Shown: piece by piece, positions 1-64,000 of the stretch
Layout: each line of letters opens with the position of its first letter
Numbering within the stretch: the stretch's first letter is position 1
Origin: Bacteroidota bacterium
Lineage (GTDB): Bacteria; Bacteroidota; Bacteroidia; Palsa-965
DNA length: 64,000 nt
Assembly: GCA_013298545.1 (NCBI GenBank)
Contig: JAAFIA010000010.1
Span: 1 to 64,000 of the forward strand
Reading direction: 5' to 3'
Position numbers and translations under genes: made by a program
The notes under the pieces: model-generated
Seen by the model: only the letters and a program-made list of their open reading frames with translations
What the model was told of the DNA's origin: nothing
Database searches by the model: none

Positions 1-83
1 AACACAAAGAAACCGTACTTCAAACCTCACGAGTATCTGCGGGGGGACGTCCACAAATCGTGCGAAGTTGTAATGAAAATGAG

Positions 84-1712
84 CTAACCGGCCTCAATCG
101 TCAGGCTCATTTTCATTGCAATTTGGCAATAAAAAACAAACCCGCTACCTAATTCCTTGATATACTTAAAACCGTCTGTATTAGGCGTTATTCCTGAGAT
201 TAACGCCACTACGCTATTTACTTTTTCGGTCAGAACTGTATTGTTTTTCTTATCGAAGGTAAAACCATCGGGGAAAAGGAATTTTTGCAACGTATTACGG
301 GCCATAAAATCCCCATTTTGCCACAATAGCGGTAGATTCAGAGCAAGTTCGATGTATTTATTTATCTGTTTTTCGCGGTCAGAAGTTTTTTTGTTGCTTT
401 TGTTCATTTGGTGTTCAATTTGCTCTTTTTCGGCTGAATATTTCCCCCCAAAGGTGGCAAACTGATCCTTTGTGATTTCGCCCAAAACAAACCTTTCTTC
501 AATCAACGAAATTTTGTTTTCTAGTTCTGCTTTTGCTTTGCGAAGCAGGGTAATTTGTTCGCCGTTTGTTTGCGTGAGCTTTTCCACCTTTTCCAAAATC
601 AGGTTTTTTATTATGGCTACGTTTTGGGGGCGCAACTGAAACAGGCTAAGTATTTCTAAAAAGGCAGTATTCACTTTTTTCGCGGAATAGTTGCTTTGGC
701 ATCCCTTCGTATAACATTTGTAATAGTCGATATTCTTACGTTTATCTATGAAGCCTGAAAGCGGCTTACCACAGATTGCACATTTAGCCGTTCCCTTTAG
801 GGCTATTTCTTTGCGCTGCGTATTCCATTTGCGACACTTCAAGGGGATTCTTTTTTTTGCGTTTACGGCTAAAAATAAATCCATCGAAACAAGCGGCTCG
901 TGTTGGGCCTTGAAAATTTCGTTTGGTTGGTGTAAGGAAGAAATATACCCGCAATAGATGGTATTTTTAAATAACCAGTTCAAGGTCGAAACTCCCATGC
1001 GTTTTTTTTCCCATCCGGCAGCCAAAAGCCGTTCCCGTATTTCCGTATCGGTAATTAATTCGCTCGCTTTCCATTGGAAGGCTAATTTAATCAAGGGAGC
1101 ATATTTAGGGCAAGGGATCATTTCCCGTTTAGCTATTCTTTTATAGCCTATGGGTGTTTTCATACACCAGATACCCTCTTTCATTCTAGCTTTTGATCCC
1201 GCTACGATTCTTTCCCGTCTTAACTGGTTATCCTGATGGGCCATTAAAAACATGATATTTTGCATAAACTCCCCGTTATGTGTACGGGAATCGAAATCCT
1301 GCAAGACGGAAATAATAAAAATTCCATGCTCACGTAATTTTGTGGCAATACTTATGGCACTAATACCCGAACGGGAAAACCGTTCGATAGAATAAACGAT
1401 AATGTATGTAGCCTTGTGTTTTTTAGCAAAGGCGATCATTTCCGTAAACTCCTTACGTTCGTCGGTTTTAGCAGATTCAAACGTACCGCCAAAAACTGCA
1501 ATAACGTTCAGTTTTTTTTCGATTCCTTTTTTCTCGCACCCTTCCAACTGTGTAGCAAGCGAAGTATTTGTAATTTGTACGACATCCGATACACGGGTAT
1601 AAATTACTGCTAAATTATTTTCAATCACTTGTACTTTATCTTTTCCTTTTGCGAACTGCAAAAGCAAATTATTCGGGTCTAATTTTTGGATTGAATTATT
1701 GGTGTTTTTCAT
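84..1712 (-). CDS. large serine recombinase (integrase)
   Basis: This 542-aa protein is the likely integrase/excisionase enzyme of the mobile element. Around residue 37 the motif YTRVS carries the nucleophilic serine of the resolvase domain (about residues 34-180), and ERFSRSG in the same domain supplies conserved arginines. A Recombinase domain follows (about 185-290), then a zinc ribbon with CAICGKPL and YYKCYTKGC (about 310-340), then a coiled-coil stretch (about 380-450). The length and order match the large serine integrases of phages and ICEs. Position at the edge of the gene block suggests an attachment site lies just left of it, but no core could be identified because the other end was not recognised. 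The start codon is preceded by an A-rich leader without a Shine-Dalgarno box, as is usual in Bacteroidota. Function is firm; substrate sites are unknown. Confidence 0.93.
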   Translation of the reverse strand: MKNTNNSIQKLDPNNLLLQFAKGKDKVQVIENNLAVIYTRVSDVVQITNTSLATQLEGCEKKGIEKKLNVIAVFGGTFESAKTDERKEFTEMIAFAKKHKATYIIVYSIERFSRSGISAISIATKLREHGIFIISVLQDFDSRTHNGEFMQNIMFLMAHQDNQLRRERIVAGSKARMKEGIWCMKTPIGYKRIAKREMIPCPKYAPLIKLAFQWKASELITDTEIRERLLAAGWEKKRMGVSTLNWLFKNTIYCGYISSLHQPNEIFKAQHEPLVSMDLFLAVNAKKRIPLKCRKWNTQRKEIALKGTAKCAICGKPLSGFIDKRKNIDYYKCYTKGCQSNYSAKKVNTAFLEILSLFQLRPQNVAIIKNLILEKVEKLTQTNGEQITLLRKAKAELENKISLIEERFVLGEITKDQFATFGGKYSAEKEQIEHQMNKSNKKTSDREKQINKYIELALNLPLLWQNGDFMARNTLQKFLFPDGFTFDKKNNTVLTEKVNSVVALISGITPNTDGFKYIKELGSGFVFYCQIAMKMSLTIEAG

Positions 1713-1723
1713 ATTGCTTGGTT

Positions 1724-2155
1724 TTAAATGGTGTTTACTTGACTTGTTGCCCAGTTTGGTTGAAATATATCGGCCACATATAGTATTTTAGTTCCTTTCA
1801 GATTGCACAAATCCCACAAGCGCACAAATCGACGACAATTAAATTTGGGCAAATTGTCGAACGTATAAACAAGAATATAGTTGATATTATTTTGCGCTAT
1901 AAAAAGTAGCATCTTATCAAACTCTTTAAGGTTCTCATCTCTAGTAGTACCGCCAAAATTTGCGGTAATTTTTAAATTATGCCGATCCCCGAATTGGTTA
2001 AACTCCTTTAATTGCGATTCAATACATACTTGCCCAGCCCGTAAATGGTCGCCAGTTTTGATATAAGTAACGGCAAGTTTTTGTTTTGGGGTCTTACAAA
2101 CTTCTACACCTTTTGTAGATTGGAAGTTTTCGGATGTACTTAGGTTGTTTTTCAT
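1724..2155 (-). CDS. short serine-recombinase-like protein, catalytically dead
   Basis: This 143-aa protein aligns by eye with the N-terminal catalytic domain of the 542-aa recombinase immediately downstream (11-bp gap, same strand). Shared features are the opening strand, an FGGT motif and the ILVYTFD strand matching IIVYSIE. The catalytic YTRVS is replaced by YIKTG, so the nucleophilic serine and its arginine are both lost. The ERFSRSG arginine motif is also gone (DNLPKFN). There is no DNA-binding recombinase or zinc-ribbon domain, and the protein ends soon after the resolvase fold. It cannot cut DNA by the known chemistry. Inference: it may bind the integrase through the resolvase interface and modulate it, or it may be an old duplication. 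The intact reading frame argues for a retained function. A second protein of this kind lies at 6369-6749. Confidence 0.7.
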   Translation of the reverse strand: MKNNLSTSENFQSTKGVEVCKTPKQKLAVTYIKTGDHLRAGQVCIESQLKEFNQFGDRHNLKITANFGGTTRDENLKEFDKMLLFIAQNNINYILVYTFDNLPKFNCRRFVRLWDLCNLKGTKILYVADIFQPNWATSQVNTI

Positions 2156-2173
2156 GTTATTTGGTTTTTTGGT

Positions 2174-2329
2174 TTAAAGATTTTCGTTTGGAGGATCAAC
2201 AGCCAAGAGAATATCAACAAACTGGTTAAGTTGTTGCATAAGTTCGTTTACTTGTTCGTCTGATAGATCCGACAAGCCGTATTTTGTTTTAATGGCTTGT
2301 AAGTCGATTTGATTTTTTGAATTTTCCAC
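2174..2329 (-). CDS. small ORF, 51 aa, GTG start (tentative)
   Basis: This ORF is too short for the track. It starts at GTG and encodes an acidic, probably helical 51-aa peptide with segments such as GLSDLSDEQVNEL and LNQFVDILLAV. It overlaps the 3-prime part of the 93-aa ORF at 2248-2529 in another frame. The composition looks more like real protein than the tail of the overlapping ORF does. The two may be one gene split by a frameshift at a run of six A residues, or two overlapping genes. No family was recognised. Confidence 0.35.
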   Translation of the reverse strand: MENSKNQIDLQAIKTKYGLSDLSDEQVNELMQQLNQFVDILLAVDPPNENL

Positions 2330-2529
2330 TTGTCAACTTCACTAAAACGCAATCCTATTTTTAAGGTCTTGCATTTTTTTCGTCTTCGTCGCGCCGATTG
2401 GTCGGAGCGTTTTTCTTTTCTATTTCTTTCTACACTTGGAAGGTATTTTATTTGCTTTTCAAAGAACGAAACGGGCCATTTTGCCCCCTTTTGTCCTTTT
2501 AAATTACGCAATAAAAATAGCCTTACCAA
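2248..2529 (-). CDS. small basic ORF, possible DNA-binding protein (tentative)
   Basis: This 93-aa ORF starts at TTG. Its middle is strongly basic (SARRRRKKCK) and is followed by KTLKIGLRFSEVDKW, which has the spacing of a beta-strand plus helix as in ribbon-helix-helix or MobC-like accessory proteins. This is a pattern impression only. The last 25 or so residues look unlike real protein, while another frame over the same bases encodes a well-formed acidic helical tail (2174-2329). A minus-one shift at CAAAAAATC would join the basic head to that tail. The ORF lies between the dead recombinase-like gene and the MerR-type gene, on the same strand. It may be real, frameshifted, or degraded. Confidence 0.35.
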   Translation of the reverse strand: MVRLFLLRNLKGQKGAKWPVSFFEKQIKYLPSVERNRKEKRSDQSARRRRKKCKTLKIGLRFSEVDKWKIQKIKSTYKPLKQNTACRIYQTNK

Positions 2530-2717
2530 TTAATCTGCTTCGGGTTGAATTTCAGCAGTTTAGAGCTTGTTAAATGTGCCCTAGTCAATGCCTAAAAAAT
2601 GCTGATTTGTCAATAAATACAACCCAATCAGCCGTTTTCAATTGCTCTGTTTCGCCCCCTTTTTTCCTTGCTTGGCTCTCTTTCTGTTTCTCTTTCTTTC
2701 GCTCTCTTTTTGTTTCT

Positions 2718-3638
2718 CTAAAGTTTGATTTTTACCGTGTTCTGAATCTTTACAATTTCGCCGTTATGTTTTACGATGGAAATACTTTGGTAGTTACTTT
2801 CAGCCAAAATATCCACGATCTTTTTTTGTGTATCAACTTCGCGGATTAATTCTACACAATCTATTTTTTTGTTTGAGAATTTTACGGTGATGGATTTATA
2901 TTTTTTGCTTTGAATGAGGGTTAAAATTTGTTGTTCCTCAAGGGAGTAATATTTTAGTGCCGTAGCAATTTGGGAAAATCGTTTTTCGCCGAGTATATCC
3001 GCAAGAAGTCCGGTAATTGATATTTTTAAATGTGTGCTTGTATTAAGTTTTCGGATTTCGTTTTTGTCTAGTTGATTCAATCCGTCTTCGGGTAGCGGTA
3101 AAAATGATCCGTCTATAAAAACGGCTAAGGAAACGAACTGCTTTTTTTGGATCGCTTCTGCGATTAGCAATTGAAAAATAGAAATCGTTTTTTCGCCGTG
3201 TTTGTGCTTTTTCCATTCCCCCGCGTTGATGTAGTGTTTAAGGTTTTCTGCTTCTCTTTTGTCAATATCCAATTTGTCAATAAAGGAGGGTAGCTTTTCG
3301 AGTTTCTCAAAAATAGAAAATTCGGTTTCGGAGTGTGTGATGGATTGGCGTAGGGTAACGATGGCGGCAACGTTTAAACCAAAACCGCGAAGCTGTTGTA
3401 CAAGCCGAAGCCAAATAAAATTCTCAAAGGTGAATTTGTGGCGTTTCCTAATAGTTGGGTCGTGGTCAATTGGAACAATTAATCCGCTCCTAATCCATTC
3501 TTTTAAAAGTTGTGGCGAAATATCTAAATCGGAACTGCTTAACGTGTAGTCTTCCGTTAAGAGGCTTAAAAGTTCTTTTGCTTTTTGGGTGGTTTTGTTA
3601 TCAAAAAACCGAGCCAATGTATTTTCTGTCTGCTTCAT
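2718..3638 (-). CDS. MerR-type helix-turn-helix protein, possible replication initiator or regulator
   Basis: This 306-aa protein has an N-terminal MerR-like winged HTH (about residues 35-105): DLDISPQLLKEWIRSGLI forms the recognition region, and a wing plus the RLVQQLRGFGLNV helix follow. The remaining 200 residues are unrecognised and mostly helical, and do not match the short effector domains of ordinary MerR regulators. The gene stands alone on the minus strand, just upstream (in genome coordinates) of an array of CCWAGAACA motifs at 3845-4123. That pairing, a DNA-binding protein beside repeated sites, is typical of plasmid or phage replication initiators and their iterons, but no replication domain can be recognised. 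A transcriptional regulator of the element is the alternative. The downstream flank is an unusual polypyrimidine tract. Confidence 0.6.
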   Translation of the reverse strand: MKQTENTLARFFDNKTTQKAKELLSLLTEDYTLSSSDLDISPQLLKEWIRSGLIVPIDHDPTIRKRHKFTFENFIWLRLVQQLRGFGLNVAAIVTLRQSITHSETEFSIFEKLEKLPSFIDKLDIDKREAENLKHYINAGEWKKHKHGEKTISIFQLLIAEAIQKKQFVSLAVFIDGSFLPLPEDGLNQLDKNEIRKLNTSTHLKISITGLLADILGEKRFSQIATALKYYSLEEQQILTLIQSKKYKSITVKFSNKKIDCVELIREVDTQKKIVDILAESNYQSISIVKHNGEIVKIQNTVKIKL

Positions 3639-3844
3639 ATCAAATTCCTTTGTATAAAGTTAATAAAAGTATTTTTACTAACCAAGTTTACGGCAATTTA
3701 TTTTACAAAAAGAAAACTAAAACCAGTTGATTTATGGATTATGTAGCAGCAATTCAGCAGCACAATAAAACAACCGTCCGCCATTGTTCTACCTTTGCGC
3801 TACCATTGTTCGCTTATGGGCTTAAAGACGGCTTAGGGACACAC

Positions 3845-4123
3845 CCTAGAACATCAATAAAATCAAGGGTTTTATGTTTTGGACCGTCTTTGGAACACAA
3901 GTCTTGCACCAAGAACGCTCCAAGAACACACCTAGAACATTTAAAAAGTCCGTATTTGTTGGGTGGTGCGTTCTTAGATTTCTCTTGGAACATTGTTTTG
4001 CGTGTTTTTGTGTTCCAAAGCCTTTGGGTGCATCCTTGAGGACATTAAAAACGGGTTTGAGGGGCTAAAACTGGGGGTCTTTTCGTGTTGTGGAGTTCTA
4101 GGATAGGCGGGAACGGTTCTAGG
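3845..4123. repeat. iteron-like array of CCWAGAACA motifs
   Basis: About nine copies of CCWAGAACA or close variants occur in both orientations: 3845, 3889 (variant), 3909, 3920, 3931, 3969 (reverse), 3984 (variant), 4011 (reverse variant), 4095 and 4116 (reverse). The copies at 3909, 3920 and 3931 are direct repeats spaced exactly 11 bp, about one helical turn, as expected for sites bound on one DNA face. The overlapping ORFs in the track (3734-4039 +, 3974-4216 -, 4045-4290 -) look like noise. A plus-strand TACCTTTG box is present at 3790-3797. The array may be a replication origin or a multi-site operator for the adjacent MerR-type protein. Confidence 0.5.
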
Positions 4124-4221
4124 GTGCTTTGATCCGCCGTTGGAATTGAACGCATAAACCGTAAAAGGATTGTTTTCTTGCTTGTTTGGTTCTGTGGTGT
4201 TTGTGGATTGTTCCAAATGGA

Positions 4222-4252
4222 TATAAAAAAAGCCAACTTATTAAAAGTTGGC
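4222..4252 (-). terminator. intrinsic terminator (minus strand)
   Basis: GCCAACTT and AAGTTGGC form an 8-bp stem, with a run of seven T residues on the minus strand immediately after it. It ends the transcript that covers the candidate small RNA just upstream on that strand. Confidence 0.75.
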
Positions 4253-4340
4253 CTTAGACCCGGACTAAAAAAGTAGTTTATTTTCTGCAAAGCTGCATGA
4301 TGGATCAGCCGTAAGTCAAAACGGGTCTTGCGTAAGGGTA
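4230..4340 (-). ncRNA. candidate small RNA between two terminators
   Basis: On the minus strand, about 110 nt lie between the terminator of the 408-aa gene (4342-4368) and a second terminator (4222-4252), and hold no convincing ORF. A 7-bp closing stem pairs CGGGTCT (4322-4328) with AGACCCG (4256-4262). An internal GCAGC/TGC-rich segment lies between the arms. A second terminator with nothing obvious to terminate is the main argument for an RNA. No promoter of the TAnnTTTG type was seen, so it could also be processed from read-through transcript. Confidence 0.35.
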
Positions 4341-4341
4341 T

Positions 4342-4368
4342 AAAAAAACCGCCTGAACGATCAGGCGG
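4342..4368 (-). terminator. intrinsic terminator of the 408-aa gene
   Basis: CCGCCTGA (4349-4356) and TCAGGCGG (4361-4368) form an 8-bp GC-rich stem with a 4-nt loop, followed on the minus strand by seven T residues. It sits 27 bp past the stop codon of the LPD1 zincin gene, and probably ends the long leftward operon. Confidence 0.85.
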
Positions 4369-4394
4369 CGGTATGCAATAGCGAAAAAATAAAC

Positions 4395-5621
4395 TTAGTG
4401 GATTATCTGCCGTGCTTTGTTGGCAGCGTTTGGCGTTAGCTTGCTTCGGATTGCGGCTATTAGCGTGTCAAAATCCTTTTCAAGTTTAGCAATTTCGTTT
4501 AGACTGAGGTAGTAGGCGTTTTCGTATTTCAGTTCTTGCAGATACAAATTAAGCCAGCCTCGTTTTTTTAATTTGTAGAGGATATATATTTCAAAAGCAC
4601 GGGCAAAAATTTCGTTTCGCCGATACCAGTAGTCATTTGCTTTTGCCTTTGCTTTTAATCGAATGTAATAGGTGGACAGTTCGTTACCGGACGAGGACCA
4701 GATAATGCCTTTCAAAATTTTCTCCATCAAACCGCGAAGGTTCTTTTTTGCGATTAAGCTATTATTTACGTTCGTACTGGTTGACCCGCCACCCGTAAGG
4801 GCTTCTTTTCCATTGGACATCGGATCAATATAATATCCGGCAAAATAGTCTAAAGCATGGCCGTACTCGTGTGCAAGAGATCCAACACCACCCGAACGCA
4901 TCAACCGCTCTTCGCGTTTTACTTTACTGGCCTTAATCCTTGCCGCAGATTCACGTTTAAAGCGCGTTAAATTGATAACAAAGGTACTCGGCTCAAAGTG
5001 TGCTAATGCTTTTCCTGATCCACGCGCACCGAATGCCATTGACAAAATTTTATGAAATCCGATTTGTTTGGAAGAAAATCCTAGAATAGTTTGCAAATCA
5101 AAAAAAGCAAGAGCCGCCCCGTTTAGATAATTTAGGCGGTCTAACTGATTCAACCAGTTTCCATACTCAATGCCGGAGATGGCAAAGTAATCTTGAAAAT
5201 ATCGTTCGCTCGATGGATCAAAGTTGGATGGTATTTTTTGCCCCTTTCTTATATCGGTATTTTGATCGTTAAACAAAACTTTCATATCCTTTTTATTCCA
5301 GTATCGGTCAATCATTCCTCGTGGGGCTGTTTTGCCGCGATCCGTTAGTTTACCAAGTTGGTTGTTTGGTAACAAACGTTCTAGGTCTTGATAGGTTTCT
5401 AGTTCCTCGACTTGATTGGAAAACGCTAGATTAATTAGCCCGCCTTGTGGCATGGCGGAAATAGCCAAATTCAGTTTAAAGATCATGTAATCTTTTTTCA
5501 CCTTTTCGGATTCATTTCTTACGGTTGTGTTTTTGATTTTGACAAGCGCGGCGCGAATTTCTCTAACGCCTCTTTTTCCCTCTAGCCTGTAAAATTCTTG
5601 TTTAGCTTGCTCGATGTTCAT
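4395..5621 (-). CDS. LPD1-type zincin metallopeptidase-like protein
   Basis: This 408-aa protein has a zincin motif HEYGHALD at residues 251-258, giving two histidine zinc ligands and the catalytic glutamate. A downstream segment RRNEIFARAFEIY (about 340) probably provides the third ligand. This combination matches the large polyvalent protein domain LPD1, which occurs in phage and mobile-element polyproteins. The first 200 residues are unrecognised. No signal peptide or membrane segment is visible, so it would act in the cytoplasm, for example as a prohead-type protease or as an effector packed into particles (inference). Its start overlaps the stop of the glucosaminidase gene by 4 bp, showing translational coupling. 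It is the last gene before a strong terminator. Confidence 0.75.
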   Translation of the reverse strand: MNIEQAKQEFYRLEGKRGVREIRAALVKIKNTTVRNESEKVKKDYMIFKLNLAISAMPQGGLINLAFSNQVEELETYQDLERLLPNNQLGKLTDRGKTAPRGMIDRYWNKKDMKVLFNDQNTDIRKGQKIPSNFDPSSERYFQDYFAISGIEYGNWLNQLDRLNYLNGAALAFFDLQTILGFSSKQIGFHKILSMAFGARGSGKALAHFEPSTFVINLTRFKRESAARIKASKVKREERLMRSGGVGSLAHEYGHALDYFAGYYIDPMSNGKEALTGGGSTSTNVNNSLIAKKNLRGLMEKILKGIIWSSSGNELSTYYIRLKAKAKANDYWYRRNEIFARAFEIYILYKLKKRGWLNLYLQELKYENAYYLSLNEIAKLEKDFDTLIAAIRSKLTPNAANKARQIIH

Positions 5622-6337
5622 TTTTTTCGTTTTTTAAAGGTTGACTTTTTACTACTTCTGCTTACTAATTTACTTGCGCCCCACAGGGCTAAAGCTGTTA
5701 GCCCAAGTCCAAGTCCTAGATTTGAGTTTGGCTTTTCTGTTGGGCTTTCTTTTTTTGGGCTTGTTTGTGGTGGCGGTTGGTTTGATGGTGATTTGTTTTC
5801 CTTGCTTACTTGAATGGGTGGGCCACCGCGAATTTTGGAAATGGTCGCCGCGTTTTTTTCAATGCCTATACGGTAGTGTTCGCGGTTATCCCCGTTTGCT
5901 TCGCTGATATAGGGCGAAAGGGAAATACTTTTAGCGTAGGCGTTGACATCATTGGAAAGGGCCGCACTAGATTTGTATTTGCTCGAAATTAACCGTGCAT
6001 GATCGGCAAAGCCATCGGCAGCATTTTTATACTTGCGAAACTTCAGCCCTGAAGATTTAGAGGTATAGGACTGACCGTCCCAAAACGTATTTGGATTTCC
6101 CCCTGCTGTAATGCCGAAAAAATTAAAAATGTTCTTTGCCATGTACGATGTACCCCACCCGCTTTCTAGTGCGGCCTGGGCCATGATTACAAGCGGATTT
6201 AGGCCGAACTGCTTTGCAGCAATTTCGGCCTGTGGATAATAGGTATGTACAAAATTCTGTTGATCGCTTGCGGTGATTCCCGCCAAGCCTATGGCCTCAT
6301 GTGTGCCAAGTAGTGAAACTCGTTGCTCGTCTTCCAT
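5618..6337 (-). CDS. membrane-anchored glucosaminidase (GH73-like lysin)
   Basis: This 239-aa protein carries a FlgJ/GH73-type N-acetylglucosaminidase domain at about residues 25-165, including NPLVIMAQAALESGWGTS with the catalytic glutamate (Glu58), then FNFFGITAG and a later YKNAADGFADHARLI segment. It would cut the glycan backbone of peptidoglycan. There is no signal peptide. A proline-rich linker leads to a hydrophobic helix (about 206-225) and a very basic end (KKSTFKKRKK). This C-terminal anchor with a basic tail is unusual for a phage endolysin. It resembles virion-membrane lytic enzymes of tailless phages such as PRD1 P7 in arrangement, not in sequence (inference). The gene is coupled to the LPD1 zincin gene. 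Confidence 0.85.
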   Translation of the reverse strand: MEDEQRVSLLGTHEAIGLAGITASDQQNFVHTYYPQAEIAAKQFGLNPLVIMAQAALESGWGTSYMAKNIFNFFGITAGGNPNTFWDGQSYTSKSSGLKFRKYKNAADGFADHARLISSKYKSSAALSNDVNAYAKSISLSPYISEANGDNREHYRIGIEKNAATISKIRGGPPIQVSKENKSPSNQPPPQTSPKKESPTEKPNSNLGLGLGLTALALWGASKLVSRSSKKSTFKKRKK

Positions 6338-6368
6338 CCCCTCAGTTTTTTAGTTGGTGAATTTTAAT

Positions 6369-6749
6369 TCAATTCCATTCCATTGGATAGCCCCATATTG
6401 GCGCGTGTGTTCGTAATTCAAACGCATTAAAATTTGTATGATGCAAAACGATGTTGTAATTATTTAAAAAAGTTACCGCTTCGGTCATGCTATACGGGTC
6501 GAAGGTCAAGCACTTGTATTTATGAACTAAGGCTAAATCAATGCGTTCTTTTGAGGTAATTACATGGGCGATCAACTGCGTAAATCCATCGCGATCATAT
6601 AAACTTTTTGTACTAGTGTCGGTAAACTTGGCCACGATGTCGATAGAATGTAAATCGCAAAACTGTTTGATGGCTTTGTATTGTTCTACAAGTTCTTCGG
6701 CCTTGTTTTCATCATCGACACATAAATAAATTACGGCACGGTACTTCAT
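6369..6749 (-). CDS. second short serine-recombinase-like protein, catalytically dead
   Basis: The track starts this ORF at 6761 (130 aa). The internal ATG at 6749, giving MKYRAVIYL, is more likely because it aligns with the first strand of the resolvase fold. The protein follows the resolvase N-terminal pattern (Y-AVIY, a helix with QYKAIKQFCDLHSI, then AKFTDTSTKSLYDRDGFTQLI, then a hydrophobic strand). The catalytic YTRVS is YLCVD here, so the serine and arginine are lost, and the later arginine cluster is absent too. It has only this one domain. It lies inside the late gene block between the lysin and a membrane protein, which suggests a role other than recombination. Confidence 0.6.
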   Translation of the reverse strand: MKYRAVIYLCVDDENKAEELVEQYKAIKQFCDLHSIDIVAKFTDTSTKSLYDRDGFTQLIAHVITSKERIDLALVHKYKCLTFDPYSMTEAVTFLNNYNIVLHHTNFNAFELRTHAPIWGYPMEWN

Positions 6750-6779
6750 GTTGATTCTCATAGGGCATAAGTATTAAAA

Positions 6780-7745
6780 TTAGTTTATTGCTAATTGTTC
6801 TTTTAAATGCTTGGGTAAGACTAAAAACACATCTTTGGCCTTGCACCAGTATCTATTTCCATCGGGTGCAAGAAAGCACACAAACAAGCCCTTTAACGTA
6901 TTGACACAACCAAGCGGAAAACCAAGTAGCACCCGATCCCTCATGTGTGTAATGGGTTTTAACTGGTCATCCAAAATATAGGTTGCTTTGCGTGTAGCAA
7001 TTTGCGGCTGCTCTTGCTCAATGCCTGAGAGTTGGGCGTGCATGAATTTTTCGCCCCTTTTTCTACGCACGTCCATTTGTTTTGGGTTGATAAATTCAAC
7101 TTGCGATTTTGCTACCCAAACCTTGCGTTTGTGCTTTTCAAAAACCGTTTCTACTTCAACAAATATTACGTCTTTGCCCACATCCGTTTTAGCATTTCCG
7201 GTGGTCAATCCAATAAGCCGCGAATGTGGAACGGTTTTAATAATATTAGAAATCTCAAACAGACTGGTTTTGTTTGGGGTGCTTCGGATATTGGTTTCAT
7301 TGTTGGTCAAGACCCAATCTAATTTGGGTACACCGTCGCGTTCAACAGCATAGTTTACACTTGAATCTGTTGAAACACGAGCCATAGCATAAAACGCATT
7401 TAATACCGATGGCTGCAATTTTTTCAAATCCTCATTGAGCGAACGGCCATAACGTGCGTTATAGGAATCTACAACAGCTTGAAAATTGGTTATTTCCTTG
7501 CCTATGTTTATCAGAGCTTGTGTATCTGTTGCATCCAGTAAAAACAGACTTTGAAACCCTACACGGTTTAAGGTGTTATAGATTCTAACGGCTTGGCTGT
7601 TAGCCTGATCTTCGGTAAAGGTTTTATCCTCTTTTTGCTGTCTTCCAGTATCTCTTTTTTTGCCAAAGAAACGCCACAAGAAAATACCACCACCAACCAG
7701 TAAACCGTATTTTAATAATTGTCCGATAAGTGCTACCTGTAACAT
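6780..7745 (-). CDS. membrane protein with SH3b-like domain
   Basis: This 321-aa protein begins with one hydrophobic helix (residues 3-25) followed by basic residues (GKKRDTGRQQK), so the bulk probably stays on the inner side by the positive-inside rule. A region at about 145-220 reads like a bacterial SH3 domain: TNIRSTPNKTS near its start, VPHSRLIGLTTG, and a KVWVAKSQVEFI end. Bacterial SH3 domains bind cell-wall peptides or act as protein modules. The preceding segment is helical and the C-terminus is unrecognised. It is adjacent to the 78-aa gene (1-bp gap) and near the glucosaminidase, which fits a shared envelope-related role. Confidence 0.55.
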   Translation of the reverse strand: MLQVALIGQLLKYGLLVGGGIFLWRFFGKKRDTGRQQKEDKTFTEDQANSQAVRIYNTLNRVGFQSLFLLDATDTQALINIGKEITNFQAVVDSYNARYGRSLNEDLKKLQPSVLNAFYAMARVSTDSSVNYAVERDGVPKLDWVLTNNETNIRSTPNKTSLFEISNIIKTVPHSRLIGLTTGNAKTDVGKDVIFVEVETVFEKHKRKVWVAKSQVEFINPKQMDVRRKRGEKFMHAQLSGIEQEQPQIATRKATYILDDQLKPITHMRDRVLLGFPLGCVNTLKGLFVCFLAPDGNRYWCKAKDVFLVLPKHLKEQLAIN

Positions 7746-7746
7746 T

Positions 7747-7932
7747 TTAAAGTAGGTGTTTGTAAGCCTTTGCTTTCGCTACAAGGCTAGGTTTTTCTTT
7801 TATGATTTGTGCTAGGCTTATCGTATCTGCATTACCAAGCATATTGTAAATGGTTTGTAATGCTTGAGCGATGGCGGCGGCTTCGTTCTCGTCCTTTGCC
7901 TGTACGCCGGAGATTTCTAAATTGAAGTCCAT
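7747..7932 (-). CDS. small unknown protein, 61 aa
   Basis: The track gives 78 aa from 7983. The internal ATG at 7932 (MDFNLEIS) is more likely because the extra N-terminus is low-complexity and basic. The protein has a beta-like start (DFNLEISGVQAKDENEA) and then alanine-rich helices (AAAIAQALQTIYNML). No family was recognised. It is tightly packed between the 448-aa and 321-aa genes on the same strand, so it is probably part of the late operon. Confidence 0.6.
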   Translation of the reverse strand: MDFNLEISGVQAKDENEAAAIAQALQTIYNMLGNADTISLAQIIKEKPSLVAKAKAYKHLL

Positions 7933-7998
7933 ATTTTTTAGTTTTTGTCTGTTTTCAAATCGTTTGTTTTGGCTTTTTTGCACACATCACATTTACAG

Positions 7999-9345
7999 TC
8001 ATCCGTCGGCCTCAAAATCGGTATCATCTTCAAAAGGGTTTTCTGCCGTTTCTTGTTCAGGGTTGTCTGTTAGTTCCTGTTCAATATCGTCTGTTTCTTG
8101 AGTTTCGGGGTCTTGTGGTGCATCGTATTCAGGTGGGTAATTTTCCGAATTGGTTTGTACAGGTTGGGGGGCTTGCGTTTTGGGGGCTTGCGCCTGTGGG
8201 GTGGGGTTTGCTTGTTTTACCGTTTGGGCGGTTTTTTGTTGCGCTTGATTCGTAACTGGTGCGTTTTGTTGTACCACTTTCAAAACGGGTTTATTAGTCG
8301 GTGCGCCGCTCACGTTTTGCGCCGGTGTGTTTTTTTCAACATAGTTAAAAATCGCTGCCGCTCCTTTTGGGTTTGTTTGCAAAAAGTAAAGCAGTCCATG
8401 TATCTGTAAATAGTTTTGGAAAGGCAAAGACTTTAACGAGGCACAGACCTGATCTGCCGCCTCAAACTGTTTACGCTGCTCCTCACTCGTGTATGTGGGT
8501 TTAGGCGTAGAACTTCCAACCTTTACACTTGCGTTTGCTTTTTGCTCTACGGGTTGGTTTTGTTCGTCTGTTGGCGTTGGTACGTTGATAATACCCGCTA
8601 ACTGCTCATCATTCAAATTAAACGCGGCTTTTAGCAGTTTGGGATTACGTTTGACGAATGATTCCAACCAGTACGATCCCACTTCTACCAAATTCACCCC
8701 GCCAACACTTCCAAACTGCGGTCGTTGTTTGATTTCCTTTTCGAGTTTTTCAATATACTCGTCCCTATCGCTGATTTCTTCTTTTAGGTTTTTAATTTCT
8801 TTGTCTTTATCCTCTAGCCGAATTTCTTTAATAGCAATATCCATACGGGCGGCGTATTGCTGTGTAAGTAGATCAATGTGCTGCTTGTTTTTCGCTTCGG
8901 TCAGTTTCAATAGTTCTTCGCTATTGCTCGTGTTATTGAAGGGAAGTTGAAAAGGCTTTTGTAAATAGTGTTGTTCAGGCCCTGCAAAATAATTTCCGCT
9001 CATGGGTTGGGAGTTTTCAAATACTCCTGCAAATCCTTGTACTTGGGTTTGGCTAAAGGCATCTTCGCCAAGTTCAATATAAAAATTGGCCTCTGAATCT
9101 TTTACCTTACGCGAATAGCCGCGATATACTTCAATGGTCAATGCCTGTGGACGGTGTGTACGAATAACGTGTGTAATGTCGTTTTGAAAACTAGAAACGC
9201 CCATCTTACGCGAAATCACACAAACAGAGTTTCCATGTTTTTCGAGTGAAACGGAATAGTAAGAAGGCAAGCCCCTTGCCTCACGTTCGCGCATCAATTG
9301 CGCGATGTCGTCCAATTGTTTAACGGCGGCTTGTTGCTGATTCAT
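7999..9345 (-). CDS. coiled-coil protein with Pro/Gln-rich acidic tail
   Basis: This 448-aa protein has three parts. The N-terminal region (1-140) is beta-rich and unrecognised. A highly charged coiled coil follows (about 145-210, with KDKEIKNLKEEISDRD), then a helical region to about 320. The C-terminal 110 residues are low-complexity, rich in Pro, Gln, Ala and Thr and ending very acidic (FEDDTDFEADG). No signal peptide or membrane helix is present. The layout suits an elongated structural or scaffold component. Its 5-prime end overlaps the last 26 bp of the 120-aa gene in another frame on the same strand, so the two are translationally linked. Function unknown. Confidence 0.65.
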   Translation of the reverse strand: MNQQQAAVKQLDDIAQLMREREARGLPSYYSVSLEKHGNSVCVISRKMGVSSFQNDITHVIRTHRPQALTIEVYRGYSRKVKDSEANFYIELGEDAFSQTQVQGFAGVFENSQPMSGNYFAGPEQHYLQKPFQLPFNNTSNSEELLKLTEAKNKQHIDLLTQQYAARMDIAIKEIRLEDKDKEIKNLKEEISDRDEYIEKLEKEIKQRPQFGSVGGVNLVEVGSYWLESFVKRNPKLLKAAFNLNDEQLAGIINVPTPTDEQNQPVEQKANASVKVGSSTPKPTYTSEEQRKQFEAADQVCASLKSLPFQNYLQIHGLLYFLQTNPKGAAAIFNYVEKNTPAQNVSGAPTNKPVLKVVQQNAPVTNQAQQKTAQTVKQANPTPQAQAPKTQAPQPVQTNSENYPPEYDAPQDPETQETDDIEQELTDNPEQETAENPFEDDTDFEADG

Positions 9346-9682
9346 GGCAAAGTATTGTTTTTGTTGTGCTTTGAATATGTATCCGTACTAAACGGATCAG
9401 TTGGGGTGTATCAAATCCTGTTGCAGTCCGGTAAGAGATTAGCCCTGAAAATTCAGGTGTTGGATTTTCCGCTTGGCCGCGATCTGAGCCGATATAAAAA
9501 CTGGTATCGCTTTCAATTTCGATGCTTGAAGGATTCCCCACCAAATACACAAAACCATTATCCACACGAAAACTTTTTGCAGTCGGTTCTACATACAAAC
9601 TCATCGGCTCGTAATAAAAACTCAAAACGCCCATCTGCTGCATTCGCTTGTTTAAAAATTCGATCCAAAAATTTTCGTTCAT
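9320..9682 (-). CDS. small beta-rich unknown protein, 120 aa
   Basis: This protein is predicted from its residue pattern to be mostly beta strands (for example GFVYLVGNPSSIEIES and LIRLVRIHIQ). It lacks a signal peptide and membrane segments. It overlaps the start of the 448-aa gene by 26 bp. Upstream is a 140-bp block of AATTCACC-type repeats that separates it from the 127/119-aa pair. Small beta proteins in such a block could be virion components, but I cannot assign a fold. Confidence 0.55.
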   Translation of the reverse strand: MNENFWIEFLNKRMQQMGVLSFYYEPMSLYVEPTAKSFRVDNGFVYLVGNPSSIEIESDTSFYIGSDRGQAENPTPEFSGLISYRTATGFDTPQLIRLVRIHIQSTTKTILCHESATSRR

Positions 9683-9826
9683 ACTTTTTTGAATTAGTGA
9701 ATTAGTGAATTGGTGAATTGGTGAATTGGTGAATTGGTGAATTATTGAGTTGGTGAGTTGGTGAATTGGTAAATTTTTTAATTGGTAAATTTTTTTAATT
9801 CGCTAATTCACCAACTTTCTAATTCA
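9683..9826. repeat. AATTCACCAA-type degenerate repeat block A
   Basis: The left half consists of about ten copies of GAATTGGTGA or GAATTAGTGA. The right half carries the complementary TTCACCAA/TTCACTAA units. The block can therefore fold on itself as a long imperfect AT-rich hairpin. It fills the gap between two gene modules of the element completely. Three more blocks of the same kind occur at 10585-10745, 11610-11770 and 14405-14626. Confidence 0.85.
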
Positions 9827-10210
9827 CTAATTTTCTAATTCGCCAACTTTTAAAACTCGTAGGTATATTTTTACTTTGTGTGTGATGGATGCAAAGCCGC
9901 TTTTGTCTTGATAATAGCCGCTCAGTAAACAGGCAGGGGTTGTATGTTCGTCCAGCTTTATGTAACTAATTTTTTTCTTTGGTAGCCCGCTAAAGGCCCG
10001 AGCTTGAAAACGTGTTAAGGGTGCGCTCGTACCTTCTGAAAACTTTACGCATAATTCACCGCGTAAAGGGGCTATTTGTGCAATGGAAATATAAATCCCA
10101 ATCACACGGCAAACCTCTAAGGGTAAGCGAAATTCAAAGGCTTTAAAGCCATTGCGGACGGCCTCGATTTCATAAATTAAATAGCCTTGTGTTTGCTTGC
10201 AGGTTTTCAT
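9827..10210 (-). CDS. small beta-rich protein, 127 aa, paralogue of the upstream 119-aa protein
   Basis: The stop of the upstream 119-aa gene and the start of this one overlap by one base (ATGA-type coupling), so the two are co-expressed. The protein has no signal or membrane segment and reads as a series of beta strands. By eye it aligns with the 119-aa protein: RVIGIYISI against RLTGVFINV, a central Pro/Ser segment, and KVKIYLRV against AVIYLRL at the end. The pair is therefore probably a duplication. Two adjacent small beta-barrel proteins are what single-jelly-roll capsid pairs look like, but this is speculation without structure prediction. Confidence 0.6.
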   Translation of the reverse strand: MKTCKQTQGYLIYEIEAVRNGFKAFEFRLPLEVCRVIGIYISIAQIAPLRGELCVKFSEGTSAPLTRFQARAFSGLPKKKISYIKLDEHTTPACLLSGYYQDKSGFASITHKVKIYLRVLKVGELEN

Positions 10211-10569
10211 TATGCGGATAGTCTTAAATAAATTACTGCGGTATAGGGGTAACTAACTGCTAGTCCTGAATCACGGTAAAGCGTTTTAAATTTCAATCCT
10301 GCCGCTTGGTTATCCAGTTCGTAATACAATTCGTCAACTGGTACGCCCAAATCAGCAGTTAGCATCCGAACCTCATACCCATCAGGGAAAATTTCGGTAC
10401 TGCCGATTGTAACCTTTGAAAGTGTCGAGTTTGCAGCCTCTTTGACTACGTTAATAAAAACACCTGTCAAACGTGCAAAAAGTTTATCCGTTTCAACTTC
10501 AATTTGTACTTGCTCGTTTGCAAATTGAATCGTTACCGGAACGGGTTGATATTTGATATTACCGACCAT
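10210..10569 (-). CDS. small beta-rich protein, 119 aa
   Basis: First gene of a coupled pair with the 127-aa gene. The protein is soluble and beta-patterned, with the segments RLTGVFINV, STLSKVTIGS and AVIYLRLSA matching equivalent segments of its neighbour. No known family was recognised. It lies between two AATTCACC repeat blocks, so the pair forms an isolated module of the element. A structural (capsid or spike) role is a guess from context. Confidence 0.6.
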   Translation of the reverse strand: MVGNIKYQPVPVTIQFANEQVQIEVETDKLFARLTGVFINVVKEAANSTLSKVTIGSTEIFPDGYEVRMLTADLGVPVDELYYELDNQAAGLKFKTLYRDSGLAVSYPYTAVIYLRLSA

Positions 10570-10584
10570 TGTTTTTGATTTTTA

Positions 10585-10745
10585 GAATTGATAAATTTTT
10601 GAATTGGTGAATTGGTGAATGAATTAGTGAATTTTTGAATTAGTGAATTACTGAGTTAGTGAATTGATAAATTTTTAATTCACCAACTTGCCAATTCACT
10701 AATTCGCCAATTTTCCAATTCGCCAACTTTCCAATTCACCAATTT
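10585..10745. repeat. AATTCACCAA-type degenerate repeat block B
   Basis: As in block A, GAATTRGTGA units on the left face complementary TTCACCAA/TTCGCCAA units on the right. The block lies upstream of the 119-aa gene. It is followed by a polypyrimidine stretch (about 10748-10782) and by a GC-rich pairing, GGGGGCGG (10790-10797) with CCGCCCCC (10849-10856), next to the end of the 236-aa gene. No ORF is convincing in 10570-10874. Confidence 0.85.
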
Positions 10746-10874
10746 TCATTTCGCTCTGTTTCTCTTTCTGTTTCTTCGCTCTAAAAGGTGGGGGCGGGCG
10801 GCGCAAAAACTACGCTGATCCACATCTCAAATCCATATCCACCGACTTCCGCCCCCGTTTCCCTTTGTCCTTGT

Positions 10875-11585
10875 TTAGAATGGAATTACGGATGTTCCGA
10901 TAAACGTAACACGCATCCAACAAACCGTCGCAGCAGCAGCCGTCGCAAATTTGAACGGCATTTTAATCTCTACTTGCGGTTCAATTACTTTTGCATTTTC
11001 CAACTTGAAACTGCAAACCTCTACGTCTTGACGGTCGCGGGTATTGAAAATTTCCGCGTCGATTTGCGGCAAAATTTTCTTGCCCCCCGCTTCGAGTTCA
11101 AAATCACCGTTGCGGATAAAGGGCGGGATTAAATAAAAATCTGCCGCTTCTTTTGTTGGGCTTACGGCATAGGCCGTTTTCAATCCTGCAAGCAAAAACC
11201 AGTTATCCTTTTCCAGTTTTGAATTGGCAATACTCGCCAACCCCGTCGCTTTCTGATCAGTACCGATAAACATATCAATACTCGATTTGCTTGTTACTTC
11301 TTTCACCACATAAAAGCGTTGATCGACTAACTGCAAACGTTTTTTTAATAGTCCCATCCGCACATCTTCGGGCAATTGCCCAAAACGCATTTCCATTTCA
11401 TAACGGCTTCCGCGTTGCAGGGTGATCGTTTGACCTTGCAAGAGTTTTTTAGCGGCCTTGTACCGCTTGGCAGGGGGCAATTTTTTAATTGCGCCCAAAA
11501 GTGAATTAAACGTGTCTGTTTCGATACCGAACAATTCTCCAACGTTTCCAAACTCACCGTCCAACAACATTTCTACTTCATTCAT
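10875..11585 (-). CDS. unknown 236-aa protein, candidate major structural protein
   Basis: This soluble 236-aa protein has a helical N-terminal third (residues 1-75) and a beta-rich remainder. It includes DMFIGTDQ, a long aliphatic segment around NWFLLAGLKTAYAV, and a C-terminus CWMRVTFIGTSVIPF. No signal peptide or membrane helix is evident. No family was recognised. It stands alone between repeat blocks B and C, as an abundant structural gene with its own module might. I considered major capsid protein but there is no motif to confirm this. Checking would need profile-profile search or a structure model. Confidence 0.6.
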   Translation of the reverse strand: MNEVEMLLDGEFGNVGELFGIETDTFNSLLGAIKKLPPAKRYKAAKKLLQGQTITLQRGSRYEMEMRFGQLPEDVRMGLLKKRLQLVDQRFYVVKEVTSKSSIDMFIGTDQKATGLASIANSKLEKDNWFLLAGLKTAYAVSPTKEAADFYLIPPFIRNGDFELEAGGKKILPQIDAEIFNTRDRQDVEVCSFKLENAKVIEPQVEIKMPFKFATAAAATVCWMRVTFIGTSVIPF

Positions 11586-11609
11586 CGTTTTCGGTTTTTT
11601 TAAATTTGT

Positions 11610-11770
11610 TTAATTTTTTGAATTGGCGAATTTTTGAATTTTTGAGTTAGTGAATTTTAGAATTGGTGATTTAGTGATTGGGTGAATTGGTGATTTTTAA
11701 TTCACCAACTGTCCAATTCACTAATTTTTTAATTCACCAATTCACTAATTTTCCAATTCACCAATTCGTT
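11610..11770. repeat. AATTCACCAA-type degenerate repeat block C
   Basis: Same design as blocks A and B: left-half units such as GAATTGGTGA and GAGTTAGTGA are followed by right-half units TTCACCAA and TTCACTAA. It separates the 236-aa gene from the 175-aa membrane protein gene. Confidence 0.85.
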
Positions 11771-11771
11771 C

Positions 11772-12299
11772 CTAGATAATGTCAGCCGTCGATTCTTCTT
11801 CTACTTCGTTCCCTGCGAAGGAATTTTCCGAATAAGCATAGTTAGCTGAATTTGATCCTTGCGGGTCTTGCAGGTTTACATCAACTGCGGGGGCGGCATC
11901 AATACTGTAATGCGCCTGTCCGTTTTGGATGCCTACCAGTCCCAAGTCGATTACTTCCAAATTATTGGTTTGGGTTGAACCAAGACCGGAAAAAAACTGG
12001 TCAACTGCCGGAATCAATCGTGCGCCGGACATAAAACCCGATGCAGCAACGCCATAGCCGACCATTTTGATTTTTGGATTATCGTTCAGCGAAGAAATCA
12101 CCACGCCCGCCGCCACTTGTACGGCTGCTTTAATCGGGCCGATATACTGCTTTGCTGTTGGCAGGTAGTTATCTACTGCCTTTTCAATCAAACGATCCAA
12201 AAGCGATGCACCAAGCAACCCACCTGCTACACAAGCCGAGTTTACAAACTCGTCCTTCATCCTCACGAGCGTTAAACGCTCTTTCCAATTTGCTTTCAT
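11772..12299 (-). CDS. membrane protein, 175 aa
   Basis: This protein has two or three weakly hydrophobic segments (about 20-36, 53-72 and 80-100) rich in Ala and Gly (for example AAVQVAAGVVISS), after a basic N-terminus. The last 75 residues are polar and end strongly acidic (EVEEESTADII). No family was recognised. The composition would fit a small integral membrane protein of a particle or a holin-like protein, but the length and long acidic tail are not typical of holins. It is followed on the same strand by repeat block C and preceded by the 673-aa gene. Confidence 0.55.
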   Translation of the reverse strand: MKANWKERLTLVRMKDEFVNSACVAGGLLGASLLDRLIEKAVDNYLPTAKQYIGPIKAAVQVAAGVVISSLNDNPKIKMVGYGVAASGFMSGARLIPAVDQFFSGLGSTQTNNLEVIDLGLVGIQNGQAHYSIDAAPAVDVNLQDPQGSNSANYAYSENSFAGNEVEEESTADII

Positions 12300-12376
12300 T
12301 GCTTGTTTTTGTTTTTAACTGCTTCCGCTTATCTTTTGCACGGGTGCGGAAATTAACCCTGCTTTTTTTATCCCGC

Positions 12377-14398
12377 CTAGAGATAAAGTGTTTTCGTTTT
12401 GCCGTTTTTAGTTTTTGGTTTGGATTTGCTTTTCGGTGTGTGGTTTTTTTTACGCGGTTTGGCAGACCCCGTTTTTGTTCCCACCAGTCGAAAAGGTTCT
12501 GGTTTTATTTTTTTTGTTTTGACAACCTTACGCGGTTTAGGCGTGGGCTTTTTTGTTTGTTTGGGTTTGGGCTTTGCAGTAGGTTTCTTTTTTGCGCTTG
12601 GTGCTGTTTTTGTTTTTCGCGTTGTACTTGCGCTCTGTTTCTGTTTCTTGTTTCTGTTTCTTTTAATCGTACCCAATCCCGAAATCCCTGATAGTTTTTC
12701 TTTGCCGCTACTCATCAAAAGCAAACCGCCACTTACAAGAAGAGCCGCCGGAACTGCCCACGCGGGTAAGCCTGTTTCTTCGTTTGGCGGTGGTGGTGGT
12801 GGATTTTCACCCGCCCCCTGTCCATCGTTTATAAGTTTTTCGTTTTGCTTTGGTGTTTTTTCGTTTTGATCGCTTGCGCCCGATTTTTTCAAAAGTCGTG
12901 AAGGATTTACCTTACTGAGTAATTTTTTTACGTTGACTTTCGAGGCAAAGGCTTTTAGTTTGGCTAAAAAGGGAACACTCGCCGCCGTTGTCGTGGCTGC
13001 GCTCACGGGTTCAACCACACCAAAAGAAATACCATTTAAGCCACCCGCTCGACCGCTTAAAATCGTATGCCGGAACGTTTCAGGGCTTCCCTGCAAGACA
13101 CGCACAAAAATGTGTTCTGCTTCGCTTAATGCGTGTTTGGCTTTGGTATATTCTTCCGTATCGAAACCCTGACTGGCGGCCTGATCGGGCGACAAATAAC
13201 CCCATTTCAACGTTTCTGCAATCTGAAACAGGTTTGTTTTCATGGCAAGCAAAACACCCGCACGGGCGGCAACCGTTAAAGGATTATACTTTACTAAGGC
13301 TTGCCCTGCATCCTTCACGTTCTCTTTTTGATTTTGAACGGCTTCTTTTACACGATCAAAAAATTTACGCTGCCATGCCACACGACCCAAGCCAACAACA
13401 ACGCCCGATAAGTCGGTTTGATAATCCAAGATTATCGTTTCTTCTGAGCCGCTACCAAGTAATCCGTTTATGCGTGTTTCTTGTTCGCTCAGTCGGCGTA
13501 AGGCTTCGTCCCGTTGTGGGGTATGCCAATGCTTTAAGGCGTAGTCGATTAGTTTAAGAAAGGTTTCAGGGTGTTCAACTTCGCGGATCAGTTCGGGATT
13601 GCTTTGTACCAGTTCCCGCGTTTTTACTAAATGGTTGTAAATGGCATCCGGTGTGTCCGTGCTGCCAATCCCCGCAAAATCCGACCCGCTCACTAAATCA
13701 AGGAGCGGCGAAGATTCGCCAACACCTGAAAGTATGGCTATATCAATACCCGATAAATTTGTTTTGCTTGCCATGTTTCTATTTTTTTCTTGTGTATAAA
13801 ATGTTCTTTGGTAGTTCTTATCTTGTTTTACTGAAATCGGAAAATCTCGAATTTCAGCAGGTGGTTTTTCGCTATCGAAATAATCTAACACACAGTCCAG
13901 AATTATATCGCGTTCTCCATCGTGCGCGATAACGTAGATATGTTGAAAGTGTTCTACGCCCTCATACCGTGCAATGCGTAAACGATGGGGGATGCCAAGC
14001 ACAGACAAGCAGCAGGAAAGAGTAATAGAAAAATCGTCGCAATCAATTCCGTAACCTGCTAAATTTCCTTCCCAATAGCTGCGGGCAGGTGTGCGTAACT
14101 GCTCACGTCCTTTTATATCTTCTAAATAATTGCAACGCGAATACCAAAAGTTCCAAAGGTTGCGGCACGTTTGATAAATTGTTTTTGCTCGCTGTGTGGG
14201 TGCAAATTGATTGACTTGATACTGATAGGTTTTTATTACGCCAAATATTTTCTCAATCACTATATCCAAATCCCCATTGGGACGGATAATTGTTTCCTTC
14301 CAATCGCATGGCTCAAATAAGCGATCATAGCGTGTACTTTTTATTACGCGCTTTTCGGTGGTGGACACCAAACCCAAATTTCCCAACTTCACTTCCAT
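12377..14398 (-). CDS. transglutaminase-fold protein with membrane helix and basic tail
   Basis: This 673-aa protein has a transglutaminase-like (papain-fold) domain at about residues 60-180: the nucleophile is in GYGIDCDDFS (Cys120), the histidine in HFQHIYV (His153) and the acid in ILDCVLD (Asp168). The family comprises thiol proteases, amidases and cross-linking enzymes. A long helical middle follows, then a proline stretch (about 535-550), one hydrophobic helix (WAVPAALLVSGGLLLM, about 555-570) and about 100 very basic residues rich in Lys, Pro and Thr. The basic tail resembles histone-H1-like tails and could bind nucleic acid (inference). The combination of enzyme, single helix and basic tail repeats the layout of the glucosaminidase in the same element. 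It may process or cross-link particle proteins. Confidence 0.75.
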   Translation of the reverse strand: MEVKLGNLGLVSTTEKRVIKSTRYDRLFEPCDWKETIIRPNGDLDIVIEKIFGVIKTYQYQVNQFAPTQRAKTIYQTCRNLWNFWYSRCNYLEDIKGREQLRTPARSYWEGNLAGYGIDCDDFSITLSCCLSVLGIPHRLRIARYEGVEHFQHIYVIAHDGERDIILDCVLDYFDSEKPPAEIRDFPISVKQDKNYQRTFYTQEKNRNMASKTNLSGIDIAILSGVGESSPLLDLVSGSDFAGIGSTDTPDAIYNHLVKTRELVQSNPELIREVEHPETFLKLIDYALKHWHTPQRDEALRRLSEQETRINGLLGSGSEETIILDYQTDLSGVVVGLGRVAWQRKFFDRVKEAVQNQKENVKDAGQALVKYNPLTVAARAGVLLAMKTNLFQIAETLKWGYLSPDQAASQGFDTEEYTKAKHALSEAEHIFVRVLQGSPETFRHTILSGRAGGLNGISFGVVEPVSAATTTAASVPFLAKLKAFASKVNVKKLLSKVNPSRLLKKSGASDQNEKTPKQNEKLINDGQGAGENPPPPPPNEETGLPAWAVPAALLVSGGLLLMSSGKEKLSGISGLGTIKRNRNKKQKQSASTTRKTKTAPSAKKKPTAKPKPKQTKKPTPKPRKVVKTKKIKPEPFRLVGTKTGSAKPRKKNHTPKSKSKPKTKNGKTKTLYL

Positions 14399-14404
14399 CG
14401 CTTT

Positions 14405-14626
14405 TTTTATTTGGTGATTTTTTGAGTTAGTGAATTGGCGATTTTTTCAATTCACCAATTCACCAACTGCCCAACTTCACGGTTCAACTTCACTAGTCAA
14501 CTCCACTTTCCAACTTCACGGTTCAACTTCACTAGTCAACTCCACTTTCCAACTTCACTTTTTTAATTCACTAATTCAAAAATTCACTAACTCACCAATT
14601 CGTCAATTCACCAACTCGCCAATTTC
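14405..14626. repeat. AATTCACCAA-type repeat block D with internal 39-bp tandem repeat
   Basis: The largest of the four repeat blocks. It contains GAGTTAGTGAATTGGCGA-like units, then two exact copies of a 39-bp unit (starting at 14472 and 14511, beginning CAACTTCACGG) and the start of a third (14550), and then TTCACTAA/TTCACCAA units up to the stop of the 143-aa gene. The 39-bp unit is itself built from TTCAC-type elements, so it probably arose by slippage within the block. Confidence 0.85.
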
Positions 14627-15058
14627 CTAAATCGTGAAAATCTTTTCTGCTTTATATGGAATACCATCAGCCTGAGTAAACACTTCCAGTTTTAGTGTCC
14701 GGTTTGCTTTTTGTCCTTTTAAGAGCAGGGGAGCAAGCGCGGGTATATTTGTTAAAGGAATAAACAGGTTTACTTTCAACTTTGTACGCGCCCTTTTTTT
14801 TATCGCGTGTGTTTCTTCGCTTGGTTCGCTGTTGCCTACCTCGCTATCCATCAAATACACTTTTAAAAGGGGCTGAGTTATGGTAAACGCATGACCCGAA
14901 AAATTATCTATCGTGATTTCAGCCCACATTTTTAAACTCGCTTGCTCTATGCCCACAATGGCAACCTGCGTAACGTTTATACTTAATTTTTGGGCGGCAT
15001 TTGCTAATGAATAAAGCCATGCCGCACCACCCCCGATCAATGCTAATGAAAAAATCAT
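14627..15058 (-). CDS. membrane-anchored LEA14-like protein, 143 aa
   Basis: A short hydrophobic helix at the N-terminus (MIFSLALIGGGAAWLYSL) is followed by a soluble domain of about 115 residues. That domain reads like the LEA14/WHy fold: alternating strands, an N-linked opening (AEITIDNFSGHAF), a middle KVYLMD strand, RTKLKVNLFIPL and a final LKLEVFTQADGIPY. The assignment is pattern-based. It overlaps the 81-aa gene by 4 bp. Membrane anchoring repeats the theme of this block. Confidence 0.55.
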   Translation of the reverse strand: MIFSLALIGGGAAWLYSLANAAQKLSINVTQVAIVGIEQASLKMWAEITIDNFSGHAFTITQPLLKVYLMDSEVGNSEPSEETHAIKKRARTKLKVNLFIPLTNIPALAPLLLKGQKANRTLKLEVFTQADGIPYKAEKIFTI

Positions 15059-15300
15059 TTTTTAATCTCCTTCCCGCATTCCTCACACGTTGCCTTGTTT
15101 TTGGTTTCTCGTACTTCGCGCTGCTTGGCATTGTATCTGTCAATGAGCATACGAATACCAAACCACACAAAACCGCCAATAATGGAACGTATCGTAAAAT
15201 CTAACATCCCGCCGCTCTCCATGCCTGCCAAAAAAATAGAACTACTTAACAAAATGTCGTCCGTCGTTCCGCTCGTTGCTATGCTTCCCATGTTTTTCAT
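15055..15300 (-). CDS. small membrane protein with CxxC motif, 81 aa
   Basis: This 81-aa protein has a hydrophobic region from about residue 20 and a clear transmembrane helix (about 36-53, FTIRSIIGGFVWFGIRML). A basic cytoplasmic tail ends in CEECGKEIKK, a CxxC that could bind metal, although only two cysteines are present. The stop overlaps the start of the LEA14-like gene, so the two are coupled. No family was recognised. Confidence 0.55.
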   Translation of the reverse strand: MKNMGSIATSGTTDDILLSSSIFLAGMESGGMLDFTIRSIIGGFVWFGIRMLIDRYNAKQREVRETKNKATCEECGKEIKK

Positions 15301-15490
15301 TTGACTTAGTTTTTTGTTTAGTCAAAGGTCTTACATCGAAAAATTACGCGGGATAAATTGGAACAACTTAGGACAACTTTTGCAACTTCGTTTTTTGTAA
15401 GTGGTTGAAAAAGTATTTAAACTGGTCATTTTTCACACTCCATTTTTTTCGGTTCAAACATAAAAAATATCTTTTGCTCACGATTTGGCA

Positions 15491-15519
15491 CAAAAAAACC
15501 GGACTTCTTTTGTCCGGTT
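15491..15519 (-). terminator. intrinsic terminator after the HTH gene
   Basis: AACCGGAC (15497-15504) and GTCCGGTT (15512-15519) form an 8-bp stem with a 7-nt loop. On the minus strand the stem is followed by about eight T residues. It sits 25 bp past the stop of the 132-aa gene and separates the early or regulatory genes from the structural block. Confidence 0.85.
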
Positions 15520-15543
15520 ATCCTTGCTTGTTTTAGTGTGCAA

Positions 15544-15942
15544 TTACTTCTTTTTCTTTTTACGTTTTTCTGCTTTAGAAAAGGAATCTTGACCCCATTC
15601 CTCGTCGTTGTCTAGCTGATTATCTTTTGTTGCATTTGCAAAGTCTTCCATTTCCTTTTTCTTATTACTCATGTACATACTTTGCAATTCGTCCTCCGTG
15701 TAATTCTCCAGTACCATAAATTCAGGTAAGCCTTGATGACTTATAAAGCGTCGAACATTGTCGATGCTCAAATAATGCGAATGCCTAGCATTGAAAAAAA
15801 TACCCGCATTATGCAACCATTTTTCTATCGTTTTGCGACCAACTTGGTACATACGCTGCAAATCCGCTTTTTTCATAGGCCGGATTCTAAACACAGTTAT
15901 GCGCCGACGGTTGTAGCTGTCTTCGTCATGGAGCGAATACAT
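15544..15942 (-). CDS. helix-turn-helix DNA-binding protein, 132 aa
   Basis: Residues about 20-75 form an HTH of the kind found in excisionase/MerR-like or MarR-free DNA-binding proteins: MKKADLQRMYQVGRKTIEKWL is the HTH, and a small wing with HYLSIDNVRRFI follows. The C-terminus is acidic, then ends in a lysine run (KAEKRKKKKK). The protein has its own terminator (15491-15519), so it is transcribed apart from the structural genes. A regulator or recombination directionality factor of the element is plausible. Confidence 0.65.
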   Translation of the reverse strand: MYSLHDEDSYNRRRITVFRIRPMKKADLQRMYQVGRKTIEKWLHNAGIFFNARHSHYLSIDNVRRFISHQGLPEFMVLENYTEDELQSMYMSNKKKEMEDFANATKDNQLDNDEEWGQDSFSKAEKRKKKKK

Positions 15943-16223
15943 AAAAGTTATTTTTTGGAGTTTTTGAAACGGATGTTTTAGGTGTCCTCCGTTTTCTAGG
16001 GTTATGCCTTTGAGTAGTTACAATACACGTTCTTTGTTTTTCGTTTGTGCTAATTTTCTCTTGTTCGCCAGTTGTTTCGTTTTGATGGATGTGTAGCCCA
16101 GTTCTACGATTAATTTTGCATCCTCTTGGTATGCAATTAGTATAACGCGGCTAACGTGTTAAGGTTGCTTCTATTGTACAAATGGGGGGGATTATTTCAC
16201 AAGTGTTTGATTTTTTTAACGAA

Positions 16224-16640
16224 TTACAATTTTTTACTATGTACTTCGTTTTGCGAAATTTTATTTTTGGTATTCGTTTCTGCCATACCCGAAATGCAAT
16301 CCAGTTGTATCTGTTCTGTTTTCTCTGTTATCGCAAATTCAGCTCGTATATGCTTTTTTTCTCCCGCGTGTATTGTTTCACCTGTTAATGCTCCATCATG
16401 TGCCAATGTGTCCCCATCTTTTCCCATGCAATAAACTTCTATCAACAGGTTTTTGTAATGCGTGTTTGGGGCTTTATTCGTTATCGAAAATTCTGCTTCG
16501 CATAAGGAATCGTTTAGTTTCTTAAACGATAAAATTTTGCCTTCTAAATAATAACGGGATCGTGTTTCGGGATGGATGGTTTTATTGGTGTTATAACACG
16601 AAACAATAAACGCAATACCCAAAACTAAAAACGTTCTCAT
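16224..16640 (-). CDS. putative lipoprotein, 138 aa
   Basis: The N-terminus MRTFLVLGIAFIVSCYN has a short signal peptide with a lipobox-like cysteine at residue 15, so it is probably an outer- or inner-membrane lipoprotein. The mature part of about 120 residues is beta-rich (CEAEFSITNKAPNTHY, LLIEVYCMGKDG, HIRAEFAITEKTEQIQL), like an extracellular immunoglobulin-type domain. No family was recognised. Its start overlaps the stop of the 62-aa gene by 4 bp. In a prophage such a lipoprotein could confer superinfection exclusion (speculation). Confidence 0.6.
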   Translation of the reverse strand: MRTFLVLGIAFIVSCYNTNKTIHPETRSRYYLEGKILSFKKLNDSLCEAEFSITNKAPNTHYKNLLIEVYCMGKDGDTLAHDGALTGETIHAGEKKHIRAEFAITEKTEQIQLDCISGMAETNTKNKISQNEVHSKKL

Positions 16641-16825
16641 GCGGTTTCGTTTGTAGCATCGTCTATAAAATCATCCGAAAAGTCTTGACACAATTTAATA
16701 AGTCTTATCGCATACTCTTTTTCACTTTCCGAAAGTTCGTTTAGATTTTTCGCCGCTAAAACTTCGTAGCAGTCTTGCAAATCGTTAAAGGTGTTTTCAA
16801 ACCTGCAATGATCCATGTTTGCCAT
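16637..16825 (-). CDS. small acidic protein, 62 aa
   Basis: This short acidic helical protein contains NDLQDCYEVLAAKNLNEL and LIKLCQDFSDDFIDDA. It is coupled by a 4-bp overlap to the lipoprotein gene downstream. A -7 box (TACATTTG, 16983-16990) lies about 160 bp upstream, with a terminator-like hairpin between. No family was recognised. Confidence 0.5.
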   Translation of the reverse strand: MANMDHCRFENTFNDLQDCYEVLAAKNLNELSESEKEYAIRLIKLCQDFSDDFIDDATNETA

Positions 16826-16866
16826 AGTCGGAATTTTTCAAGGACTGTTTTTAAATCTCTTACCAT

Positions 16867-16982
16867 GTAAATAAATAAAAAATGGCGGCCAAGCCCTAAC
16901 CCCTTAAAACTTGACCGCCGAAATAAACAGCAACGGGAGTTACTGTCTTCTGTTAAGGTGCTTAATTCTCAATAACAGGGCG
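16867..16982 (-). ncRNA. attenuated leader or small RNA ending in a terminator
   Basis: Transcription from the promoter at 16983-16990 would make an RNA of about 110 nt that ends in a hairpin, GGCGGCCAAG (16884-16893) with CTTGACCGCC (16910-16919), followed on the minus strand by a T-rich tract. No ORF of note is encoded. Because the 62-aa and lipoprotein genes lie just beyond, this could be an attenuator controlling them, or an independent small RNA. Confidence 0.45.
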
Positions 16983-16990
16983 CAAATGTA
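16983..16990 (-). promoter_or_regulatory. -7 promoter box TACATTTG
   Basis: A perfect TAnnTTTG box (Bacteroidota primary sigma) on the minus strand. A clear -33 TTTG at the expected spacing is not obvious. It probably marks the right-hand transcription start of the mobile element. Confidence 0.55.
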
Positions 16991-17125
16991 TTTCCTTTTT
17001 TATTCACACCCACTTTTTTTCTACTTATTTTTTGCACGTATTGAAATCTGATTTACTTTAGCAGAACATTTCTAAAACTAAGACTATCGACTAAATCACA
17101 TATTAACATATCGTAATAACGCATT

Positions 17126-17280
17126 GGCGTTAGTGTTGCTTGCTTATCAAAACGGCAAATTTTAACTCAAACAAGGAAACACTAAGCGTCGCGCCGGAAG
17201 GCGTGGGCTTTAGTGTACTTGTTTGAGGGGGCTTTGCCGTCCCTGATAAGCGGTTACTAAAGTACCACGCCGATTTTTTT
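17126..17280 (+). ncRNA. 150-nt nested palindrome with terminal T run
   Basis: Seven nested arm pairs fold the whole stretch into one long interrupted hairpin: GGCGT/ACGCC (17126/17267), GCTTATCA/TGATAAGC (17142/17244), CGGCAAA/TTTGCCG (17153/17233), CTCAAACAAG/CTTGTTTGAG (17166/17218), ACACTAA/TTAGTGT (17179/17210) and CGCC/GGCG (17192/17200), plus a TTAGT/ACTAA pair near the base. It ends in seven T residues on the plus strand. No ORF lies within. It could be a structured RNA with an intrinsic terminator, or a folded DNA site. The class was not recognised. Confidence 0.6.
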
Positions 17281-17483
17281 GACTATAAACTATTATTTAT
17301 GTGCTTAAAGTGGACATCGGTTTTAATAATTTGGGCATTGATATTGAAACGAAATACCTGAAAAATAAGCATTACCAATGTCAGAAAACAGACCAAAAAT
17401 GAATGTAAATAAATTGTATTAGTAATTTTTTTTTATCAATTTTATTAAAACGTTTAAACATTAAATAAATAAATATGAACTAT

Positions 17484-17528
17484 CAAAATAAAAAAACCAT
17501 ATCCACGCAAAATGTACGTGGTATATGG
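17484..17528 (-). terminator. intrinsic terminator of the 22-codon ORF
   Basis: CCATATCCACG (17497-17507) pairs with CGTGGTATATGG (17517-17528) with one bulge. On the minus strand the stem is followed by eight T residues and a further T-rich tract. It lies 34 bp past the stop of the mini-ORF and supports a real transcript there. Confidence 0.75.
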
Positions 17529-17561
17529 ATTTTCACAGGATTAGGACGTACTAAATTACAT

Positions 17562-17630
17562 CTACCAACCACCATTGCCATCAGTACCAATGATACCTAA
17601 TGCTCTTAAAATTGCTTGAATGAGTTCCAT
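17562..17630 (-). CDS. 22-aa peptide ORF with own terminator
   Basis: This ORF is too short for the track. It starts with ATG and encodes a 22-residue peptide: an amphipathic helix (ELIQAILRALG) followed by a Gly-rich end GIIGTDGNGGW. An A-rich leader precedes the start, as in other genes here, and a strong terminator follows 34 bp downstream, so the transcription unit is only about 150 nt. The divergent neighbour starting 107 bp away encodes a 517-aa TPR-like protein. A small peptide next to a TPR protein recalls the RRNPP peptide-receptor systems of Gram-positive bacteria, but no such system is established here. There is no visible export signal. It could also be a toxin or a leader peptide. 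Tentative. Confidence 0.45.
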   Translation of the reverse strand: MELIQAILRALGIIGTDGNGGW

Positions 17631-17736
17631 TTTTCTTTTGTTTTTGGTTTCTACGAATGTCTAAAAACAGTCGATCCAAATTAGGGTACTTTATTCAACA
17701 AAATGGACATTCAAAAATCATTCAAAACCAAACGAT

Positions 17737-19290
17737 ATGACACGACTACAAAACCTACATAAGTTAGTCCACAAGTTAAAGTCGGAAGAAGTTGAAGTAT
17801 GCAGAAGGCTTCTTACTGCTTTTGATCGGAGAGGAATTAAGTTTGATAACAAAGCGGTTAAACTTTTTGAAACGCTGTTAGAAGATCAAACGGGGGAATA
17901 TACGGAGGTGTTCATATCAGAGAAGATATACGGGGGAATAAAAATTACTGCTATTCAAAAATTACAAGTCCGGCTAAAAGCTAAAATTTTGGAAATGCTG
18001 CAAATGGATATAAACATTGAACGTGAAGATACTTACCCTATTAGATTACAAGTCCTTTATTCCATCCGAAAACAACTTAACTACGCTCAAATTCTTCAAG
18101 CCCGTTCAATGACTTCTATGGTGCTGCATCTATACGACGAAATCATACAGCAAGGTGTACGTTACGAATTATGGGAGGAGGTAATAACTGCTGCTCGTTT
18201 TAAGTGTGGACTAGTGGCAATTTCTATGGGCCAAAGCCAATATGAAAAATGTGCTCAATCATGGAAAGAATACAGGCAAATTTATCGCGCTTGTGCATTT
18301 GCTGAAAGTAAATACAACGAGTTGGTTCTCATCACAAATTATAGATCTTGGACTGAAAAAGATTCTATAAGACTTAGAGAAAACATACTGAAATTGATGC
18401 AACTATTCGAGAAAACAAACTCGGCAACTATTGAATATCATTTAAGGCGTTTAGAGGCGCACTATTATCAGCAGCATTATGAGTATCGAAAAGCCGACGA
18501 ATGTTTGCGACGAATAGTAGTTTTAACAAAAGATTTTGATTCTGTTGCAACAAAATCAAGGCATTCTGGGGCATTACTAGATATTGCTCAAAACAATATC
18601 TATTTGCGCGATTTTGAAACTGCTATCTCTAACACATTTACCGGACTTAAATACGTTCCGGCTACTCACAGCACCTCAGTATTTTTTATGGAACTTCAAT
18701 TTTATTGTAATTTCTATTTAGGTCTATATGAAAAGGCGTTAGGTTGTTTGAAAAAAGTCGTGAAACTTACTGAGAACTTTGGTTGGGGTTTTCAAAAAGG
18801 GAAATGGTCTTATCTTATCGCTTGTTGTGAGTTTGCGCTTGGAAACTATCAGCAAGTAGATACAATTTTACTTGCTGTTAATCCGATAGAAAACGACAAA
18901 AATGGGTGGAATCTTGGAGTTCGTTTTTTGTTAATCCTAAGTAATATAGAACGAGAAAAATTTGATGTCGCTAGTAGTAGATTAGAAACTATTCGTAAAC
19001 AAGTAAATCAAAAATCGCATAAAAATCTATCTCCAAGAAATAAAAGAATTATCAGTTTGTTACTTGCTCTTGACAGAAAAAGTTTTCGCTTTTCTGATCT
19101 TACGATCAAACAGCAAAAAGCATTAGCGGACTTGTCAAGTTCTGAAAATAATTTACGTTGGGAAATACTTAGCCCTGAACTAATACTATTTCACGCTTGG
19201 TTAAGTTGCAAAATTGAGAAAGTTCCTTTTCAGCAAAAAACACCAACCATGTTGGTTCGCTCGTCGGAAGCATTAACAATTGCAGTTTAA
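17737..19290 (+). CDS. TPR-like helical repeat protein, 517 aa
   Basis: The protein is entirely helical in pattern, soluble, and without a signal peptide. After an N-terminal helical bundle (1-110, LHKLVHKLKSEEVEVCRRLL), helix pairs spaced about 34-40 residues run from about 115 to 430, with TPR-like features such as YNFYLG-type turns, FYLGLYEKALGCLKKVV and ACCEFALGNYQQVDTILL. The C-terminus is unrecognised. TPR proteins of this size serve as protein or peptide receptors. Neighbours are a divergent 22-codon ORF and, on the same strand, a structured element and a 207-aa HTH protein gene. The codon composition looks more AT-rich than the surrounding host genes, but I did not measure this. Confidence 0.6.
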   Translation: MTRLQNLHKLVHKLKSEEVEVCRRLLTAFDRRGIKFDNKAVKLFETLLEDQTGEYTEVFISEKIYGGIKITAIQKLQVRLKAKILEMLQMDINIEREDTYPIRLQVLYSIRKQLNYAQILQARSMTSMVLHLYDEIIQQGVRYELWEEVITAARFKCGLVAISMGQSQYEKCAQSWKEYRQIYRACAFAESKYNELVLITNYRSWTEKDSIRLRENILKLMQLFEKTNSATIEYHLRRLEAHYYQQHYEYRKADECLRRIVVLTKDFDSVATKSRHSGALLDIAQNNIYLRDFETAISNTFTGLKYVPATHSTSVFFMELQFYCNFYLGLYEKALGCLKKVVKLTENFGWGFQKGKWSYLIACCEFALGNYQQVDTILLAVNPIENDKNGWNLGVRFLLILSNIEREKFDVASSRLETIRKQVNQKSHKNLSPRNKRIISLLLALDRKSFRFSDLTIKQQKALADLSSSENNLRWEILSPELILFHAWLSCKIEKVPFQQKTPTMLVRSSEALTIAV

Positions 19291-19296
19291 GCATTG

Positions 19297-19373
19297 AACA
19301 TCCCCGCCCATAAGGGCCAACGGCATAGGGGTTTGTCTGTTGTGTTTGTAAGTGTATTACAACGGGGGATGTT
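19297..19373. ncRNA. multibranched structured element
   Basis: A long closing stem pairs AACATCCCCG (19297-19306) with CGGGGGATGTT (19363-19373, one bulged G). Inside are three small hairpins: GCCC/GGGC (19306/19314), CAAC/GTTG (19318/19339) and TGTAA/TTACA (19347/19357). The fold is cloverleaf-like but is not a tRNA. There is no T run after it on either strand, so it is not a simple terminator. It lies between the TPR gene and the HTH gene. It may be an RNA element or a mobile palindromic repeat. Confidence 0.5.
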
Positions 19374-19409
19374 TCCAATTAAAATCTAAAAAGTACCAGC
19401 TACCAACCT

Positions 19410-20033
19410 ATGAAACCTGACGTAATCGAATTGAATAACTTGCTCCAACGGATTCCGATAGAAACATTTCGGTCTTTGAAGTACGCGCAACGTGCGAAGC
19501 CATTTGCATACTTTTTTATCGAATTTGTAAGCAAATCGGGGTTTGATGGCGAAGTGGTTGAAACCCTTATTGCTTTTTCGGTAAGTGGATATAAATTGAA
19601 AAAAACAGCAGCTTTATTAAACCTCGATTTACCAACCCTGAGAAAGAAAATGTTTCGTGCGTTTTCAAAATTAGAGAAAAGAGAACGCGCTTACTTCGCA
19701 TTGCTGCGAAAAAATACAGATTCGATTGAGCATCCGTTAAAAGACACTTTTTTAGCCTTTCTAAAACCAATAAACGAGCATACAGAACTAGGGGACGAAA
19801 TAGTACACATACTTACAAGTAAAGGCATAACAAGTCTTTGGCATCTGAATAAATACACATATTCCAAACTCATCAACTTAGAAATTTTAACACCTAAACA
19901 ATTGGCTACACTTTCCTATTATCTAAACCGAAACCGCTATAACGAGATACTAAATTGGGAAGTCTTAGCGAATTGGTTTGAACAATCGAACCGCCGATTT
20001 ATTGGCGTTACCGACCATGATATGAACTATTGA
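19410..20033 (+). CDS. putative HTH DNA-binding protein, 207 aa
   Basis: Residues about 48-88 resemble a sigma-region-4 or Fis-type HTH: an opening helix VETLIAFSVSGYKL, then KKTAALLNLDLPTLRKKMFRAFSKL. The rest is helical, and a C-terminal part (about 125-180) contains ILTSKGITSLWHLNKYTYSKLINL, which reads like an HhH or RNA-polymerase-alpha-CTD-like bundle. No family can be named with certainty. Its position between a TPR protein and a secreted-protein operon suggests a transcription regulator of the latter. Confidence 0.5.
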   Translation: MKPDVIELNNLLQRIPIETFRSLKYAQRAKPFAYFFIEFVSKSGFDGEVVETLIAFSVSGYKLKKTAALLNLDLPTLRKKMFRAFSKLEKRERAYFALLRKNTDSIEHPLKDTFLAFLKPINEHTELGDEIVHILTSKGITSLWHLNKYTYSKLINLEILTPKQLATLSYYLNRNRYNEILNWEVLANWFEQSNRRFIGVTDHDMNY

Positions 20034-20125
20034 AATTCAGGCTGAACCTTGAATAAATAAGTAAACGACCCGCTAAAAAAGGAGGTTTCCCCAAGTGAAA
20101 AAAAACTACAAAAACAGAAAACGCC

Positions 20126-20156
20126 TTGACTACGGCTGCGAATTGTAGTACATTTG
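20126..20156 (+). promoter_or_regulatory. promoter TTG-N20-TACATTTG
   Basis: A -33 TTG (20126-20128) and a -7 TACATTTG (20149-20156) with a 20-bp spacer match the Bacteroidota consensus. The start codon GTG at 20174 follows about 11 bp after the expected start site. The ORF-track start at 20126 coincides with the -33 box and so cannot be the true start. The box drives the two-gene secreted-protein operon. Confidence 0.75.
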
Positions 20157-20173
20157 ATTTACTAAGCAATAAC

Positions 20174-21166
20174 GTGAACAAATCCTTTTTCATAGCGTTA
20201 ATTTTTTTCTTGGGCATCGTCGCGAAGACAGAAGCCCAACAAAACCTTGTGTACAATGGGGATTTTGAATTGTATGATACTTGCCCTATTGGCTTTTCAA
20301 GTCCCCCAAACAATCCACAAATTGAGCATTGTTTGGGCTGGACAATGCCGACGTATGCTACTTCCGACTATTTTAATATTTGTAGTGCTTTTCCAGTTAG
20401 TATTCCGATGAATGGTATTAGTTTTCAATATCCACTTAACGGGAACGGATATTGTGGCTTCTTCGCATTCTCTAAAATACTTGATATTAATGGCGGTTAT
20501 TACTGGTGGGAGTATGTGCAAGGCAATCTAACTCAACCTCTCGAAGCGGGTGTAACATATAATTGTTCTTTCTATGTAAGTAATGGCTATACATTTCAAT
20601 TTGCAGTTGATGAGCTTGGTGTGTACTTTTCTTCAAATGCTATTTCTCGTCCCGATCCTTTACCATTCGATGCGTATAGCCCTCAAATAAAATCCCCTGC
20701 CGGAATATATTTAACAGATACTTTGGGATGGACAAAAATTGAGGGTGAGTTTGTGGCACAAGGTGGCGAGCAGTTTATTACAATCGGGTGGTTTAAAGAT
20801 ACTTTGTCAACAGATTATATTTCTCTCGACACAAACTACATTGATATAGGGGCATATTATTTTGTTGATGGAGTTTCTTTAACCGAAGTATCAAGCAAAC
20901 TCGAAGTGCTAAACGTATTTACACCCAATGCCGACGGCATCAATGATAATTTTTCACCGACTTCTGCCTATTTACTGTCGTACAAATGTCAAATTTTCAA
21001 TAGATGGGGAGAACAAGTAGTAGAACTCAATGCCCCAAACCAATATTGGGATGGTACATCAAACGGTAATCCGTGTTCAGATGGTGTTTATTATTATACT
21101 ATTTATGCCATTGGTAACGATGATAAAGTATATGATTTAAAAGGATTTGTTCAGTTGTTGCGCTAA
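20174..21166 (+). CDS. secreted protein with type B T9SS sorting domain, 330 aa
   Basis: The track start (20126) is rejected because it lies in the -33 box. GTG at 20174 gives a normal signal peptide, VNKSFFIALIFFLGIVAKTEAQ. The mature part (about 24-250) is a beta-rich carbohydrate-binding-like region with NLVYNGDFELYDTCP near its start, which resembles N-terminal parts of many Bacteroidota secreted proteins. The C-terminal 85 residues are a type B T9SS (CHU/gliding-motility-associated) sorting domain, with VFTPNADGINDNF, the conserved FNRWGEQV and the final GFVQLLR. It should therefore be exported by T9SS and bound to the cell surface. It is followed 12 bp later by the next gene. Confidence 0.85.
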   Translation: MNKSFFIALIFFLGIVAKTEAQQNLVYNGDFELYDTCPIGFSSPPNNPQIEHCLGWTMPTYATSDYFNICSAFPVSIPMNGISFQYPLNGNGYCGFFAFSKILDINGGYYWWEYVQGNLTQPLEAGVTYNCSFYVSNGYTFQFAVDELGVYFSSNAISRPDPLPFDAYSPQIKSPAGIYLTDTLGWTKIEGEFVAQGGEQFITIGWFKDTLSTDYISLDTNYIDIGAYYFVDGVSLTEVSSKLEVLNVFTPNADGINDNFSPTSAYLLSYKCQIFNRWGEQVVELNAPNQYWDGTSNGNPCSDGVYYYTIYAIGNDDKVYDLKGFVQLLR

Positions 21167-21178
21167 ACAACGAACAAG

Positions 21179-23794
21179 ATGAATAAATATTTAAAAGTTG
21201 TACTACTTGGTCTTGGACTAAGTAGTACAGTTGTGCTACACGCACAACCTGTAATCAACAACCCTGCAAATGCCAATGTTGCTGGAGCAAATAGCTTGCA
21301 GTATTGGTCTAGACAAGGGAATACGAATGCCAATGGCACAAACAACGTATTCGGAACACAAACCAATTACAACGCCCAAGTCTGGTCAATGACCAACGGT
21401 TTTTACCGTATGATGATGAACAACGGCGCGGGGGGCAATGCTGACGGCTATATTGGCATGGGCAATAACCTACCCGCCAATTTCGCCCCCGTAGATCGCT
21501 TGCACTTATATCAATCAGGCGGTACTACCGCTATGCGTTTTACAAACTTTGCAACAGGTCTAACCGCAACCGATGGCCTTCAAGTTGGTGTACTGGCTTT
21601 GGGTGCTGCTGTAATCCGCGATTATGATGCAAGTAGAAACATCCTTATCGGTACAAACAACGGTGGTGTTGGTGTTGCTGATCGCATTAAAGTTTGTTCG
21701 TTTGCAGAAAATGGTTTTGTAGCTATGGGCAATGTCAATGCCTTTGGACAACCTAGATCGCAACTGCACATTATGCAGTATGGCCCAAATATGCAAACTC
21801 CATTGCTACGTGGCGAAATAATTAGAACCGATGGCGAAAATAATATTACAAATGCGTGGCGGTTATATACAGGAATAAACTCGGTTGTAAACTCAGAAAA
21901 GTTTTCTATCCAAGCACCCGCAAATTCAAACAACGGAGAACTATACACCACTAGCGGCGATATGCTTTTCTTTACGGAAAGTGTCAATTTTGGCGATTTA
22001 CAACGTTTGCGTTTAACCAACGGTATTGGAAATCAGTTAGGCGTTCCTCAACAAGACGCAACGCGCGTCAACATTAGTTACGGTTCTGTTTATGGCCCAA
22101 TAACAAATCCAGTTGCCCTACTCAATCTCGGTTTTGATCCACCAGTAGGACCAAACGGCGGGCAACGTGCTTGGATGGACGTAGGCGCGTTTATGTGCGC
22201 GGGTAGTGATAACGTGTATTTAGGCTTGAAAAACGAAGACCCGAACGGAAACTTTGGCCCCAACGGAAATAATGACCGTATGGATGCCGTATTGAATTGG
22301 GGTGATAACACACAAAACCAAAATCCGTTTGGCCCTGATAATTTGCGTTTTATTTTTACAATGGTACAAAATCCGGCTACGGCTACTGGCCCTGCTTCTA
22401 CACAAGGACTTGAAGCAATGCGGATTACTCCAGCAGCAGTAAACGCCAATACATATATGTTTACAGGTATCGGCGGCGATCCACAAACAAACCTTTACGG
22501 CCCTGCACAAAACAGCATCAACCCAACACAAACCGTTGAGGTAAATTCTTATGGCCTTACCAATGCAGCAGGTGGAAGTAGCGGCCTTCGGTTTACAAAT
22601 CTCAACACCACTTCGCCAACTATTGCAAATCCCGGACAAGGTGTACTGGCCGTTGATGCAAACGGCGATGTGGTTTATGTACCTGCTCCAACAGGTGTTT
22701 TGTTTGGTGGTGCTTGCGGTAATCAAAACTTGATGCCTTCGGATTGGGAAATCCCAACAAACGGTTTTAATTATGTATTTACAGGCCAAAGTGTAAACGG
22801 CGATAACGTTGGTATTGGCCTTCCAAATGCAAACTGCGCTCCAATTGCCAAACTAGAAGTGTTGCAACAATCAACCGTAAATAATTCAACAGGCGTTTTT
22901 TCGCGCAACCTTGATAATGATGGCGTTGCCCTTCGTGCGAGTGCTTTAGGTACGGCCTCTGGAACACAAACAAAAGTTGCCGGATGGTTTGAAGCAAGTG
23001 TAGGTTTTGGAAGTCAGCAAGTAGCCATTTACGTTCCGCAATTGGGCGGTGTGGTAAATATCGGCTACCCTACACCAAACTCAGGTCAATTTGCACTATT
23101 GAATGTAAACGGTTCAATCACTTCAAACGGTTTAATTGTTCAAACTTCTGATGCTTCAATCAAAACCAATGTAAATACAATACAAAACGCGGGAAGTATT
23201 ATTGATCGCTTGCGCCCTGTCAGTTACAACTATACCACAGCTTCTATTTCTGATTCTTCGATGGTTGGTTTACACTTTGGTTTGATTGCACAAGAAGTTG
23301 ATACCGTTTTGTCTGAGGTGGTACATACAGACGGCAACGGTTTAAAATCGGTTTCTTATATTGAATTGATGCCTTACCTAATTGCGGCCTATCAAGATGA
23401 ACACCGCCGTAACGATTCATTAGCTGCTGCTTTGTCTGCTTTGACCAATACCGTAAATGGTTGCTGTAACAACAACTCACGCACGGCAAATAATGATCCG
23501 TTGACTATTCGTAACATCGAATTGAATAACAACGCGGTTGTTTTGGAACAAAACATTCCTAATCCGTTCGCCGATCAAACTACAATAACTTACACCATTC
23601 CGGCAGATGCGGGTTTTGCTCAAATTGTGTTTTATGATGCACAGGGAAAAATGATCCGTTTAGTTGATATTACCGAAAAAGGGAAAGGCCAGTTGAATGT
23701 TTTTGCAGGTGATTTGTCAACAGGTATCTACACTTATAGCCTTATTGTTGATGGTAAAGTAATTGATACAAAACGTATGGTTAAAACGAATTAG
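21179..23794 (+). CDS. secreted protein with S74 chaperone domain and type A T9SS tail
   Basis: This 871-aa protein begins with a signal peptide (MNKYLKVVLLGLGLSSTVVLHAQ). A long low-complexity Gly/Asn-rich beta region follows (about 25-640), with features like those of trimeric tail-fibre shafts. Residues about 655-755 form a peptidase S74 intramolecular chaperone domain: TSDASIK holds the Ser657/Lys662 dyad used for autocleavage in phage endosialidases. The C-terminal 80 residues are a type A T9SS sorting domain: NIPNPFADQTTITYTIP, IVFYDAQGKMIR and DGKVIDTKRMV. If S74 cleavage occurs, the sorting domain would be released. It shares an operon with the upstream type B protein and ends at a strong terminator. 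Likely a surface fibre. Confidence 0.85.
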   Translation: MNKYLKVVLLGLGLSSTVVLHAQPVINNPANANVAGANSLQYWSRQGNTNANGTNNVFGTQTNYNAQVWSMTNGFYRMMMNNGAGGNADGYIGMGNNLPANFAPVDRLHLYQSGGTTAMRFTNFATGLTATDGLQVGVLALGAAVIRDYDASRNILIGTNNGGVGVADRIKVCSFAENGFVAMGNVNAFGQPRSQLHIMQYGPNMQTPLLRGEIIRTDGENNITNAWRLYTGINSVVNSEKFSIQAPANSNNGELYTTSGDMLFFTESVNFGDLQRLRLTNGIGNQLGVPQQDATRVNISYGSVYGPITNPVALLNLGFDPPVGPNGGQRAWMDVGAFMCAGSDNVYLGLKNEDPNGNFGPNGNNDRMDAVLNWGDNTQNQNPFGPDNLRFIFTMVQNPATATGPASTQGLEAMRITPAAVNANTYMFTGIGGDPQTNLYGPAQNSINPTQTVEVNSYGLTNAAGGSSGLRFTNLNTTSPTIANPGQGVLAVDANGDVVYVPAPTGVLFGGACGNQNLMPSDWEIPTNGFNYVFTGQSVNGDNVGIGLPNANCAPIAKLEVLQQSTVNNSTGVFSRNLDNDGVALRASALGTASGTQTKVAGWFEASVGFGSQQVAIYVPQLGGVVNIGYPTPNSGQFALLNVNGSITSNGLIVQTSDASIKTNVNTIQNAGSIIDRLRPVSYNYTTASISDSSMVGLHFGLIAQEVDTVLSEVVHTDGNGLKSVSYIELMPYLIAAYQDEHRRNDSLAAALSALTNTVNGCCNNNSRTANNDPLTIRNIELNNNAVVLEQNIPNPFADQTTITYTIPADAGFAQIVFYDAQGKMIRLVDITEKGKGQLNVFAGDLSTGIYTYSLIVDGKVIDTKRMVKTN

Positions 23795-23810
23795 AATAGC
23801 ATTTATAGGT

Positions 23811-23842
23811 AAAAAGCCGTCCAAATTCGGACGGCTTTTTTT
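23811..23842 (+). terminator. intrinsic terminator of the secreted-protein operon
   Basis: AAAAAGCCGTCC (23811-23822) and GGACGGCTTTTT (23829-23840) form a 12-bp stem with a 6-nt loop, followed by further T residues. It lies 16 bp past the stop of the S74/T9SS gene. Confidence 0.9.
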
Positions 23843-23988
23843 GTTGCTTTTTAAAATACTCAAATCGTTTACCTTTCAAATAGCCTGTAAGGTTTCGATT
23901 TTCAGACTTTCGGCCTTATCCAAATCATCTAACAAAAAGTCAGAACTGCATACTGTTACCATTTGGTTTCCGTTGTGTCTTTTCTTTG

Positions 23989-24161
23989 TTACTTTCTTTG
24001 GACAAGCAAAGAAAGTAAAGAGCAACTTCCTTTTCCAAACCCCAACCGTAAGCCCGCCGCAGGCGAATTGTACGCTGGTTGCGAATAACAAAAAGTATAT
24101 AATTTGTTGCAACGCGCGTTATAAACGCGCATCTCGAGCCACCTCGTTGCAAACGAGGTGG
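23989..24161. repeat. cluster of three palindromes downstream of era
   Basis: TTACTTTCTTTG/CAAAGAAAGTAA (23989-24000 and 24007-24018), GCGCGTT/AACGCGC (24114/24124) and CCACCTCGTT/AACGAGGTGG (24139/24152) follow one another in a region of about 320 bp without a convincing gene (23,843-24,165). They may be repetitive extragenic palindromes, or transcription-end structures of the era gene, though no T run follows the last hairpin on the minus strand. Confidence 0.55.
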
Positions 24162-24165
24162 AGAT

Positions 24166-25047
24166 TTACTTTCCTAAATACCCATAAAATTTCAAACTCC
24201 GTTCGCTGTCGCGCCAGTCTTTGTCAACTTTGACGAAGAGTTCGAGGAAAACTTTTTTCTGCAAGAATTTTTCCATGTCGAGGCGTGCGGCAGTTCCAAC
24301 CTTTTTCAACATGCTTCCTTGATGACCAATGAGAATGGCTTTTTGTGAATCGCGCATGCAATAAATGGTGCAACGAATGCGGTCAATGGTTTCTTCTTCG
24401 CGATATGAATCTACAATCACTTCTACGCTGTACGGAATTTCTTTGTCGTAAGTGAGCAAGATTTTTTCACGCACAATCTCGGCCACAAAAAAACGTTCGG
24501 GCCGATCGGTCAATGCGTCTTTGGGATAATACGCGGGATGCTCAGGAAGCAAGGCCATGATGCGGTCGAATAGTGGAATGATATTGTCATTGGTCAAAGC
24601 CGAAACCGGAATCCATTCTGCCGCAGGAAATTCTTTTTTCCAGAAATCGGTTGCTTGCTGCAATTTTTCTTTGCTCACCACATCTGTTTTATTGAGCAAT
24701 CCGAGCACCGGAACTTTTGCGCCTTGAATGCGTTTCATCATGGCCGGTTCAATCGGTGTGTCATCGGTTAGATCGACAACAAAAAGCAATACATCAGCAT
24801 CGGCAATGGCAGAGCCTACAAATTGCATCATGCCTTCGTGGAGCTTATATTTCGGGGCTAAAATTCCGGGCGTATCGGAATAAATCATTTGAAAATCGTC
24901 GCCATTGACAATGCCTAAGATGCGGTGTCGTGTAGTTTGTGCTTTGGAAGTGATGATGGAAAGACGCTCGCCTACAAGTGCGTTCATGAGTGTACTTTTT
25001 CCCGCATTGGGATTGCCTACGATATTGACGAAACCGGATTTGTGCAT
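24166..25047 (-). CDS. era: GTPase Era, ribosome assembly factor
   Basis: This 293-aa protein carries all GTPase motifs: G1 GNPNAGKST (about residues 10-18), G3 DTPG, G4 NKTD and G5 VSAL. A C-terminal KH domain follows (about 200-290), including ILIGHQGSMLKKVG, that binds the 3-prime end of 16S rRNA. Era binds the 30S precursor and helps assembly near the membrane. Length is typical of the family (about 295). The start codon is ATG at 25045-25047, and a -7 box TACCTTTG lies at 25052-25059 on the same strand, so the mRNA is nearly leaderless. Palindromes lie just downstream. Confidence 0.97.
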   Translation of the reverse strand: MHKSGFVNIVGNPNAGKSTLMNALVGERLSIITSKAQTTRHRILGIVNGDDFQMIYSDTPGILAPKYKLHEGMMQFVGSAIADADVLLFVVDLTDDTPIEPAMMKRIQGAKVPVLGLLNKTDVVSKEKLQQATDFWKKEFPAAEWIPVSALTNDNIIPLFDRIMALLPEHPAYYPKDALTDRPERFFVAEIVREKILLTYDKEIPYSVEVIVDSYREEETIDRIRCTIYCMRDSQKAILIGHQGSMLKKVGTAARLDMEKFLQKKVFLELFVKVDKDWRDSERSLKFYGYLGK

Positions 25048-25051
25048 GATG

Positions 25052-25059
25052 CAAAGGTA
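25052..25059 (-). promoter_or_regulatory. -7 promoter box of era (TACCTTTG)
   Basis: A perfect TAnnTTTG box ends 5 bp before the era start codon, giving an almost leaderless transcript. A -33 element at standard spacing is not clear. Confidence 0.6.
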
Positions 25060-25142
25060 GGTATTTGAAATGGGTGAATTTAGCCTTCAACAAAAAGTCC
25101 GGCAAGCATTGCGCGAGCCGGACTTAAACAAAGCGGTTGTGT

Positions 25143-26849
25143 TTATTTTACAACATGGAAGAAGCCGGTCAATACTTTTTCCAAGTTTGGACCACTCAAC
25201 ACATAGTAGTAAACACCATCAGTTACGTTTGGTTTCCAGTCGTTGCGGTAGTCGCTGCTTTCGTAGATTTTATTTCCCCAACGGTTGTAAACAGTTAAGG
25301 CCGAGTTTGGATGATCGGCGAGGTTGGTAAATTCGAGTACGTCGTTGTTGTTGTCGCCATTTGGAGAAACAACATTGGGTGCAATTACCGGAAGAACAAT
25401 GGGTTCACTTTGTACCAAGTAAGCCAGTGTATATATGCCGCTGCAACCGCCAGCTGTTTCGATGGTGAGTGTTACAGTATAAACACTATCGCTTGTATAG
25501 GTATGTGTTGGGTTTTGCAATGTGCTTGTATCGCCATCGCCAAAATCCCAGAACCAACTTACGGCTCCAACGGAATTGTCAGTAAACTGAACCGTGGTCG
25601 GTGGCGCTTGAGGAGGTTGTGGCGAAAATGTAAACGCAACAGTTGGTGCGGCAACAATATTGACAAAAATATTGGCCGTTGTTGATGCTGCAGGTGTTCC
25701 ATTGTCTGTACCGACAATTTGAATGGAATACAATCCAATATTACTTGCGTCTGCTACTAGCTGGCCCGTAAATACAGCTGGATTTCCAGATGTATTTACA
25801 ATGGTGGTCAAACCAGTAAGTACCGAAGTCATTGTTGCAGAGGTGATTTGTCCTTGCTCTGGAGAGAGGAATGTTGCACTAAAATCAAACGTATCGCCAA
25901 CGCAAAGTGTGAGTGTGTCGCAGACTTCGGCAGAATTGACAATTGGCGGTAAATTATTTCCTGAACCGTTGTTGCAAACATCGAAATAGAATGTTTGGTT
26001 ATCGAGCCAACTTACTTGGTCAACTGTGCCAAATGGGCCATCGTAATTTGTTCCGGGTTGGTCAAATTGGCCAATCTGAATGTAATCGACACCATTGCCA
26101 CGATTGACACCAACAGTAGCGGGCGATCCACCAAAACCATTGACACCATTTGACGCGTCGCCAGTAGTCCATTGCATATCACCATAACAAAACGAAACAT
26201 TATTACCTGGAGGTAAAATTGGATCTGTTCCATCGGTGATGATGAGTTGAAAATCGTTTAGCTTATCGTCGTAGCTGGCATAATAACCAACGGTTTGCCA
26301 ACGCACAATCATGGCTGTTGGTGTTATTTTGTAATACACCAAGCCGCTTCCTGTGCCGCGTGTATCGACATCGGCCCAGAAAGGTGCAATCATGATGAAT
26401 GATGGATCGGGAAATGCGTTTGCAGTAAAGGTAAAATAGGGTGCGCCAAACGAAATATTCCCGTTGTTGTTGATGTAGCAATTGTTTTGATTTTGCCCGT
26501 AAAAACAAAAATTGAAAGGCAATGCAATTGGGTTGGAGTACGAGTCGTCGTTGCGATAATCTGGTGGAGTTCCGCCTTGCATGGGGACAACTTGAAAGGT
26601 ATTGTCAATGGGAATCATGCAATTGCATACAACATTGGATGAGGGTTGCGCTGGATTTGCAGCTTTTATTTCAGGAATAAGCGGTCTGACATCATTGCCC
26701 GTAATTATTACAGGCCCACGCGGGAGTTTGCCTTCGCGTTTTAGTTGATCGTATTCCGATGTGCCGGGTGCAGGAAGCTGCTGACTTGTTTGTGCAAATC
26801 CTGCAAGGCAAAATGCAAGAGCAAAAATAAACGTAATGAGTTGTTTCAT
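25143..26849 (-). CDS. secreted nidogen-domain/PKD protein with type B T9SS sorting domain
   Basis: The 568-aa protein starts with a signal peptide (MKQLITFIFALAFCLAGFAQ). A nidogen-like (NIDO) domain spans about residues 90-290, with NCYINNNGNISFG, IMIAPFWADVDTRG and the following VRWQTVGYY and LNDFQLIITDG segments. Two Ig/PKD-type domains follow; the second contains FWDFGDGDTST. The end is a type B T9SS sorting domain (NGDNNNDVLEFTNL, YNRWGNKIYES, LTGFFHVVK). It is predicted to be secreted and attached to the cell surface as an adhesin. It is a paralogue of the 772-aa protein next upstream on the same strand, which has the same NIDO and sorting domains and an extra PKD. Confidence 0.88.
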   Translation of the reverse strand: MKQLITFIFALAFCLAGFAQTSQQLPAPGTSEYDQLKREGKLPRGPVIITGNDVRPLIPEIKAANPAQPSSNVVCNCMIPIDNTFQVVPMQGGTPPDYRNDDSYSNPIALPFNFCFYGQNQNNCYINNNGNISFGAPYFTFTANAFPDPSFIMIAPFWADVDTRGTGSGLVYYKITPTAMIVRWQTVGYYASYDDKLNDFQLIITDGTDPILPPGNNVSFCYGDMQWTTGDASNGVNGFGGSPATVGVNRGNGVDYIQIGQFDQPGTNYDGPFGTVDQVSWLDNQTFYFDVCNNGSGNNLPPIVNSAEVCDTLTLCVGDTFDFSATFLSPEQGQITSATMTSVLTGLTTIVNTSGNPAVFTGQLVADASNIGLYSIQIVGTDNGTPAASTTANIFVNIVAAPTVAFTFSPQPPQAPPTTVQFTDNSVGAVSWFWDFGDGDTSTLQNPTHTYTSDSVYTVTLTIETAGGCSGIYTLAYLVQSEPIVLPVIAPNVVSPNGDNNNDVLEFTNLADHPNSALTVYNRWGNKIYESSDYRNDWKPNVTDGVYYYVLSGPNLEKVLTGFFHVVK

Positions 26850-26906
26850 TGGGTCGTTTGAACGTCTAGTTTCTATAACGATTTTTTTGCGATTGGTTAC
26901 AGTTGG

Positions 26907-29225
26907 TTATCGAACAAGGTTGACATGTCCGATGTAGTCGTATTCTTGGCCGTTACGATCAACAATATGTACTTTGTAAACATAGGTATCGGTTTGGCAT
27001 AGCTTGCTTGATCCTTGTACTTTTCCGTCCCATCCGGTGTATTTGTCGTTGGAGGTAAAAATAAGATTTCCCCAACGATCAAAGACATACATCTCGAAGG
27101 TATTGATGTCGGCCACATCGCTAAACGATGGCATGAATTCGTCGTTAAGTCCATTCCCATTTGGCGTAAATGTATTTGGGATGTAGATGAGAATTTCAGG
27201 ACTAATCACCAAACATTCGATGGCGGTATCGGGGCACGTATTGTTTGGTCCGAAGACAACAAGGCGGACGCAAAATGTGCCTGTGTCTTCGTAAGTAAAT
27301 GTTGGACTTTGCAGATTAGACGACGCTGCATTTGATCCAAAATCCCATTCCCAAACACTTGGACTTCCGGTCGATTGATCGGTGAAGGTGATGGTGGGGT
27401 TGTTGATGGTAGCGGGTTGCGGGGTGAGTGTGAAGGCGGCTTGTGGGCCGGGCTGCACAGAAATCATGTTTACAATGGAATCGGTAAACGTACATCCTTC
27501 GGCAGAGGTTGCTGAGAGTGTTACGGTATAAAGTCCATCAACAGGGTAGCAGTAATTGGGATTTTGAACATTGGAGGTTGAGCCATCGCCAAAATTCCAA
27601 GCCCATTGGATAACATTGCTATTGGTAACGGTTGTGAGGTCGGTAAAATCGACGCAGAGTGGTGCGCAGCCAGATGTTGGTGTTGCAGAAAAATTGATAT
27701 CAGGAAGTGGATAAACAAGCACCGTGAAATTGACCGTATCCGAACATCCCAGCGAATCGGTAACGGTTAGATTAACGGTGTACGTTCCTGACGTGTTGTA
27801 AACATAATTTGGATTTTGGAGGTTGGAGGTATCGCTTCCATTGGCAATTGCGGGGTCGTTGAAATCCCAATGCCAAACATTGATTGGCCCGTTTCCTGCG
27901 GGTGCGCTGGAGTTGTTGCTGTTGAAGGGCATTTGTGCGTTGGGGCAAACGCTGGTACTGGTGAAGAGTGCGGTAGGGCCGGGAATGACGTTGACCACAA
28001 CGTTGCCAGAAGTGGTTTGCGCGGGATTGCCGTTGTCTGTTCCCGAAATGATAAGTGTGTTGTAGCCGATGTTGGAATTTAAACCGACAAATCCACCGAT
28101 GAGATTGGCTGTATTTCCGGGCGCATTGGAAATGTTGAAATAGCCTGTGCCACTTGGTGTAACGGTAATGGTTGTAATCTGTGCAGGTTCGGGTGAGAAG
28201 AATGTCGCCGTAATGGGAAGTGTATCGCCTACGCAAAGGGTGAGTGTGTCGCAAACTTGTCCGGCATTCATGATGGGCGGAATATTGTTTCCGTTACCCG
28301 TATTGCAAACGTCAAAAAAGAATTGCTGGTTGTCGAGCCAACTCACACCGCTAGGTGCGCCGAGTGGGCCATTGTAAGTAACGCCGGGTTGATCGAATGT
28401 TCCGATTTGGATGTAGTTGACACCATCGCCGAGGTTTGCACCAACGGTTGCAGCTGTGCCTCCAAAGCCATTGTTTCCGCCAGAAGCATCGCCAGTTGTC
28501 CATTCCATATCGCCATAGCAGAAAGAAACATTGCTACCAACTGGAAGGATTGGATCAACACCGTCTGAAATAATCAATTGGAAATCGTTGAGTTTGTCGG
28601 CATGTTGCGAGAAATAACCAACCGTTTGCCAACGCACAATCAGGTGTGTGGGTGTTACTTTGTAATAGACAACGCCACTGATCGGGTTTTGTGTATCCAC
28701 ATCGGCCCAGAAAGGCGCAATCATGGTAACTTGATTCGTTGGGAAACCTGTTGCCGAAAAAGTGCCATAAGGTGTTCCGAACGAAATATTGCCGTTGTTG
28801 TTGATGTATAAATCGTTGAACGTTTGTCCGTAAAAACAAAAATTAAATGGAATTGGAATGAGTGGTGATGATGCGTCGTCGTTGCGATATTGTGGCGGAT
28901 TTCCCCAAGTAAAAGGAACAACTTGATATGTGTTATCGAGTTGAAACATGCAATTGCAGTTCGCCGCTTGTGTCGATGGTGGTGGTTGATTGATGAGCGA
29001 CAAGAGGGGTTGTTGAATGCGGGCATTGTCGCTTGCCATCACATAAAGACCATTGTTGAGTTGCCCACTTCGCTTCATATCGTCCCATTTTTCGGGGGCA
29101 ATAGCAGTAGGGACTTGCGCATGGAGTGGCAGGCCAAAAATTAGCAACAACAGGAGGAGTCTGAGGTCTTTCAAAATAAAATATGTTAGTTGGTTTAAAC
29201 AAAAGTTGAGTTTGCCGTTCAACAA
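26907..29225 (-). CDS. secreted nidogen-domain protein with multiple PKD domains and type B T9SS tail
   Basis: The 772-aa protein shares with the 568-aa neighbour a NIDO domain (about residues 110-300, again with DLYINNNGNISFG and APFWADVD) and an Ig-like domain. It then carries three PKD domains (for example WHWDFNDP, WAWNFGDGST and WEWDFGSN) and a type B T9SS sorting domain (NGNGLNDEFMPSF, FDRWGNLIFTSN, YIGHVNLVR). No ATG serves the N-terminus: the TTG at 29225 or another at 29174 starts it; the latter gives a standard signal peptide KDLRLLLLLLIFGLPLHAQ. The -7 box TATTTTTG at 29248-29255 lies 23 bp before the first TTG and favours that one. Likely a surface adhesin. Confidence 0.87.
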   Translation of the reverse strand: MLNGKLNFCLNQLTYFILKDLRLLLLLLIFGLPLHAQVPTAIAPEKWDDMKRSGQLNNGLYVMASDNARIQQPLLSLINQPPPSTQAANCNCMFQLDNTYQVVPFTWGNPPQYRNDDASSPLIPIPFNFCFYGQTFNDLYINNNGNISFGTPYGTFSATGFPTNQVTMIAPFWADVDTQNPISGVVYYKVTPTHLIVRWQTVGYFSQHADKLNDFQLIISDGVDPILPVGSNVSFCYGDMEWTTGDASGGNNGFGGTAATVGANLGDGVNYIQIGTFDQPGVTYNGPLGAPSGVSWLDNQQFFFDVCNTGNGNNIPPIMNAGQVCDTLTLCVGDTLPITATFFSPEPAQITTITVTPSGTGYFNISNAPGNTANLIGGFVGLNSNIGYNTLIISGTDNGNPAQTTSGNVVVNVIPGPTALFTSTSVCPNAQMPFNSNNSSAPAGNGPINVWHWDFNDPAIANGSDTSNLQNPNYVYNTSGTYTVNLTVTDSLGCSDTVNFTVLVYPLPDINFSATPTSGCAPLCVDFTDLTTVTNSNVIQWAWNFGDGSTSNVQNPNYCYPVDGLYTVTLSATSAEGCTFTDSIVNMISVQPGPQAAFTLTPQPATINNPTITFTDQSTGSPSVWEWDFGSNAASSNLQSPTFTYEDTGTFCVRLVVFGPNNTCPDTAIECLVISPEILIYIPNTFTPNGNGLNDEFMPSFSDVADINTFEMYVFDRWGNLIFTSNDKYTGWDGKVQGSSKLCQTDTYVYKVHIVDRNGQEYDYIGHVNLVR

Positions 29226-29247
29226 TGTTTACTCAATACATAGCTAT

Positions 29248-29255
29248 CAAAAATA
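29248..29255 (-). promoter_or_regulatory. -7 promoter box TATTTTTG
   Basis: A TAnnTTTG box upstream of the 772-aa NIDO/PKD gene on the minus strand. Spacing to the TTG start at 29225 (23 bp) matches other promoters in the window. Confidence 0.45.
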
Positions 29256-29317
29256 AGAAAAATACCTGTTGCCTAGACATAAAAATTTGCAGAAAGTTAT
29301 TCTTGTGTTTGGGGGCT

Positions 29318-29325
29318 TATCTTTG
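29318..29325 (+). promoter_or_regulatory. -7 promoter box of the MATE gene (TATCTTTG)
   Basis: A perfect TAnnTTTG box 3 bp before ATG 29329, so the track start at 29269 lies upstream of the transcript. Confidence 0.6.
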
Positions 29326-29328
29326 CGT

Positions 29329-30663
29329 ATGATTTTTACATCGTGGCGTACGCATTTTCGGGAAACACTTTTGTTGGCGATACCGGTTTGTCTGAGTAAT
29401 ATCGGGCACATGGGGGTTGATTTAGCAGATACTTATTTCATTGGAAAACTTCCGGAACATACCGAAGGGCAGGCGGCAATTGCGCTTGCAGGAGCATTTT
29501 ATGTAACGTTTTTGGTGATGGCGATTGGTGTTTCGTATGGATTGACGCCCTTAGTTGCGGAAGCACAAGCACAACAGAAAACCGCGCGCATTGCAAATCT
29601 GTTACGGCATTCGATTGTTTTAAACGTTTTAACGTCGTTGATTTTGGTGTTGATGTTGCTGGCCATAAATCCCATGTTGGGCAAGCTTGGCCAGCCGGAG
29701 GCGGTGGTACGATTGGCTGTTCCGTTTTTGGGCGTTATTCTTTTGTCGATGATTCCGTTGAGTATTTTTTTCTCGTTCAAGCAGTTTGCAGAAGGCATGT
29801 CGGATACGCGGATGGCGATGTACATTACGTTAGGTTCAAACGCGTTGAATATTTTATTGAATTATGTATTGGTTTTCGGGCATTGGGGATTTCCTGAAAT
29901 GGGCATGATGGGATCTTGTTGGGCCACGTTTATTGCGCGTTGCGGCATGGGTTTGGCGATGTGGTTGTATGTGCGTTATGGGTCGCGTTATGCGGTTTAT
30001 CGCGAGGGGTTTCGGTTTAAAAATTTAGAGTGGTCGTATTTTAAGGAGTTGTTGAAGATTGGTGTACCATCGGGATTGATGTTTGTGATTGAGGTGGTTG
30101 CCTTTTCGATGCCAGCAGCGTTTATTGGTCAGTTGGGTGCAGATCATTTAGCGGCGCATCGGATAGCATTGAGTTTGGCATCTGTTACGTATATGATATC
30201 GAGTGGGTTGGGTGCGGCAGCAACGATTCGTGTGGGGCATTTTTTGGGGATGGGTGAGCGGGAGCAGGTGCGGCGGGCGGGATTTAGCGCGATGGGTCTT
30301 GCTCTGGCATTTATGGTTTTAGCAGCAATTGTATTTGTACTTTTTTCAAAAGAACTGCCTGCCTTCTTCAACGAAGATTATACGGTTCTCGAAATTGCTG
30401 CGCCTTTGTTTTTTATTGCTGCTATTTTTCAGGTGTTTGATGGATTACAAGTTACGGCACAGGGCGCGTTGCGCGGTGTGCAAGATATGGTTGTACCCGG
30501 AATTATTGCGGCGGTTTCGTATTGGTTGATTGGGTTGTTGTTGAGTTATCTGCTTTGTTTTGAAGCAGGGTTAGGTGTGATGGGAGTTTGGTTTGGTTAT
30601 GTTGCGGGCTTGTTTGCTGCTGCAACCGGATTGGTTTGGCGTTTTTACAGCAAGACAAGGTGA
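29329..30663 (+). CDS. MATE-family multidrug/Na+ antiporter
   Basis: The track begins at 29269, but that start would precede the -7 box TATCTTTG (29318-29325). ATG 29329 is therefore chosen, giving 444 aa and the start MIFTSWRTHFRETLLLAIP. The protein has about 12 hydrophobic helices in two homologous halves, with the LSNIGHMGVDLADTYFIGKLP entry of the NorM/DinF-type MATE family, a GLTPLVAEAQAQ segment and a GLGAAATIRVGHFLG repeat in the second half. These exporters use Na+ or H+ gradients to extrude cationic compounds. It is alone on the plus strand, flanked by minus-strand adhesin genes and separated from the 1,197-aa adhesin by a bidirectional terminator. Confidence 0.93.
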   Translation: MIFTSWRTHFRETLLLAIPVCLSNIGHMGVDLADTYFIGKLPEHTEGQAAIALAGAFYVTFLVMAIGVSYGLTPLVAEAQAQQKTARIANLLRHSIVLNVLTSLILVLMLLAINPMLGKLGQPEAVVRLAVPFLGVILLSMIPLSIFFSFKQFAEGMSDTRMAMYITLGSNALNILLNYVLVFGHWGFPEMGMMGSCWATFIARCGMGLAMWLYVRYGSRYAVYREGFRFKNLEWSYFKELLKIGVPSGLMFVIEVVAFSMPAAFIGQLGADHLAAHRIALSLASVTYMISSGLGAAATIRVGHFLGMGEREQVRRAGFSAMGLALAFMVLAAIVFVLFSKELPAFFNEDYTVLEIAAPLFFIAAIFQVFDGLQVTAQGALRGVQDMVVPGIIAAVSYWLIGLLLSYLLCFEAGLGVMGVWFGYVAGLFAAATGLVWRFYSKTR

Positions 30664-30753
30664 GTGTGTAAAATGCCTAGTGCAACAAACAGCTTAATCA
30701 TACGTGTTCCAAAATATTAGCTGTGCATCACGTTAGCCTAATTGAGGAGAAAT

Positions 30754-30793
30754 AAAAATCGGCTGACTTCGTAAGAAATCAGCCGATTTTTTT
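30754..30793. terminator. bidirectional terminator between MATE and adhesin genes
   Basis: AAAAATCGGCTGA (30754-30766) and TCAGCCGATTTTT (30779-30791) form a 13-bp perfect stem with A/T runs on both flanks, so it can serve the convergent MATE gene and the SprB-repeat gene. Confidence 0.9.
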
Positions 30794-30817
30794 GGGGATG
30801 TTCAGACTAAAAAAAAT

Positions 30818-33800
30818 CTATCGAATAATGGAAACGCGTCCGAGTAGTGCTTGCTTTTTACCCGTTTCATCAACTACTTTGATTTTCCAAACATAGGTGT
30901 CGATTTGGCAAAGGACATCGGAGCCTTGCACTTTTCCGTCCCAACCTTTATTCATGTTGTCGGAATAGAAAATCAGGTTGCCCCAGCGATCGAAAATCCA
31001 CATTTCGAATTTGTCGGGATCAATGCCTAAGCCTTGTGCAAAGAACATATCGTTAGATCCATCACCATTCGGTGTGAACGCATTCGGAACATACAACGAC
31101 ATATCTGGATCGATGCAAACAGAGTCGCTGGCCATATCCACACAGCCATCGGCAGAGCGAACGGTAAGCACAACTTCATAACACCCAGATGCCGGATATT
31201 CAAAGCTCGGATTCTGGTCTGTTGAAGAAGCATTTGTCAGATCGCCAAATGTCCAATTCCAAGTGGTTGCATTGATGGATGCATCTGTGAAATTAATTAT
31301 CGGATTCAGAATGGTTGTTGGTTGTGGACCTGCTGTAAATGCGGCGGTTGGTAATGCAAACACATTGATGTAATTGTTCATGACAATGGTGTGCGTACAT
31401 CCGTCGGCTGTTGTTACCGTTAATGTTACATTGTATGGCCCAGCGAGGTTATACGTGTGCGAAGGGTTTTGTTGGTTGCTGGTATTGCCATCGCCAAAAT
31501 CCCAAGCCCATGATGTGATATTGCCTGGAGCAGCAACGGCAGACAGGTCGCTGAAGTTGACCGAAAGCGGCATACAACCAGATGTAACATCGGCTAACAA
31601 ATCAGCAACAGGTACTGGGCTAATTGTTACAACCATTGAATCGAGTGCCGTGCAGCCATTATTATCCGTAGCTGTAATCACGTATGTTGTCGTGGTTGAT
31701 GGAGAAACAGACGGGTTGTTTCCGTTGATATTTCCTGGCATCCAGTTGTACGTGTAATTTGGGCTACCTCCGTTGGCAAGTGCAAAGAGTGGTACTGCCC
31801 CTCCATTACAAACAGCAGGCCACGGTTGTGCCGCAACGTTCACAACAAGTTGAGCGGGTTGGAGAATAACGATATTGACCGTCGTAGAGCAGCCATCGCC
31901 ATCAGTAACAACGCAACTGTAATTTCCGGCACAAAGGTTGTTTTCTGTTGGGTTGTTATTGGCACTAGAAGACCAAGCGTAGCTATACACTGGATTATTT
32001 CCACCGCTTGCACTGATTGTCGCAGAGCCATTACAATCGCCAAAGCATTGTGGATTTGTGCTGGATGTTAATGTTGCAGTAACACCAGAAAGGTTGTTGA
32101 CCGTAATATTGTCTGTGGCGGTACATCCATTAGCGTCTGTTACAACTACCGAATACGAGTTTGCTGGTAATCCAGATCCATTTTGCTGTTGCAGGTTGCC
32201 CGGATTCCAAACATATTGATAACCTGGACTTCCACCACTAGCAATAACGCCAACAGTACCATTCGATTGATTGCAATTTTCATCCGTAGCACTCATGGCT
32301 AAGGTGATTTGTGGTGGTTCTGTGATGGTAAAATTTGCTTGCGCGGTACAACCGTTTGCATCTGTTATCACACACGAGTAATTGCCTGCTTGTAGGTTTG
32401 ATGTTGAGTTTGTTACAGCAGCATTAGACCAGAAGTAGGTGTAGTTCGGTGTTCCTCCAGATGGAGTTACGGTGGCATCTCCTGAGCTTCCACCGAAACA
32501 CAAAACATCGGTTTGTGTATTTTGAGTGGTGAGTTGTGTAGGTTCTGCGATGGTTACGGTAATGGTTGCAATACAACCATTGGCATCTGTTACAGTAAGG
32601 GTATGTGTGCCGGGTGGCATATTGGTTTCTGCTGCTGCCGCACCTCCTGTTGACCAAGCATAGGTGTATGGTGCTTGACCAGAGGATACATTTACAGTAG
32701 CTGTTCCATTGTTTGCACCAAAACAGGTAATATCTGTGAAATTGGCCACTTGAAGCGTTGGCCCAGGTGTATTGGTGAGTGTTACGGTTATGGTCTCAAT
32801 ACAACCATTAGCATCTGTGGCCGTGCAGGTATATGAGCCGGCAGCTAGATTCGATGCTGTATTGGAGTTTCCGGTATTGGCATTTGCCGACCACACCCAT
32901 GAATAATTTGGACTTCCTCCGGCAGCGGCAACAGCTATATTTCCATTTGCACTACTGCACGATTCATTGACGGTACTTGGTGTTAGCGTTAGGTCAGGTG
33001 GTTCTGTTATGGTAATGACCTGCTGCCCCGTACACCCATTCGCGTCGGTTACGGTAACACTATAGGTTCCTGTACATAAATTGAACGCATTGTTCAAAGG
33101 TCCAGCTGTAATGTTGGGTACAAATGGCGACCAAGTATAAGTATATGGTCCATTTCCCGATGTAGCGGTTGTTTGTAACGATCCATTACATTGCCCGTTG
33201 CAGAGCACATTGTTTTGTACTGCGGTCGAAGTAATGTTGCCGCCTACGGCAGGAACGTTGACTGTTGCAGTCATCGTATAGCAAGAGTTTGTTACGGTAA
33301 CCGTATGCGTTCCCGCGCAAAGTCCGCTTGCTGTGGCTGTATTGCCGCCGCTAGGTGCCCAACTGTAATTGTAGTTGCCTGCTGGGACAACATTTACCGT
33401 GGCCGTTCCATTACAAACAGAACATGTTGCAGGCGTAGCACTCATGTTGAGTTGAAGTGCGGATGCTTGAGGACAAACAGCGCAGTTTGTGGTTTGGTAG
33501 TACATGCCAATCACACAAAGATTGAAGCAGTCGCCGCCGGATGTTAAAGTGTAGTTTGCGTTATTTTGGCCAATGTTTACGGTGGTTGCCACAGAAACAT
33601 AATTCCACCAATTCCATACAAATGGAGCATTGGTGCCATTCATAGTGAGTGTTTGGCCATTCAATTGAATATCGCCAACCATACAGAATGCGCGTGCGTT
33701 GACAGTTGTTTGGCAAACATTGAGACCGGTAACGGTTTGTGTTGTCGTTCCACCGTTAACAACCATCGCACCATCATGGATAACCATTGTGCCGCGATAA

Positions 33801-34411
33801 TTGACTGTTGGGTCGGCCCAGATAACCATCAATGTGGCTCCATCCATATCATTTCCAGCGGTTGGTGGATTCGTCAAAATACCACTAATGTTGTAAGTGC
33901 CATTTCCGGTAATACATGCTGTAACGTCGGCGCGGTAGGTGTGCGAGCCAGCATATCCCCAGCATTTGTCAGGGCCACTACCAACAAGCGTCATTGGAAA
34001 TGGAGTTGAAACTAAATTAGGATTAACAATGGTTGCTGTTTGAGCCATACCTGTACCAGATCCTTCTGTCCAGAGGTAGGCACGTTCAATGGTAGCGCAA
34101 GCCGGAATACCTGTAATAACAAAAGGCGCTGGTTGCAAAACACCATTCAAAGAGCCGCGTCGTCCAAGTCGCTGAGAGGCGGTTGAGAAATTTAGCCCGC
34201 ACTTGGAGAAATTATAGATCTGACCAAGTGTTTGGTTGCCGTTTTGCGGATTTTGTGGCGGTCCACCATTACGTTGGTTATTACTGTTGGCAGGGTAACC
34301 ACAAGCGCCTGGAATACCCGGACAGTTTGTAGTTGTTGCTTGCTGTGCCCATACGATTGATACGGGGAGGAGGAAGGCAAGCAGGAGCGAGAACCGTAAA
34401 GATGATCTCAT
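30818..34411 (-). CDS. SprB-repeat surface adhesin, 1,197 aa
   Basis: ATG 34411 is preferred to the track start (34474), because it gives the signal peptide MRSSLRFSLLLAFLLPVSIVWAQ. The N-terminal region (about 25-350) is shared with the two adhesins downstream: KCGLNFSTASQRLG, AYLWTEGSG, GYAGSHTYRADVTACI and DGATLMVIWADP. Seven SprB repeats follow (about 75 residues each, for example CFGANNGTATVN...YTYAWSTGG and TVTDANGC), then an Ig-like unit and two PKD domains (WAWDFGDGNTS). The C-terminus is a type B T9SS sorting domain ending in LLGRVSIIR. SprB-type proteins are gliding motility adhesins propelled along the cell surface. An AATTCCGGTGT sequence upstream is shared with the next paralogue. 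Confidence 0.9.
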   Translation of the reverse strand: MRSSLRFSLLLAFLLPVSIVWAQQATTTNCPGIPGACGYPANSNNQRNGGPPQNPQNGNQTLGQIYNFSKCGLNFSTASQRLGRRGSLNGVLQPAPFVITGIPACATIERAYLWTEGSGTGMAQTATIVNPNLVSTPFPMTLVGSGPDKCWGYAGSHTYRADVTACITGNGTYNISGILTNPPTAGNDMDGATLMVIWADPTVNYRGTMVIHDGAMVVNGGTTTQTVTGLNVCQTTVNARAFCMVGDIQLNGQTLTMNGTNAPFVWNWWNYVSVATTVNIGQNNANYTLTSGGDCFNLCVIGMYYQTTNCAVCPQASALQLNMSATPATCSVCNGTATVNVVPAGNYNYSWAPSGGNTATASGLCAGTHTVTVTNSCYTMTATVNVPAVGGNITSTAVQNNVLCNGQCNGSLQTTATSGNGPYTYTWSPFVPNITAGPLNNAFNLCTGTYSVTVTDANGCTGQQVITITEPPDLTLTPSTVNESCSSANGNIAVAAAGGSPNYSWVWSANANTGNSNTASNLAAGSYTCTATDANGCIETITVTLTNTPGPTLQVANFTDITCFGANNGTATVNVSSGQAPYTYAWSTGGAAAAETNMPPGTHTLTVTDANGCIATITVTIAEPTQLTTQNTQTDVLCFGGSSGDATVTPSGGTPNYTYFWSNAAVTNSTSNLQAGNYSCVITDANGCTAQANFTITEPPQITLAMSATDENCNQSNGTVGVIASGGSPGYQYVWNPGNLQQQNGSGLPANSYSVVVTDANGCTATDNITVNNLSGVTATLTSSTNPQCFGDCNGSATISASGGNNPVYSYAWSSSANNNPTENNLCAGNYSCVVTDGDGCSTTVNIVILQPAQLVVNVAAQPWPAVCNGGAVPLFALANGGSPNYTYNWMPGNINGNNPSVSPSTTTTYVITATDNNGCTALDSMVVTISPVPVADLLADVTSGCMPLSVNFSDLSAVAAPGNITSWAWDFGDGNTSNQQNPSHTYNLAGPYNVTLTVTTADGCTHTIVMNNYINVFALPTAAFTAGPQPTTILNPIINFTDASINATTWNWTFGDLTNASSTDQNPSFEYPASGCYEVVLTVRSADGCVDMASDSVCIDPDMSLYVPNAFTPNGDGSNDMFFAQGLGIDPDKFEMWIFDRWGNLIFYSDNMNKGWDGKVQGSDVLCQIDTYVWKIKVVDETGKKQALLGRVSIIR

Positions 34412-34432
34412 ACCAATATGTATTATGTGTGA

Positions 34433-34443
34433 AATTCCGGTGT
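34433..34443 (-). promoter_or_regulatory. shared upstream 11-mer (AATTCCGGTGT)
   Basis: The sequence AATTCCGGTGT (plus-strand reading) lies 22 bp before ATG 34411, and recurs 30 bp before ATG 40693 of the larger paralogue. A TACATTTC box (near 34461-34468) is close to the -7 pattern. The shared site could be regulatory, or residual homology of the duplication. Confidence 0.35.
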
Positions 34444-34566
34444 GTGTGGTAATTCTTTCCGAAATGTATAACAATTTTACAGAGAACCAAATTTTTTTCA
34501 GAAAAAATATGGAATTGTGTTTTTTTTGGCCCGTATCTGGTTTCGATGTTAAAACATCAATAATAG

Positions 34567-34602
34567 AAAAGCGGCAAATCCATTTTTGAATTTGCCGCTT
34601 TT
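34567..34602 (-). terminator. terminator of the 2,024-aa adhesin gene
   Basis: AAAAGCGGCAAAT (34567-34579) and ATTTGCCGCTTTT (34590-34602) form a perfect 13-bp stem with a 10-nt loop and an A/T flank. It lies 17 bp past the stop codon on the minus strand. Confidence 0.88.
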
Positions 34603-34618
34603 CGGAATAAATCGAAAT

Positions 34619-37600
34619 TTATTTGACGATGCTTACACGTCCCAATAGGTTGTGTTTTTTACCCATTAAGTCCACAGCTTTGATTTTCCAAACATAGGTA
34701 TCAATTTGGCAGACTTCATCTGAGCCTTGAACCTTACCATTCCATCCTTTGTTCAGATCATCCGTATAGAAAATCATGTTGCCCCAGCGGTCGAAAATCC
34801 ACATCTCAAACTGATTTGGATCGATACCAATACCTTGTGGAATGAATATCTCATTAGATTCATCTCCATTCGGCGAAAACGCATTGGGCACATACAACGT
34901 AACATCAGGATCAATGCAAATGAGTTCGCTTGTTGTATCAATACAACCATCAGCAGATGTTACTGTTAAAAGGGCCTGATAGCATTCTGGATTTGAATAC
35001 GTGAAAACAGGATTCTGATCGCTAGAAGACGAACCTGCAATATCGCCAAAACTCCACGACCAAGCAACCGCACCGATAGATTGGTCGGTAAAGGTAATCG
35101 TCGGATTTAATTCTGTTACAGGTTGCGGTCCAGCAATAAATGCCGCAATTGGATTGCTAAACACATTGATGTAATTGTTCATCACAATGGTGTGCGTACA
35201 ACCATCAGCAGTTGTTACCGTTAATGTAATGGTATATGGCCCAGGGTTCGTGTAGGTATGCGACGGATTTTGCTGATTGCTCGTGTTACCATCGCCAAAA
35301 TCCCAGAACCACGAAGTAATCACACCGGGCGACGCAACCGTCGATACATCCGAGAAGTTTACGGTTAATGGTGAGCACCCCGATGTTACATCAGAACTGA
35401 TTGTCGCTACTGGGGTTGGATTGATGGTGATGACCATGCTGTCCAACGAACTACATCCATTGGCATCGGTAGCCGTAATAACATACGTTGTTGTTTGGGT
35501 TGGAGAGACTGACGGATTGTTTCCATTCACATTTCCAGGCGCCCATACATACGAATAGTTTGGAGTACCGCCATTGGCCAATGCAAATAATTGGGTCGAA
35601 GCGCCTACACAAATTGATGGCCAAGGTTGAGCGGCAACATTGACAACCAGTTGTGACGGTTGAAGGATAACAACATTCGATGTGGCTGTACACCCATCGC
35701 CATCGGTAACAACACAACTGTAATTACCAACGCACAACCCGTTTTCGGTTGCGGCATTTCCACCCGAAGACCAGACATAAGAATAAGTTGGGTTATTTCC
35801 ACCACTCGCCAAAACGGTTGCCGAGCCATTGCAATCGCCAAAGCACGTTGCATTGCTAGAGCTTACAATCGCCAGATTGACTCCAGATAAATTCGCTACG
35901 GTAACACTGTCGGTTGCCGTACATCCATTGGCATCTGTTACGGTTACAGCATAAGTATTTGCTGGTAGGCCAGATCCGTTTTGTTGTGCTAGATTGCCCG
36001 GCTGCCACAGGTATTGATAATTGGGGTTTCCGCCTGATGCAATAACACCTACCGTTCCATTCGATTGTCCGCAATTTTCATCTGTCGAACTCATGGCAAG
36101 TGTCATGCCTGGTGGTTCTGTAATGACATACGTTAGTGTTGTCGTACATCCGTTGGCATCTGAAACCACGCAAGAATAATTTCCTGCGATAAGATTCGAC
36201 TCTGTACTACCAACGCCATTTGTGTTCCAGAGGTAGGTGTAATTGGGTGTGCCACCTGCCGCTGTTGCTGTCGCAGATCCCGTATTTGCACCAAAACACA
36301 TTACATCAACCTGCGACGCGGTAGCCGTCAATACTGGCGGTTCGGTAATGGTGTAGGTTGACGTTGCTGTACATCCATTCGCGTCTGTAACCACACACGA
36401 ATAATTTCCTGCAACAAGATTGGATTCTGTACTTCCAACGCCGTTTGTATTCCAGAGGTAAGAATAGTTGGGCGTTCCTCCAGAAGGCGTAATGGTGGCT
36501 GATCCTGTGGTATTTCCAAAACACAATACGTCAACTTGCGAACTGGCAGCCGTTAACTGCGTTGGCTCTGTTATGGTTACTACGGCTGTGTCAGAACAAC
36601 TGTTTGCATCTGTTACGGTAACCGTGTATTGTCCTTGTGTCAAATTATTTTCAGTAGCCGCATTGCCACCCGATGACCAAACATAGGTGTATGGGCCTGA
36701 ACCTCCAACTACATTCACGGTTGCCGATCCGTCATTTCCGCCGAAACAAGAAACGTTTGTCGAACTAGCCATCTGAGCCGTTGGAGAACCCGCATTGGTT
36801 AAAGTTACCGTAATTGTTAGCGAACAGCCATTTTGGTCTGTAGCTGTACAGGTATATGATCCTGCAAGAAGATTACTTACAGTTGCTGTGTTTCCAATAT
36901 TGGGATTCCACGTCCACACGAAGCCCGGAGAACCGCCACCCGGCGTTACGGTAATGCTTCCATTCGCATTGCCACACGTTGTGTTGACAACTGCTGGAGT
37001 TAAGGTAATTGCTGGTGGTTGGGTAATATTGAATGACTGTGTTGTTGTACATCCATTGGCATCCGTAATTGTGCAGCTATATTGTCCGATGATTAGGTTT
37101 GAAGCCGTTGCACTATTTCCGCCCGATGGTTGCCAGTTATATTGATAAGCTCCAACACCACCACTTGCAACAACACTCGCAGAACCTGTATTACCACCAA
37201 AGCAAGCAACATTTATTGAACTTGACGTTGCCGTCAATTGCGGAGGTTGTGTGATGGTAATCGTTTGTTGTACCGAACACCCTTGTGCATCTGTTGCGGT
37301 GCAAGTATAAGACCCAGCCACAAGATTCGATGCGGTGTTCGTATTACTCACATTCGGATTCCAGACATACGTTACGTTACCATTGTTTCCAGTAACTGTA
37401 ACTGTTGCCGATCCTGTTCCACCGAAACAGAGAATATTGGTTACGGCATTGGTCGCCGCAATGGCCGAAGAAGGCGAAACCGTTGCCGTTACTAAAGCCG
37501 TACAACCATTTGCATCTGTAACTTGAATGTTGTAATTGCCCGGTGCAAGGTTGGTTGCTGTATTGGTCGCACTCACATTTGGATTCCACGTGTAAGTATA

Positions 37601-40600
37601 GTTTGGCGATCCACCACCAGCTGTAACGGTAATCGAACCATTGTTGTTGCCGCAGGTTGCCGCAACGGCAAGTGCAGAAGCCGTAAGCGCAGGTGGTTGT
37701 GTGATGGTGAACGAACGTGTTGCTGTACAACCATTGATGTCTGTAATGGTACAGGTATAAGTTCCTGCACATAAGTTAGAAGCAGTAGCCGCATTACCAC
37801 CGCTCGGCGCCCACGCATACGTGTAGCCCGGCGATCCGCCCGATGGATTGACTGTAGCCGATCCTGTGCATTGACCATTACAAAGAACGTTCACTTGCGA
37901 CCCAGTTGATGTTAATTGCGGAGGTTGTGTGATGGTAATCGTTTGTTGTACTGAACACCCTTGTGCATCTGTTGCAGTGCAAGTATAAGACCCAGCCACA
38001 AGATTCGATGCGGTGTTCGTATTACTCACATTCGGATTCCAGACATACGTTACGTTACCATTGTTTCCGGTAACGGTAACCGTTGCCGATCCTGTTCCAC
38101 CGAAACAGAGAATATTGGTTACGGCATTGGTCGCTGCAATGGCCGAAGAAGGCGAAACCGTTGCCGTTACTAAAGCCGTACAACCATTTGCATCCGTAAC
38201 TTGAATGCTGTAATTGCCCGGTGCAAGGTTGGTTGCTGTATTGGTCGCACTCACATTTGGATTCCACGTGTAAGTATAGTTTGGCGATCCACCACCAGCT
38301 GTAACGGTAATCGAACCATTGTTGTTGCCGCAGGTTGCCGCAACGGCAAGCGCAGAAGCTGTAAGCGCAGGTGGTTGTGTGATGGTGAACGAACGTGTTG
38401 CTGTACAACCATTCGCATCTGTTATGGTACAGGTATAAGTTCCCGCACATAAGTTAGAAGCAGTAGCCGCATTACCACCGCTCGGCGCCCACGCATACGT
38501 GTAGCCCGGCGATCCACCCGATGGATTGACTGTAGCCGATCCTGTGCATTGTCCATTACAAAGAACGTTCACTTGCGATCCGGTTGAGGTTATTGCAGTT
38601 GGTTGTGTGATGGCAAATGTGCGTGTTGTGGTACATCCATTGGCATCGGTAACGGTACAGGTGTAGTTTCCTGCACAGAGGTTAGAGGCCGTTGCGGCAT
38701 TACCACCACTTGGTGCCCAAGCGTAAGTATAACCTGGTGATCCTCCTGATGGATTTACCGTGGCTGAGCCAATACATTGGCCATTGCAAACAAGATTGAC
38801 TTGCGATCCCGTTGTTGTTAACGCAGGTGGTTGTGTAATCGTAAACGTGCGTGTTGCCGTACATCCGTTTGCATCTGTAACGGTACACGTATATGTTCCT
38901 GCACAAAGATTTGAAGCTGTTGCGGCATTACCACCACTTGGTGCCCAAGCGTATGTATAGCCCGGCGAACCGCCTGATGGGTTGACTGTTGCGGAACCCG
39001 TACAGAATCCATTACACAACACGTTTACTTGCGATCCAGTTGTTGTTAGTGCGGTTGGTTGTGTGATGGTAAATGAACGCGTTGTCGTACACCCATTCGC
39101 ATCAGTTATGGTACACGTATAAGTTCCCGCACATCGATTTGATGCTGTCGCCGTATTACCACCACTTGGAGCCCAAGAATAGGTATATCCCGGCGATCCT
39201 CCGGCTGCTACAACCGTTGCCGATCCGGTACATTGTCCATTACACAAGATATTCACTTGCGATCCGGTCGATGTTAAGAGTGGCGGTTGTGTTATCGTAA
39301 CGGTTCGCGTCCCTGTACAGCCATTTGCATCTGTTACCGTTACCGTATAGGTACCTGCACAGAGGTTACTTGCGGTATTTGTTGCTCCAACCGTATTGTT
39401 TGGAACGTTTGGCGACCATGTGTACGTATATGGCCCATTACCACCAACAACAGTAGATGTTGCCGTACCGTTGCATTGGCCGTTACATAAAACGCTGGTT
39501 TGCGATCCATTTAATGTTAAGCCGCCACCCGTACTGGCAACGGTAACTGTTGCCGTTGCAGTTTGACAAGCACTTGTAACGGTAACCGTATAAGTTCCTG
39601 GACATAGGTTTGTGGCTGTTGCCGCATTTCCGCCACTTGGAGACCATGAATAGGTATAAGCTCCAGCAGGCACAACGTTAACGGTTGCTGTTCCATTGCA
39701 ATTAGAACAAGTAGCTGCCGTTGAACTCATATTGAGCGTTAAGGATGAAGGGGCAGGACAAACGGCGCATGTTGTTGTCCTATAATACATACCTATGACG
39801 CAGAGGTTGTAACAATCCCCCCCCGAATTGACTGTATAGGCTGATGTGGCCTGACCATTGACAAGCGTTGTTGGTACTGAAACATAATTCCACCAATTCC
39901 ACGCAAAAGGTGCATTTGTACCGTTCATCGTGAGCGAGTTTACGGCAAACTGAATATCACCAAGCATACAAAAAGCCGTTGCTGTATTGGTATTGGCACA
40001 AACCACAGGAGCATAGTTTACATTTTGCGTAGTAACACCACCATTGATAACAACCGCGCCATCATGAATGACCATTGTACCACGATAGTTAACCGTTGGA
40101 TCTGACCAAATAACCATCAGCGTTGCGCCATCCATATCGTTGCCGGAATTTGGAGGGCTTGTCAATAAACCACTGATGTTGTATGTACCATTGCCCGAAA
40201 TACAAGAAGTAACGTCAGCACGATAGGTGTACGAACCTCCATATCCCCAACATTTATCAGGGCCTTGACCAACAATTGTCATTGGGTAGTTAAATGTAGC
40301 AGCGGCAGGATTCACAATTGTGGCTGTTTGCGCTGCACCGTTTCCTGAACCTTCGGCCCATAAATAAGCTCGTTCAATTGTTGCGCAAATAGGAATACCG
40401 GCAATAGGAAATGGCGCTGGCTGAGGCACACCAATTGGATTGAACCGTTGCCCTAAACGCTGCGATGCAGTTGTAAAGTCAAGACCGCATTTAGAAAAGT
40501 TGTAAATCTGACCCAACGTGCCGTTTCCGTTTTGCGGATTTTGTGGCGGAGCATTTCGTTGTGTGCTCACACTCGGGTAGCCACATGCACCCGGGACACC

Positions 40601-40693
40601 CGGACAGCTCGTTGTTGCAGGTTGTTGTGCCCATACAAGCTGGCAGATAAAAATGAAAAATAGGGCAACGGAAGAACGTAGCGTTGTTCTCAT
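34619..40693 (-). CDS. giant SprB-repeat surface adhesin, 2,024 aa
   Basis: ATG 40693 gives the signal peptide MRTTLRSSVALFFIFICQLVWAQ and is preferred over the track start (40771). The N-terminal 330 residues match the other two adhesins (KCGLDFTTASQRLG, AYLWAEGSGNG, DMDGATLMVIWSDP). Then come about 18 SprB repeats of roughly 75 residues, most with CNGQCTGSATV, GYTYAWAPSGG, NLCAGTYTCT and TDANGC; others have CGNNNGSITV or CFGGTGSATV. After an Ig-like unit there are two PKD domains and a type B T9SS domain (NGDESNEIF, FDRWGNMIFY, LLGRVSIVK). A 226-residue segment is duplicated almost exactly, so repeat number is probably variable. It should be a T9SS-secreted gliding or adhesion filament. Confidence 0.92.
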   Translation of the reverse strand: MRTTLRSSVALFFIFICQLVWAQQPATTSCPGVPGACGYPSVSTQRNAPPQNPQNGNGTLGQIYNFSKCGLDFTTASQRLGQRFNPIGVPQPAPFPIAGIPICATIERAYLWAEGSGNGAAQTATIVNPAAATFNYPMTIVGQGPDKCWGYGGSYTYRADVTSCISGNGTYNISGLLTSPPNSGNDMDGATLMVIWSDPTVNYRGTMVIHDGAVVINGGVTTQNVNYAPVVCANTNTATAFCMLGDIQFAVNSLTMNGTNAPFAWNWWNYVSVPTTLVNGQATSAYTVNSGGDCYNLCVIGMYYRTTTCAVCPAPSSLTLNMSSTAATCSNCNGTATVNVVPAGAYTYSWSPSGGNAATATNLCPGTYTVTVTSACQTATATVTVASTGGGLTLNGSQTSVLCNGQCNGTATSTVVGGNGPYTYTWSPNVPNNTVGATNTASNLCAGTYTVTVTDANGCTGTRTVTITQPPLLTSTGSQVNILCNGQCTGSATVVAAGGSPGYTYSWAPSGGNTATASNRCAGTYTCTITDANGCTTTRSFTITQPTALTTTGSQVNVLCNGFCTGSATVNPSGGSPGYTYAWAPSGGNAATASNLCAGTYTCTVTDANGCTATRTFTITQPPALTTTGSQVNLVCNGQCIGSATVNPSGGSPGYTYAWAPSGGNAATASNLCAGNYTCTVTDANGCTTTRTFAITQPTAITSTGSQVNVLCNGQCTGSATVNPSGGSPGYTYAWAPSGGNAATASNLCAGTYTCTITDANGCTATRSFTITQPPALTASALAVAATCGNNNGSITVTAGGGSPNYTYTWNPNVSATNTATNLAPGNYSIQVTDANGCTALVTATVSPSSAIAATNAVTNILCFGGTGSATVTVTGNNGNVTYVWNPNVSNTNTASNLVAGSYTCTATDAQGCSVQQTITITQPPQLTSTGSQVNVLCNGQCTGSATVNPSGGSPGYTYAWAPSGGNAATASNLCAGTYTCTITDINGCTATRSFTITQPPALTASALAVAATCGNNNGSITVTAGGGSPNYTYTWNPNVSATNTATNLAPGNYNIQVTDANGCTALVTATVSPSSAIAATNAVTNILCFGGTGSATVTVTGNNGNVTYVWNPNVSNTNTASNLVAGSYTCTATDAQGCSVQQTITITQPPQLTATSSSINVACFGGNTGSASVVASGGVGAYQYNWQPSGGNSATASNLIIGQYSCTITDANGCTTTQSFNITQPPAITLTPAVVNTTCGNANGSITVTPGGGSPGFVWTWNPNIGNTATVSNLLAGSYTCTATDQNGCSLTITVTLTNAGSPTAQMASSTNVSCFGGNDGSATVNVVGGSGPYTYVWSSGGNAATENNLTQGQYTVTVTDANSCSDTAVVTITEPTQLTAASSQVDVLCFGNTTGSATITPSGGTPNYSYLWNTNGVGSTESNLVAGNYSCVVTDANGCTATSTYTITEPPVLTATASQVDVMCFGANTGSATATAAGGTPNYTYLWNTNGVGSTESNLIAGNYSCVVSDANGCTTTLTYVITEPPGMTLAMSSTDENCGQSNGTVGVIASGGNPNYQYLWQPGNLAQQNGSGLPANTYAVTVTDANGCTATDSVTVANLSGVNLAIVSSSNATCFGDCNGSATVLASGGNNPTYSYVWSSGGNAATENGLCVGNYSCVVTDGDGCTATSNVVILQPSQLVVNVAAQPWPSICVGASTQLFALANGGTPNYSYVWAPGNVNGNNPSVSPTQTTTYVITATDANGCSSLDSMVITINPTPVATISSDVTSGCSPLTVNFSDVSTVASPGVITSWFWDFGDGNTSNQQNPSHTYTNPGPYTITLTVTTADGCTHTIVMNNYINVFSNPIAAFIAGPQPVTELNPTITFTDQSIGAVAWSWSFGDIAGSSSSDQNPVFTYSNPECYQALLTVTSADGCIDTTSELICIDPDVTLYVPNAFSPNGDESNEIFIPQGIGIDPNQFEMWIFDRWGNMIFYTDDLNKGWNGKVQGSDEVCQIDTYVWKIKAVDLMGKKHNLLGRVSIVK
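37239..38594. repeat. near-identical 678-bp tandem duplication
   Basis: Two adjacent copies (about 37239-37916 and 37917-38594) of a 678-bp unit encode three SprB repeats (226 residues). Identical anchor segments lie exactly 678 bp apart, and only a few scattered bases differ. Both copies remain in frame. Such a unit can expand or contract by recombination. Confidence 0.85.
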
Positions 40694-40722
40694 AAGCAAG
40701 ATAATAAAACAGGGCGTTTTTG

Positions 40723-40733
40723 AATTCCGGTGT
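40723..40733 (-). promoter_or_regulatory. shared upstream 11-mer (AATTCCGGTGT)
   Basis: Second copy of the AATTCCGGTGT motif, 30 bp upstream of ATG 40693. It is followed at 40740-40749 by a TACTTTTC-like box. Confidence 0.35.
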
Positions 40734-40907
40734 TGGTGAACGAAAAGTAGAAAAAAAACGGAAACGACCAAATTTTTTTACCGAAAATGTGAAGCGTAGT
40801 TGATAACTATACCACAGGCATGCTTTCAAATCCGCATGTGTTCGCTATTTCCAGCGACGTATGTTTACTGTGCGTTTTATACCACAAATCAGATGAGTCT
40901 AAATATT

Positions 40908-40940
40908 ACAAAAAAACACGCCCGAAGCGTGTTTTTTTGT
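40908..40940 (-). terminator. terminator of the 807-aa adhesin gene
   Basis: A perfect 14-bp stem (ACAAAAAAACACGC with GCGTGTTTTTTTGT) and a 5-nt loop, with T residues in both directions. It lies 22 bp past the stop of the 807-aa gene on the minus strand. Confidence 0.9.
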
Positions 40941-40961
40941 AATCGAAAAATAAGCGTTTTT

Positions 40962-43385
40962 TTACTTCACGATATTGACATGACCGCGGAATTTCAAGCG
41001 TTTGCCCGTATATAGCTCAGAGCAAGAAACAACATACACATACGTGTCAATCTGTGCAATGTCTTTTCCTCCGTTGGCGCGGCCATCCCAACCTTTATTG
41101 ATGTCGTTCGATTGGAAAATTAAATTGCCCCACCGATCAAAAATCATCATCTGGAAATCGGTTACATAATTGCCGTAAGCAAAGAAGAAATCGTTTTTGC
41201 CATCGCCATTAGGCGTAAATGTATTTGGAATATAAATCGTTGTGTATGGAACAACAATGACATCGCCCCATGCCGTATCGGCGCATCCATATTGATTGAT
41301 GACCACCTGCATCACACTATACATGCCCGTATCTCCATAAGTATGCGAAATATCATTGCAAGTTGGATCAACGATCAATTGCGAACCATCGCCCAAATCC
41401 CAGATGCATGTGTCGCCACCAAGACTTTGATTGTCAAATAAAATATTCGCTTCAATCAATGTAGCGGGTTGCGGCGACGTAATGTTAAATCCAGCAATTG
41501 GATATGGATATACATTGATGTAATTGTTCGTTGTCGTTGTATTGATACAACCATTCACATCTGTAACGGTTAATTGCACATTGTATGTTCCTGGCAACTG
41601 ATAGCAATGGTTGATGTTACATCCGTTGCCAACACCATCACCAAAATCCCACACACAATTGACAGCCGCTGGAACCGAATTGCTCGTAAAGTTGACACAA
41701 ACAGGAGCACATCCTTCTAAGTTATCGCCCGTAAACGAAATCGTTGGAAGTTGATTGACGGTTACTGTAAATGTTGCCGTGTCTTGAGGCGTTCCGCATT
41801 GGTCGCCAAGAATAACGGTGTACGTTGTTGTTACAACAGGAGCAACGGTATTGGTTTGCGTATTGATGTTGCCCGGCATCCAATTGAATGTATAAGGCGG
41901 CCCACTGCCTCCGGCAGGATTTGCCGTTAGGGTTGTATTGCTACCCACACAAATCGTATTGTTTCCCGTAACGTTTACGGCTAAAGGAATCAGTTGCGGT
42001 TCTGTAATGGTAAACGTAAAGCTATTCGAACAGCCAAAAGCATCTGTTACAACAACCTCGTATTGCCCTGCCGATAAATTGCTCGCTGTATTGGTTGCAC
42101 TTACATTCGGTGTCCAAACGTATGTATAAGGCGCATTGCCACTTGTTGGTGTAACTGTTGCAGAACCATTGGTTCCTCCATTGCAAGTAACGTTTGTTGA
42201 CGCTGTGGTTAATGTAACAGTTCCGTTTGCTAAAACAATAACCGTATCGGTAGTGGTACAACCCGTTGATGAATCAATTACCGTAACAATGTATTGTCCT
42301 GGTCCCACGTTGGTGGCTGTTTGGCCAACTTGTGGTGGAACCGTATTCCATGTATAACCAAAAGGACCAGCACCGCCATTTGGTGTTGCCGTAGCCGAAC
42401 CATTGTTGGCCGAGCAAGAACTTGGTACTTGCGTCATATTCAGCGTAAATGGATTCGCACAACAGGTCTGGCAATTCGATTGAAAATAAATTCCCGCAAC
42501 GGTAATGTTGTAACAATCACCCATCGCATTTACATCAAAATAAGAGGTGTTTTGGCCCGGAGTTACAACCGTTGGGTTATCTACCCAATTCCACCAGTCT
42601 TCAACCGGAATGAGATAAGGTGCATTGTTGTTTAAAACAAGTGGCGTAGCCAAACCTTGCAAATCGCCAATACCCATGAAGGCGCGCGAATTGCTCACAA
42701 CACCCGCGCAAGCCGTAAAACCATTGAGTGTAATGGAATTGAAATTCCCGATACCTACAAAACATCCATCCCAAATCACAATATCGCCTTGGAACGTTGC
42801 TGTTGGATCATCCCAGATGACCATGATCGTAGCACCATCCATGTCGTTTGTTCCACCAGAAGAAACACTTGTAGGTAAACCATCAACGATGTAATTGCCA
42901 TTGCCGAGGATGATACTAGTAATATCTGCACGGTACGAATGCGTCCCCTGATATCCCCAACATTTATCGGCATCGCTACCAATTAAGGTCATGTTGTAAT
43001 TCTGAGCAAGTGGTGCGGGATTGGTTACCGTTGCTGTAATGGGCGCACCATTACCAGAACCTTCGCACCACAAAAATGCTTTTACAATATTTGCCGTTGC
43101 TGGAATTCCGGCAACGGTAAATGTTGCTGGCTGCGGAACACCCGGTGGGAACACCCGCTGCCCTAATTTTTGAGAAACCGTAGTATAATTCAATCCGCAC
43201 GAACTGAATTGATAAACAGGTCCAAGGGTTGCACTACCGTCTTGCGGTGTTTGCGGATCGCCGGAGCGCATCGACGATTGCTGTGCCATCGGATTTTGGC
43301 CCACGACTGGGGTCGAGCCATTTTGTGCTTGTGCTACTAACATAGCACACGACAGCATTCCGGTTAGGATGTATCTTTTAATCAT
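40962..43385 (-). CDS. SprB-family surface adhesin, 807 aa
   Basis: ATG 43385 gives the signal peptide MIKRYILTGMLSCAMLVAQAQ and fits the promoter at 43410-43439; the track start at 43439 lies in the -33 box. The protein shares the N-terminal domain of the other two adhesins in a more diverged form (SCGLNYTTVSQKLGQR, AFLWCEGSGNG, GTNDMDGATIMVIWDDP). It has only two or three SprB-type repeats (CSANNGSATATPNGG, CNGGTNGSATVTPTSG), two PKD domains (CVWDFGDGVGN, CIWDLGDGSQ) and a type B T9SS sorting domain (NGDGKNDFFFAYG, FDRWGNLIFQSN, FRGHVNIVK). It looks like the shortest member of the family. Confidence 0.9.
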   Translation of the reverse strand: MIKRYILTGMLSCAMLVAQAQNGSTPVVGQNPMAQQSSMRSGDPQTPQDGSATLGPVYQFSSCGLNYTTVSQKLGQRVFPPGVPQPATFTVAGIPATANIVKAFLWCEGSGNGAPITATVTNPAPLAQNYNMTLIGSDADKCWGYQGTHSYRADITSIILGNGNYIVDGLPTSVSSGGTNDMDGATIMVIWDDPTATFQGDIVIWDGCFVGIGNFNSITLNGFTACAGVVSNSRAFMGIGDLQGLATPLVLNNNAPYLIPVEDWWNWVDNPTVVTPGQNTSYFDVNAMGDCYNITVAGIYFQSNCQTCCANPFTLNMTQVPSSCSANNGSATATPNGGAGPFGYTWNTVPPQVGQTATNVGPGQYIVTVIDSSTGCTTTDTVIVLANGTVTLTTASTNVTCNGGTNGSATVTPTSGNAPYTYVWTPNVSATNTASNLSAGQYEVVVTDAFGCSNSFTFTITEPQLIPLAVNVTGNNTICVGSNTTLTANPAGGSGPPYTFNWMPGNINTQTNTVAPVVTTTYTVILGDQCGTPQDTATFTVTVNQLPTISFTGDNLEGCAPVCVNFTSNSVPAAVNCVWDFGDGVGNGCNINHCYQLPGTYNVQLTVTDVNGCINTTTTNNYINVYPYPIAGFNITSPQPATLIEANILFDNQSLGGDTCIWDLGDGSQLIVDPTCNDISHTYGDTGMYSVMQVVINQYGCADTAWGDVIVVPYTTIYIPNTFTPNGDGKNDFFFAYGNYVTDFQMMIFDRWGNLIFQSNDINKGWDGRANGGKDIAQIDTYVYVVSCSELYTGKRLKFRGHVNIVK

Positions 43386-43409
43386 GAGGTAAGATGTATT
43401 TGCCGCTAA

Positions 43410-43439
43410 CAAATTTAGAACAAACTTCCTCTTTTCCAA
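43410..43439 (-). promoter_or_regulatory. promoter TTG-N19-TAAATTTG of the 807-aa adhesin
   Basis: A -7 box TAAATTTG (43410-43417) and a -33 TTG (43437-43439) with 19-bp spacing match the consensus. The start codon lies 25 bp downstream of the -7 box. Confidence 0.7.
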
Positions 43440-43546
43440 GTTTTTATTGAATTAAGTAGTAAAAAAAAGTAAACATGCCCTGAAATAGCACAAATTCAAC
43501 TGTTGGTGTTGTAACACCCATTGGCGAGATCAACTGCAAATAAATA

Positions 43547-45229
43547 TTAACCAACTAAAAAACGCCCAATATCCTGCAACAGCACTTCCTGCTCGGCTTT
43601 CGTCAATACCGCATACTGTGCCAACCCGCACCGCTCCCGCAAGGCCAACCACACCCCCAAACGCACCGAATCGCTATACCGATACCGAATATTTTCTACC
43701 GATGCCTCCATCTCCCCAAGCCCCGTCTGCTCACACATCCACAACAATAACGCATGCGCTGCATGTCGCGCCACCAACACGCCATCGGCACGCTTTAAAT
43801 GCAATTCCGCAGCATTAAATTCTTCCTTCCAACTTCCCGAAACAACACCAACGGGCAATGCAACTTCCGCATCCGGCAACTCCTCCGCTTCCTCCAGAAC
43901 AAGTTGCTCCTGCACTTTTCGCGATTGCCGCAACCGATAAAAAATAAACGTACCAACGATCCCCAGAAAAATGAATCCAATGCACAAGAAAAATAAACCC
44001 GACGATTTTTTTTCATCAAACGCATGCTCATCCAAATAATCTGCACTGCTTGATTTTCCGACAGCCGATGGCAATACCTCAAGCGAAAATGCAGGCGTCT
44101 CACGCGTAACATACGTTTGTGTTTGCGGATCGAAATAAACAAAACGCAATCCGGGCAATTGGTACTTTCCTGCTTTTTGAGCAATCACCGTATAACTAAA
44201 TTCTTTACGACCATGTTGCCCACGCAAATCAATGACCGTGTTGTCTTTCACAGTTGGTGCCGAGATTTCAAAATCAGCAGGGAATTTTAATTCAGGGGCA
44301 AACATGGCCAGAAAAAGTCCATCGCCATCAATGCTCACTTTAACGGTAAATCCATCACCCGCATTTACTTTTGCCGCACTAATTTCGGCCATCATGCTAA
44401 ATTGCCCCACATCGCCTTTAAAATCTTCCGGTTTTCCAACTTCTGGATGTGGCAACGCTTCAATAATTGCATTGTCTGTTTCTAAAAGAATATCTTTTCC
44501 GCTTACCGTATAGCTACCATCGGCTTGCTGTATTTTTTCGCGGATGAAGTATTTTCCACTATACGAACGAATGGCCAATAATCCCGGTGTATTTGGATAT
44601 AAAAAATCCCGATGAATCGTAAAAACGCTATACGTCATCCCATCAATCGTTTCTACCGATTCTTCATCAATCTCATCCCAAGGCCCACGCAACAGCCAAA
44701 AATTATTAGCATCTGTCGGCGGTTTGAAATCGGTCATCCGCGCCACCTCGATATCTAAACGCCTGTAAAGTTTTACATCCACCGAAATGCATTCCCCAAC
44801 AATGACTTTTTGTTTGGATGGAACCACACGCATGAAAACATCCTTTCTCAGCGCATCGGCCTTGACGTAGATATGAAGTTCATTGGCGTAAAATGTTTTT
44901 TTACTACTACGCAATGCCGCTGGCTCAATCCGAAATGATCCAACCCGATACGCTTGAAGCGAGTACGTGAAAATATTCCGAACAATACCACGCGCATAAT
45001 CAATGCTCCGATTTTGTGTTTGACCCGCTAATTTAAATCCCGGCAACGATGGTGAGATGTATGTACCATCCAATTCCTCCACAACAACCGTCAACGTAAA
45101 CGATTCGCCCAACCGCACCGTATCATCCGAAATACGCGCATAAATTTTTTGTGCCTGAACGTTCTGCGCAAACAAACACAAAGCAAAAAAAATAAATACG
45201 CTAAATCGCCTCGAGAAAATCATTACCAA
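43547..45229 (-). CDS. batD: BatD, periplasmic aerotolerance protein
   Basis: This 560-aa protein has a signal peptide (FSVFIFFALCLFAQNVQAQ) and two or more BatD (oxygen tolerance) beta domains in the periplasm, with ISDDTVRLGESFTLTVVVEEL at the start and GDGFTVKVSIDGDGLF near residue 300. One transmembrane helix (about 408-428) leads to a cytoplasmic C-terminus with helix-rich residues. BatD belongs to the Bat complex for envelope integrity and oxidative stress resistance in Bacteroidota and Leptospira. The start overlaps the batC stop by 7 bp. It is the last gene of the operon. I see no batE homologue after it. Confidence 0.9.
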   Translation of the reverse strand: MVMIFSRRFSVFIFFALCLFAQNVQAQKIYARISDDTVRLGESFTLTVVVEELDGTYISPSLPGFKLAGQTQNRSIDYARGIVRNIFTYSLQAYRVGSFRIEPAALRSSKKTFYANELHIYVKADALRKDVFMRVVPSKQKVIVGECISVDVKLYRRLDIEVARMTDFKPPTDANNFWLLRGPWDEIDEESVETIDGMTYSVFTIHRDFLYPNTPGLLAIRSYSGKYFIREKIQQADGSYTVSGKDILLETDNAIIEALPHPEVGKPEDFKGDVGQFSMMAEISAAKVNAGDGFTVKVSIDGDGLFLAMFAPELKFPADFEISAPTVKDNTVIDLRGQHGRKEFSYTVIAQKAGKYQLPGLRFVYFDPQTQTYVTRETPAFSLEVLPSAVGKSSSADYLDEHAFDEKKSSGLFFLCIGFIFLGIVGTFIFYRLRQSRKVQEQLVLEEAEELPDAEVALPVGVVSGSWKEEFNAAELHLKRADGVLVARHAAHALLLWMCEQTGLGEMEASVENIRYRYSDSVRLGVWLALRERCGLAQYAVLTKAEQEVLLQDIGRFLVG

Positions 45230-45933
45230 TCCTTTCCATTCGATTTCGGACTGCCACCACTTTTGTTCATGTGCTGCCGTGTTTTTTTCTCCTCCTCGCG
45301 CAAGGCATTCAACATGCGCTCTGCCTCCTCTTTACTCATCTCTTTTTTAGGCTGCTGCTTTTGTTTTTGATCCTGCTTTTTATTGTCCTGCTGCTGTTTT
45401 TGATCCTGCTTTTTCTGATCATTTTCTTTTGGCTTTCCTTTATTGTCCTCTTCATCATTGCCGCCACCTTGCTGCTGTTGTTGTTTCTCTAATTTTTTCT
45501 GCGCATACGCCAAATTATGTCGTGCATCTTCGTCGTTAGGATTTTTGCGCAAGGCTTTTTTATACGATTCAATACTCTCTTCGTATTTTTTTTGCTCCAG
45601 TTGTGTATTGCCCAAATTGTAATTTGTGCGCGCTTCCTCTTCCGGCTTTAAATTTTTGGCCGCTGCCGCACGTTTGTAGGTATTCTCTGCATCTGGAAAA
45701 CGTTTTTGCTTGTACAAGGCATTTCCCAAATTATAACTCGCGGCATTTTTGTCTTCATCTTTTTGCACACCCGCAACATATTTTTTCTCAGCCGCATCAA
45801 AATCGTTTTTCTTGTACAATTCATTTCCCTCCCGCGTATTCGCAAACCGATCGGTCGTGTCCGTTACCTGTTGTGCCAACACATCGGTGCTAAAACACAA
45901 GACCAAAAAAAGCAGAGCTACGAGCTGTTTCAT
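45223..45933 (-). CDS. batC: BatC, TPR protein
   Basis: This 236-aa protein has a signal-like N-terminus (MKQLVALLFLVLCFSTDVLAQ), then three TPR repeats (about residues 35-145: AASYNLGNALYKQKRFPDAENTY, then TNYNLGNTQLEQKKYEESIESY, then ARHNLAYAQKKLEKQ). A Gln/Lys-rich linker (KKQDQKQQQDNKKQDQKQ) and a short basic helix at the end follow. It should sit in the periplasm or on the membrane and link the vWA proteins to BatD. Its start overlaps the batB stop by 4 bp. Confidence 0.88.
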   Translation of the reverse strand: MKQLVALLFLVLCFSTDVLAQQVTDTTDRFANTREGNELYKKNDFDAAEKKYVAGVQKDEDKNAASYNLGNALYKQKRFPDAENTYKRAAAAKNLKPEEEARTNYNLGNTQLEQKKYEESIESYKKALRKNPNDEDARHNLAYAQKKLEKQQQQQGGGNDEEDNKGKPKENDQKKQDQKQQQDNKKQDQKQKQQPKKEMSKEEAERMLNALREEEKKTRQHMNKSGGSPKSNGKDW

Positions 45934-46958
45934 CGTGTAGTTTTTTTAGGTTTTTTTCCGGTAGGAATCAGGGCCTCAAAAACCAATAAAGCCAAGGCCG
46001 CCCACAAGAAATAATAATAAATAGGTTTAAACGAAGTATAACGCCACGTTGTTTTCGACGATTTGGTCAAACTGCGCAAACGATTATACACTTGATCTGT
46101 TCCCATGTCAGCAGCATCCGAATGCGCATAAATACCATCGCCCGCAGCCGCTATTTCTTTCAGCAACGACTCATTCAATTTTGTTGTTATCGTTTGTCCA
46201 TTTTCGTCCTGCTTATCGCCGGTGCGTGTTCCTTCCGAATCGAATTGCGGAATCGTTGCACCCGTTGTTGATCCAATACCAATGGTACAAACCACCACCC
46301 CTTTTGCGCGCGCCCGTTCTGCTGCTTCAACCGCACCTTTTTCAAAATCCTCACCATCCGTTACCACCACAATTGCACGACCATGTTTCTCTTTCGGATC
46401 GTCCAGCTCATCAAACGAAAGCATGGCCTGATCGATTGCTGCTGCAACATTGGTGCCTTGCAACGAAATCATATCAGGCGTCATCGACTCAATTAACATT
46501 TGCGCCGCACCAATATCATTTGTTAGCGGCAATTGCGTGTAAGCATCGCCCGCAAAAGCAACCAAACCAAACCGATCGCCATCCAAGCGATTCGTCAAAC
46601 TCGTCAACGCCATCCGCGAACGCTCAAAACGATTTGGTTTTAAATCATCAGCCAGCATCGAATTCGAGACATCAAAAGCCACCATCAAATCAATGCCCGT
46701 AATTTTTACCGGTTCACGACCGCCCGGAATTTGTGGGCCAGCCGCCGCAATTGTCAGCAAGACCAAGGCCAGCGAAATCGCAATCATACGAATCAATCCC
46801 AATGCCGTTGAGCGACCATGAATCAAACGTCCCAACATGGCCGAATCAGCAAACAACAGCAATTTTTTTTCACGCGCAGTTCGAGCCATGAACCAAATCA
46901 AGGCCGGAATGCCTGCAACCGCAAGCAACAAGAGTAGGTATGGACGTTCAAACTCCAT
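45930..46958 (-). CDS. batB: BatB, membrane vWA protein
   Basis: This 342-aa protein has two N-terminal transmembrane segments (ERPYLLLLLAVAGIPALIWFM and IAISLALVLLTIAAAGP), a vWA domain (about 85-290) with the MIDAS FDVSNSM, and a C-terminal helix (YFLWAALALLVFEALIP). It should bind Mg2+ and pair with BatA in the inner membrane. One bp separates its start from the batA stop. Confidence 0.92.
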   Translation of the reverse strand: MEFERPYLLLLLAVAGIPALIWFMARTAREKKLLLFADSAMLGRLIHGRSTALGLIRMIAISLALVLLTIAAAGPQIPGGREPVKITGIDLMVAFDVSNSMLADDLKPNRFERSRMALTSLTNRLDGDRFGLVAFAGDAYTQLPLTNDIGAAQMLIESMTPDMISLQGTNVAAAIDQAMLSFDELDDPKEKHGRAIVVVTDGEDFEKGAVEAAERARAKGVVVCTIGIGSTTGATIPQFDSEGTRTGDKQDENGQTITTKLNESLLKEIAAAGDGIYAHSDAADMGTDQVYNRLRSLTKSSKTTWRYTSFKPIYYYFLWAALALLVFEALIPTGKKPKKTTR

Positions 46959-47966
46959 TTATTCCACGCGATTAAAAACAGTATAACGCAATGTTGATTC
47001 AAGGAGTAAAATAATAATTGCGGCAAGCAACAACGGTAAAAAATCTTCTTTTCGTTGCTCCGATTGTTTTCCTTCAATCGCAGTTTTTTCTAAACGATCA
47101 ATCTCGTCGTAAATCGCTTCCAAACTTTTTAAATCCACCGCACGGAAATACTTCCCACCCGTTTCTTTTGAAATTTCGATCAAGGTTTCTTCGTCAATAT
47201 CCGTTTGCCGATAGGTATTGGTCCATGAACCATCTGGATTACGACTCTGCGGTTGCAATGATTTTCCGTAACCACCTACACCAATCGAATAGACTTTGAT
47301 GTTGTATGTCTTCGCCAAACGACCAGCATCTAAGGGCGAAATAAAACCCGAATTATTTTCCCCATCCGTTAACAATACCACCACACGACTTTTTGCTTTG
47401 CTGTCTTTCAGCCGTTCTACTGCTTTGGCCAATCCCAATCCAATCGCTGTGCCCGAATTTAATTCGCCAATCTGAATGCTGTCAATCATTCCACCCAATG
47501 CCGAATGATCGGCTGTGAGCGGACAAAGCGTAAACGTTTCACCACTAAAAATAACCATACCAATCCGATCATTGAAACGCGTATTCACAAAATTGATCGC
47601 TGTTTTTTTAGCTGCTTCTAAACGGTTTGGTTTAAAATCATTCGCATTCATACTCGGCGAAACGTCCATGCTCAACATAATATCAATCCCATCTTTGCGA
47701 ATGCGTTTCCATCCCAACTTCGATTGTGGTCGCGCCAGTGCCGTAATCACCAAGGCCAACACCAGCATTTTTAATACAAATGGAATGTGTCGCAGACGCG
47801 CACGCGGAGGTGTTGGAAGTCCTTGCAAGAAACGCAATGCCGATAAACTCACAACAGGTCGCCGCTGCATCACCACAAAAATGTAAACCGCTATACACAA
47901 CGGTATCAGCAGCAAGAACCAAAAGGCCCACGGATAAACAAAACTTATGTTCGCCCACCAGTTCAT
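46959..47966 (-). CDS. batA: BatA, membrane vWA protein
   Basis: This 335-aa protein starts with two membrane segments (AFWFLLLIPLCIAVYIFVV and LKMLVLALVITALA), then a vWA domain (about 90-300) with the MIDAS MDVSPSM and LLTDGENNSG, and a C-terminal membrane helix (FLPLLLAAIIILLLES). It is the usual partner of BatB. A 4-bp overlap joins it to the upstream 323-aa gene. Confidence 0.93.
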   Translation of the reverse strand: MNWWANISFVYPWAFWFLLLIPLCIAVYIFVVMQRRPVVSLSALRFLQGLPTPPRARLRHIPFVLKMLVLALVITALARPQSKLGWKRIRKDGIDIMLSMDVSPSMNANDFKPNRLEAAKKTAINFVNTRFNDRIGMVIFSGETFTLCPLTADHSALGGMIDSIQIGELNSGTAIGLGLAKAVERLKDSKAKSRVVVLLTDGENNSGFISPLDAGRLAKTYNIKVYSIGVGGYGKSLQPQSRNPDGSWTNTYRQTDIDEETLIEISKETGGKYFRAVDLKSLEAIYDEIDRLEKTAIEGKQSEQRKEDFLPLLLAAIIILLLESTLRYTVFNRVE

Positions 47967-48934
47967 GATACAACAGGATTAACAGGTGGTAAAATAGGAA
48001 TGGTGCGCTCCACAAACTGAATCGCTAAATTCAAACTCACTTCATTCTCCTCTTTCGTCGGAATTTCTTTGGCAAACTTCACCATGTCGGCAACCCGCAA
48101 AACACGCTGCAAATAAAGCACCTGACTTTCATCCGCTTTCAACCGCCGCAAAGTATGAACCAATTCGTATGTTGTTTGCTCAAGTGCATTCACATGCCAA
48201 CGCAGCGCCACATATTCGCGCAAAATTTCAGCTAGCTGTGTATGATATGTTTTTAAATCGCCCTTTTCCCACGGACGTTCCACACGCATGCGTTGCAAGG
48301 CTTCGAGTGCTTGCTCATGTGGCAATAAAACGCGCGCCGGCACAATCGGAACCTGTTGTCGGTTTTTATATTTCTTAAACGCACGGTAAATGATAAAACC
48401 CAACAAGGTCAAGACACACAAGCCACCACCAATCCAATACCACAAGCTGTAATCGGGCGGAAGAGGGGGCGGTGGCGGAACCTCTGCAATTGTCTTAATA
48501 TCCTTGATCGGAAGCGTTGTATCAACCGGAACTGTTTGCACCCGCAATTCGAGCGGCTGCGAATACACCGTGTCTTGATCTACAATAAACCGAATTGCCG
48601 GAATCTGATAAACACCCGAATCAAAAGAAGTAATCGTGAATGCTTGCGTTTGCTCATACAACACACTGTTGCGATCCACCAAGTTATTTTTAATCGAGTC
48701 GCCCGAAATTTTCTCGATGCCGTACGCCAAACTATCTTTCAATACTGGCCAATTCACCACCGATTTTTGCGAACCCTCGCGGTACAACAATTTTAAATTC
48801 AGTTTCGTCTGCTCCCCAATTTTAATTTCTTTTTTATCCAACGTAGCTTCCGCTTCCACGCGCACCTGCCCGCGCACATCGCTCGAAAACAGCAACGCGC
48901 TCAACACAAACAGCATGGAGAAGATACGATTCAT
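47963..48934 (-). CDS. BatD-like membrane protein of the Bat operon, 323 aa
   Basis: A signal peptide (MNRIFSMLFVLSALLFSSDVRG) is followed by a periplasmic beta domain (about 25-135) resembling half of a BatD domain (ATLDKKEIKIGEQTKLNLKLL). A proline stretch and a transmembrane helix (WYWIGGGLCVLTLLGFIIY) come next, and then a cytoplasmic helical domain (about 205-320) of the DUF4381 type. This gene lies between DUF58 and batA in many Bat operons, where a DUF4381-type membrane protein is usual. The family name is inferred from position and layout. Its start lies 4 bp from the DUF58 stop. Confidence 0.75.
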   Translation of the reverse strand: MNRIFSMLFVLSALLFSSDVRGQVRVEAEATLDKKEIKIGEQTKLNLKLLYREGSQKSVVNWPVLKDSLAYGIEKISGDSIKNNLVDRNSVLYEQTQAFTITSFDSGVYQIPAIRFIVDQDTVYSQPLELRVQTVPVDTTLPIKDIKTIAEVPPPPPLPPDYSLWYWIGGGLCVLTLLGFIIYRAFKKYKNRQQVPIVPARVLLPHEQALEALQRMRVERPWEKGDLKTYHTQLAEILREYVALRWHVNALEQTTYELVHTLRRLKADESQVLYLQRVLRVADMVKFAKEIPTKEENEVSLNLAIQFVERTIPILPPVNPVVS

Positions 48935-48937
48935 CGG

Positions 48938-49813
48938 CTAGACACGTTTTTCGCGTTTACGGAAAAAAGACGACAAGGCCGGAACATACGATTGCCCCGT
49001 TAAAATCTGCGTTACATCCACACCACATTTACGAAACGTATCGTCCAACCACAATTTATGCATGCGCGAAGTACGCTCGTACGCCTTACGCACATTCGGA
49101 TCTGAAGTATCAATCCATTGCGTAAGACCCGATTCCTCATCAACCATTTCTACCAAACCAATATCTGGCAACGCAAGCTCCCGCTGATCTTGAATGTGTA
49201 TGGCCACCACATCGTGCCGTTTATTGGCCACACGAAGCGTATCTTCAAAATTGCCCGCTAAAAAATCGGAAATGATAAATGCCGTACACCGATGTTTCAC
49301 CGCATTCGTACAATATGTAATCGCTGCATTCAAATCTGTTCCACGGCTCGTTGGTTGAAATTCCAACAATTCCCGAATGATGCGCAAAATATGCGGCTTT
49401 CCTTTTTTCGGCGCAATGAATTTCTCCACCTTATCGCTGAAAAAAATCACACCCGCTTTATCGTTATTCGTCAATGCAGAGAAGGCCAGCACCGCACAAA
49501 TCTCTGTAATCAAATCGCGCTTACTTTGTCCACGCGTTCCAAAACTTCCCGATTGGCTCACATCTACCAACAGCATCACCGTCAACTCACGTTCCTCTTG
49601 AAAAACTTTCACATACGGATGATTGAAACGCGCTGTTACATTCCAATCAATCGTTCGCACCTCGTCGCCCGGTTGGTATTCTCGCACCTCGCTAAACGTC
49701 ATGCCACGCCCTTTAAACGCACTGTGGTATTCGCCCGAGAAAACCTGATTGGTCAACCCTCGAGTTTTTAACTCAATGCGCCGGACTTTTTTTAGCAGTT
49801 CGCTCGTTTCCAA
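48938..49813 (-). CDS. DUF58 protein (vWA-like) of the MoxR-Bat operon
   Basis: This 291-aa protein has the DUF58 signature GDEVRTIDWNVTAR (about 50-63) and a vWA-like fold after it, with the LLVDVSQSGSFGT strand. It works with the MoxR ATPase as a metal-binding chaperone partner. It is preceded by moxR (30-bp gap) and followed closely by the BatD-like gene. Confidence 0.92.
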   Translation of the reverse strand: METSELLKKVRRIELKTRGLTNQVFSGEYHSAFKGRGMTFSEVREYQPGDEVRTIDWNVTARFNHPYVKVFQEERELTVMLLVDVSQSGSFGTRGQSKRDLITEICAVLAFSALTNNDKAGVIFFSDKVEKFIAPKKGKPHILRIIRELLEFQPTSRGTDLNAAITYCTNAVKHRCTAFIISDFLAGNFEDTLRVANKRHDVVAIHIQDQRELALPDIGLVEMVDEESGLTQWIDTSDPNVRKAYERTSRMHKLWLDDTFRKCGVDVTQILTGQSYVPALSSFFRKREKRV

Positions 49814-49842
49814 AATCAGGAAGTGTGTAGATGAAAATTAAA

Positions 49843-50832
49843 TTAAGGAACTTGAACCACGCTAAGAATATCGTGGATCATGTGTTCGCTCGTAATATTT
49901 TCTGCTTCTGCTTCGTAAGTAATGCCAATACGATGACGCATCACATCATAACACACCGCCCGTACATCTTCAGGAATCACAAAGCCGCGATGTTGCAAAA
50001 ACGCATACGCTTTCGCAGCTAAAGCAAGATTGATACTAGCACGCGGCGATCCTCCAAACGAAATGAGTGGCTGTAATTTATTCAAACGATATTCTTGCGG
50101 AAAACGACTTGCAAAAACAATGTCAACGATATACCGTTCAATTTTTTCATCCAAATAAACATCGCGCACAATGTTGCGCGCACGTAAAATATCGTTTGTC
50201 GTAACAACCGGTTTGATTTTTGGAATATCTGCTGAAAGTTGTTGGCGAATAATTTTTTGTTCCTCCTCGCGGCTCGGATATTTAATGACCGTCTTCAACA
50301 TAAACCGATCCACTTGCGCTTCCGGCAACGGATACGTTCCTTCTTGTTCTACCGGATTCATTGTTGCCAACACCAAAAACGGTTCAGGCAATTTAAATGT
50401 CTGTTCGCCAATGGTAACTTGCCGCTCTTGCATCGCTTCGAGCAAGGCACTCTGCACCTTTGCTGGCGCACGGTTAATCTCATCGGCCAAAACCAAATTG
50501 GCAAAAATGGGTCCCTGACGCACCGTAAACGCCTCTTGTTTTTGGCTATAAATCATGGTGCCAACAACATCGGCAGGAAGCAAATCCGGCGTAAACTGAA
50601 TGCGACTAAATTTCGCCTCAATCGCCGAAGCCAACGATTTTACCGCAAGTGTTTTGGCCAGCCCCGGAACACCTTCAAGTAAAATATGTCCGTTAGAAAG
50701 CAAGGCAATCAGCAAACGCTCAATCATGGGCTTTTGACCCACAATGACTTGATCCAGTTCGTTATGAATACGTTCAATAAATGCACTTTCCTCTTTGATG
50801 CGCTCGTTCAGCGCTTGAATGTCGATGGCCAT
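49843..50832 (-). CDS. MoxR-family AAA+ ATPase
   Basis: This 329-aa protein carries Walker A GVPGLAKT (about residue 56), Walker B VLADEINRAP and the sensor/arginine segment NPVEQEGTYPLPEAQ, all hallmarks of the MoxR/RavA clade. It has the C-terminal lid domain. MoxR ATPases act as chaperones for vWA proteins, matching the downstream DUF58, BatA and BatB. It is the first gene of the operon, with a -7 box TACCTTTG 20 bp upstream. Confidence 0.95.
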   Translation of the reverse strand: MAIDIQALNERIKEESAFIERIHNELDQVIVGQKPMIERLLIALLSNGHILLEGVPGLAKTLAVKSLASAIEAKFSRIQFTPDLLPADVVGTMIYSQKQEAFTVRQGPIFANLVLADEINRAPAKVQSALLEAMQERQVTIGEQTFKLPEPFLVLATMNPVEQEGTYPLPEAQVDRFMLKTVIKYPSREEEQKIIRQQLSADIPKIKPVVTTNDILRARNIVRDVYLDEKIERYIVDIVFASRFPQEYRLNKLQPLISFGGSPRASINLALAAKAYAFLQHRGFVIPEDVRAVCYDVMRHRIGITYEAEAENITSEHMIHDILSVVQVP

Positions 50833-50852
50833 AGGAGAATATTGGATTCAGG

Positions 50853-50860
50853 CAAAGGTA
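50853..50860 (-). promoter_or_regulatory. -7 promoter box of the moxR-bat operon (TACCTTTG)
   Basis: A perfect TAnnTTTG box on the minus strand, 20 bp upstream of ATG 50832. It probably drives the whole operon to batD. Confidence 0.65.
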
Positions 50861-51012
50861 ATGCACCCACCCGCGCAACCGCCGCCCACGCTGTAAAAAA
50901 ATGTTAAGGTGCATTTGTTGATACAAGACAAGCCATAATCGTTAGTGAGGACTTTATGTCAAATCACCCGCCAATCTGGTTTATCTGCCTATTTTAGAGC
51001 CAAAATAAACCC

Positions 51013-52092
51013 ATGCGAACCCTCTTTTTTTTACTCCTTTTAACGAGCAACCTCCGCGCACAGACATTGAAAGATGCTGCAAGCACAAACATAAAAACAA
51101 TAGCACATTACCGCAGTCAAGTTTCTTCCGAAACCAATGAACTGGAAAAAACGCTAATCGAATCCGTTGCTTACAACAAGGATGGAAAGTTAATCGAACG
51201 AACACTCCATCTCAAAGGCGTTCGCTGGACAACCTCATTTGATCCATCAGGAAAAATTAAAACACAAGCCACTTGGTATCAAAACGAAAACCAGATTTGG
51301 GAACGCACAGACTCCCTCGTTTGGTTTTACGACGAGTTGAAAAATGGGTACACGCATTATCCCTCAAAAGCAAAGACCGTTTTTTCGTACACTAAAAACA
51401 AGCAACTGATTTCCAAAGTAACAACGCTCGAAAATGGTAATGAAGACGAACGTTACACCTGCGGTTATGATGCACAAAAACGAATGCTCTGGGAAGAAAC
51501 AAGAAAAAATCAAGCTTGGCTCGATTCAAGCATTTGGTCGTACAAAAATGGTTTGGCGTATAAAAAAACAACATGGGCATTGCCCAGCGACGAATACAGC
51601 ATCGAAGTCTATAATCAAGAGATGAATTTAATAAGCCTCAAAAACTATAAACGCAAGAACGAAGACCCAACAAGTTTTGTAGCACAAGCAGATAGTTTGA
51701 TTTATAAGTACGATAAGCAAAATAAATGCATCAAAGCAACCCTGTATGTCGATTTGACCAAACAAGCCTCAGCGTATGTTTTTGATGCCATCATGCCTTT
51801 TGAGCGATCAACACGTTTTGCGTATGATGAAAAAGGAAATGTTATTTTAATGCAAGATAGTGCTGTCAATAGTATTGTTCCCGATTGGCATTGGACCATC
51901 ATGGAAACAAAATACAGATACGACAACAACGGAAATGTGATCGAAGAAATGATGACAGATACGCCAAGTCAATTGAATTTTAGGGACGCATACACGTATA
52001 ATGACCAAGGCGATTTAATCGAACACAATACATATACCGATATGGGAGAATTGCTTGTGAAAAATGAATACAGCTATGTATATCACGAGTGA
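51013..52092 (+). CDS. secreted YD/RHS-repeat protein, 359 aa
   Basis: A signal peptide (MRTLFFLLLLTSNLRAQ) is followed by a long series of beta-hairpin units in YD-repeat style: FAYDEKGNVI, YRYDNNGNVIEEM and YTYNDQGDLIEHN, about every 22-30 residues, with weaker ones earlier. YD/RHS repeats build shell-like barrels. The protein has no toxin domain or T9SS tail, so it is probably periplasmic or outer-membrane bound. It is alone on the plus strand between two divergent minus-strand genes. No family beyond YD repeats was recognised. Confidence 0.75.
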   Translation: MRTLFFLLLLTSNLRAQTLKDAASTNIKTIAHYRSQVSSETNELEKTLIESVAYNKDGKLIERTLHLKGVRWTTSFDPSGKIKTQATWYQNENQIWERTDSLVWFYDELKNGYTHYPSKAKTVFSYTKNKQLISKVTTLENGNEDERYTCGYDAQKRMLWEETRKNQAWLDSSIWSYKNGLAYKKTTWALPSDEYSIEVYNQEMNLISLKNYKRKNEDPTSFVAQADSLIYKYDKQNKCIKATLYVDLTKQASAYVFDAIMPFERSTRFAYDEKGNVILMQDSAVNSIVPDWHWTIMETKYRYDNNGNVIEEMMTDTPSQLNFRDAYTYNDQGDLIEHNTYTDMGELLVKNEYSYVYHE

Positions 52093-52095
52093 TTT

Positions 52096-52197
52096 TTATA
52101 ATCTCTGAGGCGCAATTTTCTCCGACTTTTTCTTCTCTTCGTCCTTTTTTTTGATGCGCGCTTTTAGCGTTGTGCCATTTTTAATATTCTGATTCAT
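52096..52197 (-). CDS. small basic ORF, 33 aa (tentative)
   Basis: Too short for the track. It encodes a lysine-rich peptide (for example KKKDEEKKKSEKI) starting at ATG 52197. It lies in the 200-bp gap (52,093-52,292) that otherwise holds no gene, downstream of the OMP gene on the same strand. Composition gives weak support only. Confidence 0.25.
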   Translation of the reverse strand: MNQNIKNGTTLKARIKKKDEEKKKSEKIAPQRL

Positions 52198-52292
52198 TTG
52201 GAATCGTCTAAAACATACATTTAAGTATATGTAGGCTTCGTAATCAAAGGATAAAACTTAAGCAGGCTCTTACTTGGTTTTCAACTACAAAC

Positions 52293-53060
52293 TCACACGT
52301 TACTTCTTTTTTTAATGCGCTGATTCATTTGAATATAAAGGCCAGCACCCACCACAATATTGGAATAATCAACGTTTGAATTATTGACTAATGCTTGCTG
52401 TAGCCCAACTTGAGCCATTGCTTTTATATGTTTGTAACCAACACGTATGAAACACATAGGCTCGTATAAAAAATCATTCGTAAAACCTTTGTACTCCAAC
52501 ATCGAAATACGAAACGCAACACCATAGTCAACATGACGCGAATTTCGGCCAATGGCGGGTTGAAGGAAATACCGATTACTAAGCCCAATGCGCCTGATCC
52601 TTTCCTCGATCGTTTTTTGATAATCTGTATATTGTATATAATTTATCCTACTCCATGTGCTTTTTTGCGAAGCAAATCCAATACCTCCATAGACTTCAAA
52701 ACAAAACCGCTCATCTATGACTGTCGAATAACCACTAGCAAGCTCTAAATCACGAAAAGCAGTTCCACTTTCGATCAGTTGATAATGGACTCCATTGTTG
52801 CTGAGTAGAATGGTCGAATCAATGTTGAACTTGCCCCTGTAAGATCCTGTTAAGGATACAGCCCAATGATCGGTTAGCGCGTATGCAGCATGCCCTTCAA
52901 TGCCAGCATCAGAAAAATTGAATGAAATTTCAAAATCATGTTTGTGTTCAAAGAAAGCAACTTTCTGAGTTGTTCTTAGCCATGGACGATTTTGTGCCAT
53001 TGCCCAACTAGGTATAAAAAGAGCTAGAATAAGCCCAAGTTTAAGATATAGTTTACGCAT
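52293..53060 (-). CDS. outer-membrane-protein-like, 255 aa
   Basis: The signal peptide MRKLYLKLGLILALFIPSWAMAQ is followed by alternating amphipathic strands: GHAAYALTDHWAVSLTGSYRG, CFEVYGGIGFAS, VDYGVAFRISML and NIVVGAGLYIQMN, consistent with an eight-stranded beta-barrel of the OmpA-like outer-membrane type. No family could be named. No T9SS tail. It starts 57 bp from the divergent truA. Confidence 0.65.
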   Translation of the reverse strand: MRKLYLKLGLILALFIPSWAMAQNRPWLRTTQKVAFFEHKHDFEISFNFSDAGIEGHAAYALTDHWAVSLTGSYRGKFNIDSTILLSNNGVHYQLIESGTAFRDLELASGYSTVIDERFCFEVYGGIGFASQKSTWSRINYIQYTDYQKTIEERIRRIGLSNRYFLQPAIGRNSRHVDYGVAFRISMLEYKGFTNDFLYEPMCFIRVGYKHIKAMAQVGLQQALVNNSNVDYSNIVVGAGLYIQMNQRIKKRSNV

Positions 53061-53134
53061 CTGCTAGTGTATTAGTACTCAGCAATAAAACAGTTTAGCA
53101 AAACAATTGTTTACACATTGCAAAAACAAGTCTG

Positions 53135-53142
53135 TATCTTTG
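53135..53142 (+). promoter_or_regulatory. -7 promoter box of truA (TATCTTTG)
   Basis: A TAnnTTTG box 14 bp before ATG 53157. It overlaps the first codons of the track ORF (start 53118), so that longer start cannot be used. Confidence 0.65.
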
Positions 53143-53156
53143 CATCCTATTTGCAA

Positions 53157-53918
53157 ATGACACTTACGCGGTATTTTCTTCGTCTTTCATACAACGGAAG
53201 CAGTTTTTGCGGCTGGCAATTTCAGCCCGGTGTAGAAACCGTGCAAGAAACCCTCAATACAAAAATTGGTATGCTCCTGCGCGAGAAAATCGAAGTGGTT
53301 GGATGTGGCCGCACCGATTCGGGCGTTCATGCCAGTAAATATTACGCACACTTCGACAGCGAGCACACCGATCTCGATACCAACGAAAAAGTCATGTTTC
53401 GGCTCAATAAAATTTTACCCAAAGCCATCGCCATTCAGGAAATCAAAAAAATGCCCGACAATGCCCACGCGCGCTTCGCTGCCACCGCACGGAGTTACGA
53501 ATACCACATCACCCGCGTGAAAAATTCGTTTGGACCCGATTTAGCTTGGGAACTCCACGAGCCACTTCACGTTGATGAAATGAACAAAGCCGCGCAAGCC
53601 TTGTTGCAATACCAAGATTTTGCCTCGTTTTGTAAAGCCGGCGGAAATAGCAAAACAACCATTTGCCATTTAAAAGAAGCCTACTGGAAAGAAGAAGGCC
53701 ACAAACTTGTTTTTCACATCACCGCCAACCGCTTTTTGCGCAATATGGTTCGCGCCATTGTCGGAACATTGGTCGATGTGGGCCGCGGAAAATTAACTGT
53801 CGAGCAAGTTCACGAAATTGTACAATCCCAAAAACGGTCGCAGGCCGGAATGTCTGTACCGCCACAAGGGTTATTTCTCACCGATATTCAATACCCATCC
53901 CATTTGGGACTTTCATAA
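53157..53918 (+). CDS. truA: tRNA pseudouridine synthase A
   Basis: The start is set at ATG 53157 because a -7 box (53135-53142) lies inside the longer track ORF; this gives 253 aa (MTLTRYFLRL). The protein has the TruA core: the catalytic Asp54 in GCGRTDSGVHA, the segment RLNKILPKAIAIQEI and the C-terminal FHITANRFLRNMVRAIVGTL. It converts uridines 38-40 of the tRNA anticodon stem to pseudouridine. The ABC exporter gene begins on the very next base, so the two are probably co-transcribed. Confidence 0.96.
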   Translation: MTLTRYFLRLSYNGSSFCGWQFQPGVETVQETLNTKIGMLLREKIEVVGCGRTDSGVHASKYYAHFDSEHTDLDTNEKVMFRLNKILPKAIAIQEIKKMPDNAHARFAATARSYEYHITRVKNSFGPDLAWELHEPLHVDEMNKAAQALLQYQDFASFCKAGGNSKTTICHLKEAYWKEEGHKLVFHITANRFLRNMVRAIVGTLVDVGRGKLTVEQVHEIVQSQKRSQAGMSVPPQGLFLTDIQYPSHLGLS

Positions 53919-55706
53919 ATGAGTGAAGTAAGCGGAAAATCTTTTGACTGGAAATTACTGAAACGCATCTTTCAGTACGTTAAACCGTATTCCGGTTTAT
54001 TTGCCACAGCCATATTTTTAACCATCACCCTTTCGGTTTTATCCGTGGTTCGTCCACTCCTCATTCGTTATACCATCGATGAATTTATTCATCCCGCGCA
54101 AACACAAACGCAAGCCGATTTAGCACATGGTTTACTGCTCACGTTTACTGTGATTATGTTTGCTACACTTTTGCTAGAAGCATTTTTACAGTTTAGCAAT
54201 ACAACCACAACAGGCAAGCTCGGCCAACGCATTGTCAAAGATTTGCGCGTACAACTGCACCGTAAAATTATTGGCTTTCGCTCCCGTTATTTCGATCAAA
54301 CACCCATTGGTACACTCGTTACACGCGTTATCGCTGATATCGAAGCCATCAACGATGTGTTTTCGCAAGGATTTATTGTCATTGCGGGCGATCTGCTGAC
54401 CATTGTTGTTTTACTCATTGCCATGCTCGCCGTGAGTTGGAAAATTACACTGGTTGTATTGACCACCATTCCCATTATGTTTTTGGCAACATGGTGGTTT
54501 AAAAATTCCGTCAAGCAATCGTTTACCGATGTGCGCAATCAAGTATCGCGGCTCAATACGTTTGTGCAAGAACACATCACCGGCATGAAAATCGTTCAGG
54601 TATTCAACCGCGAAAAGGTGGAGATGGATCGTTTTCAAGAAATCAATGCCAAACACCGCGATGCCAATGTACGTTCGGTTTGGTACTATTCTGTTTTCTT
54701 TCCCGTTGTCGAAATTTTAATTTCCGTTTCGCTCGGCTTACTCGTGTGGTATGCCGGAAAACAAATTTTTGAAAACTTTGCCAATCCAGGCGATGTTACA
54801 TTTTTCGTACTGCTCATCAATCAATTTTTTCGCCCTATCCGTATGCTGGCCGATCGCATCAATACCTTACAAATGGGCATGGTTGCTGGCGAACGGATGT
54901 TTAAAGTACTCGATACCGAAGAACAAATTGCCAACAACGGAACACGCGATGCCGCACATTTGCGCGGCGATCTCTCCTTCAAAAATGTTTGGTTTGCTTA
55001 CAACAACGAAGATTGGGTGCTGCGCAACATTTCGTTTGATGTGAAAGCGGGTGAAACGGTTGCACTTGTTGGCGCCACAGGCTCTGGGAAATCATCAACC
55101 ATCAATTTGCTCGGACGTTTCTACGATTTCAATAAAGGCGAAATTCAAATCGATCAACACGATATTCGCTCGTATGAATTGTCTTCGCTACGCAGCAATA
55201 TCGGTGTGGTGTTGCAAGATGTGTTTTTGTTTTCCGATACGATTTACAACAACATTACATTAGGCAACACAAGCATTTCGCGCGAGCACGTGATCGAAGC
55301 GGCAAAAGCAGTAGGCGCACACGATTTCATTTCCAAACTTCCCGGAACGTATGATTACGATGTAAAAGAACGTGGCGGCATGCTTTCTGTGGGCCAACGT
55401 CAACTCATCGCCTTCATTCGCGCGTATGTCTATAACCCACGCATTTTAATTTTAGACGAAGCCACATCTTCCATTGATACGGAATCGGAACAACTCATTC
55501 AACAAGCAACCGAAGTGCTTACACGTGGGCGCACATCTGTGATTATCGCGCACCGCCTCGCTACGATTCGTCACGCCAGTCGCATTTTAGTCGTCGATCA
55601 CGGCGAAATTATTGAATCAGGATCGCACGACGAATTGTTGCAATTGAATGGCCAATACCGCAAATTGTTTGAATTGCAGTTTAAGGAAGAAGAACGGTTG
55701 GGGTGA
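53919..55706 (+). CDS. ABC transporter, fused permease and ATPase (MsbA/exporter type)
   Basis: This 595-aa protein has an N-terminal six-helix membrane domain (about 15-320) and a C-terminal nucleotide-binding domain (about 340-590) with Walker A GATGSGKSS, signature LSVGQRQ, Walker B ILILDEATSSID and switch IAHRLATI. It is a homodimeric type IV exporter of lipids, drugs or peptides, like MsbA; the substrate cannot be told. The start codon follows the truA stop directly. Confidence 0.95.
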   Translation: MSEVSGKSFDWKLLKRIFQYVKPYSGLFATAIFLTITLSVLSVVRPLLIRYTIDEFIHPAQTQTQADLAHGLLLTFTVIMFATLLLEAFLQFSNTTTTGKLGQRIVKDLRVQLHRKIIGFRSRYFDQTPIGTLVTRVIADIEAINDVFSQGFIVIAGDLLTIVVLLIAMLAVSWKITLVVLTTIPIMFLATWWFKNSVKQSFTDVRNQVSRLNTFVQEHITGMKIVQVFNREKVEMDRFQEINAKHRDANVRSVWYYSVFFPVVEILISVSLGLLVWYAGKQIFENFANPGDVTFFVLLINQFFRPIRMLADRINTLQMGMVAGERMFKVLDTEEQIANNGTRDAAHLRGDLSFKNVWFAYNNEDWVLRNISFDVKAGETVALVGATGSGKSSTINLLGRFYDFNKGEIQIDQHDIRSYELSSLRSNIGVVLQDVFLFSDTIYNNITLGNTSISREHVIEAAKAVGAHDFISKLPGTYDYDVKERGGMLSVGQRQLIAFIRAYVYNPRILILDEATSSIDTESEQLIQQATEVLTRGRTSVIIAHRLATIRHASRILVVDHGEIIESGSHDELLQLNGQYRKLFELQFKEEERLG

Positions 55707-55711
55707 TTGGG

Positions 55712-56674
55712 TTAATTGCCTGAAGCCTCGTCAATCGGTTGTTCTTGTTTTGTTGATTTTCCTTTTTCGGCAAGCAGTATAAATGTTCCTATGAGCAAGA
55801 TTAAAAATAGGAGAGGAAGGATAATTAGTGTAAACATAGGATGCTTTTTGGCTATACCAACATAATAAGTCTTGAACTCAGCACGCAATTGTAAATTTTT
55901 AAAGTGATTTTCTCTTTTGAAAAAAATCGAGGAGGAGTAACCATATTCTTTTGCTTTTTCAAAAATCTGCATGCCACTTTTCGCATCCTTAGTAATTGCT
56001 CGGGCATTGCCTAAGTCGAATAGCAATTGAGCAATAATCGGGTCTTTGGGTTTAATGAAACTCATTCGTTCGTTCAGTTGAAAATGGAGTTGTACATCAA
56101 GTACATTTATATCAATATTGTTTTTATATATCGGTTCTTCACCATCACCGAAATCTAGGCCCAAAATATTTGATTTCCATAAGTAGGATTCGTCGCCATT
56201 GGCTTTGACCTTAGCCTCCAGTATTTTTAAATGGATCCATTCAGAGCCGGCGTGCGAAGTAGGATCAATTTCAATACCTCTTTTAATCCAGAAATAGGCA
56301 GAATCATTCTTTCCTAGCAATTCGTATGTTGTTCCTAGATTCGATGCGGTTGCATATAATCCCGGAGATTTTGATTCTATATCAATAAACACCGCTTTTG
56401 CATTTTCGTATTGACCAACGTAGAGCAACGCAACACCAAAATCATTATAGTTTTCCATGGAGTTACTATCACGATACAAGCTGTCTGCAATGCGTAGTTT
56501 TTTATATAAATAGTTTTTGCTGAACGCGTCTAATTTTCCGCGAGGCGTAGCATCATAAGCTTCGGTGAATTCAATTTTCCCATTTAGTTTTGCTCTGTAT
56601 TCATTGATGCAGCAATGACTTTTCTGAACAAATGATAGACAGAAGAATATGAAAAGCGTGATTGTATTTTTCAT
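55712..56674 (-). CDS. TPR protein with C-terminal membrane helix, 320 aa
   Basis: The signal peptide MKNTITLFIFFCLSFVQKSHC precedes TPR units at about 70-145 (NYNDFGVALLYVGQYENAKAVF and YATASNLGTTYELLGKNDSAYFWIKRG). A C-terminal helix (TLIILPLLFLILLIGTFILL) and an acidic tail end the protein. It is probably periplasmic and membrane-anchored. It lies 5 bp from the end of the convergent ABC exporter gene. No family was recognised. Confidence 0.6.
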   Translation of the reverse strand: MKNTITLFIFFCLSFVQKSHCCINEYRAKLNGKIEFTEAYDATPRGKLDAFSKNYLYKKLRIADSLYRDSNSMENYNDFGVALLYVGQYENAKAVFIDIESKSPGLYATASNLGTTYELLGKNDSAYFWIKRGIEIDPTSHAGSEWIHLKILEAKVKANGDESYLWKSNILGLDFGDGEEPIYKNNIDINVLDVQLHFQLNERMSFIKPKDPIIAQLLFDLGNARAITKDAKSGMQIFEKAKEYGYSSSIFFKRENHFKNLQLRAEFKTYYVGIAKKHPMFTLIILPLLFLILLIGTFILLAEKGKSTKQEQPIDEASGN

Positions 56675-56688
56675 GTTTCATAATGTCA

Positions 56689-57450
56689 TTAATCGTATTG
56701 AAATATAGATGCTTTGTTTTGGAGAATGTAATTAAGGCTGTTTTCAAAATCTTTCTTGATAGTTTTATTCAAATATCCAGACCAAGTTGGAGCTTCTTCA
56801 TTTCTCATAAATGCTAAAATTGCCATACTGTAGGCCCAATCTTCTTGTTTTAAATAGCCCTGATTTTTATAAGACCAACGATCGGTAGTTTTATTAAATT
56901 GAAATGCAGCGTTTGCATTAAACACCCCGAAGCCAAAGAAAACAGTTGTTAGATCAGTTAAATGCTCATCGTTAAAATCAAGCTCTTTGTGTCCAAGTAA
57001 TTTAACATGCGCAAGTTCATGCGCGAGTACACCAATTGTATCCTGAGGTTTGTCGAGAAGACCTCTGCTGATCGAAATTTCGTATTTCCCATGCTCATTT
57101 TTGTGGTGGTATAAACCTGCTGGAGTAATTTGTTGCGGGTCGTTTTCAATAAAAATTACAGAAGTACCCATGTTGATCTCCCTCAGATTATCATCGAAAA
57201 AATGCAGTTCGACTTCATCTCTGTCTATTTGCATTGCATCTGCCACAATATGCATTGCCGCTATCGCCGACTCCTCGGAAACCGTCCACTTAATTGGAAT
57301 GTCAATTTTTGTAGGTGTAAATATTTTTCGTTCAGCTAATGTCGGCTCAGGAAACTGTTCTGCTAACCATTGCATATTTTGTTCAAAATACTGCCGAGCA
57401 CTTTTGTTTAATGGCTCTTTGATATTGCCAGATTTGAATAAATTAAACAT
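56689..57450 (-). CDS. zincin-like protein (HExxH), 253 aa
   Basis: The track starts at 57489; the internal ATG at 57450 (MFNLFKSG) is preferred, because the longer N-terminus is hydrophobic without forming a clean signal peptide. The zincin motif HELAH, within VLAHELAHVKLLGH, lies about residue 165. Zinc ligands are the two histidines and a distal acid or histidine. A leading helical part contains AIAAMHIVADAMQI. No known family was named. It is followed by the TPR gene 14 bp on. The similarity to M48-type or DUF proteins is not certain. A cytoplasmic protease role is inferred. Confidence 0.6.
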   Translation of the reverse strand: MFNLFKSGNIKEPLNKSARQYFEQNMQWLAEQFPEPTLAERKIFTPTKIDIPIKWTVSEESAIAAMHIVADAMQIDRDEVELHFFDDNLREINMGTSVIFIENDPQQITPAGLYHHKNEHGKYEISISRGLLDKPQDTIGVLAHELAHVKLLGHKELDFNDEHLTDLTTVFFGFGVFNANAAFQFNKTTDRWSYKNQGYLKQEDWAYSMAILAFMRNEEAPTWSGYLNKTIKKDFENSLNYILQNKASIFQYD

Positions 57451-57506
57451 GAGAAAAAGGGTTGGAGTTAATGCATTTATCAACTGCAAAATACAAATTT
57501 TACAGG

Positions 57507-58139
57507 TTACCCCTTCCTCCCCATCAAAATCAAATCCACAACCTCCGCGCCATCGCCGCCCACGGTAACAATGCGTTTGACTTCAATATCAATAAGTCCA
57601 GCCAATCGCATCGCTTCAACTAAATACTTTTCTTCGTGGAAGTGCATGTAAATTTCATCGCCCGTACTGCCTTTTTTCCATCCCGATTTGCTGTACGCAT
57701 CTTCCATTGTACTGATGTAAATTACGCCAGTTGCATGTACACGCAACGCCGCATCTGCAATCAATTTTATGGCTTCTTCTTTGGATAAATAAGGCAAACA
57801 AAAACCGCACATCACCGCATCAAATACTTGTGGCAACCGATCAATTGCACGGCAATCCATAACCTGAAAATTTGCAGTTGGATTATTTTCTTGCGCCAAA
57901 GCAATCATGTTTGGCGCTAAATCAATTCCTAAGATTTTGAAGTCTGGGCGTTGTTGTAAAAGATACTTTGTAATGTTGCCCGGCCCGCAAGCCAATTCCA
58001 GAATAGACGCATTGGGCCTATTGACCCACGCGCAAAACAAATCAAATGAATCGTGATACAACGAAACATCCATAAATTTTTGCGCATACAGATCCGCCAA
58101 TTTATCAAAAATCGCTGCTGCTTGTTCCGATTTGTCCAT
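57507..58139 (-). CDS. class I SAM-dependent methyltransferase, 210 aa
   Basis: The Rossmann core has ILELACGPGNITKYLL (SAM-binding motif I, about residue 40), ILGIDLAPNMIALAQ (motif II) and FDAVMCGFCLPYLS (motif IV). The following VIYISTMEDAYS matches motif V. Substrate unknown. It lies 4 bp from the Fic gene on the same strand, so the two may share a transcript. Confidence 0.88.
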   Translation of the reverse strand: MDKSEQAAAIFDKLADLYAQKFMDVSLYHDSFDLFCAWVNRPNASILELACGPGNITKYLLQQRPDFKILGIDLAPNMIALAQENNPTANFQVMDCRAIDRLPQVFDAVMCGFCLPYLSKEEAIKLIADAALRVHATGVIYISTMEDAYSKSGWKKGSTGDEIYMHFHEEKYLVEAMRLAGLIDIEVKRIVTVGGDGAEVVDLILMGRKG

Positions 58140-58142
58140 GTT

Positions 58143-59264
58143 TTATGATTGAAGAATCCGAATCAAATCATCATTGATATAATAAACATCTCGGCCATCC
58201 GCACGATAGGATAAAACACCAATCTTAACCAGTTGTTGCATGTATTTTGTCAATGTTGTTCGACTACTTACTCGGCAAACTTTTCCAACCAGTTGTGGTC
58301 TTACATACGGCTGAGAAAACAATGTCTGATTCAATTCGAGTGAGTACCATTTCAATTTTTTCGACGCATGTTTGTGTGTAGCTTCCATCTGTGAAAGCAT
58401 CTCATCGATTTTTTGATTCGTAATTTTCGATGTACTTTCAACCGCATTCAACATATACATAATCCAAGGCTTCCACGCTTTTCGTTGAGTAACACCTGCT
58501 AAATGATTGTAGTAGTCGTCTTTATTTTTAATGATGTAATTGCTCAAATACAAAACAGGATGTGAGAGTAAATTTTGTTCAACTAAGTAAAGTTGATTTA
58601 AAATTCTTCCTGTACGACCATTGCCATCTGTAAATGGATGAATAGCCTCAAATTGATAATGCCCAATTGCCATTTTGAGCAAAGGATCAAAATCGTTTTT
58701 AGCAGCTAAAAACGTGAACAAATTCGTCAGTTTTTTTTCAATCAAGGCGATGCCACGCGGTGGAGTATAAATAATTTCTCCAGCCTTAAATTCGCTCTGT
58801 CCACGCTTGATAACTACTTGCGATTGTGGTGGCCGTATCCCTTGTCGTGTATTTTTTATCTGCTGAAACATTTTGATCGCTACCGAAGTGTCTAGCTTCT
58901 TCTGCTTTAATAACGTCGAATACCCTTTCCATAGCGCTTCTCTGTATTTTAGTACCTCTTTCGTTGCCGGACTAGCATATTCTTCCTTTATCGTATCTGA
59001 AACCGCCTTGTATAAATCATCTTCCGTTGTAAATATATTTTCAATCGCAGTCGAATTTTGTGCCTCTTGAAGTGAAATGGTATTGATTAGCATAGATGGA
59101 TTGGGGATGCGCAAAATGTTTTTATTCAGCTCTGCCAATGCTCTAGAAGCATAGCCCCATTTCAGTAAAATTTCTTTATCAATGATGTCAATTGAAGGTG
59201 GTAAGTCAGGAAGCCCATTGAAAGGTATATTACGATCAAATTTTACAATTTTCGTGGTGTTCAT
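58143..59264 (-). CDS. Fic-domain AMP-transferase with winged-helix C-terminus
   Basis: The track starts at 59285; ATG 59264 (MNTTKIVKFD) is preferred because the promoter at 59290-59321 would make the earlier ATG leaderless. The Fic active site HPFTDGNGRTGR (His216 in track numbering) is intact, so AMPylation or related nucleotidyl transfer is predicted. An inhibitory motif S-x-x-x-E-N (Ser78-Asn83 in track numbering) places it in the autoinhibited class with the glutamate as block. A C-terminal wHTH (SSRTTLTKYMQQLVKIGVLSYR) could bind DNA. The promoter region carries many palindromes, which suggests autorepression. Likely a chromosomal Fic without an obvious antitoxin gene. Confidence 0.93.
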   Translation of the reverse strand: MNTTKIVKFDRNIPFNGLPDLPPSIDIIDKEILLKWGYASRALAELNKNILRIPNPSMLINTISLQEAQNSTAIENIFTTEDDLYKAVSDTIKEEYASPATKEVLKYREALWKGYSTLLKQKKLDTSVAIKMFQQIKNTRQGIRPPQSQVVIKRGQSEFKAGEIIYTPPRGIALIEKKLTNLFTFLAAKNDFDPLLKMAIGHYQFEAIHPFTDGNGRTGRILNQLYLVEQNLLSHPVLYLSNYIIKNKDDYYNHLAGVTQRKAWKPWIMYMLNAVESTSKITNQKIDEMLSQMEATHKHASKKLKWYSLELNQTLFSQPYVRPQLVGKVCRVSSRTTLTKYMQQLVKIGVLSYRADGRDVYYINDDLIRILQS

Positions 59265-59278
59265 GTTTTTGGATATTC

Positions 59279-59580
59279 TGGACATATAGCAAATATAAGG
59301 TCAGATTTAGGAATAAACAAACAATATGTCCATATCCAATCTAAAATCTGGACATATTCGCAAAACCTGTCCACTTCATGAACATAAAATATCTATATGT
59401 TCATTTCTGGAAAAAATATGAACATATTACTAAAGTGTGTCCACTTGTTGAACAGGAATTATCAATCTGTTCATTTTTTTGAAAAATATGAACAGATAAC
59501 CAAAATATGTCCACTCACTAGACAGTAAATGCCAATACTTTCGCTTGTTATAGGATGTGGACGTGTGGCTGCGCTTAACG
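59279..59580 (-). promoter_or_regulatory. Fic promoter with palindromes and 70-bp repeats
   Basis: A full consensus promoter drives the Fic gene: -33 TTTG (59318-59321), 20-bp spacer and -7 TATATTTG (59290-59297). Next to it lie inverted ATATGTCCA elements: TGGACATAT (59279), AATATGTCCA (59323-59332) and TGGACATATT (59349-59358). From 59368 to 59577 three copies of a 70-bp unit start with TGTCCACTY at 59368, 59438 and 59508, exactly 70 bp apart; copies one and two also carry TGAACA/TGTTCA elements. The layout suggests an operator for a DNA-binding protein, perhaps the Fic wHTH. The third copy is truncated. Confidence 0.7.
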
Positions 59581-59592
59581 ATGATGAATCTA

Positions 59593-61173
59593 CTACAAAT
59601 CTAGATCTTCCAATTGTCCTTGCTGAATCAACACATTCAGTTTACCGTAATCGATCTTTGAAAAATGGCGTGGGTCGCGTGGCATTTTTGCAATGAAATA
59701 AACCGCGTTGATGGCGTATGCGTAATGCAATAAAATATTTTCTTGAATCGCTTTTTTGTCGGCATGAGGCGTTGCCTCAATTACGGCAAATACATTCGTG
59801 CGTTCATGTAAAACCGTTCCTGAAACAATCCCTTCTTGTTGTGATAAAGCGTACTCTACTGCAAATGTTACGAGATAACCATCTGGAAAAGGAATGAGTG
59901 TAGAACACCGTCCGCACAAAAACAATTCTCCCGCCGTATTGAAAAATCCCGAATCGCCTGTTCGGTGCCAAACGTTTTCTCCAATAAAAATTTTTGCCAG
60001 TTTTTCGGCTTCAGGATTATCTACATAATGCCTTAACACGTGCGGGCCGCTCACCACAATTTCACCAATTTTTCCAACAGGTAAACACGTTTGTTCCAAT
60101 GCTTCTTCCGAAGCAAAAGAAAGCGGCTCGGTTGTAATGGGAAGAATTTTTACGCGTGTGAGACGATATGGAAAACCCACATTCAACCCATTGTTCGCGA
60201 TGTTTTCTTCGCCAGAAAACAAGCCCTTACGTTGTTTGTCAACCAAGTCTGTTGCTGTAATACTACTGATCGGTTCGGCTTCTGTTGATCCATAAACGAT
60301 AATACTTTCGCTATTCGGAAATGCTTTTGCAAACAAACTCGCCTCGCGCGGAAACACAGGCGCGCCACCCGTAAACATCCGTCGGAAGGACACATCTATA
60401 TTTTGCGCCAGCACATATTCCGCCAACCGCTGCAACACATAAGGCGATGACGTAAACCGATTGACACCCGCAGCACGAATTTGTTCTACCAAACGTTCGG
60501 GTTTTAACGATAACGGTTTACGCGAATTGTAATCAGCGATGACTGAAGTAACACCTGTTCCTAAATTGAGCAACAACACAATTGGTAAAACAGGCATGTC
60601 GATATCCGAAGGCTGTGGTTGAATTTTATCGACCAATGCTTCAAATTGTGCTTGCAAGAAACCGTGTGTACGCTTTGCCGCTTTTGGAATTCCTGTGCTA
60701 CCTGTTGTAAATGTAATCAGTGCTAAATCATCCGCTTGCACCGTATCTGGTGTGTGTGTTGAACTAACAGGTTTGCTTTTCGGACCAAGCCAAACTGGCA
60801 CACGACGCAATGCAGGCGAAAGTATAAATGCCAACGCACGAATTTTCCAAGACGCAATAAACGCCTTGCATTTGGCCAGTTTGCAACAAAGCTCTAGTCG
60901 CTCACGGCTCACCCATTCATCCAAAAAAACGGATGTTGCACCAAGGTGAAAAATAGCAAGCACAGCAATGTACAAATCCAAACTCATGGGGACGAAAACC
61001 AACACCCGATCGTTTTTCCCGATTCCTTTGGCATGATAATACGCAGCCATTTCTTTTACCGCATTCGCCAATTCGCCAAACGTAAGTTGCTTTCCATCGC
61101 GATCAATAATGGCGATGTGCTCAGGCTTTTTGAGTGCTTGTGCAAAAAATAAATCGGCGATATTGCTGCTCAT
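59593..61173 (-). CDS. AMP-forming acyl ligase, OleC-like
   Basis: This 526-aa protein has the ANL superfamily core: FTTGSTGIPKAAKRTHG (phosphate-binding loop, about 155), the YGSTEAEPISS motif (A5, about 295) and the late WHRTGDSGFF (A7, about 400). The opening pattern PMSLDLYIAVLAIFHLGATSVFLDEW is like that of OleC, which activates beta-hydroxy acids to beta-lactones in olefin synthesis; OleA, OleB and OleD are not seen nearby, so this is only a family hint. It is the last of the operon and overlaps the SRPBCC gene by 4 bp. Confidence 0.85.
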   Translation of the reverse strand: MSSNIADLFFAQALKKPEHIAIIDRDGKQLTFGELANAVKEMAAYYHAKGIGKNDRVLVFVPMSLDLYIAVLAIFHLGATSVFLDEWVSRERLELCCKLAKCKAFIASWKIRALAFILSPALRRVPVWLGPKSKPVSSTHTPDTVQADDLALITFTTGSTGIPKAAKRTHGFLQAQFEALVDKIQPQPSDIDMPVLPIVLLLNLGTGVTSVIADYNSRKPLSLKPERLVEQIRAAGVNRFTSSPYVLQRLAEYVLAQNIDVSFRRMFTGGAPVFPREASLFAKAFPNSESIIVYGSTEAEPISSITATDLVDKQRKGLFSGEENIANNGLNVGFPYRLTRVKILPITTEPLSFASEEALEQTCLPVGKIGEIVVSGPHVLRHYVDNPEAEKLAKIFIGENVWHRTGDSGFFNTAGELFLCGRCSTLIPFPDGYLVTFAVEYALSQQEGIVSGTVLHERTNVFAVIEATPHADKKAIQENILLHYAYAINAVYFIAKMPRDPRHFSKIDYGKLNVLIQQGQLEDLDL

Positions 61174-61742
61174 TGTTCCAAGTTGCGTTTAACGTTGGCG
61201 ATGTTTTGTTCAAAAACAGATTTTACTTTCCAAGCACCCAAGTGCATCTTTATCAGTTCCCAAAACGAAGGTTGGTAAGTGTCGTAAAATAGTGTAAATG
61301 TAAGCCTACAACGTCTTCCGCCATCTAAAGACTCATAAAGTTGTTCCGTAGATAAACCATCCGATGTCATGGGGAAATTTTTCAAATCGTAAGTAATGAG
61401 TTGTCTGCGTTTGTTTGGCTCAACTTCCGTAATGGTTTCGTCCCAACGGATTCCGGTTTCATCTTTTTCTTGAAAGCAACGACGGCGAGAGCCGGGCAAA
61501 CCATCGGCAATGCTATCGTTATTTAACGGTATGATGTGATCGACGTAAACAGACCATTTTCCGGCATTGGCCGAATTTCCGAGGTAAGCAAATACTTTTT
61601 CTGGCGAAGCATTGATTTCAACGGTTGCCGCAACGGCTTTGTATGGAAGATTGTCGTGCTTTTTGTACGGACTCAATCCCCAAATTGCAAAAGGGCAAAT
61701 CAGTAGTAAAATCAGTAGTGCGCGAAGTAGTTTCTTTTTCAT
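61170..61742 (-). CDS. SRPBCC/START-like protein with N-terminal membrane anchor
   Basis: An N-terminal helix (LLRALLILLLICPFAIWGL) is followed by a SRPBCC (polyketide-cyclase-like) fold: VEINASPEKVFAYLGN at the beginning, WDETITEVEPNKRRQLITYDL in the middle and a C-terminal helix. These domains bind hydrophobic ligands. The gene overlaps both neighbours by 4 bp. Role in a lipid or hydrophobic-molecule pathway is inferred from the operon. Confidence 0.8.
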   Translation of the reverse strand: MKKKLLRALLILLLICPFAIWGLSPYKKHDNLPYKAVAATVEINASPEKVFAYLGNSANAGKWSVYVDHIIPLNNDSIADGLPGSRRRCFQEKDETGIRWDETITEVEPNKRRQLITYDLKNFPMTSDGLSTEQLYESLDGGRRCRLTFTLFYDTYQPSFWELIKMHLGAWKVKSVFEQNIANVKRNLEQ

Positions 61743-62764
61743 AACACTTTTTGAAAGAGAGCATAGCGTTTCCAGACTTCACCGGAAAATAATTCGGATA
61801 ATTTTACAGAACGATTGCGTTCGTGCATAAACGCATGAATCACCGCATCGAATTGATGTTGCTTGGCATAACGTGTAGCAAAATTGCCCATCACTTGCGG
61901 CAAACCCCGATAGCCTGGTGCCGGATGGCGAGCAACAGTTTTGATAATCAATCGTTTTTCCGAGATCGAAAAATGATCGGCAAAACAAAAAATTAAGCCC
62001 ACAATTTCACCGCTACTATTTTCTGCAATCAAGGTTGTCTCGTTGTGCATGTAGGTGTTTAATCCGGCATGCTTCTCAACGAAACGCGCTTCGCTAATTC
62101 CTGAATACAAGACATTGGCTTGAAATGTGTGTGTGCAAAATTGAAAAATACGCGGCAACTCAGTTGTGTAATTTTCTCCCGCAATGGTACGCATCCGTAT
62201 GCCTTGAGTGGCTAACGATTGCTCGCGCTCCAAAATTTCTGAAGCATCGCAAACGAGTTTTCGGTCGATTGTGGTAACGTAATTTTCGCGCACCTGAAAT
62301 CCGTTTGCTTGCCATTGCTCCGAAAACCAAGTCATGCAAGGTTGCTCCGAGAAATAATCGGGCAAGGCATTTCCCAAACAAAAACGATAGCTGTCCCAAG
62401 TAGTACCATTCATAGGGCCAAGTAGGTGCGTGCAATTCAGTTCTTTGGCAATTTCCTCGGCACGATTCAGCATCAATTGTGCAGCATCGAGATCGTTGAT
62501 ACAACAATAATTGCCAAGCATTAAATACCGTGTATCGTTTTGGTCTAATTCAAGATTGCGGTAAAGTGCCAATACGCCGACGGTTTGCGTTTCGTCAGTA
62601 AGTGCTAGAAAACGTATTTTATGTTCAGGGTGAATGGTATTTGAACTTTTGAAAATGGCCGCTTGTTGTGGCTGAAACACCCGATCAATGCATTGCTTCG
62701 CATGAATCAGGAAATCGGCTTCTTGATCGCGCGAAAATTCGAGCAGGTTGTATTTCGTTTCCAT
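61739..62764 (-). CDS. GNAT-like N-acetyltransferase, 341 aa
   Basis: The first half contains a GNAT-like pattern: FLALTDETQTVGVLALY then LGNYCCINDLDAAQLMLNRAEEIAKELNCTHLLGPMNGTTW. The second half has a similar domain, with IAENSSGEIVGLIFCF and the CoA-binding-like RHPAPGYRGLPQVM. Two-domain GNAT proteins of this type occur with lipid genes. Substrate unknown. It is coupled to the SRPBCC gene and lies 3 bp from the kinase-like gene. Confidence 0.7.
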   Translation of the reverse strand: METKYNLLEFSRDQEADFLIHAKQCIDRVFQPQQAAIFKSSNTIHPEHKIRFLALTDETQTVGVLALYRNLELDQNDTRYLMLGNYCCINDLDAAQLMLNRAEEIAKELNCTHLLGPMNGTTWDSYRFCLGNALPDYFSEQPCMTWFSEQWQANGFQVRENYVTTIDRKLVCDASEILEREQSLATQGIRMRTIAGENYTTELPRIFQFCTHTFQANVLYSGISEARFVEKHAGLNTYMHNETTLIAENSSGEIVGLIFCFADHFSISEKRLIIKTVARHPAPGYRGLPQVMGNFATRYAKQHQFDAVIHAFMHERNRSVKLSELFSGEVWKRYALFQKVL

Positions 62765-62767
62765 CGA

Positions 62768-63505
62768 CTAAGAATTTACGGGATAGTAAATGCAAATGAT
62801 ATGACTTTGAAATTCGTAAAGAGACGTAAATTCAATAATCATCCAAAGAATCAGTATCGCAATACCCGGAATGGTTAAGTTATCAAGGCCATTGATGCTG
62901 AGTGCTTCGGTGAGCGACGTGAGTATGCCAAGAATCAAGGCGATGATGATTGCTGAAGACAAAGCTGTTTTTGAAAGTAAAAGCAATAAGAGCAACGCAA
63001 TTCCAGTCGCTGTGAGGGCAAATAAAATAGAACCCGTCATGGTTTTGTTGCTCTTGCCCGATTTGTATTTTCCCCAAGGCCAACGCTTGCCGCAAAGTGC
63101 CGCCACCGGATCGCAAATGGCCAGAATTAAAATCGGAATGTAATACAAGGCAAGTTGCGGGTCATTTTTTTGTGAGAGAAAACTGTAAAATAAAAACGTT
63201 CCATACACCGCAACCGGATACGAAATACTACCGTGCGATTTGCGGTCGATGGCATTGATGGATTTTAATAAATTGAATTTTAAACTTAAAATCAAAATCA
63301 AGGCAAACGAACTGCACAGCAATAAAACATACCAATGGTTGCTCAGAATAGGAAATAACAACGTGAGCAAGCCCGTGCCAATATGAACCAGTTTGCGCGT
63401 GTACTCGGCTTGTATGTTGAATTTATGATACAGCAACTCGGCAAGTCCGAATAGTGCTAAAAAGCATCCACTCAACCAGAGGCAATTGAAGAGATCGTTG
63501 TTCAT
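62768..63505 (-). CDS. dolichol kinase / phosphatidate cytidylyltransferase-like membrane protein
   Basis: This 245-aa protein has six or seven membrane helices. Conserved residues include KLVHIGTGLLTLLFPIL near the N-terminus, SYPVAVYGTF, CDPVAALCGKRWPWGKYKSGKSNKTMTGS (the dolichol-kinase-like signature) and LTEALSINGLDNLTIP. It would use CTP to phosphorylate a polyprenol or to make CDP-lipid. Its stop overlaps the DUF3419 gene by 4 bp, so it is part of the lipid operon. Confidence 0.82.
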   Translation of the reverse strand: MNNDLFNCLWLSGCFLALFGLAELLYHKFNIQAEYTRKLVHIGTGLLTLLFPILSNHWYVLLLCSSFALILILSLKFNLLKSINAIDRKSHGSISYPVAVYGTFLFYSFLSQKNDPQLALYYIPILILAICDPVAALCGKRWPWGKYKSGKSNKTMTGSILFALTATGIALLLLLLLSKTALSSAIIIALILGILTSLTEALSINGLDNLTIPGIAILILWMIIEFTSLYEFQSHIICIYYPVNS

Positions 63506-64000
63506 TTTTTTTCTTCCAATAGGAAACGGTGATAGAAAAAACCATTGTCCGTTTGTGTAAATTGTTCGGAACGTTCTTTATGCCAGTAAAATTTTTCGGG
63601 ATTTAATGCAGCTAACGTTCGGGGCACCATCAAATTCCAGAAACCAAAACGTGCACCAGAACTCGCTTTATCTGCAAGTTTACTGGCTGTTTCGATGGCA
63701 ATGGATTGTGGCATATATTCAAAGATATTGGATAAATTGAATGCTTGAAATACGCCATGCGCTTCTTCGGCATAGCCACAAATAAAATGAATGCGTTTGA
63801 TGTTTTGTTTGATGGTGTCGAAATTTTCTTTGCGCGCATAATGCGGCAAGCGTTCGCCAAACTGCCCCGTTAAAATGTGTTTGAGGTAAAGGTTTTTTTG
63901 AGCCGCAACCTGTTTCAAATGATTTTCTGCTTTGCCAAAAATATATTCCGATACTTTGACTTTCACTTCATTCATAAACTCGGGATCGCGTCCATAACGG
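63502..64000 (-). CDS. DUF3419 family protein, partial (BtaA-like)
   Basis: The track shows 157 aa starting at 63975, but the frame stays open to the right edge (RYGRDPEFMNEVK), so the real start lies beyond the window. The visible part has the DUF3419 pattern: YIFGKAENHLKQVAAQ, QNIKRIHFICGYAEEA, FQAFNLSNIFEYMP and a final FYHRFLLEEKK. DUF3419/BtaA proteins transfer an aminocarboxypropyl group from SAM to diacylglycerol, the first step of betaine lipid synthesis; no BtaB was found in the window. It appears to be the first known gene of a lipid operon. Confidence 0.75.
   Translation of the reverse strand, partial: RYGRDPEFMNEVKVKVSEYIFGKAENHLKQVAAQKNLYLKHILTGQFGERLPHYARKENFDTIKQNIKRIHFICGYAEEAHGVFQAFNLSNIFEYMPQSIAIETASKLADKASSGARFGFWNLMVPRTLAALNPEKFYWHKERSEQFTQTDNGFFYHRFLLEEKK

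Follow-up and report, generated by a model that had tools for sequence, protein, structure and literature searches.

The window analysed here is a stretch of 64,000 nucleotides from a Bacteroidota bacterium. It carries a gene for a 22-aa peptide precursor, MELIQAILRALGIIGTDGNGGW (17562-17630, minus strand), and a divergent gene for a 517-aa TPR protein, a putative cytoplasmic peptide receptor or regulator (17737-19290, plus strand). The peptide gene has its own intrinsic terminator (17488-17528, minus strand), composed of a hairpin (17497-17528) and a T run (17488-17496). On folding, the terminator segment (17484-17564) reached -24.3 kcal/mol, compared with -11.0 kcal/mol for shuffled sequences (z = -4.6). 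A preliminary description had proposed a mini-ORF with its own terminator divergent from a 517-aa TPR protein; both ORFs and the terminator were confirmed, and the start codons were found to be 106 bp apart. The assignment of the 22-aa ORF as a precursor is based on homologous ORFs that lie divergently to TPR paralogs, both in this genome and elsewhere in the taxonomic order.

No Rfam family was found in the region of the locus. The 200 bp preceding the short-peptide genes contain no Bacteroidota -7 box TAnnTTTG, and of 20 precursors examined, three have this box. Past the peptide terminator lies a long imperfect hairpin (17110-17258; -66.4 kcal/mol, z = -6.8). A similar-looking palindrome occupies the equivalent position at L002, the closest paralog locus, and the flank AAC(T/A)AAGACTATCGACTAAA is common to both. 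This hairpin could be the end of a mobile element or of a cassette.

Receptor, intergenic region and downstream genes

With regard to the TPR protein, its repeat character is only weakly apparent to Pfam (TPR_1, E 0.06). The AlphaFold2 model (pLDDT 87.8) is an all-helical superhelix, whose best structural matches in Foldseek are TPR proteins; the Rap protein of phage phi3T follows at rank 36, a match which shows the predicted fold class only. A C-terminal TPR superhelix, as is typical of RRNPP and RRNPPA receptors, is thus predicted by the model and by Foldseek. It is preceded by a five-helix N-terminal domain (residues 1-89, 17737-18003, plus strand; pLDDT 85.6), which is conserved in the family. 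This domain matched no PDB fold at E <= 0.001, so a known DNA-binding fold at the receptor N-terminus is unsupported and DNA binding by this domain is only suspected. No signal peptide is present, and the protein is presumably located in the cytoplasm.

The 106-bp gap contains a candidate operator pair, made up of GAATGTC (17655-17661) and, inverted relative to it, GACATTC (17706-17712). No other 7-mer is as strongly enriched upstream of the TPR genes of the order, where 20 copies were counted at 10 loci against 1.5 expected; the Poisson p-value of 4e-16 carries no correction for the roughly 6,000 k-mers, and the loci, being related, do not count independently. Two of the six copies in the window form the inverted pair within the gap. 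At four other loci (L060, L062, L063 and L084), TTTGGTCGTTTATCGAAT is conserved between the precursor and the TPR gene, and at L068/L069 this element has turned into an inverted repeat, GTCGTTTATCGATA..TATCGATAAACGAC. Elements of this type are candidate operators in another clade of receptors.

Downstream of the TPR gene lies a gene for a 207-aa protein resembling HTH or sigma-70 region 4 proteins (19410-20033, plus strand), for which BLAST found no paralog in the genome. A gene of 182-207 aa comes next after the TPR gene at all four paralogs that have short peptides. Three of these four gene products match sigma-70 region 4 or HTH weakly (Pfam E 0.02-0.06), and their mutual identity is only 16-20%. 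The four modules share the order peptide, TPR protein, HTH/sigma-4-like protein and secreted proteins. The latter are secreted proteins or lipoproteins, and three modules encode type IX sorting domains or SprB repeats among them. In the window, they comprise a secreted protein with a CHU_C type IX sorting domain (20126-21166, plus strand), to which a homologue from the C123 sister module is 32% identical, and an 871-aa surface protein with an S74-type chaperone domain (21179-23794, plus strand), a candidate output gene. The two TPR paralogs with no recognised partner are followed by unrelated genes. The preliminary description had suggested that, with an HTH protein and a type IX surface operon downstream, the peptide might control adhesion. 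The repetition of the gene order in the sister modules favours surface proteins as the output but does not prove it; the idea is reasonable and is based on gene order. A weaker hairpin (19291-19372; z = -2.2) is located between the stop codon of the TPR gene and the HTH gene, and L002 carries a palindrome in the equivalent gap; it is a possible attenuator or cassette boundary.

Precursor-receptor pairs in the genome and the phylum

Seven TPR paralogs were found in the genome. Four of them have between one and four divergent peptides of 22-24 aa each, all of the form MxxIxxILxxLGIIxPxxxGGx. Besides the window locus, one paralog has MSSIVEILKKLGIIVGETNGGD alone, another has MSNIINTVLQALGIVNPMDGGGKP and MNTINAILAALGIVNPIDIGGKP, and a third has an array of MNAIIELLKKLGIIINPENGGE, MSTIIEILKALGIINPDNTGGG, MSIITVILKALGIINPENTGNG and a more diverged fourth copy. 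Two further tiny putative ORFs, ME(A/V)IEMHIITGTTEGGD and MEGHIITGDSDGL, are common to the distal ends of the L005/L014 and L011 arrays and belong to a recent duplication. A fifth paralog has a different partner, a Sec-signal-bearing protein of 100 aa which ends in VLDGQIVGHDDIPL, and no recognised partner is present at the remaining two of the seven. When the whole genome was searched with a peptide HMM, eight matches were obtained (seven with E <= 2.8e-9, one with E 0.0026), all of which were divergent from TPR paralogs, and the single background match elsewhere had an E-value of 0.16. As the strong matches are all divergent from TPR paralogs, the pairing of peptide and TPR protein in this genome is not due to chance.

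Relatives in other genomes were sought from the side of the receptor, because the peptides are too variable for a strict peptide HMM: across 297 genomes of the phylum, such an HMM (A3) found matches in the window's own genome only. A scan of genome contigs with the TPR protein of the window alone found no relative. A broader receptor profile detected the receptor in 45 of 149 genomes of the class, and distant receptor relatives occur elsewhere in the phylum. In other genomes of the 12-genome order, the receptors are accompanied by MVLLVEWLTALGIVGTENTGAGR, MEIITTILQLSGIIGTLTIGASRS and MELILTLLNIVVNTNGDSKSKP. With all partner classes counted, a divergent precursor was found at 57 of 99 distinct TPR genes examined, 16 of the 57 having been admitted on visual judgement and not on a score. 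No recognised partner was found at the other 42, which counts against peptide signalling.

When ORFs were scored with a matrix covering residues 1-15, which had been trained on the same loci, there were 36 high-scoring ORFs among 939 divergent upstream candidates and none among 971 codirectional ones, with four to six more matches elsewhere in the loci, not all of which are explained. A precursor profile was also run against the 149 class genomes, and all 20 matches below 1e-15 were divergent from, and close to, a TPR gene; given that twelve of the sequences in the profile originate from these same TPR loci, the informative part of this search is that there were no strong matches elsewhere. 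The small propeptide gene adjoining the receptor gene, another feature of RRNPP and RRNPPA systems, is therefore found here as well. The secreted partner class is a single family (leave-one-out E 2e-4 to 1e-23), and the members found in this way were all divergent from a TPR gene. The partner class tracks the receptor clade, with 24 changes compared with 42.7 after shuffling, on a receptor tree that has many long branches. None of the Pfam or NCBIfam models covers the precursors. Conservation of the ORF-TPR pair, whose failure the preliminary description had named as a refutation, held within the genome, the order and the class.

Some observations relate to the mobility of these loci. A phage origin was ruled against, as no matches were found in phage records. 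A receptor homologue is located on plasmid NZ_CP053909.1 of Hymenobacter sp. BRD128 (L149, 4001-5533), directly before a tyrosine recombinase gene, and no precursor was recognised upstream of it. The peptide-TPR system may travel on mobile elements. At L093, four or more almost identical ORFs like MDTKNIKLREPCAFLVSLVVNIF form an array downstream of the TPR gene on the opposite strand; this is perhaps just repetitive DNA.

Precursor architecture and known peptide systems

Translation of the small ORFs is shown in relatives by their substitution patterns. Tandem and orthologous precursor copies gave dN/dS values of 0.13 and 0.19 (overall range 0.00-0.19), compared with 0.6 to 5 for off-frame controls. 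At one locus, four precursor copies encode an identical 29-aa protein, and each of the 28 differences between pairs of copies falls at a third position. The precursor copies of these relatives are under purifying selection. Absence of translation of the mini-ORF was the other refutation named in the preliminary description; translation holds for the relatives, from which all of these values come, and is putative for the window copy itself.

Several precursors begin with a hydrophobic stretch, after which a single short unit is repeated in tandem. DIIVDEIAH is present three times in each of two neighbouring precursor genes, with IIVDEIGH in a sister genome; TGAGGWGGD occurs six times in one precursor, in copies that differ synonymously; and FDQTDG occurs five times in another. 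In Hymenobacter citatus, TGSGGWGHSDV is repeated at least 14 times and runs to the contig end, the corresponding unit being TGSGGWGNSDV in H. profundi and GGTGGWVGDIAAV in another relative. Precursors with a single unit, the window's GIIGTDGNGGW included, often show I-I/V-x-x-acidic within about ten residues of the C-terminus, a pattern recognised by eye. The secreted partner class has clear Sec-like N-termini. The short precursors of the window type have no classical signal peptide, which makes their export uncertain.

Peptide quorum sensing through cytoplasmic TPR receptors has been described as a trait of Firmicutes (PMC9765709, PMC10075063). In the Rgg/SHP systems of streptococci, the gene of a hydrophobic 22-23-aa precursor is divergent from that of a cytoplasmic TPR-type receptor (PMC13361665), which matches the window pair in size and layout. 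However, no sequence relation was found between the receptors, the window receptor has no recognised canonical HTH, the phyla differ, and the Rgg system exports its peptide by PptAB. With regard to Rap/Phr and other RRNPPA systems, the likeness lies in a propeptide that adjoins a TPR receptor and in multi-copy precursors, since some Phr precursors of Bacillota contain several pheromone copies, up to eight (PMC11343458). The Rap protein of phi3T is also among the Foldseek matches, but this likeness is one of general TPR fold only, and no HMM match to RRNPPA chains was obtained. A profile of 29 receptors searched against all PDB sequences retrieved generic TPR proteins and no RRNPPA chain, and no receptor matched the RRNPP families of Pfam or NCBIfam. 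The FxSxx-COOH system (NCBIfam NF040586) likewise ties a TPR protein to a small peptide, and one of the 29 family proteins matched this model marginally (E 0.0039). Because the receptors do not show homology to those of RRNPP systems, the system should be regarded as an RRNPP analogue and not filed as RRNPP; analogy of layout and architecture is the best reading. The RRNPP-like arrangement of small peptide and TPR receptor that was noted at the outset is consequently borne out as an analogy, which the tandem-copy precursors strengthen, and not by sequence.

A putative peptide-signalling family in Bacteroidota

The best explanation, to which we assign a probability of roughly 70%, is that the locus belongs to a Bacteroidota-wide family of peptide-signalling modules, in which an exported precursor, a peptide that re-enters cells and a TPR receptor would lead to a change in transcription. 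This explanation draws on the conserved pairing, selection on the coding sequence, the multi-copy precursors, the predicted receptor fold, the enriched intergenic motif and the recurring gene order. The small gene would encode a precursor whose N-terminal part is hydrophobic and whose C-terminus holds a short signal; in the window, this signal probably lies within GIIGTDGNGGW. The precursor would be exported and then trimmed, and the mature peptide would re-enter cells and bind in the groove of the TPR protein, which is presumably cytoplasmic and is the product of the divergent gene. Either this receptor or the HTH protein from the gene that follows may then alter transcription from the shared intergenic operator, and possibly that of the downstream surface-protein genes. 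What speaks against a pheromone is that, in a diderm, the peptide must pass the outer membrane, and no route is known here. The restriction of the selection data to relatives, the receptor's N-terminal domain without a recognised DNA-binding fold and the short precursors without a classical signal peptide weigh on the same side.

Part of the evidence could be accommodated by a peptide that acts only inside the producing cell, either as a co-regulator of the TPR protein or as a monitor of secretion capacity, for which unexported precursor would accumulate and bind the receptor, with no cell-to-cell signalling. The window-type peptides have no classical signal sequence, a signal peptide is absent from the presumably cytoplasmic TPR protein, and the modules precede type IX cargo, the export of which the cell might gauge. 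Nevertheless, another partner class bears clear Sec-like N-termini, and the identical, spacer-separated units of the multi-copy precursors fit release, so that we consider this explanation improbable.

Two further explanations are even less probable. Lined up in tandem and equipped with terminators of their own, the small hydrophobic peptides resemble small toxin arrays, and the ORFs might accordingly encode membrane-active toxins or bacteriocin-like peptides, with the TPR protein as regulator or immunity factor. Yet many precursors are hydrophilic past the N-terminus, hydrophilic repeats of short units with a conserved C-terminal unit are ill-suited to pore formers, and the constant partner is a TPR superhelix rather than a membrane immunity protein; a toxin function is therefore very unlikely. 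The leader and repeated core of the precursors would also suit substrates of a RiPP pathway, a modified natural product for which the TPR protein would be regulator or scaffold. This appears the least likely of all, as no recognisable modifying enzyme was seen among the neighbours examined downstream of the genome's four short-peptide loci, which are HTH and secreted proteins.

Returning to peptide signalling, the precursor/receptor pairs apparently form a large and undescribed family across Bacteroidota, and they look like the cell-to-cell peptide signalling that has so far been described mainly in Gram-positive bacteria. The library of published open-access papers that was searched yielded no earlier account of such a system in Bacteroidota. 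On balance, we favour the broader view that Bacteroidota possess a genetically encoded peptide pheromone system that spans the phylum and relies on receptors of a separate family, without sequence relation to RRNPP, with precursors ranging from a minimal 22 aa to multi-copy polyproteins, and that in some lineages it controls type IX-secreted surface proteins. A direct test is possible, as many-copy precursors of an obvious candidate signal are present in named Hymenobacter strains. If this reading is true, it would constitute a second, independent and widespread TPR-receptor peptide system, in the diderm Bacteroidota. It would raise the questions of how these abundant bacteria communicate and how peptides traverse two membranes, and surface adhesins and type IX cargo might be under population control.
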